This document shows, piece by piece, positions 1-24,611 of a stretch of DNA of 24,611 nucleotides. Source of the DNA: a virus; IMG/VR virus record IMGVR_UViG_3300010371_000343, positions 1-24,611 of that record; one strand, written 5' to 3'. The position numbers were made by a program, and so were the translations under genes. The stretch's first letter is position 1, and each line of letters starts with the position of its first letter. Under the pieces are notes generated by a model that worked only from the letters and a program-made list of their open reading frames with translations, did not search any database and was not told the DNA's origin.

Positions 1-1114
1 AAACAGACTCTTTAACAAGCCATGGCGTAGTGTTCGCCGTATTTCCCGGTTGTACCGTCCAAGTTCCATTCTGGCCAGCAGCGACAAGGTTCGTCGTCCC
101 CGGAGTGGTTTGATCGATCCCGACTTTGCCGATGATCGCAGATCCAGCGTCATTGATCACATGACCGATAACATTTGTTCCTGCTGGCAAAGCTGCATTA
201 ACTTGTACGCCGTTTGTCGTTCCAGGCGTAGTTTGGTCAATTGAAACTTTTCCAATGATCGAAGAACCAGCGACAATGCCAACATTTCCGATGGTATTAG
301 AGCCCGCAGGAAGAGCCGCGTTGACCTGAACTCCGTTCGTGGTTCCAGGGGTAGTTTGATCGATGCCGACCTTGCCAAGCAGATTAGTTCCAGCTGGCAA
401 AGCCGAGTTGATCTGTCCAATATTTCCAATTGTATTCGTGCCCGTCGGGATCGGGTTATCAAGCATAACACTTGAGACGGCTTGATTCCCGCGAATCGTG
501 ACGACGGCGGTCCCCGTTGCGACACTTGAGCCAGTTACGGCAATTTTTTGCATGCCTGTGCACTGGATTGTCCAGACCCCGTTACCCGTTACGGCTCCAA
601 CAATCGCGCCCGTGCTGAGGACCAAGGCGCTTGTTGCCGTAAAATTCGTTCCATCCACCGATGCAGAGAATGAGATAAAGCCAGTCCAAGTACCAGTAAT
701 TTGAATACCGGCGCTACCAAGACCATTACAAGTTAGAACTATGGCCTGTGTATTTGTGATGTTCCCCGTCGCGATAACGTCGGGCTGAATGACGAGTGGA
801 TGGCCGCTTGAATCAGTTAAAACAGCGCGAAGATTCGTTCCATCCGTTCCTCCGACTTGAATCGCAGTCGTGGGAGATGCAGAGCCGACCGTTCCGTCGG
901 CCGCGTCTTTTGTATTAAATGGATTGAGTGGCTCAGCGGCTAAGCTAACGAGAAGATTTCCCGAAGCATCTGTCTGAAGCGGTTCCAGATTTCCGCTCGG
1001 ATTTTCACCTGCAACCTGAGTGCTTTGCACGGGCGCAGTTGATCCATTCGTACCAACTGAAGGATTAGATGCGACGTTTCCAGGATAAGAAAATGTTCCG
1101 TAATTGGTGGCCAT
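1..1114 (-). CDS. Tail fibre-like repeat protein, C-terminus cut by window edge
   Basis: The frame is open from an ATG at 1114 to the left edge, giving 371 complete codons with no stop. The ATG overlaps the TAA of the upstream 142-aa gene by one base (TAATG), which fixes the start and suggests coupled translation. The product is rich in Gly, Thr, Asn, Ser and Val with almost no charged helical stretches, typical of beta-structured fibre proteins. The first 250 or so residues are non-repetitive. After that come repeats built around IDQTTPGTTNGVQVNAALPAG and IGKV/IGNV. Motifs of the LPAGTNxIGxV kind are common in phage fibre and appendage proteins (established knowledge). Role inferred: distal virion appendage, possibly receptor binding. 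The real C-terminus, where a receptor-binding tip or chaperone domain would lie, is outside the window. Confidence 0.75.
   Translation of the reverse strand, partial: MATNYGTFSYPGNVASNPSVGTNGSTAPVQSTQVAGENPSGNLEPLQTDASGNLLVSLAAEPLNPFNTKDAADGTVGSASPTTAIQVGGTDGTNLRAVLTDSSGHPLVIQPDVIATGNITNTQAIVLTCNGLGSAGIQITGTWTGFISFSASVDGTNFTATSALVLSTGAIVGAVTGNGVWTIQCTGMQKIAVTGSSVATGTAVVTIRGNQAVSSVMLDNPIPTGTNTIGNIGQINSALPAGTNLLGKVGIDQTTPGTTNGVQVNAALPAGSNTIGNVGIVAGSSIIGKVSIDQTTPGTTNGVQVNAALPAGTNVIGHVINDAGSAIIGKVGIDQTTPGTTNLVAAGQNGTWTVQPGNTANTTPWLVKESV
2..370 (-). repeat. Tandem 123-bp (41-residue) repeats in fibre gene
   Basis: Three in-frame units start at 370, 247 and 124 on the minus strand, exactly 123 bases apart. 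Each opens with V[GS]IDQTTPGTTN. Units one and two (248-370, 125-247) continue with GVQVNAALPAG, then an IGxV segment and IIGKV. The third unit (2-124) diverges after its first 12 or so residues. A partial unit (NTIGNIG then ALPAGTN) precedes the first at about 371-450. Third-codon-position differences between units show they are not recent duplicates. Confidence 0.85.
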
Positions 1115-1542
1115 TAGTTCAAATCCCGCGACTGAGCGTTAATCGTTAAAACTCCAGAACCCGAGGCATTTGCATATTGGAACATTAAATATTTATACTT
1201 GAACTGCGTGATTTCAATTCCCATGAACCCCGCCGAACCTGATGGTTGCGCGAGCGCAGGGTTGAAAGTAAGAGCGGGCCATACTTGACCATCAGCGTTT
1301 GCAGCGAACAAAGTCAAAGTTCCCGTAGGCGTTCCCGTCCAGTTAACCGTGAAGCCTTCGTTATCCATGCGCGAGAGCTCGATAATATTTGAATAGATTG
1401 TATTGGTCCCTGACATGGTCCCGGTCGTGACCTGAGAAGGAACAGACCCGTTTTGTGATGGTTGAGAGCTTGGGTTAAAACCGGTGCGGGGATCTGAAGA
1501 TTGCCAATTGAGCGTGGCGGGAAACTGGTTCTTGCCTGACAA
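1114..1542 (-). CDS. Hypothetical virion-type protein, 142 aa
   Basis: The protein of 142 aa begins with a TTG codon at 1542, supported by a GGAGG ribosome site six bases upstream. No in-frame ATG lies near that site. The sequence is rich in Ser, Thr, Asn and Gly. Its C-terminal half (GIEITQFKYKYLMFQY followed by SGSGVLTINAQS) looks like beta strands of a small jelly-roll or Ig-like domain. I do not recognise a specific family. It sits between the last internal-protein gene and a fibre gene, overlapping the latter by one base, so a structural role in the tail or fibre attachment is inferred from position and composition only. No membrane segment or signal peptide is visible. Confidence 0.65.
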   Translation of the reverse strand: MSGKNQFPATLNWQSSDPRTGFNPSSQPSQNGSVPSQVTTGTMSGTNTIYSNIIELSRMDNEGFTVNWTGTPTGTLTLFAANADGQVWPALTFNPALAQPSGSAGFMGIEITQFKYKYLMFQYANASGSGVLTINAQSRDLN

Positions 1543-1565
1543 AGAGAGCCTCCAAAAAATGGTTT

Positions 1566-1611
1566 ACAGGGTCCTAATCCCTGAGCTTCACTAGTGTCTG
1601 GCTGGGGCGTA
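1566..1611 (-). promoter_or_regulatory. Intergenic element B (TACGCCCCA...TAGGACYCTGT)
   Basis: On the minus strand this gap holds TACGCCCCAGCCAGACA (1611-1595) and, after a spacer, TAGGACCCTGT (1576-1566). Both blocks recur, with small changes and a shorter spacer, downstream of the capsid gene at 14209-14242. The element starts just after the stop of the 477-aa gene. CAGGG and CCCTG at 1583-1567 can form a 5-bp stem with a 7-base loop, with a T6 run (1559-1554) further downstream overlapping the approach to the ribosome site. It could be a phage promoter, a processing site or a weak terminator; the function is unknown. Confidence 0.4.
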
Positions 1612-1613
1612 TT

Positions 1614-3047
1614 TTAGCGTCGGTCGGCCTGTCGGCGCTCTAGCTTCGTCTCGCCCATTTCATCGGCTTTGTCGATGGCCTCTAATTCTGTAGACGATAC
1701 GCCTCCATTACCTGGACCTTTGGCTTTGCCTTGGCTCTGGTTTTCGGCTTGCTGTGGCGCCGCGGATTTCAAAATGGCCTGCGCCGCCATGGGCGTCATG
1801 GTCGTGTCGAGTGGTTGGCCGAGAAGAATCGATAGCGAAACTTTTTGAGAATAGGGAACAAGTTTACCTTCAGTTTCCGCTTCAATCAGCTTCTCACTTG
1901 CCTTCTCACACATCGATTCGTAGAGCGCGGGAAAGATGGTCTTAATAGTGGTCACGTCTTGCGGAACAATCGTGCCCGTTTTTACATGCTCAAGAAGAAG
2001 CCTAGGATCTTGAGCAATGTCAATTTGGCGATTGTATGCCGATTCTTCAAAGCGACCGACGGGCATGGGCTTGTCGAGCGGATTCATTTTAGGTTGAACT
2101 GGCTTAATCGACTGGAAGTAGTTAACGGCTTTTGCGGCCGTCGCACCGATTGTTCCCGCTTGATTGGGAAGATAGTGGCCAATGTTGCCGCCTACGTCTA
2201 AAAGCGTTTGCGGATTGGCGTGCGCTTCGTCTATGAATTTCTTCAACTGCTCTCTGGCCTCACGGTTGGGCTTTAGTGACTCGGACGCCTTTGGTTTTCC
2301 AAGCAAAGTTCCCATGTGGGCCTCTAAAGCCGAATGCCCGCGGATTGCGCTGCCTAAGTATTCGGCGGAACTTTTTAAAGCGTCGGGATGTGGTTCTTGT
2401 GCAAGAATGGCTGGAGCCATGTGGGCCAAAATGTCGGGCAAGTGGCTTTTTGCTGTAGAGCCCATTGTCGCGTGGCCGTGAATCAAGTCTGCGGCCTCCT
2501 CGTGCCGACCGCTTTGTAAATGATCGCCAAATTTGTGACCCATAGTCTTCTGTGTAGGCATGTCGGATGGAGTCGTGTGCTCCCTTGCTTCTTGAATCAT
2601 GCGCGCGGCTTTTTCTGGATCAGAGACCTTTGCGCGACCTACGTTTTTTAATAAGCCAAGAAGTCCATGCGAAACCGCAGCATGACCCATGGTCGAAGGT
2701 GGGTCCGGCATTTCAGGAATGTCGAGACTTGTCGGCACGGGAGTGACAGGGCCACCCAGAGCGAAATACTCGCAAGACGGCAAGTGAGGGATGTTGTAGC
2801 CACAGAAATGGTCAACCTCACCACCATGAGCCATGTATTTAACTTTGCGACCCGCACGACGCGCACGACCTAAGTCACCGCCACGGACTCCGCGCAAACG
2901 CAATCCTTTTGTGGTTCCAGGCAATTCATAGCCCGCGCGCTCTGCATCTACCCGGTCCTTGCCTGTAAGGTATTGATAACACTGGCAATTTGGGTGTGGT
3001 TTACCTTTGCTTGAACACTGAGGGTTTTGACAAGGTAAGTACGCCAC
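1614..3047 (-). CDS. Putative internal virion (ejection-type) protein, 477 aa, with Cys/His clusters
   Basis: Translation starts with GTG at 3047, overlapping the TAG of the HNH gene by one base, with AGGTGG upstream. The N-terminus has a Cys cluster: C6, C11, C21 and C23 with H18, likely metal binding. A second cluster (H80, C82, H88, C92) lies between two double-glycine motifs, MAHGGEV (72-78) and FALGGPV (95-101). The middle is helical and rich in Ala, His and Gly. A compact domain at about 330-425 (EESAYNRQIDIAQDPRLLL, then FPALYESM, then LSILLGQPLD) resembles a domain I associate with uncharacterised podovirus structural proteins, from memory. Position after two similar large proteins and before fibre genes fits an internal protein injected with the DNA. 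The enzyme activity, if any, is unknown. Confidence 0.6.
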   Translation of the reverse strand: MAYLPCQNPQCSSKGKPHPNCQCYQYLTGKDRVDAERAGYELPGTTKGLRLRGVRGGDLGRARRAGRKVKYMAHGGEVDHFCGYNIPHLPSCEYFALGGPVTPVPTSLDIPEMPDPPSTMGHAAVSHGLLGLLKNVGRAKVSDPEKAARMIQEAREHTTPSDMPTQKTMGHKFGDHLQSGRHEEAADLIHGHATMGSTAKSHLPDILAHMAPAILAQEPHPDALKSSAEYLGSAIRGHSALEAHMGTLLGKPKASESLKPNREAREQLKKFIDEAHANPQTLLDVGGNIGHYLPNQAGTIGATAAKAVNYFQSIKPVQPKMNPLDKPMPVGRFEESAYNRQIDIAQDPRLLLEHVKTGTIVPQDVTTIKTIFPALYESMCEKASEKLIEAETEGKLVPYSQKVSLSILLGQPLDTTMTPMAAQAILKSAAPQQAENQSQGKAKGPGNGGVSSTELEAIDKADEMGETKLERRQADRR

Positions 3048-3598
3048 TAAACACCACCTGTTTTGTTGCCTTTTGCATAGTTTATAGAAGCGGGTAATAA
3101 GCGAAGGTTCCAGGGGACGTGTAGACCAGAAACATTTGCTCCCTGCAATGGAACGATGTGATCAACCGTGAGCCCTAGGGCATTAGCCGAAAGATAGATT
3201 TCTTTTATCTGTTCATAGTGTTGATTGGTTAACCATTTCGGCGTTCTTTGCATTTTTGCAGCATGACGTTTCGCCGTTTTAGCGTTCATCTTTCCGAGAT
3301 TGGCCTTGCACCAGGCGCGCTGTTTCGCGTTGTATTTATCTGGATTGGCTCTCTGCCATGCTATCGTTTTCGCAATTCTTTCTTTTCGATTGGAGGCATA
3401 ATCCGAGGCAACCTTAGCAAGATGGCGTTCGCGATTGTTCTCAACCCATTTTTTTGATCTAGCCCGGTGTCGTTCCTTGTTCGAGGCGTTCCATGCGCGG
3501 GCCCTGACGCGATTGCATTCAGGACATTCTTTTAATTTTCCTTTGGCATTAAGAACAGGAAAGTAACTATGACCCTTTTTGCATAACTTTGGTTCCAC
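3047..3598 (-). CDS. HNH endonuclease, probable free-standing homing enzyme, 183 aa
   Basis: The C-terminus carries the phage HNH pattern TVDHIVPLQGANVSGLHVPW: D146-H147, H160 and N164 are the likely metal and catalytic residues. The N-terminus has C6, H10, C25 and C28, a probable zinc-binding finger. Between them, residues 33-105 hold several helical repeats of about 17 residues with a conserved Trp/Asn/Arg spacing, likely DNA-contacting. The start is GTG at 3598, with AGGAG nine bases upstream folded into a hairpin with CTCCT. The gene begins inside the 53-aa membrane-protein gene and splits two internal-protein genes, the usual placement of a homing endonuclease. A second HNH gene with a near-identical active-site segment lies at 19823-20224. 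Function as a DNA nuclease is secure; homing is inferred. Confidence 0.9.
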   Translation of the reverse strand: MEPKLCKKGHSYFPVLNAKGKLKECPECNRVRARAWNASNKERHRARSKKWVENNRERHLAKVASDYASNRKERIAKTIAWQRANPDKYNAKQRAWCKANLGKMNAKTAKRHAAKMQRTPKWLTNQHYEQIKEIYLSANALGLTVDHIVPLQGANVSGLHVPWNLRLLPASINYAKGNKTGGV

Positions 3599-3728
3599 TA
3601 GGAGGCGCTCCTAAAATGAACCAAGCTATACGACGAAAAATGCGAATGCAAAAAGTTATAACAAGAATGTAAAAACCGACAATAAGGAGCATGCCTATTG
3701 CGCTTCCCAAGTAAGATAGAGCAAGCAT
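3567..3728 (-). CDS. 53-aa single-span membrane protein (small gene)
   Basis: An ATG at 3728 opens a 53-codon frame ending in TAG at 3567. It has a clear ribosome site (GAGGTG, four bases before the ATG) and lies just downstream of a near-consensus promoter, so the transcript leader would be only about ten bases. The protein starts MLALSYLGSAIG, continues with a hydrophobic span (about residues 4-28), then a basic stop-transfer stretch RIFRR (29-33) and a short polar tail. This predicts a single membrane helix. It overlaps the HNH start by 32 bases. It could be a holin-like or other host-membrane protein; with no adjacent endolysin the role stays open. AT-rich compared with its neighbours, suggesting it was acquired. 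Confidence 0.75.
   Translation of the reverse strand: MLALSYLGSAIGMLLIVGFYILVITFCIRIFRRIAWFILGAPPSGTKVMQKGS
3600..3612 (-). promoter_or_regulatory. Hairpin sequestering the HNH ribosome site
   Basis: On the minus strand AGGAG-CGC-CTCCT forms a 5-bp stem with a 3-base loop. The 5' arm is the Shine-Dalgarno sequence for the GTG start at 3598; the 3' arm ends one base before that start. The hairpin would block initiation unless opened, for example by ribosomes finishing the overlapping 53-aa gene. Confidence 0.6.
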
Positions 3729-3744
3729 AAAACACCTCATTTAT

Positions 3745-3773
3745 ATTGTATCTAAATATAAACAATATGTCAA
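3745..3773 (-). promoter_or_regulatory. Sigma-70 promoter (TTGACA-17-TACAAT)
   Basis: TTGACA (3773-3768) and TACAAT (3750-3745) are separated by exactly 17 bases of AT-rich sequence on the minus strand. The -35 hexamer is perfect and the -10 matches 5 of 6. The -35 overlaps the TGA stop (3772-3770) of the 599-aa gene. Predicted transcription starts near 3738, about ten bases before the 53-aa gene. I found no other match this good on the minus strand. Confidence 0.85.
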
Positions 3774-5569
3774 TCATTTGACTCTATTTTCGGGTTTAGG
3801 AGCCCATGCTTTTTCAAATAACCCTTGTTTAAATGATCCACAACAGTTTTACGGAGCGTCCTTAGTTGTTCTGCCCTGGTCTTATTTTCGTCGCCATACA
3901 TCGGCGTATTCTCATTCACTAAATGATTCAAGTCCCCAGAGCCTAAATTGGTTCCTTTCGTGGCGGCCGATAGCGCCGTCAATAGATTGCTTTTGGCTGC
4001 TGCATGCCTTCGCATTAGGTCCGTAGATACGCCATTTAGGGCAGCATCTGCGGCTTCTCCCGCCTCCGGGTGCCCGAAGATGCCACCAGCAACTCCGGCT
4101 AACCCGCTAACTGTTCCTTTTGCCTGGAGGAAGCCCCTCAGAGGCGCGCCACCCTCGTCTGTGATTTTCATTAAATCTTGATAAGCCTTATTGATATTTT
4201 TGAGACTCGCATCTGCGTTCACGGCTTGCGTATATTCCGCATTTAGCGGCCCATAATCTTCCGGCTGTTTCCTCGCCTGCAACGTAAACTGAATGTTTCT
4301 CAATTTCTGATCAGCATCTGGAGCTAGAATAGATTCCTGCAAAGGATGCTTTTGCTGCGGCTGTGTAGCATTAGCTCCCGTTCCCGTTGGCAACTGACCT
4401 TGGGGCTTCGCGCCGGGCATGACTTCCTGACCATTTAGCAATTTTTGTGTGGCCATAGACGAAGCCGCGTTTCGGGCGTCCATTGATTTAGCGGCGAAAT
4501 CGGCGGACAGCTTCTGATAATTGGCCCACGCCTGCGGGGTTCCCAGACTCAAAGCGACTTGCTTGGCCTTCCTGTCATAGATCTCAGCCATAGACGCGCG
4601 CGCAAGTTCCGAGGAAATTTTATCGTCTTGGAATAACTTGTCATATGCTCCGTAAACGGTTTTTTGATTCTCGAATCTTTGTTTCTGAGCATCAATGTTG
4701 CGGTCGATCTGCTTGTTAAGAAAATCAAAAGCGTAATTGTGTCCGCCGAAGGCAGAGGCCATGCCGCCGAGAGCGAGACCTATGGCCGTTCCAACCTTAC
4801 GCTCAGTGGACATGTTCTCTCGGTAGGCGTCCTCGTTTAGAGGATTTTTATCATTGTACGCCCTAAAGTCATTTGTGGCGTCATTGATCATTTGATTAGA
4901 TCGCGCCTGATGCTGGCTTATGGCGTTGGCCCTATCAACGGCTTCTTGTTCAATCGGCTGCATTAGCTGGGCTTGTTTAGCGTCTACATTTCGCTGAGTT
5001 TCCAACCCAGCTTGGCCCTGCTGAATCCCTTGCAGAGTTGCATTGGCCTGATTGCCCAATCCAGCTTGGGCGTAATTCGGTTCAGGAGCCTTCACTATCG
5101 GAACATCAGGAGTTGGGGCCGGGGCTGGTTGCGCTGCGGGCTGAGCATCGTCCTGAGAAATCGTTCCATTCGGCGGCCCTTCGTCGTAATGTGCAACCGC
5201 ACCGCCCTTAGCTAAGCCCTTCATTTTGGGCTTAACTGTCTTTTCAATCTCGGCCCGCCCCTTAGCCTCTGCCTTGGCGTTTCGCATGTGTGCGTCGTGT
5301 CCGCGCTGAGTCGGTTGCTTATTGGCTGTGCGGACATCGGAACCTTGTTCCGAAATACCATACTCATTCATGCCGTCATTGCCAGAATCGAGAACGTCGT
5401 CTGTTCGCGCGCCTACCTTACCGCCTCTCGCAAACTTCAATCGCTTGAGCTGTTCGCGCTGAATCTTCGGCAAAGCATAGGAGTAGATTGTCATCTTATG
5501 GCCCTTGGGGTGGATCAGGGTCACCGTTTTTTCATCTTCCTCTAGTTTCATCCAATCTTTGAGATTCAT
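3770..5569 (-). CDS. Putative internal virion (ejection-type) protein, 599 aa
   Basis: ATG at 5569 has AGGAG six bases upstream and starts two bases after the preceding gene. The N-terminal segment (about 14-52, HPKGHKMTIYSYALP then QLKRLKFARGGKV) looks like a small beta/helix module ending in the double-glycine motif F46-ARGG-KV; a second copy, LAKGGAV, is at 119-125. A Pro/Ala-rich linker (about 141-170) leads to a long Gln/Ala/Asn-rich helical region. Glycine/alanine-rich hydrophobic stretches at about 259-276 and 485-500 could insert in membranes. The C-terminal 100 residues are helical and basic. No enzyme motif is recognised. Size, composition and position between tail hub and fibre genes suggest an internal protein delivered with the DNA; this is inference. 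Confidence 0.6.
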   Translation of the reverse strand: MNLKDWMKLEEDEKTVTLIHPKGHKMTIYSYALPKIQREQLKRLKFARGGKVGARTDDVLDSGNDGMNEYGISEQGSDVRTANKQPTQRGHDAHMRNAKAEAKGRAEIEKTVKPKMKGLAKGGAVAHYDEGPPNGTISQDDAQPAAQPAPAPTPDVPIVKAPEPNYAQAGLGNQANATLQGIQQGQAGLETQRNVDAKQAQLMQPIEQEAVDRANAISQHQARSNQMINDATNDFRAYNDKNPLNEDAYRENMSTERKVGTAIGLALGGMASAFGGHNYAFDFLNKQIDRNIDAQKQRFENQKTVYGAYDKLFQDDKISSELARASMAEIYDRKAKQVALSLGTPQAWANYQKLSADFAAKSMDARNAASSMATQKLLNGQEVMPGAKPQGQLPTGTGANATQPQQKHPLQESILAPDADQKLRNIQFTLQARKQPEDYGPLNAEYTQAVNADASLKNINKAYQDLMKITDEGGAPLRGFLQAKGTVSGLAGVAGGIFGHPEAGEAADAALNGVSTDLMRRHAAAKSNLLTALSAATKGTNLGSGDLNHLVNENTPMYGDENKTRAEQLRTLRKTVVDHLNKGYLKKHGLLNPKIESND

Positions 5570-5571
5570 GA

Positions 5572-7383
5572 CTATCTCCTTGCCTTGGCTTTTGCCATAG
5601 ACTTATGGACGAAGAGTTGACGTTTTTCTTTTGAGCCCATGTTCTGTCGATCAATCACCACGCCACCTTCTTCAAGCGTTGCAGGGATTGTGTCGTTTTT
5701 CAAACTATCGCCTTTTACCTTGGCTTTGCCTTTGAACTTCACGCCGATCTTTGCGGGATCTGCATCTTCATGCAGGACTTTGTGAACTTTGTCGGGAGAT
5801 AAATATATCTCGCCCGGCGAAACCATTGCCGGAACTTTGCCACCACCAGAGAAATACTCATGGAAGTGGTTACCCATCACTCCGCCTTGAGCCGCCATTT
5901 GCGTATGGTCTTGCGGATTATCTAAGTTATTTGCATCAAGTTGACCTTCGGCATTGTTGGATCCTAGCATCGCCCCGGCGTCGAGATAGCCTTCGCGAGC
6001 TTCGTCATCCGTTTGGTTGTGCGATGACTGCGGCTTGTTCGGATCTGAAGCCATGGCGTCTTTAGTGGATTTTGCCAGATCTGTCGTTTTCCCCGAAGGT
6101 AGAGCCCCGCCGCCGCCAATACTTGGGCCATTCGATGCGGAGCCAGGATTAAAATAGGCTTGCGTCCACGCACCTGTCCCGTTGATCTGCCCTTGGCCCA
6201 AAAGCGGGTTTGGCTGAATGGGTCCACCGTCCGCCATCATTGCAGCAAGGCCCATCATACTCGACATTCCGCTGCTTCCACCGCCACCGCCGGATCCGCC
6301 ACCACCTGACGAAGTATGCCAATCGGCGCCGAAATTAGCGTTGTCGGTGGGAAGTGAAGCTGTGCTCGCGACGTTAGGGGCGCTGGAGCTATCGTCTCCG
6401 GCTTTGAATGAACCAAGGTTTGGCTCGTCTACCGCGCCACCATCGTCAAAATTCTTGCGCAAATGCATCATGCTCTGTGCATTCATTTCGGCAATCTTAT
6501 GGTGGACTTCTCCACCCTTCGCGAACATGCTTCCAATACTGGAGGCTGCGGACTCAATCCCGCCGAGAGTATTCGCCGCCATGTTCTGGTTAGCGGCTGA
6601 AGTCTGGGCGTTGTTGTTGTTGATGTTCGACTGCATCCCAACGTTGGCATTGTTGGCGCTCGTGTTGGCGTTCTGGAGAATCGCCTGCTCATTCTGAGCG
6701 GCTGAGTTGAGACCCGTGGTGGCCTGCCCTGCCTGAGAAATTTGGTTATTGGCAAGGTTCGCAACGTTCTGTCCCGCTGCAATTTGTTGTTGGGCTCCTA
6801 GCGTCGCGCCCTGACCTGCGGACTGCTGCTGAGTCGCCGCTCCCTGCTGAGCCGCTTGTCTCGCGATCAGGCCAGGATTGAACGAAGCTCCGCGCTGCCC
6901 AGCCATCATTGCGGCTTGGTTTGCCGTGTTCGTCGCGGTGGCTTGGTTAAGCTCATTCATCGCCGGGTTAGGGCCAGTTCCGTTCATGATACCGAGCTGC
7001 TGATTTTGAACCGCGTTTTGATTCGCCACCGCGTTGCCGACTGCGGGATTGAGTTGGTTTGCTAGATTCTGCTGGGCGCCTAAGGCTCCGGTTGCCGACG
7101 TATACGCATTATTGAGTTGGTTCGCGTTCGTGCCGTTTTGGATATTGGCGCTAGTCGCTTGGAAGTTATTGTTAATGCCAAGGCCCTGATTGATGGTTCC
7201 CATCAGCCCAGAGTTCGGGTTTGTCGCGTTCTGATCGGTCCCGCTAGTGCCAGGCCCAGATAAAGCCGTATCGCCGCCGGCCGCGAAGTACTTCCGGCCC
7301 GCAAGCTTCCTCACGGCGCCACCCTTGGCGAACTTCTGCCTGCCCATTGCTTGAGTAAATGCGATTTTCTTTTTTAGGTCCAT
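5572..7383 (-). CDS. Putative internal virion protein, 603 aa, Q/N/A-rich with eight double-glycine motifs
   Basis: ATG at 7383 follows AGGGG. The N-terminus has two double-glycine motifs (F18-AKGG-AV, F33-AAGG-DT). Residues about 50-275 are extremely rich in Asn, Gln and Ala, including GQRGASFNPGLIARQAAQQG, a pattern I recall from phage internal proteins. Further motifs start at 287, 312, 383, 498, 511 and 570. A glycine run (360-369) separates the two halves. The C-terminus has VPAMVSPGEIYLSPDKV (517-533) and TLEEGGVVIDRQ, a module seen in various phage virion and tape-measure proteins as SPGE..(V/L)..P (family knowledge, function unknown). It lies directly upstream of the 599-aa gene, which starts two bases after its stop, so the two are probably made together. 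Confidence 0.6.
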   Translation of the reverse strand: MDLKKKIAFTQAMGRQKFAKGGAVRKLAGRKYFAAGGDTALSGPGTSGTDQNATNPNSGLMGTINQGLGINNNFQATSANIQNGTNANQLNNAYTSATGALGAQQNLANQLNPAVGNAVANQNAVQNQQLGIMNGTGPNPAMNELNQATATNTANQAAMMAGQRGASFNPGLIARQAAQQGAATQQQSAGQGATLGAQQQIAAGQNVANLANNQISQAGQATTGLNSAAQNEQAILQNANTSANNANVGMQSNINNNNAQTSAANQNMAANTLGGIESAASSIGSMFAKGGEVHHKIAEMNAQSMMHLRKNFDDGGAVDEPNLGSFKAGDDSSSAPNVASTASLPTDNANFGADWHTSSGGGGSGGGGGSSGMSSMMGLAAMMADGGPIQPNPLLGQGQINGTGAWTQAYFNPGSASNGPSIGGGGALPSGKTTDLAKSTKDAMASDPNKPQSSHNQTDDEAREGYLDAGAMLGSNNAEGQLDANNLDNPQDHTQMAAQGGVMGNHFHEYFSGGGKVPAMVSPGEIYLSPDKVHKVLHEDADPAKIGVKFKGKAKVKGDSLKNDTIPATLEEGGVVIDRQNMGSKEKRQLFVHKSMAKAKARR

Positions 7384-7391
7384 ACTTACCC

Positions 7392-10300
7392 CTAGCCCGC
7401 AGTTTGAGCGGCTTTGATCGGACGCGTACCACGTTTCACAGATGCGACAATATTCAAACCAGACAATGTAAGCCCAGCGCCCGGAGGTACGCCAAGGCTC
7501 GGGTCAAAAAGCTCATTCACTTGGATTTTGAAAGATTGGCATTTCTGAATCTTAGCGTGGATCTTCCACTGTTCAAGGTCAACCGGGCTCCCGAATGGAG
7601 CCGGCTGGTCTCCGAAGGGGCTCGCGGTTGCCGAGCTGAAATTCTGGGGGTCTAGGATGCTCTGATGTAGAGGCGAATCGACATAGTTGTAAGAGACGAG
7701 CACTTGCAATTTGTGCGGGCTGAAATACTGGCCAAGGAGATAGAACCAGTAAAACCGCTCAAAGCCCTGAAGGGCCGCAATGTTAATCCAGCCCGTTGCA
7801 AAGGACTGGAGAACTGCATTTCCGTTGTCGGTGTAAGATCCAGGGGTTTCCTTAAACGCGCCACCGTAAGACGAGATATATGCCTGCACGTCTTGGTAGA
7901 TTGTCGAGGAAACCGCTGGGAGGTTAGAGAACTGCGACCACTGCCCGAAGAAATAATCATAGTGGTTTGCGGTCTTGTTATCGAGGGTCATACGAATCTG
8001 TGTCGTTTGCGGAATAGTAAGGGCCGAGGTGGTGGTTGCCGTATTGGAATTTTCCACTGGCGCGCCGATGTATTGAGTCGAGAGGTCACGACCCAAAAGC
8101 CACACGCCCTTGTCAGACTGGAACATCAGACCATTGAGCATCAAGACGATGCTGTTTTGATTCACAGAACCGACTGTCGAGGTGATAAATATCGGCTGAG
8201 AGTACTGCGAGTTTGCACCGGTATTGTCTGGACCAGAGCCGTTGATGTAATAGATCGCGTCTTTTTTGAAAATGATTAGCTTATCGTCCATGGGAGCTAA
8301 GCACTGCATGGGCCCCGTGCTCGCAGTCGCCCCAGCATTAGGCGCCACGTAGAACGTAAATAGGTCTGACATTTCAACGGGCGTTCCTTCAATGATCTGC
8401 TTTGAGTACCAGAGAAGATTTCTATCTTCGGCGTCGATCAGCCAAAGACGCGTGTCAAAGAGAGTGGTTGCCGTGCAGGCAGGGCCGCCCACATCTTCGA
8501 CAGTTCCGCCAGCGGTGTAGATCTCACCGTTGCCGGTGATATCGCCATCAACCGCTTTGTCAGTGTAGCTCCATGAGTCCGACGTTTTCGAGTTTAGAAT
8601 TGGAGCCGTTATAGACGTTACTTGATAATAGAGAGGCTGGCCTGTTGACCATCTATAAAGAATGATCTTTACGTTTGATTTACCAGTTAATCGTAAATAT
8701 GGGCCCGTGACGATTACAGAATCATTGCCGCCCGATAAGGTGATTGCAACCGGTATACTTGGAGCCGAATTAAAAATGTTCCCCTTGGCATCGGTCCATT
8801 GATAAATGGCCTGGTAGAAATATTGCTGGAGGGTCATTGACCCGCCGGTAGTAGGGCTTAGCTCGATGCTATCAGGATAAATGTGAAAGTTCTGCTCGGC
8901 AATTGTCTGCCCGTCGTAAGCGTAGAGATAGCCACCGCTCAGATTTAGGTTATTCCCGATCTCTGAAGTCGATATAGCAGAAGAAGAATAATTAAAAACC
9001 CCGAGATTAACACCAGTTTGCGAATATACGCCTCCGGCATTGGCGACCCCCTGAGTCTTGTTTACTGAAGTAATAAGATCTTTAAACAGATACGCAATGT
9101 GAACCGCAGTCCCGATCACTTGCGCGGTTGGGAGGCCCACTGTCAAATAGCCTCCACCGTTTTGGTAGGCGAGTTTCGCAATGATATTCCCGCTTATGTC
9201 TACGAGGAAATATGTGGGCTGAAATGCAGCAGCACCTCCGGTTTTCTTGCCATCGTAAGCCGTAAGAAAATAAATAGTACTGTTAATCACGAAGGCTTTT
9301 GAGGCAAGGCCCACAGAGCGAACGACGTTCCCAGCAGTGCCAACCGTTCCCGTGGTGAGAGTTACTGGGGCTGTGATGGTGTTTTGTGAAATGAAGTTTG
9401 AGCCAATGTTCGAGTCATAGGAATAGGCGTTGATATTCTCATAGACAATTGTAAGGACGCCATTTGCAGCGCTCGTCGTGACGTTGGCAATGCTTCCCGA
9501 CCCAAGCCAAGACGTCAGGCTCATGGTCTTAGAGAGACTCTGGTCCACCGCAACCGCGTGACCAGTTGACCCAGCCGAATCCCAGAAGGTCGCATAAATA
9601 TTGTGTGCGTCCGCGGTGACGGACATGATAGTTGCAATTGCACTCGCATTTATGAACGTGGTCGGCGTCGCCACCACAAAGGAAGAACTCAAGTAGGTGA
9701 GACTGATGTTCTGTCCACCGCTCGTCGAGTTGTAGGCAAGGTAAAGATTCTGTCCAACTACAATGCCATCCCAAGACAAGGTGGTTGCAGAAACGTAAGC
9801 CGCGGCGATGTCCGCAGCAGCGGTGACCACGGTCGGATTTACCGAAGAAACCGCGATGTATTGAAGGTGTGAGACCGCAGAAATGACATTCGTGAAAACG
9901 ATAATGTAGTAGGCTCCGAGAATGAAAACCCGAGGACTTCCCGTAACCGCGCCGCTCCCGTTCGGAATCAGAGTAGGACCTGAAATGTTCTGCTGAGTGG
10001 TGGAGTCCTGGACCACATATTTATAGCTCGCGGTCCCGTTGTTGATTTCAGTGTAGACCGTGCAGATATTTCCGTTAGGAGCAATCACGGAATCACATTG
10101 CGTCTGGTTCAGTGCTGATCTCGCAAGTTGAGAAACCGAAAGATCAATAGGCTGGTAAGAGCCTTTGTTGAGCCAGGTTTGCGAGCCTTCCGAGAACGCC
10201 TCTAGAGTCGAGCCAATAGCAGTAAGATTAGAATTAAAAGTAGTAAGGTACGTGCTGCTTCCGTTTGGGAGAGCAGGAAGAGCAGCAAAACCATTACGCT

Positions 10301-10430
10301 TAGTAAGTAATCCGGCTTTTGTGAAAACAGAGTTTTCAAGCTTCGAGAACCTCCCGAAAGGGATTTGTTTTGGATCTGATTTTTGATCCAAGCCTTCCGC
10401 AAAGTTTATATTGAACGATTGCTTCGGCAT
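7392..10430 (-). CDS. Tail hub / DNA-stabilisation-type protein, 1012 aa
   Basis: The largest gene of the window. ATG at 10430 overlaps the stop of the fibre-like gene by one base (TAATG). The N-terminus, FAEGLDQKSDPKQIPFGRF then KLENSVFTKAGLLTKRNGF, is the typical opening of podovirus tail-nozzle and packaged-DNA stabilisation proteins (P22 gp10-like; T7 tail tubular B-like in role). The remainder is a long series of beta strands rich in Ser, Thr, Asn, Gly and aromatic residues, as expected for beta-propeller or beta-sandwich domains. There is no membrane segment. It is expected to bind below the adaptor and close the DNA channel. Family assignment rests on N-terminal pattern, length and gene order; a structure prediction would settle which nozzle type it is. 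Confidence 0.7.
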   Translation of the reverse strand: MPKQSFNINFAEGLDQKSDPKQIPFGRFSKLENSVFTKAGLLTKRNGFAALPALPNGSSTYLTTFNSNLTAIGSTLEAFSEGSQTWLNKGSYQPIDLSVSQLARSALNQTQCDSVIAPNGNICTVYTEINNGTASYKYVVQDSTTQQNISGPTLIPNGSGAVTGSPRVFILGAYYIIVFTNVISAVSHLQYIAVSSVNPTVVTAAADIAAAYVSATTLSWDGIVVGQNLYLAYNSTSGGQNISLTYLSSSFVVATPTTFINASAIATIMSVTADAHNIYATFWDSAGSTGHAVAVDQSLSKTMSLTSWLGSGSIANVTTSAANGVLTIVYENINAYSYDSNIGSNFISQNTITAPVTLTTGTVGTAGNVVRSVGLASKAFVINSTIYFLTAYDGKKTGGAAAFQPTYFLVDISGNIIAKLAYQNGGGYLTVGLPTAQVIGTAVHIAYLFKDLITSVNKTQGVANAGGVYSQTGVNLGVFNYSSSAISTSEIGNNLNLSGGYLYAYDGQTIAEQNFHIYPDSIELSPTTGGSMTLQQYFYQAIYQWTDAKGNIFNSAPSIPVAITLSGGNDSVIVTGPYLRLTGKSNVKIILYRWSTGQPLYYQVTSITAPILNSKTSDSWSYTDKAVDGDITGNGEIYTAGGTVEDVGGPACTATTLFDTRLWLIDAEDRNLLWYSKQIIEGTPVEMSDLFTFYVAPNAGATASTGPMQCLAPMDDKLIIFKKDAIYYINGSGPDNTGANSQYSQPIFITSTVGSVNQNSIVLMLNGLMFQSDKGVWLLGRDLSTQYIGAPVENSNTATTTSALTIPQTTQIRMTLDNKTANHYDYFFGQWSQFSNLPAVSSTIYQDVQAYISSYGGAFKETPGSYTDNGNAVLQSFATGWINIAALQGFERFYWFYLLGQYFSPHKLQVLVSYNYVDSPLHQSILDPQNFSSATASPFGDQPAPFGSPVDLEQWKIHAKIQKCQSFKIQVNELFDPSLGVPPGAGLTLSGLNIVASVKRGTRPIKAAQTAG

Positions 10431-11581
10431 TAGTAAGCTGCTGCCACCGTTAAATTAGTTACTGTCATGTTCGATCCAGAACCTGAGGACACTGTAGCAG
10501 TCAATATGTGCGTTGCCCCGACGTTATTTCCATTCAAGATGGTATTGAACATCGAAAACGGATAAACCGTCGTGCTATTTGGCGTGAATGAAAGGTTTGC
10601 GATAGTGACTAGTCCAGATGTAATGGCGAGATTGAACGTTGTCGCACTAGCGCCCGTCAGTGCGAAATATCCGCCGAAGGTAATGAACAAGGGTCTATTT
10701 ACTGTGGGGGTGTAACCGGAAATAACTGAAGAAACCGTCGCACCGCCCGCAACCACAGTACCGGAAGAGGTGGAGCCAGTGAGAGAAGTCAGAGCGACTA
10801 GGTTACTATTTGCAACCGTTGTCGCGGCGATATTCGTACCCGTTACAACCCCGCTTCCTATTTGGCTCGAACTGGTGATAGGAGTTGCAACTAACTGAGT
10901 GGGTCCAATGGAAGCAGCGCCAACGCCTAACACGTTCGCCGTGTTCACAATCGTTGACCCATCAACCGTCATTGCGGCGCTCATGTTCCCACTAGTGTCC
11001 ATTTGCATGATCGACGTGACGCTTGCGGGGGGCGTGGGCAGCGTCTCTGCAATGCTGCCAGAGAGTGACGGGGCCTGGAGAGTCAACTGGTTGGTTAGGT
11101 TTCCAGAGTTCGCGAGAACAATGCTTTGAACGTCAACGTTTGCATAGGAAGTCGAGGAACTCTTAACGACGAGAGTTGTTCCAGAAAAAGCGGCTGTAGC
11201 TGAGCCTGAAGAAATACCGCTAGAGGTGGCGTTAACCGTTCCGGCGCTTGTAAGCTGAACCTGATGGCCACCGCTTACGTCATTGTAGTAAAGCTCATTA
11301 CCCGCGACGTAGAGCTCTCCAATGTCGGCACCAGAGTTAGGTATTGCTGCCACCTGTGGAGAGAATCTCAAAGCCCGAACCAGAGTCGCGTTGTTCCCCT
11401 GGAAGGGAAGGTCCGCTGAAATGTTAAGTCCATTGGGCTGGATTGGAACACCACTTCCAGGAGAGTGATTATGGCCATCGAGCGTGTTCATTGAAGCGTT
11501 TAAGTTTTCTTCCCACTGGAGCCCAGAGTCAGCGCCGATTGTCGAAATGGTCAGGCCCATATTGGGAGAAATCGTAGACAT
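10430..11581 (-). CDS. Short tail-fibre-like protein, 383 aa
   Basis: ATG at 11581 overlaps the stop of the 94-aa gene by one base, and the end overlaps the tail-hub start in the same way. The N-terminus contains DGHNHSPGSGVPIQ, an HNHSPGSG-type motif frequent in phage fibre N-terminal anchors, followed by NGLNISADLPFQGNNAT. The rest is low-complexity Ser/Thr/Gly/Val sequence typical of trimeric beta-fibres. The C-terminal 100 residues (from about GYTPTVNRPLFITFGG) look like a compact beta-sandwich head domain. It probably attaches to the neck or tail hub. Receptor specificity cannot be told from sequence. Confidence 0.65.
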   Translation of the reverse strand: MSTISPNMGLTISTIGADSGLQWEENLNASMNTLDGHNHSPGSGVPIQPNGLNISADLPFQGNNATLVRALRFSPQVAAIPNSGADIGELYVAGNELYYNDVSGGHQVQLTSAGTVNATSSGISSGSATAAFSGTTLVVKSSSTSYANVDVQSIVLANSGNLTNQLTLQAPSLSGSIAETLPTPPASVTSIMQMDTSGNMSAAMTVDGSTIVNTANVLGVGAASIGPTQLVATPITSSSQIGSGVVTGTNIAATTVANSNLVALTSLTGSTSSGTVVAGGATVSSVISGYTPTVNRPLFITFGGYFALTGASATTFNLAITSGLVTIANLSFTPNSTTVYPFSMFNTILNGNNVGATHILTATVSSGSGSNMTVTNLTVAAAY

Positions 11582-11865
11582 TAAAAAACTCCAATCGAAA
11601 CGGTTACCGCTGCATTCGAGGTTAGCGTCAAAGTTTTGTCATTGAAGGGAGCGGACCTATAGATTGTGGCGGCGCCAGTGATGTCCACAATGAACCAGCC
11701 CTGCATGGTTTGGCCTAGCAGGTGGTTGATAGTCGTAGAGCCGTTGACGAGAGGGATGTCTTTTAGGACAGAGGCGCCATTGAGCGGATTGGCTACCACC
11801 GGATCAAGGATTGACTTCCAGCGCGTGACCAGCTGAGCGAAGTTCGAGAGAATTGGAAGCTGCAT
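11581..11865 (-). CDS. Small tail/neck protein, 94 aa
   Basis: ATG at 11865 directly follows the TGA of the adaptor gene and is in the same reading frame. The protein opens LPILSNFAQLVTRWKSILDP and goes on VANPLNGASVLKDIPL, then INHLLGQTMQGWFIVDI, and ends with LTLTSNAAVTVSIGVF. The order (SNF.Q..TRWKS.LDP..ANP then HxLGxxxQGW) is one I associate with small conserved proteins beside podovirus adaptors; the exact role is not established. The C-terminal strands suggest an oligomeric beta protein. Good agreement with a family pattern makes the gene call reliable even though the function is open. Confidence 0.7.
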   Translation of the reverse strand: MQLPILSNFAQLVTRWKSILDPVVANPLNGASVLKDIPLVNGSTTINHLLGQTMQGWFIVDITGAATIYRSAPFNDKTLTLTSNAAVTVSIGVF

Positions 11866-12969
11866 TCATCCACCCCCCCATGATCCGCTACCGAAACCAC
11901 CATTCCCGAAGTTACCGAAATTTCCAAAATTAGGGTCACCGACGCGCGCCCGGGTATTGCTCACGGTATTGGGTTGGCCAACGTCTCTGTTCGCCGCAGT
12001 CGTTTCGATTCGCTGAATGAGTTCCGACCGTTCTCCAATCAAAGCGCCGGCCTGGTCGAAGGATTCTTCCTTCATCAGGGCCTTGATCGCAGCGTCTACG
12101 ATAACGAGTTCACTCCAGCCGCTGATCGAGTAACTGAGCATGTCGGTGTCTTTGAGTAAGTCCGCTACAACCGGAACATACCAGAATTGCACGTAGAGAT
12201 TGGCCTGTGGTTGCGGAATGAACCAGCAGTTAGAACCATTGTCACAGTACGCAAGCCCGTAAGTGCTTTGTGTAGTGCCCGAGAGCTGAAGGGTTGCGTA
12301 TTTATAGCGATCGATCCAATTGAACTTTGGGAGTGGAAACCACTGGCCATTTCCAGGGTTGATTGAAACATCAACGCCAGAAAGTTTGTAAAAGGCTGGG
12401 GCCCCGTTGTAGAGGTTCCCGTCGGGGAGCGGAGCAAAGGCCAAGCCTTGGGCCTGAGTGAGATTGAATTGAGAAGTGGGAACCTGAAGCGGCGGAGCAA
12501 AGAAATACTTTTCCCCATACTTCTGCACAAGTAAATCATAGAGCCGCTTTGCGCTCTGATTGATATTGAAGTTCCATTCATCGTCAGTCAGAAACTGAGA
12601 GTAAAGCTTATCCGCCTTGAGCTTTGACATGTACCGGATGTAACCGAGATTTATCTGACCAGGGAGACAGGGAACTATCGAGAGCGGGAGGCCATTTGTT
12701 CCAACGTTTGTGAAGGAACTCGTCCCGCCCGAATTGTTCGAAGCAACTTGATACCAGTACTGAGTGCCCGCAGTCACTGCGGTGTCGAGGTAAGAATTTA
12801 CAGCTACAGAAGTCGAAAGGTTAGTGAAGCTCCCCACTAACCCCGTCGTAGATCTTTGGATTGTGTAGCCTGTGGCCCCGACCACCTCAGACCACGTTAG
12901 GTAATTCTGTCCGTTACCGGTCGTTATTACCGCATTCTGTGGTGGCGATGTGAGGCCATTGACTGACAA
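11866..12969 (-). CDS. Head-tail adaptor with N-terminal fibronectin-III domain, 367 aa
   Basis: The start is a TTG at 12969 with AAGGGG six bases upstream. Residues about 8-90 form a fibronectin type III domain: LTWSEVVGATGYTIQRSTT, then YLDTAVTAGTQYWYQVASNN show the conserved Trp, Tyr and Thr positions. Residues about 105-340 match head-to-tail adaptor proteins of podoviruses: TDDEWNFNINQSAKRLYDLL, YGEKYF, a middle beta region, then IVDAAIKALMKEESFD and the AANRDVGQP segment. The last 20 residues are Gly/Asn/Phe-rich (FGNFGNGGFGSGSW) and end in a run of seven G bases before the stop. Expected role: ring between portal and tail hub. The Fn3 domain may project from the neck, as virion Ig-like domains often do. 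Confidence 0.75.
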   Translation of the reverse strand: MSVNGLTSPPQNAVITTGNGQNYLTWSEVVGATGYTIQRSTTGLVGSFTNLSTSVAVNSYLDTAVTAGTQYWYQVASNNSGGTSSFTNVGTNGLPLSIVPCLPGQINLGYIRYMSKLKADKLYSQFLTDDEWNFNINQSAKRLYDLLVQKYGEKYFFAPPLQVPTSQFNLTQAQGLAFAPLPDGNLYNGAPAFYKLSGVDVSINPGNGQWFPLPKFNWIDRYKYATLQLSGTTQSTYGLAYCDNGSNCWFIPQPQANLYVQFWYVPVVADLLKDTDMLSYSISGWSELVIVDAAIKALMKEESFDQAGALIGERSELIQRIETTAANRDVGQPNTVSNTRARVGDPNFGNFGNFGNGGFGSGSWGGG

Positions 12970-12979
12970 TCAAAACCCC

Positions 12980-14119
12980 TTATTCGTTATTCCCACCTAC
13001 GCGCGCGGCTTGCTCTAACAGCAACGTCATTTTGACAATCGACGTATCGGCCGGCGCCGTCGGAATCATGGGCGTATCGTATGCCGAGCCGCTCACTGTG
13101 GGCGCCAGGAACTGAGCCATGAGCCAACCGCCAACGTTCGGGCTTCCGCCTTGCGCGACAGGGAACATGCTCAAGTTTTCATCGCCAATAACTTCGAGTG
13201 CCGTAATACCAGAGACGCCGATTGCTTTGACGGTCCCGGTAGATCCGCCGCCCGTGCTGTAACCAGTTGCGGTAGCAATGAAGCTCTGACCCACGGTCGG
13301 TACTAAACCTTTCGGAAGGCCAACGCCTTGCCAGTCTTGCAGGTTTGTCGTGTATTCAGTAAGTGCGAATGTGAAGCCCGTCGGGATCACGCCATCAGAC
13401 GGAACGCCTGCCAATTGAAGGCCCGTTCCTGTGCTCGTAACCGTGACGGTTGTCGTACCGGTTGCGGTGAACGAGAACACGCCAGAGATACCAGAGGGGA
13501 GAGCCGCGATTGTTGTCGCAAGATCAGTTCCGATAGTCGCCGCAGTGTCACCGGTCGAAATGCTTTGCTGAACATAGTGAAGGCCTTGAGTTCCAAACAC
13601 TGCTGCGGGGCCAAGACTCGGCGGCGATCCCACTCCAGCAACTGAAAACCAAATGATAAAGGTGTTTCCATATGCATCGTAAAGGCTGAACCAAGTGCTT
13701 GCGAGAGAGCCGGAAACATCGGCAACCGGGGCTATGGTCGCAGCGCCGGCCGTAGCATGACCTACTGCTGTGATCTGGTAGGGCTGGTGTGCGGTGAGTG
13801 CCGATGCGTTGATTGCTAGATTAGAGCCGGTTACCGGTGCAGTGATTCGGTAGTTCGTGCAGTATGCGCGTGTGTAGCTGTATGCGAGCTGGACCAGCAC
13901 AATGCCGGTTGCGGGATTCGGGTTCAGGTAACCGTTAGGACCCTTGCCGGCGGTTTGCGAAGTGTGCATGAAAACGTTTGAGACGCCTTGGCCTTTAACA
14001 GCCGTGACGCCAAGACCACCAGTGTCCGCAGCATTGACCTGAAATTGCAGATCAAGCCACACGGGCTTGGATTGAAAACCGTAGAATTTACCGTAGTTAT
14101 TGCCTAGGGCGTGACCCAT
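12980..14119 (-). CDS. Probable head-associated protein downstream of capsid gene, 379 aa
   Basis: ATG at 14119 has CGGAG six bases upstream. The protein is Gly/Thr/Ala/Val-rich and predicted mostly beta, with only a few charged residues. Recognisable segments are GVGLPKGLVPTVGQSFIATA, GVSGITALEVIGDENLS and the helical end KMTLLLEQAARVGG. It follows the major capsid gene across a terminator-like hairpin and precedes the adaptor, the usual position of a head decoration, fibre or completion protein. I do not recognise a named family. Low charge and length argue against an enzyme. Function is inferred from position. Confidence 0.6.
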   Translation of the reverse strand: MGHALGNNYGKFYGFQSKPVWLDLQFQVNAADTGGLGVTAVKGQGVSNVFMHTSQTAGKGPNGYLNPNPATGIVLVQLAYSYTRAYCTNYRITAPVTGSNLAINASALTAHQPYQITAVGHATAGAATIAPVADVSGSLASTWFSLYDAYGNTFIIWFSVAGVGSPPSLGPAAVFGTQGLHYVQQSISTGDTAATIGTDLATTIAALPSGISGVFSFTATGTTTVTVTSTGTGLQLAGVPSDGVIPTGFTFALTEYTTNLQDWQGVGLPKGLVPTVGQSFIATATGYSTGGGSTGTVKAIGVSGITALEVIGDENLSMFPVAQGGSPNVGGWLMAQFLAPTVSGSAYDTPMIPTAPADTSIVKMTLLLEQAARVGGNNE

Positions 14120-14208
14120 GAAGGGCTCCGTTTCATAGCGTTCAAAGATTTAGCTACCGCTTGGCCAGTGACGCTAAAAACCAGGCTTACGGCTTCTCGT
14201 TTGTAAGA

Positions 14209-14242
14209 ACAGAGTCCTACATATATGTCTGATTGGGGCGTA
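14209..14242 (-). promoter_or_regulatory. Intergenic element A (TACGCCCCA...TAGGACYCTGT)
   Basis: In the 171-base gap after the capsid gene, the minus strand reads TACGCCCCAATCAGACA (14242-14226), then a short spacer, then TAGGACTCTGT (14219-14209). Both blocks match the gap at 1566-1611. It lies immediately after the terminator-like hairpin and about 90 bases before the next start. A promoter that restarts transcription is one reading; no standard -35/-10 pair is visible. Confidence 0.4.
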
Positions 14243-14247
14243 AAAGG

Positions 14248-14279
14248 TGGGGGCCGGCTTTACCCGGTTTAATCCCCCA
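14248..14279 (-). terminator. Terminator-like hairpin after the capsid gene
   Basis: On the minus strand TGGGGG (14279-14274) pairs with CCCCCA (14253-14248), and inside it CCGG (14267-14264) pairs with CCGG (14257-14254) around a GTAAAG loop; six bases bulge on the 5' arm. A short T4 run follows after two Cs. It begins 12 bases past the capsid stop. The short T-run suggests partial termination or mRNA stabilisation that would keep capsid mRNA in excess. Confidence 0.5.
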
Positions 14280-14290
14280 GAATCTGGATA

Positions 14291-15628
14291 TTACTGGCTG
14301 AGCGGAACGACTGCGTTAGCCCCAGGCGCGTTGCACGTGAGCTGTGCATAGTATCCAACGCGGAGTTCCACAGCATCGGATCCCGGCACCGGGAAGCCCA
14401 ACTGATCATAGAAGCCAGGGAAGGTCAGGAACTGAGGGACTTTACCCAAAGAACGGAGCTTCCAAGTTTTCAATGTCAGGATGTAGGCCGTTTGTGCGGG
14501 ACAGTTGCGGTCCTGCATGATTGCAATCTCGCCGTTAGCCGTGGGAAGAACCAGGGCCTTAAAGCTGATGTCAATCTCGTCGTGCTTGATCGAGACGTAG
14601 TTCGCTTGGCTGGTGAGTTGCTTCACGAGGGTCTGATAAGAGACCGGGTTCATGAAGATGTAATCCGGGTCACCGGCTTCCGAGCTTTGCGCCGCGAGCT
14701 GGTTCACAGCATCGATCAAACTGTCTTGGATCGACTCGCCAGTTCCACCGACAAAGCGGAGACCTGCAAGTTTGGTCGGGCTCACCGAGCGGTTAACACC
14801 GAAGAAGTTGTCAGAACCACCGGGAGCAGTCGAGGGAATCCATGCTCCAAGACCTGCGACTTTGAGCATGTTCGACGAGTTGAGACCGTTCGCGATAAAG
14901 TTCACGTCTCCGGCTTGAGCCAGATACGGGAACGAAGTTGACCAGTTTGTGGGCGTTCCGGCCGCACCACCTTGGGTTGCCGAGACGGTGACGGTTCCAA
15001 GACCAGTATCCACCGCGATGACATAGCCTAATGCTGCACTTGTCGATTGCGTGGGGGTCTGGGCCGAAACCGAGTAGCTCACGAGAGCCATACCGACTGC
15101 GAATTGATAGACCATGCCCAAGTTATCGAGCGTGATCACGCCTGTCGAAATGGAGCCCGAGCCAAGACCATAAGAACCGCGGCTTCCAGAGCCATCGTTA
15201 TAGATGTCATGGGCCAAGTCGTTCGAGATATTGCGGAATGCCGACTTCACGTTCAGCTCAGCGGCGGGCATGAACGCACCGACCGAAGAAGCCGAAGCGC
15301 GCAAGAAGTCGTTCGTCAGTGTGGCAACCGAGTAGTTAGATACGCGGGTACACTGAAACTCGACCGTTTGCGGAGCCGTTTGGTAGGTCTGTGCGGTACC
15401 AAGCGCGGCGCTGCGGCCGGCGCCAGTATCGTACATGACCGGCACGGGGAAGGACTTACCGCCCATGCCCATTTCGGTTTCATCCTTCGGCAAGATCGCG
15501 AGCAGCGGGTTCTTGTCAAAGACGAGGTCTTTCATGACCCATGCGTCATCACTGTAAAGCTCTTTCAACGTCGCGATGTTATCCGTCGCGTTTGAATATG
15601 CGATTGCTGTATTTGCGGGAGTTCCCAT
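14291..15628 (-). CDS. Major capsid protein, HK97-fold type, 445 aa
   Basis: ATG at 15628 follows an AGGAAG ribosome site and lies three bases after the scaffold stop. The N-terminal arm (LKELYSDDAWVMKDLVFDKN, then PLLAILPKD) is typical of capsid proteins of this class. It is followed by TLTNDFLRASASSVGAFMPA with the spine-helix region ELNVKSAFRNISNDLAHDIY. A beta-rich part at about 165-250 resembles an inserted domain. The C-terminal half includes DSLIDAVNQLAAQSSEAGDP, FMNPVSYQTLVKQLTSQ and QFLTFPGFYDQLG, in line with the P- and A-domains. Length, composition and position between scaffold and neck genes all agree. The 171-base gap with a hairpin downstream suggests this is the most abundant product of the operon. 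Confidence 0.85.
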   Translation of the reverse strand: MGTPANTAIAYSNATDNIATLKELYSDDAWVMKDLVFDKNPLLAILPKDETEMGMGGKSFPVPVMYDTGAGRSAALGTAQTYQTAPQTVEFQCTRVSNYSVATLTNDFLRASASSVGAFMPAAELNVKSAFRNISNDLAHDIYNDGSGSRGSYGLGSGSISTGVITLDNLGMVYQFAVGMALVSYSVSAQTPTQSTSAALGYVIAVDTGLGTVTVSATQGGAAGTPTNWSTSFPYLAQAGDVNFIANGLNSSNMLKVAGLGAWIPSTAPGGSDNFFGVNRSVSPTKLAGLRFVGGTGESIQDSLIDAVNQLAAQSSEAGDPDYIFMNPVSYQTLVKQLTSQANYVSIKHDEIDISFKALVLPTANGEIAIMQDRNCPAQTAYILTLKTWKLRSLGKVPQFLTFPGFYDQLGFPVPGSDAVELRVGYYAQLTCNAPGANAVVPLSQ

Positions 15629-15631
15629 TTT

Positions 15632-16564
15632 TTATCTTCCTTGTTGTTCCTGAGCACGTCTTGCAAGCACTCGTCTCCGAGCTTCTGCATAACGTTCCTC
15701 ATCCGACATGTACTGAAGTGGTTTCTTTTTCACTTCGCCCGAAGGCTGCATGTCATTGGTTAATGTTTTGCTTCCAACCTTTGGCGGCGGGAGAATCTTC
15801 TGCGCTGGTGCCTCAGGCTTATCAATGAACGACGCCCATTTGTTCGCCGTCTCTTCAATGTGCTTTTTTGTGAGCTTCAGCGCATCTTCGACTGTAACCT
15901 CGGTGCCATCTTCCTCGAACGAATCGAGAATGAACTGCATGGCAACGTCAATCCCAGTGAAGTCCTTGCCATCGGCGCCCGTGTCCTTAAAGCTTTTGAC
16001 TTTCAGGTACTCCGGGTTAGTTTCAGCAAGTTGCGTAAGCTCTTTTCTGTACGCCGCAACTGTTTCTTCATATTGCTTCGTCGCATTTTCTTCTTGTTCC
16101 TTTTTCAGATTCGAAATCTCGTCTTCCAATTGCTTGAATTTTTGAGAGTTCGGATCTTCGCCGGCCTGCTGTTCGAGAAGATACTTTGTATGATTCTCGT
16201 AGTTCAGGCCAAATTCTTGCTCAATGCCCGAGTAGTCGTTCTTGGAGGCGCGTTCTTTTAACTGCCTGTACTTCTCAGCTTCAGCAGCACGTTCCTCAAA
16301 TTCCTTCTCGCGGGCCTTTAGAGCCTGCTCTCTCTGGCGAAAGGCTTGCTCTTTCCGGGCAAGTGCTGAGAGCTGTGGAGACAGTTTGACTGATTCTTCA
16401 GGTGCCGAAACTGCGGCGCTGCTTCCGTTAGTGCTGGATTGGGGCGTATTTTGTGCTTCTGGGGCTAGTCTTTGTGCGACCCTTGTCGAAACGGTCCTTG
16501 TGGGGAGCGGCTTTTCAACGGGAGCCGGAACAATAGAATCTGTGATCGCTTCTCTCGTAGGCAT
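15632..16564 (-). CDS. Scaffolding protein, 310 aa
   Basis: ATG at 16564 has AAGGAG seven bases upstream. The protein is highly charged and largely helical. The N-terminal 60 residues are disordered (Pro/Ser/Thr-rich). A long coiled coil follows at about 65-190 (ARKEQAFRQREQALKAREKE, then EDEISNLKKEQEENATKQYE), and a basic C-terminal tail (SDEERYAEARRRVLARRAQE) could bind the inside of the capsid. This architecture and the place between portal and capsid genes are characteristic of phage scaffolds. No serine-protease motif of a fused maturation protease is visible. One copy of the CGCCCCA element (16432-16453) falls inside the coding sequence and is probably coincidental. Confidence 0.8.
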   Translation of the reverse strand: MPTREAITDSIVPAPVEKPLPTRTVSTRVAQRLAPEAQNTPQSSTNGSSAAVSAPEESVKLSPQLSALARKEQAFRQREQALKAREKEFEERAAEAEKYRQLKERASKNDYSGIEQEFGLNYENHTKYLLEQQAGEDPNSQKFKQLEDEISNLKKEQEENATKQYEETVAAYRKELTQLAETNPEYLKVKSFKDTGADGKDFTGIDVAMQFILDSFEEDGTEVTVEDALKLTKKHIEETANKWASFIDKPEAPAQKILPPPKVGSKTLTNDMQPSGEVKKKPLQYMSDEERYAEARRRVLARRAQEQQGR

Positions 16565-16594
16565 ATGTTTTCTCCTTGGTTTTTCTTCTTAAAC

Positions 16595-18529
16595 TCATAC
16601 TTGTACATTCGAAGTCGGAGCCACACTGGGAGCCGGTGGTTGAACCGGAATCTCTGGACCTTGAGCCTGGGGCTGGGGGCCCTGCATGGGCGCTGGTGCC
16701 GGCGGGGGTTGAGCCTTCTGCTTTTCCACCTGGACCTGGATAAACCAATCGCGGAGCAACTGAAGCTTTTCTTCCTCAATGTCCGTCACTGCATATTTAT
16801 TGATATATTGAACGGCTAACGTCGTCGCGAGATCTGTCGGATCAAGAATGAATGGGTCAGGGGGGCGGTAGCCTTTCTTACCCTTTTCGACGATTTCATC
16901 GAGACTTTTAAGTATGCGCTCTTCAAGAGCAATGGCGAGAGCGTCGGATTGCTGGAGGTCTGGGAAGGCTGAGAGCCGTCTGAACTCTTGCTTTGAGATT
17001 TCGCCGGCCGCGAGCATTTCTGATAATTTAGCTTGGCGCCCAGCCGGATCGCGCGGGAGCGCAGATTCTTCAAAGCACTGGATAACATACGTGTCGCGCA
17101 AGACCACGGCTTCAGGAAGATCGACTTCACGCGTACCGTCCTTGTTCGGGTAGACCGTGAGATACTCGCCGGTCTCTTTTGCAATCTCTGACGCTTCTTC
17201 GATCATGAGATAGGCAAGATCTGTGTACATGTTCTGATAGCGTTTTTGGAGTGCTGCAAACCTGTCGGTCTGAAGGTCATCGTATGAGCGGATTGCTTCA
17301 CCAGAGTTGAGGCCCGCAGGCTTTTGCGAAGCTGCTGCCATCGCACTGATCCCGCTCATTTGATAAGCGTTCTCAATCAGCCACTTGATCCACTCGTAAA
17401 TCTCAGGCGGATTCGAGACGGCGTTAATGAAGTCAGGCGGCGTCCCTTTGTACTTAATGATTGAACCGATATTGTTGTTGAACGCCGTCTCTAAGATCGA
17501 CGCAAACTCGTCAATCAAGATGCGCGGTACGCCCATGAGCTCAATGGCCTGTGATGCAATGATAAGCATCTTGTAGATTTCCATTTGAGTAGGCATCAGG
17601 ATTTCACAAAGACCTTGAGAGAACCATCCGACGATGTTCGGGTTGTAGCCGATCTTCACAAAGGGAAAGTGGTCCTTCTCCCATGGCTCGTCGAGTAGGA
17701 TTCCAGCCGAGCACACAATTACGTGACGCCCGTCCTTCGTGTCCTTGCCAGAGGGGAGTCGCCAAGCTTCTGAGACAATGAACTGATCGGAAACGGTTTC
17801 AGTAGATAGCGGAGTATTGTCAACGTTCCCGCCCTGAGCCTTATCTAAGATCTTTGCATTCTCAGGATTGAGCGCCATGGCTTCACTGCGGTCCACGAGC
17901 TTCATTTGAATCAGAGAGCGCGGGCTCCCATAGTACGAGTCATTGAAATCAACCAGCAGCTCAGTGCCGAGCACTCGGTCTAAGCAAACCTTGTGCTCTT
18001 TCGAGTAGACCTTGATGAATCCATCGCCGATCACGCACGAGTCTTTAAGCGCAGTGGTGCCTAGCTCATAAGCTTTTGTGCGATAGAACTCTCCCATGAT
18101 AAAATTGTTCATCTGCTGGGAGATGTGGCGTTCTTTGTAATGTCCGTTGTCAGTCAAGAAAACCGGTCGAGGTCTGTCCTGTGAAATCCTTGAAACCAAA
18201 GTATCGGTGCAAGAATAACAAACATTTGCCGTGGGCCGCCCTATGGGAAGTTGTTGTGAGTTGTCCAGGCTTCCGACGTTGGCAAGATAGTTGTAGAGAG
18301 GCTTACCAGAAAAAAGTCTTGCGTAGATTGACGCCTGACGAATTCGTATTTGTGAAGTTTTCTTTAAAAAAGCAGTTGTTGATAACACCTGAGCCATCAA
18401 GTCCCGGTCGTTATCAGCGAGCCACCACTTGTATGACTTACCTTCTTCGTCAACTCTTCCGCGGTCTTTGGTTCGGACCACAATCTCTTTTGTCTGTTTC
18501 TTTTCTTCTATCTTCTCTCGTCTTGGCAT
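16595..18529 (-). CDS. Portal protein, 644 aa
   Basis: ATG at 18529 overlaps the upstream stop by one base (TAATG). Portal-typical segments appear in order: TANVCYSCTDTLVSRISQDR, GDGFIKVYS, the wing/stem part FPFVKIGYNPNIVGWFSQGL, LMPTQMEIYKMLIIASQ, and the crown-side helices SGEAIRSYDDLQTDRFAALQ. The last 50 residues are Pro/Gln-rich and probably disordered (about 590-644). Length fits podovirus portals (P22-like size class). It forms the dodecameric DNA entry ring where the terminase docks and to which the adaptor binds. It lies between two small unassigned genes and the scaffold, as expected. Confidence 0.85.
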   Translation of the reverse strand: MPRREKIEEKKQTKEIVVRTKDRGRVDEEGKSYKWWLADNDRDLMAQVLSTTAFLKKTSQIRIRQASIYARLFSGKPLYNYLANVGSLDNSQQLPIGRPTANVCYSCTDTLVSRISQDRPRPVFLTDNGHYKERHISQQMNNFIMGEFYRTKAYELGTTALKDSCVIGDGFIKVYSKEHKVCLDRVLGTELLVDFNDSYYGSPRSLIQMKLVDRSEAMALNPENAKILDKAQGGNVDNTPLSTETVSDQFIVSEAWRLPSGKDTKDGRHVIVCSAGILLDEPWEKDHFPFVKIGYNPNIVGWFSQGLCEILMPTQMEIYKMLIIASQAIELMGVPRILIDEFASILETAFNNNIGSIIKYKGTPPDFINAVSNPPEIYEWIKWLIENAYQMSGISAMAAASQKPAGLNSGEAIRSYDDLQTDRFAALQKRYQNMYTDLAYLMIEEASEIAKETGEYLTVYPNKDGTREVDLPEAVVLRDTYVIQCFEESALPRDPAGRQAKLSEMLAAGEISKQEFRRLSAFPDLQQSDALAIALEERILKSLDEIVEKGKKGYRPPDPFILDPTDLATTLAVQYINKYAVTDIEEEKLQLLRDWFIQVQVEKQKAQPPPAPAPMQGPQPQAQGPEIPVQPPAPSVAPTSNVQV

Positions 18530-18858
18530 TATTCAGCCCTCAGGTGTGCGGGTAGCGGGCCTTCAGGGAAAATCTTATCGACAAGGTCATTGTCATTGAG
18601 CTTCAAAAGACTGCGCACTTCAGTCATATGGTGAGGGATTGGAAGATCTTTCGGAGTCAAAGAAGAAGCCGCCCCAGCAGGTGATGGTGGTTGGGCTGAA
18701 GCGGCTTGAGATTTTGACGGTTTTGAAATGCTTTTACGCATTCCTGAGGTGGAAGTTGGAGAATTACCAAACTCCAGCTCCAGGTCAACCGACTTAAACT
18801 TCGTGACGCCGCTCGCCTTTAATAACTGAATCAGCTTCGCAGTCTGCTTCAGGTTCAT
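18529..18858 (-). CDS. Hypothetical protein, 109 aa
   Basis: ATG at 18858 overlaps the upstream stop by one base and the end overlaps the portal start, so it is tightly embedded in the head operon. The N-terminus (LKQTAKLIQLLKASGVTKF followed by VDLELEFG) looks like a short helix plus strand. The middle is Ser/Pro/Ala-rich and probably disordered, and the C-terminus (EVRSLLKLNDNDLVDKIF) is amphipathic. No known family is recognised. Small proteins in this slot are common in podovirus genomes; a role in portal assembly or packaging is possible but not shown. Confidence 0.6.
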   Translation of the reverse strand: MNLKQTAKLIQLLKASGVTKFKSVDLELEFGNSPTSTSGMRKSISKPSKSQAASAQPPSPAGAASSLTPKDLPIPHHMTEVRSLLKLNDNDLVDKIFPEGPLPAHLRAE

Positions 18859-19157
18859 TACTTACTCATTGATAGCTTAGCGAATACCTTTGCGATCTTG
18901 CCCATTTGGCGCTTGAGTTCCGCCACATCCTGGCTTGTTCCCGATACCGATGCATCAGCCGGATCACTAGGCGCCATGGACTTGCTCGGAGTATCGAGGG
19001 TCTCGTCCATTTGCGCTTGCTGCTTCAGGAACAAAACGTCTTGCGGATTCATTTGCGGGCCTGGCGCGGTATCCACCATGTTATCCACACCGTCGTCTTT
19101 AAGCTTCTTTCGCTTCATACGAATCGCGTCAGAAAGTGCTTTGGCTGAATACGCCAT
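18858..19157 (-). CDS. Hypothetical protein, 99 aa
   Basis: ATG at 19157 follows AAGGGG and the stop of the upstream gene by two bases. The first 25 residues are basic and helical (LSDAIRMKRKKLKDDG), the centre is Pro/Asp/Ser-rich and likely disordered, and the C-terminus (DVAELKRQMGKIAKVFAKLS) is a short amphipathic coiled coil. This helix-disorder-helix layout suggests a small assembly factor. I do not recognise the family. It has the same dense overlaps as its neighbours, so the gene call is sound though the function is unknown. Confidence 0.55.
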   Translation of the reverse strand: MAYSAKALSDAIRMKRKKLKDDGVDNMVDTAPGPQMNPQDVLFLKQQAQMDETLDTPSKSMAPSDPADASVSGTSQDVAELKRQMGKIAKVFAKLSMSK

Positions 19158-19159
19158 AT

Positions 19160-19576
19160 TTACCCCTTACAACTTAAAATAATTGCTTTGAGAGATTCCA
19201 AAATTTCTTTTTTGTTCTTCGATTCGATGGCATCGAGCAGTTCCCCGCAGGCCATGTCCATGAGTTCATCGTCTACGCCGGCCATGTCGTCCATCGGTTC
19301 GCCGTCCTCACCCGCAACTCCGCCTTCGGCTAGGCCTTTGAGCTTGGGGGCGGGCATTGATTTAAGTTCGCCCAATTTCTCGCGATGCTCCGAGCGAGCA
19401 CTTTCCAATTTAGCTTCACGCATCTTAGGAGATCCGCGCTTCATGCGGCTTGCATCGCGGACCTGATCACCAGACTCACTGGCCCCGAGGTCATTGCCAT
19501 GCGAATAAGACGGCTGGTGTACGCCACCACCATGCGCATAACAATTCATCTTCCCGCAGGTACTACATGCTGCCAT
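19160..19576 (-). CDS. Small Cys-containing protein with double-glycine motifs, 138 aa
   Basis: I chose the ATG at 19576 because GAGGGG lies upstream and the protein then starts MAACSTCGKMNC, with C4, C7 and C12 in a finger-like cluster. An ATG ten codons further upstream has no support. Next come YAHGGGV (13-19) and, after a basic helical stretch, LAEGGVA (82-88), copies of the motif seen in the three large internal proteins. The C-terminus (ELLDAIESKNKKEILESLKA) is an amphipathic helix pair resembling the C-terminus of the gene just upstream. The start overlaps that gene by 14 bases. A virion component or assembly factor is inferred from the shared motif. Function unknown. Confidence 0.6.
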   Translation of the reverse strand: MAACSTCGKMNCYAHGGGVHQPSYSHGNDLGASESGDQVRDASRMKRGSPKMREAKLESARSEHREKLGELKSMPAPKLKGLAEGGVAGEDGEPMDDMAGVDDELMDMACGELLDAIESKNKKEILESLKAIILSCKG

Positions 19577-19763
19577 CGTCCATCCCCTCGTTCCGAATGT
19601 TTTCAATTAGTGCTTTGAGCGCGTCCCTGAGCCCCGGCGAATCCTTCTTCTCTAAGCACACAAGAATCTCGTCCACTAAGTGGTCTTGTAACTGCTTGTC
19701 TGGACTAGGATTGACTACGCGCTCCTCTGGCTCCCTGGAAATGGGCCAATTGGAGTGCTGCAT
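19563..19763 (-). CDS. Hypothetical protein, 66 aa
   Basis: The ATG at 19763 gives 66 aa; a GTG at 19787 would add eight residues. Neither has a clear ribosome site, so the start is uncertain. The C-terminal 40 residues (HLVDEILVCLEKKDSPGLRD then ALKALIENI) resemble the end of the following 138-aa protein: E-x-L, then E-x-K and L-x-x-x-LKA-x-I align. The two genes overlap by 14 bases, so they may derive from a duplication. The gap upstream of it carries a CGCCCCA element. No function is assigned. Confidence 0.5.
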   Translation of the reverse strand: MQHSNWPISREPEERVVNPSPDKQLQDHLVDEILVCLEKKDSPGLRDALKALIENIRNEGMDDGSM

Positions 19764-19792
19764 AAATGGGAGTTTTGAACTGCTCACGAATG

Positions 19793-19812
19793 TGCTCAGT
19801 TGGGGCGCAAAT
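19793..19812 (-). promoter_or_regulatory. CGCCCCA element D
   Basis: On the minus strand ATTTGCGCCCCAACTGAGCA lies between the HNH stop and the 66-aa gene. It matches the first block of elements A and B (TACGCCCCARYCAGACA) less closely, and the TAGGACYCTGT block is missing. It is listed because it is again intergenic and upstream of a start; it may be chance. Confidence 0.25.
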
Positions 19813-19822
19813 CACCATTGCC

Positions 19823-20224
19823 CTATGCTTTATTCGATTTTCTCTTGTTCTCAGATTTACTTAAAAGCTGAAGATTCCACGGGACATGAAGTCCAGAAAC
19901 ATTTCTGCCCCGAAGTGGAATAATATGGTCAACATGAAATTCGACCTTAGTCAGGCGAGTTAAATAGTCGGCATCTATGTGAAATTGATCCATTTGTGCA
20001 CGCTGTTCTTTGGTAAGCCACGAAGGCATGCATTTACTTTTTTGACCACGCCAAGCGGACTTTCTAATTCGAGAATAGGCTGTGTGCCTTTTGTGAAATC
20101 TCAAAGTTGCAGCGTTGGTGCTAGCAATATGGCATTGGGCGCATTGAGATTGGAGACCGTCACGCGCCCTTTTGTTTTTGTAGAACCGCCCTTTGAATTC
20201 TCCACACGTACTGCATAATTTCAT
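19823..20224 (-). CDS. HNH endonuclease next to the terminase gene, 133 aa
   Basis: The start chosen is ATG at 20224, 13 bases after the terminase stop; a longer reading would overlap the terminase by 86 bases and add residues with no family match. The protein has an N-terminal zinc finger (C4, C7, C28, C31) and a C-terminal HNH domain with D99-H100, N108, H113 and N117 in the sequence VDHIIPLRGRNVSGLHVPWN. It lacks the central helical repeats of the other HNH protein (3047-3598). HNH nucleases beside terminases can assist cohesive-end packaging in some siphophages, but those usually sit upstream with the small terminase; here the gene follows the large subunit. A free-standing homing enzyme is therefore equally or more likely. 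Confidence 0.85.
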   Translation of the reverse strand: MKLCSTCGEFKGRFYKNKRARDGLQSQCAQCHIASTNAATLRFHKRHTAYSRIRKSAWRGQKSKCMPSWLTKEQRAQMDQFHIDADYLTRLTKVEFHVDHIIPLRGRNVSGLHVPWNLQLLSKSENKRKSNKA

Positions 20225-20237
20225 TTCGGTGAAACTA

Positions 20238-21728
20238 TCACCACTTGGACCATTCTGGAATTCCGCGCTTATCTTTACTCCACGCTCCAAAGTCAGATTT
20301 CCCGTCCCGCAGGTCCTTTTCACGCTTTACCTGTTCCATGGCGCTTTGAAGATGCTGTTCTTCCTGCTCTTTTAGGTACTCAGGAGTTCCGGGCTTTGGT
20401 TTGGTTGGGGGCGGAACGTATGCATAGGCTGGCGAGAGTTTGAATGCATAAAGGCATGAATCTACTGCATCAGAGTGCCCCTTGACCACAATCTTGTCGG
20501 GGGTGGACTTGTCGTCGTCCCGTTCCAAAATGTTGCAGTCTTGAGCAAAGCGGGAAGTCTTGCGCGCGCGAAAGATCCCAGTGCGAAGAGCATTGTTCAG
20601 GTGCTTATAGTTCGCCATCTTTTCGCGCTTGTCTGCGGCTTCGATCGGAAGACCGTACCTAGACTTTAAATCTTCGGCGATCTTTAAGCCCAAACCACCC
20701 GTATCTGTCGGCATCTTAGCAATCGGGTATTTCTTCATAAGATCTTTGATTAGCTTTGCGAGGTCGTCGGTTAATTGGTTTGGAATAACGATTTCTTCAA
20801 CCAGCCAGGTAACGGGAGACGAGTCTGAGAATGCGAGTAGCGATAGAGAGTCCGCGTCCCTAACCCCCAAGTCGATACCAAGTATGTATGTGAGCTTGCC
20901 TGTAGGAAGCTCCAGGAAATCATTAATTGCAGCATCGTAGAGCAAAAGGAGAGCGTTCGGATCGAGCTTCCACCGACCGAAGCACTCTCTTTGGATAGAC
21001 GGATCTTCAAGCGTGACACCCTTTCTTAAACAATCCTGGGCTATCAATTCGTCCGGAGTTTTTCCCGACTTCTTCTGTAACCATGGATTCTGGTGCATAG
21101 TCCAATGATGGTGGCTCCACTGTGCGGAATGACAACAGTCATAGTAGTACCCGCCGAGTACTGGACCAGGCGTGCCGATCATGCGACAACGCCCGTTCGT
21201 GTCGTAGAGTCGTTTCACGACAATATCCTCGACAAGCTCTTTAATGTGGGCGCGCATGGCCTGCGACTCGTCGAGATAGACCAGTGCTACATTCGAAAGG
21301 CCCCGGATCTTTTCTATCTCCGCTTCGTCATTGGCCCCAAAGAGGTAGATGGTGCTCCCGTTGGGAAGGTGGATTGAGAGCTTTACTTCATTGAACTTCG
21401 CGGGGATTGCATATTCTCTGCATATTTTTTTTAGTTCAGGCCAGACAATGCGCTCTGCACTTGTTCGGGCCAGAGTAATATAGCAACCGACAGTGCCAGG
21501 AAGAGAAAGAGCAGTATCGATAAGATCAGCCGCGCAGGCCGTCGTTTTTCCCGCTCTAACCGAACAGCATGCAGTGGCGTATCGCTCAGGGTCCCTGACA
21601 AATGCCAGCTGCTCGGCAAATAAGAACTTTTCGATCTCGAACTTCGGCGCCGTCTTTTGAACAAGCGACAGGGCATTCTTAACCCTTTGCCGTCTTTCGA
21701 GTATGCGAGCAGCTAGCTTTGCGTTCAT
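20238..21728 (-). CDS. terL: Terminase large subunit (packaging ATPase/nuclease), 496 aa
   Basis: ATG at 21728 begins two bases after the stop of the upstream gene. The ATPase domain shows Walker A as CCSVRAGKT (54-62), Walker B as ALVYLDE (148-154) with catalytic E154, and the coupling motif MIGTPG (183-188). The nuclease domain shows the RNase-H-like acidic residues D286 (LGIDLG), D342 (PTDTGG) and D420/D423 (GHSDAVD). All key residues are present and the length is normal, so the enzyme should be active. It translocates DNA into the prohead through the portal and cuts the concatemer. An HNH gene follows directly. The small subunit is not obvious; candidates are the proteins upstream at 22401-23554. 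Confidence 0.93.
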   Translation of the reverse strand: MNAKLAARILERRQRVKNALSLVQKTAPKFEIEKFLFAEQLAFVRDPERYATACCSVRAGKTTACAADLIDTALSLPGTVGCYITLARTSAERIVWPELKKICREYAIPAKFNEVKLSIHLPNGSTIYLFGANDEAEIEKIRGLSNVALVYLDESQAMRAHIKELVEDIVVKRLYDTNGRCRMIGTPGPVLGGYYYDCCHSAQWSHHHWTMHQNPWLQKKSGKTPDELIAQDCLRKGVTLEDPSIQRECFGRWKLDPNALLLLYDAAINDFLELPTGKLTYILGIDLGVRDADSLSLLAFSDSSPVTWLVEEIVIPNQLTDDLAKLIKDLMKKYPIAKMPTDTGGLGLKIAEDLKSRYGLPIEAADKREKMANYKHLNNALRTGIFRARKTSRFAQDCNILERDDDKSTPDKIVVKGHSDAVDSCLYAFKLSPAYAYVPPPTKPKPGTPEYLKEQEEQHLQSAMEQVKREKDLRDGKSDFGAWSKDKRGIPEWSKW

Positions 21729-21731
21729 TCA

Positions 21732-22019
21732 TTACAATGCAATTGTATCTGAAACATTCGCCTGGGGAATGAGTTTGTAAACACCATTCTGCTCTACAAC
21801 TAGGCATTGCGGTGTAAGCCACATGTTCGCGGTGCGTGACTTCTTCGTCCCTTGGTTTTCTGGGGAGTATAGGGCACTTTCCGGCTCGCCGGGCTTACCG
21901 TTACCCAGTGAGAGAATAGTGCGATGAAAAACAGCCATGCGAATAGGAATACCAATTTCAATGAGTCCTTGGATTTTCTCAGAGGGCTTCGGGGCTTCTT
22001 GCTTCTTCGGGGTTGCCAT
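21732..22019 (-). CDS. Hypothetical protein, 95 aa
   Basis: ATG at 22019 has a good AAGGAG ribosome site and overlaps the end of the GNAT-like gene by 41 bases. The stop (TAA at 21732) is two bases before the terminase start codon's upstream neighbour sequence, so expression is probably linked to the terminase. The N-terminus is Lys/Pro-rich; the rest (KIQGLIEIGIPIRMAVFHRT then MWLTPQCLVVEQNGVYKLIP) looks like a small beta domain. No family is recognised. It is not a plausible DNA-binding small terminase by visible motifs. Confidence 0.6.
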   Translation of the reverse strand: MATPKKQEAPKPSEKIQGLIEIGIPIRMAVFHRTILSLGNGKPGEPESALYSPENQGTKKSRTANMWLTPQCLVVEQNGVYKLIPQANVSDTIAL

Positions 22020-22419
22020 TTGTTTTCTCCTTAGTTTTTAGATTCTTCTTTTGCGCAATCACTCTACCAATCTTAGTAAAGTGGTCCGTTACGGTTTCAA
22101 TGTTCTTCGGGAATAACATCTTGCCTATTCCCATGTGTCTGTAATCCACCTTCACATAGATCCACTCTAAGTGTGTTCCGGTGGCCACAGAGTAACCAAT
22201 TATTGTGGCTGGATCTTCTTTGAGGCATGCAACTTTGACTGAAGCCGCCGGAAGGATTTCTTTAATCTTCTGTGTAAGATCGCTAAAGAATCCCTTTGGG
22301 CACTCTGTTCCACGTGGAACACCATAGTAGGCCGAGTTCCTCCACGTTGCATAGATGCACGCGGAATCAAGGTCAGGGTAGAAGTCACGGGTAACGATGC
22401 TTACGCTATTTTCATCCAT
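21979..22419 (-). CDS. GNAT-like acetyltransferase-fold protein, 146 aa
   Basis: ATG at 22419 has AAGGA just upstream. The acetyl-CoA-binding motif A is visible as IYVKVDYRHMGIGKMLF, with R94-x-x-G97-x-G99 matching the Q/R-x-x-G-x-G/A signature. The preceding strand (IIGYSVATGTHLEWIYV) fits the central GNAT beta strands. The C-terminal 30 residues are Lys/Glu-rich and probably disordered. GNAT-like genes next to terminases are a recurring oddity in podovirus-like genomes; whether they acetylate host proteins or serve packaging is not known. The gene overlaps both neighbours and so belongs to the packaging operon. Confidence 0.7.
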   Translation of the reverse strand: MDENSVSIVTRDFYPDLDSACIYATWRNSAYYGVPRGTECPKGFFSDLTQKIKEILPAASVKVACLKEDPATIIGYSVATGTHLEWIYVKVDYRHMGIGKMLFPKNIETVTDHFTKIGRVIAQKKNLKTKEKTNGNPEEARSPEAL

Positions 22420-22790
22420 TCCTTGGCCTTCGCTAATGCACGCTTCACTCGGTCGGGGCAGGTGTGCATTTTTACTGCTATCTTTCTACGAGAAAAACCG
22501 TCCCTGTGAAACTCTAGAATCATTCTAACCTCAATCGCCGAGAGTTTCGAGTTCCCGTGCCTCACTATCAGTGCGCAGATTTCCTCGACAGAGCCAGAGT
22601 TTAAGAACTGATCTATCTGTTTCAAGTACTCTTCACGTTCTGCGCGGCGCCTCTGAGTCTCCTGACTCTTAAACCAATGCGAATCCCACCTTTTCAGTGG
22701 ACGGTCGGGGTACGTCGGATCCTCTATATCCTGAAACCCCGATTCCTCTAACTTCTGATACCAGTATATTTCAAGTTCGGTTCGCGCCAT
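22401..22790 (-). CDS. Helix-turn-helix protein, sigma-region-4-like or small-terminase candidate, 129 aa
   Basis: ATG at 22790 overlaps the end of the upstream gene by 20 bases. The N-terminus has YWYQKLEESGFQDIED (9-24), a pattern I associate with small phage proteins carrying a C-terminal helix-turn-helix. Residues about 85-119 (VRMILEFHRDGFSRRKIAVK then RVKRALAKA) form a likely helix-turn-helix similar to sigma-70 region 4. DNA binding is well supported. Two roles fit: transcription regulator of the late genes, or DNA-recognition subunit of the terminase, whose large-subunit gene is two genes downstream. The sequence does not decide between them. Confidence 0.65.
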   Translation of the reverse strand: MARTELEIYWYQKLEESGFQDIEDPTYPDRPLKRWDSHWFKSQETQRRRAEREEYLKQIDQFLNSGSVEEICALIVRHGNSKLSAIEVRMILEFHRDGFSRRKIAVKMHTCPDRVKRALAKAKEWMKIA

Positions 22791-23271
22791 TAATTAGAGA
22801 GACTTTGCGGGCGGACTTCCTTTCTTGCTTTGCCGCCTTCTTGGCCAATGCATTCTGTTTAGCTTGTTCATCGGCAATCGCTTGGGCCTTCTTGACCCGC
22901 TCATTGTGTTCTCTCTGGAGCTTCGCTTTAACTTCCTGATCCATGGTCCAGGTCATTGCATTGGCAATCGACTTGTAAAGCACCTTGCTAATCTGGCGGA
23001 CCGTAATGGTGTTCACTTCATTTTCAAGGTGGTGGATGTAGCCGGCGAAAACCTTCCTGATCGAGTCATCAAAGGGAAGGGGCGGGACGAACTCATTGAC
23101 GCAACGTTCAATAAAAGCCTCAAAGCCTTCACGGGTCACGGGCATCAGCACTTCGTCGTCGATTCCGCAGGTTTTGTACTTGTCCACCTCACCGCGGGGC
23201 TTGTCGAAGAAGCTCACTTGATCTTGAGCCAAGACCTCATCGATTTTGATCACTTCAGGCTGTTTTTCCAT
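22771..23271 (-). CDS. Hypothetical protein with basic helical tail, 166 aa
   Basis: The start at 23271 is chosen because AAGGAG lies nine bases upstream; an ATG eight codons earlier would place that site inside the gene. The first 40 residues are acidic; residues about 65-125 (VNEFVPPLPFDDSIRKVFAG, then HHLENEVNTITVRQISKVLY) look like a compact helical domain. The last 50 residues are a long Lys/Ala/Glu-rich helix. The gene overlaps both neighbours. I do not recognise the family. A packaging or DNA-binding role is only suggested by position and the basic tail. Confidence 0.6.
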   Translation of the reverse strand: MEKQPEVIKIDEVLAQDQVSFFDKPRGEVDKYKTCGIDDEVLMPVTREGFEAFIERCVNEFVPPLPFDDSIRKVFAGYIHHLENEVNTITVRQISKVLYKSIANAMTWTMDQEVKAKLQREHNERVKKAQAIADEQAKQNALAKKAAKQERKSARKVSLINGANRT

Positions 23272-23554
23272 TTGGTTGTTCTCCTTGTTTTGCAATTGCT
23301 TCTAATTTGTCGGTGTCGAGTTTGTCTAAGGCCTTGAGTTCATCGTCTTTGATTTTCTTCAATAAACTCATATAGGTAGAAAGGTCTTTGGCTTCTTCTT
23401 CGCAGAGTTTTCCGCGGAAAGATTTATCCAGGAGCCAGTTGGCCTCACGCTTGAGAACTGTGAAAAACTTCTGTTCCAGGAGGTCAAAATCGACCGCAGC
23501 GAGCCGTCTAGAGCGGTCTCTTGGGCGCTTTTTGGCTGTTTCGGAGCTGTTCAC
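23255..23554 (-). CDS. Hypothetical helical protein, 99 aa
   Basis: The start is GTG at 23554, the first coding base after the long structured gap, making this the first gene of the packaging-head operon. The N-terminus is basic (AKKRPRDRSRRL), followed by a mostly helical body (FDLLEQKFFTVLKREANWLL, then DLSTYMSLLKKIKDDELKAL), which could form a coiled-coil oligomer. Size, basic arm and location make it another candidate for a small terminase-type protein, but no helix-turn-helix is evident. It overlaps the following gene by 17 bases. Confidence 0.55.
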   Translation of the reverse strand: MNSSETAKKRPRDRSRRLAAVDFDLLEQKFFTVLKREANWLLDKSFRGKLCEEEAKDLSTYMSLLKKIKDDELKALDKLDTDKLEAIAKQGEQPNGKTA

Positions 23555-23630
23555 ACCGCTATTTAGTCACCAAAAGCGTGCTGAAGTGAACAATTTTCTA
23601 CCTGGAATGTAAGATTTTGGACGAAAGAAC

Positions 23631-23700
23631 CCCGGGGCGCTGAGGTGCCAGAGAAGTTGCGAGTCCTCGCCGGCCGTAGATAACCCCAGCACACCCCGGG
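23631..23700 (-). ncRNA. Structured RNA element 2 (long two-part stem)
   Basis: On the minus strand CCCGGGG (23700-23694) pairs with CCCCGGG (23637-23631). After a small internal loop, GCTGGGGT (23690-23683) pairs with ACCTCAGC (23646-23639), including one G-U pair that would be an A-C mismatch on the plus strand. Inside is a GCGA-GGAC-TCGC hairpin (23670-23659), with GCC/GGC able to enclose it. The 3' side runs into GTTCTTTCG, a weak T-rich tract. It could be a terminator, an ncRNA or a protein-binding packaging signal. Confidence 0.5.
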
Positions 23701-23797
23701 TGAGTGAGAACCTTCATGGTGAAAGGCTAATATTGTGTCGGAAAGGACGCGAATTATCTTGAGTCGGGGAATGTTTCTAGATTCTCAATAGGAATGT

Positions 23798-23880
23798 AAA
23801 AAGTCTCCCGTGGTAACACTTCGGCTTCCGCCAGTATCCGAGGACTACCATCGCGCGATGGCCCTCAACCCCCCACGGGA
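23798..23880 (-). ncRNA. Structured RNA element 1: 75-nt three-way junction plus U-tract
   Basis: On the minus strand, helix P1 is TCCCGTGG (23880-23873) with CCACGGGA (23813-23806). After GGGG, P2 is TTGAGG (23868-23863) with CCTCGG (23843-23838), including two G-U pairs, and it carries hairpin P3, CCATC-GCGC-GATGG (23861-23848). P4 follows without a linker: ATACT (23837-23833) with AGTGT (23820-23816), including one wobble, then GGC-GGAA-GCC with a GNRA-type loop. Two bases later P1 closes. GACTTTTTAC follows at once. The G-U pairs and GNRA loop favour the minus strand. It begins 11 bases past the 113-aa gene's stop, so termination is one role; the elaborate fold suggests more. Confidence 0.6.
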
Positions 23881-23890
23881 AACAACAAAA

Positions 23891-24232
23891 TCAATCTTTA
23901 GGCTCTGCCTGAGAGCCTGCCACGATTGGGCCCGGCTGTTCTAAGCCATTCAAAACTGCGGCCGCATAAAGTTTAGCGGAAAACTCTGTCGCGCCTTGAT
24001 CGCGGATTGTCTCCAAAGCGCTCTTGTATCTTTTGGCCTCAGAGTTTAGCGCCTCATAGGCCGCGTACTCGATGACGTGGACGTGCTTATCATAGAACTC
24101 TTTTCGGCTCTCTTCTGCATAACCAGCATGATAGTCCATTTGCTCTTTATCGTATGCCCATTGTCCGCGATTCTGTGGAAGCATATTGTTCTGGTTATAA
24201 CAAATGATCCACCATTCTTTCACGCCCTTCAT
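23891..24232 (-). CDS. Hypothetical protein, 113 aa
   Basis: ATG at 24232 has AAGGAG nine bases upstream, within the end of the preceding gene. The N-terminal third is Trp/Gln/Asn/Tyr-rich (EWWIICYNQNNM); the middle (RKEFYDKHVHVIEYAAYEAL, then EAKRYKSALETIRDQ) is helical. No catalytic motif or membrane span is apparent and I do not recognise a family. It is the last gene before the structured gap, and its transcript would end at structured element 1. Confidence 0.6.
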   Translation of the reverse strand: MKGVKEWWIICYNQNNMLPQNRGQWAYDKEQMDYHAGYAEESRKEFYDKHVHVIEYAAYEALNSEAKRYKSALETIRDQGATEFSAKLYAAAVLNGLEQPGPIVAGSQAEPKD

Positions 24233-24238
24233 GCGAAT

Positions 24239-24475
24239 CTACTCCTTCTCGCGTTCAAACTCAGCATTGGCGATGTCCTGGATCAAGCGGACCTTTAGCT
24301 CTGAAATAGCAAGACGTTCCTGATCCAACTCAGCCATTCTGTCGTTAGGCTTCAATAACACCGAATAAACCATGGTTGGGTAGGATGCATAGATAGCAAA
24401 GACTTGTGTCCTTGTGTCGCATTCAGGCGCTCTCCATGGCATCTTGACGATGAATTTGAACTCCTTGTCTTTCAC
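24239..24475 (-). CDS. Hypothetical protein, 78 aa
   Basis: The start is GTG at 24475, overlapping the upstream gene's TGA in a GTGA arrangement typical of coupled translation. The N-terminal half (KEFKFIVKMPWRAPE then QVFAIYASYPTMVYSVLL) suggests a small beta domain; the C-terminal half (ELKVRLIQDIANAEFEREKE) is a charged helix. No family is recognised. It is six bases upstream of the next gene. Confidence 0.55.
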   Translation of the reverse strand: MKDKEFKFIVKMPWRAPECDTRTQVFAIYASYPTMVYSVLLKPNDRMAELDQERLAISELKVRLIQDIANAEFEREKE

Positions 24476-24611
24476 TCTCCACGCTCCCTGTTAGAATCTA
24501 CATAACAATGCCTGTCGCACCCGTGGTGCCAAATCGCATTGCCATCCCAATTTCCCATGACCGATTCATTCCACGCAAAACCCTTTTTGCAAAATGAGCA
24601 TCGCTCAAAGG
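24472..24611 (-). CDS. Small zinc-ribbon-like protein, N-terminus cut by window edge
   Basis: From the right edge an open frame (first full codon at 24609) runs 45 codons to TGA at 24472. The visible part reads FERCSFCKKGFAWN, then IWHHGCDRHCYVD. The CxxC pair and the C-xxx-C pair with flanking His residues look like a small metal-binding finger. The stop overlaps the next gene's GTG by two bases within GTGA. The start lies outside the window, so length and function are unknown. Confidence 0.55.
   Translation of the reverse strand, partial: FERCSFCKKGFAWNESVMGNWDGNAIWHHGCDRHCYVDSNRERGE

Follow-up and report, generated by a model that had tools for sequence, protein, structure and literature searches.

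A branched, terminator-like RNA fold upstream of a phage packaging operon

INTRODUCTION

In intrinsic (Rho-independent) terminators, a GC-rich stem, capped by a loop of few bases, is followed by a U tract. These elements are found on the coding strand, just past a stop codon, at the boundary of a transcription unit. Under the TransTermHP annotation rule, the limits for canonical terminators are a loop of up to 13 nt and a stem-loop of up to 59 nt (PMC12207403). Note that this is a rule of annotation, not a mechanistic requirement. The distance to the stop codon can also matter. In work on tR2, translating ribosomes were shown to repress a terminator that lies 5-6 nt past a stop codon, with more than 27 nt required for full activity (PMC4824070).

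A second system for comparison is the pRNA of phage phi29. This RNA contains a three-way junction, has a loop that is self-complementary, and is found near packaging genes. Its partner is the gp16-type packaging ATPase.

Here, we describe an RNA fold with features of both systems. It lies in the window, by which we mean the whole stretch of 24,611 nucleotides analysed (IMG/VR record IMGVR_UViG_3300010371_000343). The record is a 24.6-kb virus fragment, and the start of the transcription unit upstream of the fold is beyond its visible end. A preliminary description, made from the sequence, had offered three readings of the element: a phage non-coding RNA, a packaging-related RNA or site, or an elaborate terminator. 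It assumed that ordinary terminators consist of a single hairpin. This holds for the usual case, but a branched structure need not be something other than a terminator. We consider it likely that the element acts as an intrinsic terminator whose apical domain is unusually large and branched. It would close off the upstream gene pair (24475-23891) and insulate it from the packaging operon (23554 to terL). As in described intrinsic terminators, a GC-rich stem and then a U tract are found on the coding strand, just past a stop codon, at a unit boundary. In contrast, a branched domain of 59 nt takes the place of the loop of few bases and, at 81 nt, the stem-loop is larger than the usual annotation limits (PMC12207403).

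RESULTS

The fold is located directly behind a gene, upstream of the packaging operon

Coordinates of the main features are listed in Table 1. All nearby genes are on the minus strand. Downstream of the element, the operon has the order g1, g2, g3, a GNAT-like gene, g5 and terL; the g3 product gives a weak helix-turn-helix match. The intergenic gap, of 336 nt, is noncoding and GC-rich. It holds the element and, on the same strand, a second strong fold, and both are retained when the whole gap is folded. The second fold (23706-23626) may represent a leader structure or a weaker terminator in tandem. A simple scan of the minus strand, in and just upstream of the gap, found no consensus sigma-70 promoter. 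Within the gap, the minus strand carries three copies of the motif ACATTCC (23604, 23768 and 23791), compared with five matches window-wide on both strands. These repeats could be a candidate regulator binding site.

Table 1. Features at the locus, with positions numbered from the first letter of the window
Feature	Coordinates	Strand	Basis
Three-way-junction RNA, terminator-like	23803..23883	(-)	Minimum free energy (MFE) -40.1 kcal/mol, z -4.0 (bounds widened once the fold was known), 1/2000 shuffles
U5 tract touching P1	23798..23802	(-)	Sequence; sole qualifying stem-T5 on minus strand of window
Upstream co-directional gene, 113 aa, no family match	23891..24232	(-)	ORF list; no PHROG/Pfam match; AAGGAG shortly 5' of ATG
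Second upstream co-directional gene, 78 aa, no family match	24239..24475	(-)	ORF list; PHROG/Pfam
g1, 99 aa, first packaging-operon gene	23255..23554	(-)	Homologues directly upstream of g2 in L123, L002, L230, L231
terL, terminase large subunit	20238..21728	(-)	phrog_2, E 2.5e-36
Second strong fold, then UUCUUUCG	23626..23706	(-)	-42.7 kcal/mol, z -4.0, 4/2000 shuffles; terminator-like match 23646-23629

The folded structure at 23883-23803, on the minus strand, is real. As in the preliminary description, a three-way junction is followed by UUUUU. In the MFE fold, the closing stem, P1, pairs GUUUCCCGUGG with CCACGGGAGAC (23883-23873 with 23813-23803), with pair probabilities of 0.99-1.00. Hence, P1 has 11 bp rather than the 8 bp first described, which omitted the outer pairs GUU/GAC. 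It is these pairs that reach the U tract. P1 is GC-rich, in direct contact with UUUUU (23802-23798), and starts 7 nt past the stop codon of the 113-aa gene, on the same strand. Above P1, the remaining 59 nt of the 81-nt stem-loop are branched. One arm, P2+P3, has 5+6 bp and the loop GCGC. The other, P4, has the GGAA loop and 3-bp part originally reported, with a further 6 bp in place of 5 bp. Linkers at the junction, previously given as 4, 0 and 2 nt, are 5, 0 and 1 nt in the MFE fold, which includes five G-U pairs and not three.

A stem adjoining T5, rather than stability, is the exceptional feature

The corrected 81-nt core folds with -40.1 kcal/mol, and only one of 2000 dinucleotide shuffles was as good; the z-score of -4.0 is somewhat flattering since the bounds were widened once the fold was known. 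For the same core, the plus strand reached only -28.2 kcal/mol (z -2.6). With the 83 nt originally delimited, the z-score was -2.7, and 19 of 2000 shuffles folded equally well. When the whole window was scanned in 83-nt segments, the element was within the top few fold clusters, and not first. Hence, stability by itself does not set the element apart. The combination of the stem with T5, at the end of a gene, does. P1 is the sole minus-strand stem in the 24.6 kb that adjoins T5 and has 7 bp or more, including six or more G-C pairs. It is on the coding strand and just past a stop codon, which favours a terminator. In shuffles of the gap, a stem of at least 11 bp next to T5 was seen in 0.1% of cases.

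We think it very unlikely that a GC-rich gap has simply folded by accident. The window-wide rank, in the top few only, is what chance might give, and the fold is kept by no relative. However, accident would not readily explain a stem-T5 combination so rare in shuffles, nor the recurrence of an analogous one in a related locus, L231 (see below).

The RNA fold could instead be a by-product of inverted repeats at a site that works as DNA, such as a replication origin, packaging site or operator region. The gap is noncoding, GC-rich and upstream of the terminase genes. It carries ACATTCC three times on one strand and, in relatives of the L128 type, the matching gap has a conserved dyad. Even so, we regard a DNA-level site as highly improbable. 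Because of the G-U pairs, the fold is far more stable as minus-strand RNA, and a U5 tract is not expected of a DNA site. Moreover, the L128 dyad is not related to the element in sequence, and its position between promoters is that expected of an operator.

Homologues of the element are not detected in relatives

The preliminary description had proposed an Rfam scan and a covariance search of related gaps as checks. Neither found a family or a homologue. In Rfam, the element had no match, either at the gathering score or with E relaxed to 5. A search for tRNA or tmRNA returned none, and blastn against phage and plasmid records gave no match beyond chance. Exact-match scans of IMG/VR (with the palindrome, the P4 hairpin and the P1-U junction) and of GTDB genomes (with P4) produced chance-level matches only; hits were judged by covariance model where locus sequence existed for scanning. 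Searches with TerL led to more than 60 loci and a search with g2 led to L230 and L231. A search for relatives of the 113-aa upstream gene found none, and neither did a terL search of GTDB genomes. We applied a one-sequence covariance model, R1, to the window, 52 terL-related loci and three g2 loci. Only the window scored above noise. That the corresponding gaps of relatives are without the element speaks against a conserved essential RNA.

These results bear on whether the element is a discrete small RNA of ~80-90 nt. Such an RNA would have its own promoter, or be released by cleavage from the upstream transcript's 3' end, with the closing stem as terminator and the branched body as regulator. 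The compact fold, far less stable on the plus strand (z -4.0 versus -2.6), is consistent with this, as is the second strong fold ~100 nt downstream on the same strand. On the other hand, no homologue was found by Rfam, blastn or covariance model. With 7 nt to the stop codon, any promoter would fall inside the upstream gene, and the simple scan found no consensus sigma-70 promoter on the minus strand within the gap or immediately before it. We conclude that a discrete small RNA is unlikely.

The corresponding gap in some relatives contains terminator-like elements or promoters

In many terL loci there is a gap between genes at the matching place, 1.3-2.2 kb upstream of terL. L231 has g1, g2, g3, GNAT, g5 and terL in common with the window (41-50% identity). 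In its gap, behind a co-directional gene, CCGCCCG (370-376) pairs with CGGGCGG (418-424). This all-GC stem of 7 bp has an apical region of 41 nt, in which branching is not convincing, and is directly followed by TTTTT. No other stem-T5 of this kind exists in the 6.3-kb locus, and 0.4% of shuffles of the gap give one. Note that the L231 element is unrelated to ours in sequence; the two are analogous in build and place. In the L168 gap there is an ordinary hairpin with T6. Conversely, some relatives count against the terminator reading: L123 and L002 have no gap at this place, while L230 and L150 have the gap and no stem adjoining T5.

Promoters are also found here. Consensus sigma-70 promoters occur in the matching gap of several other relatives, just 5' of the first gene of the operon. 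Relatives of the L128 type have divergent upstream genes, with consensus promoters again present in the gap. Such promoters fit a transcription-unit boundary. From the contents of these gaps, both terminator-like elements and promoters, the place is predicted to be a transcription-unit boundary in the family, with a sequence that turns over quickly.

Other aspects of these gaps are as follows. Two consensus sigma-70 promoters, ~100-140 bp apart, are present in L128 (4164-4300), L140 (1553-1710), L149 (4101-4280) and L151 (4166-4315). In all four, only ~6-8 nt separate the end of the second -10 box from the ATG of the first gene, a spacing that suggests a leaderless mRNA. Just past the first promoter is a conserved AGTAATACGCC...GGCG dyad (L128 4209, L136 4196, L140 1599, L147 2816, L149 4147 and L151 4211). 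Its 5' side is invariant and its fold z-scores are mostly weak; an operator seems a better fit than an RNA. We considered the TTAGTAATACGCC dyad of the relatives as a counterpart of the element and rejected it: the sequence is unrelated, folds are weak in most members and it sits between promoters. In the gap of L150, a near relative, a multi-branched fold (3642-3780, plus strand; z -3.4, 0/200 shuffles) without a U tract ends directly before a strong sigma-70 promoter.

A role in packaging is not supported

Like phi29 pRNA, the element belongs to a phage, lies near packaging genes, and combines a three-way junction with a loop that can pair with itself. Unlike phi29 pRNA, it has no Rfam match (to the phi29-type family or any other, under the thresholds above), and U5 immediately follows the RNA. 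Furthermore, the phage packages with an ordinary large terminase of phrog_2, not a phi29-type ATPase, and no homologue of the element was found in any relative. A packaging-related RNA is therefore unsupported. The preliminary description had also suggested that two molecules could kiss through the GCGC loop of P3, which is within a perfect 14-base palindrome. By chance, one in 16 perfect hairpins with a 4-nt loop is such a palindrome. Since the loop is at chance level, and the 14-mer is present in more than 100 IMG/VR stretches, this argument is weak. There is only the slightest probability that the element is a stand-alone small RNA with a three-way-junction body, freed when transcription terminates at its closing stem, and with a function in packaging or in the control of late genes.

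Termination may be sensitive to translation

Of the readings first proposed, the elaborate terminator is the one that fits best with the anatomy and with the analogous stem-T5 at the same operon boundary in L231. On these grounds, termination is the most likely function, and the element appears to have an uncommon shape and an ordinary role. Mechanistically, RNA polymerase leaving the upstream genes would transcribe P2/P3 and P4, which probably fold early. Their folding could draw both arms of P1 together. The 11-bp P1 would then close right behind polymerase pausing on UUUUU, and the transcript would be released.

Other considerations weigh against a terminator. The 81-nt stem-loop and its 59-nt apical part go beyond the limits for canonical terminators. 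By analogy with tR2, ribosomes that translate to a stop codon so near can repress termination. Also, so elaborate an apical domain is unneeded for termination. With only 7 nt between the stop codon and P1, a ribosome finishing the upstream gene could delay P1 formation. Hence, termination may depend on translation of that gene, as the tR2 work implies.

If the element does terminate transcription, then a natural terminator can bear a branched domain of ~59 nt as its loop. Standard annotation rules would overlook branched terminators of this type, in which termination could be coupled to a structured 3' end or made to respond to translation. Otherwise, the element marks an ordinary transcription-unit boundary.

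The packaging operon is mosaic. L230 and L231 are closer to the window in g3 and GNAT (48-52%) than in TerL (41%). For L122, L123 and L150, TerL is 67-75% identical to that of the window; the L122 sequence stops 435 bp upstream of terL. Genes for tRNA-Asn(gtt) occur in two related phages, L185 (1338-1412, minus strand) and L127 (11676-11749, plus strand), one of them inside the matching gap.
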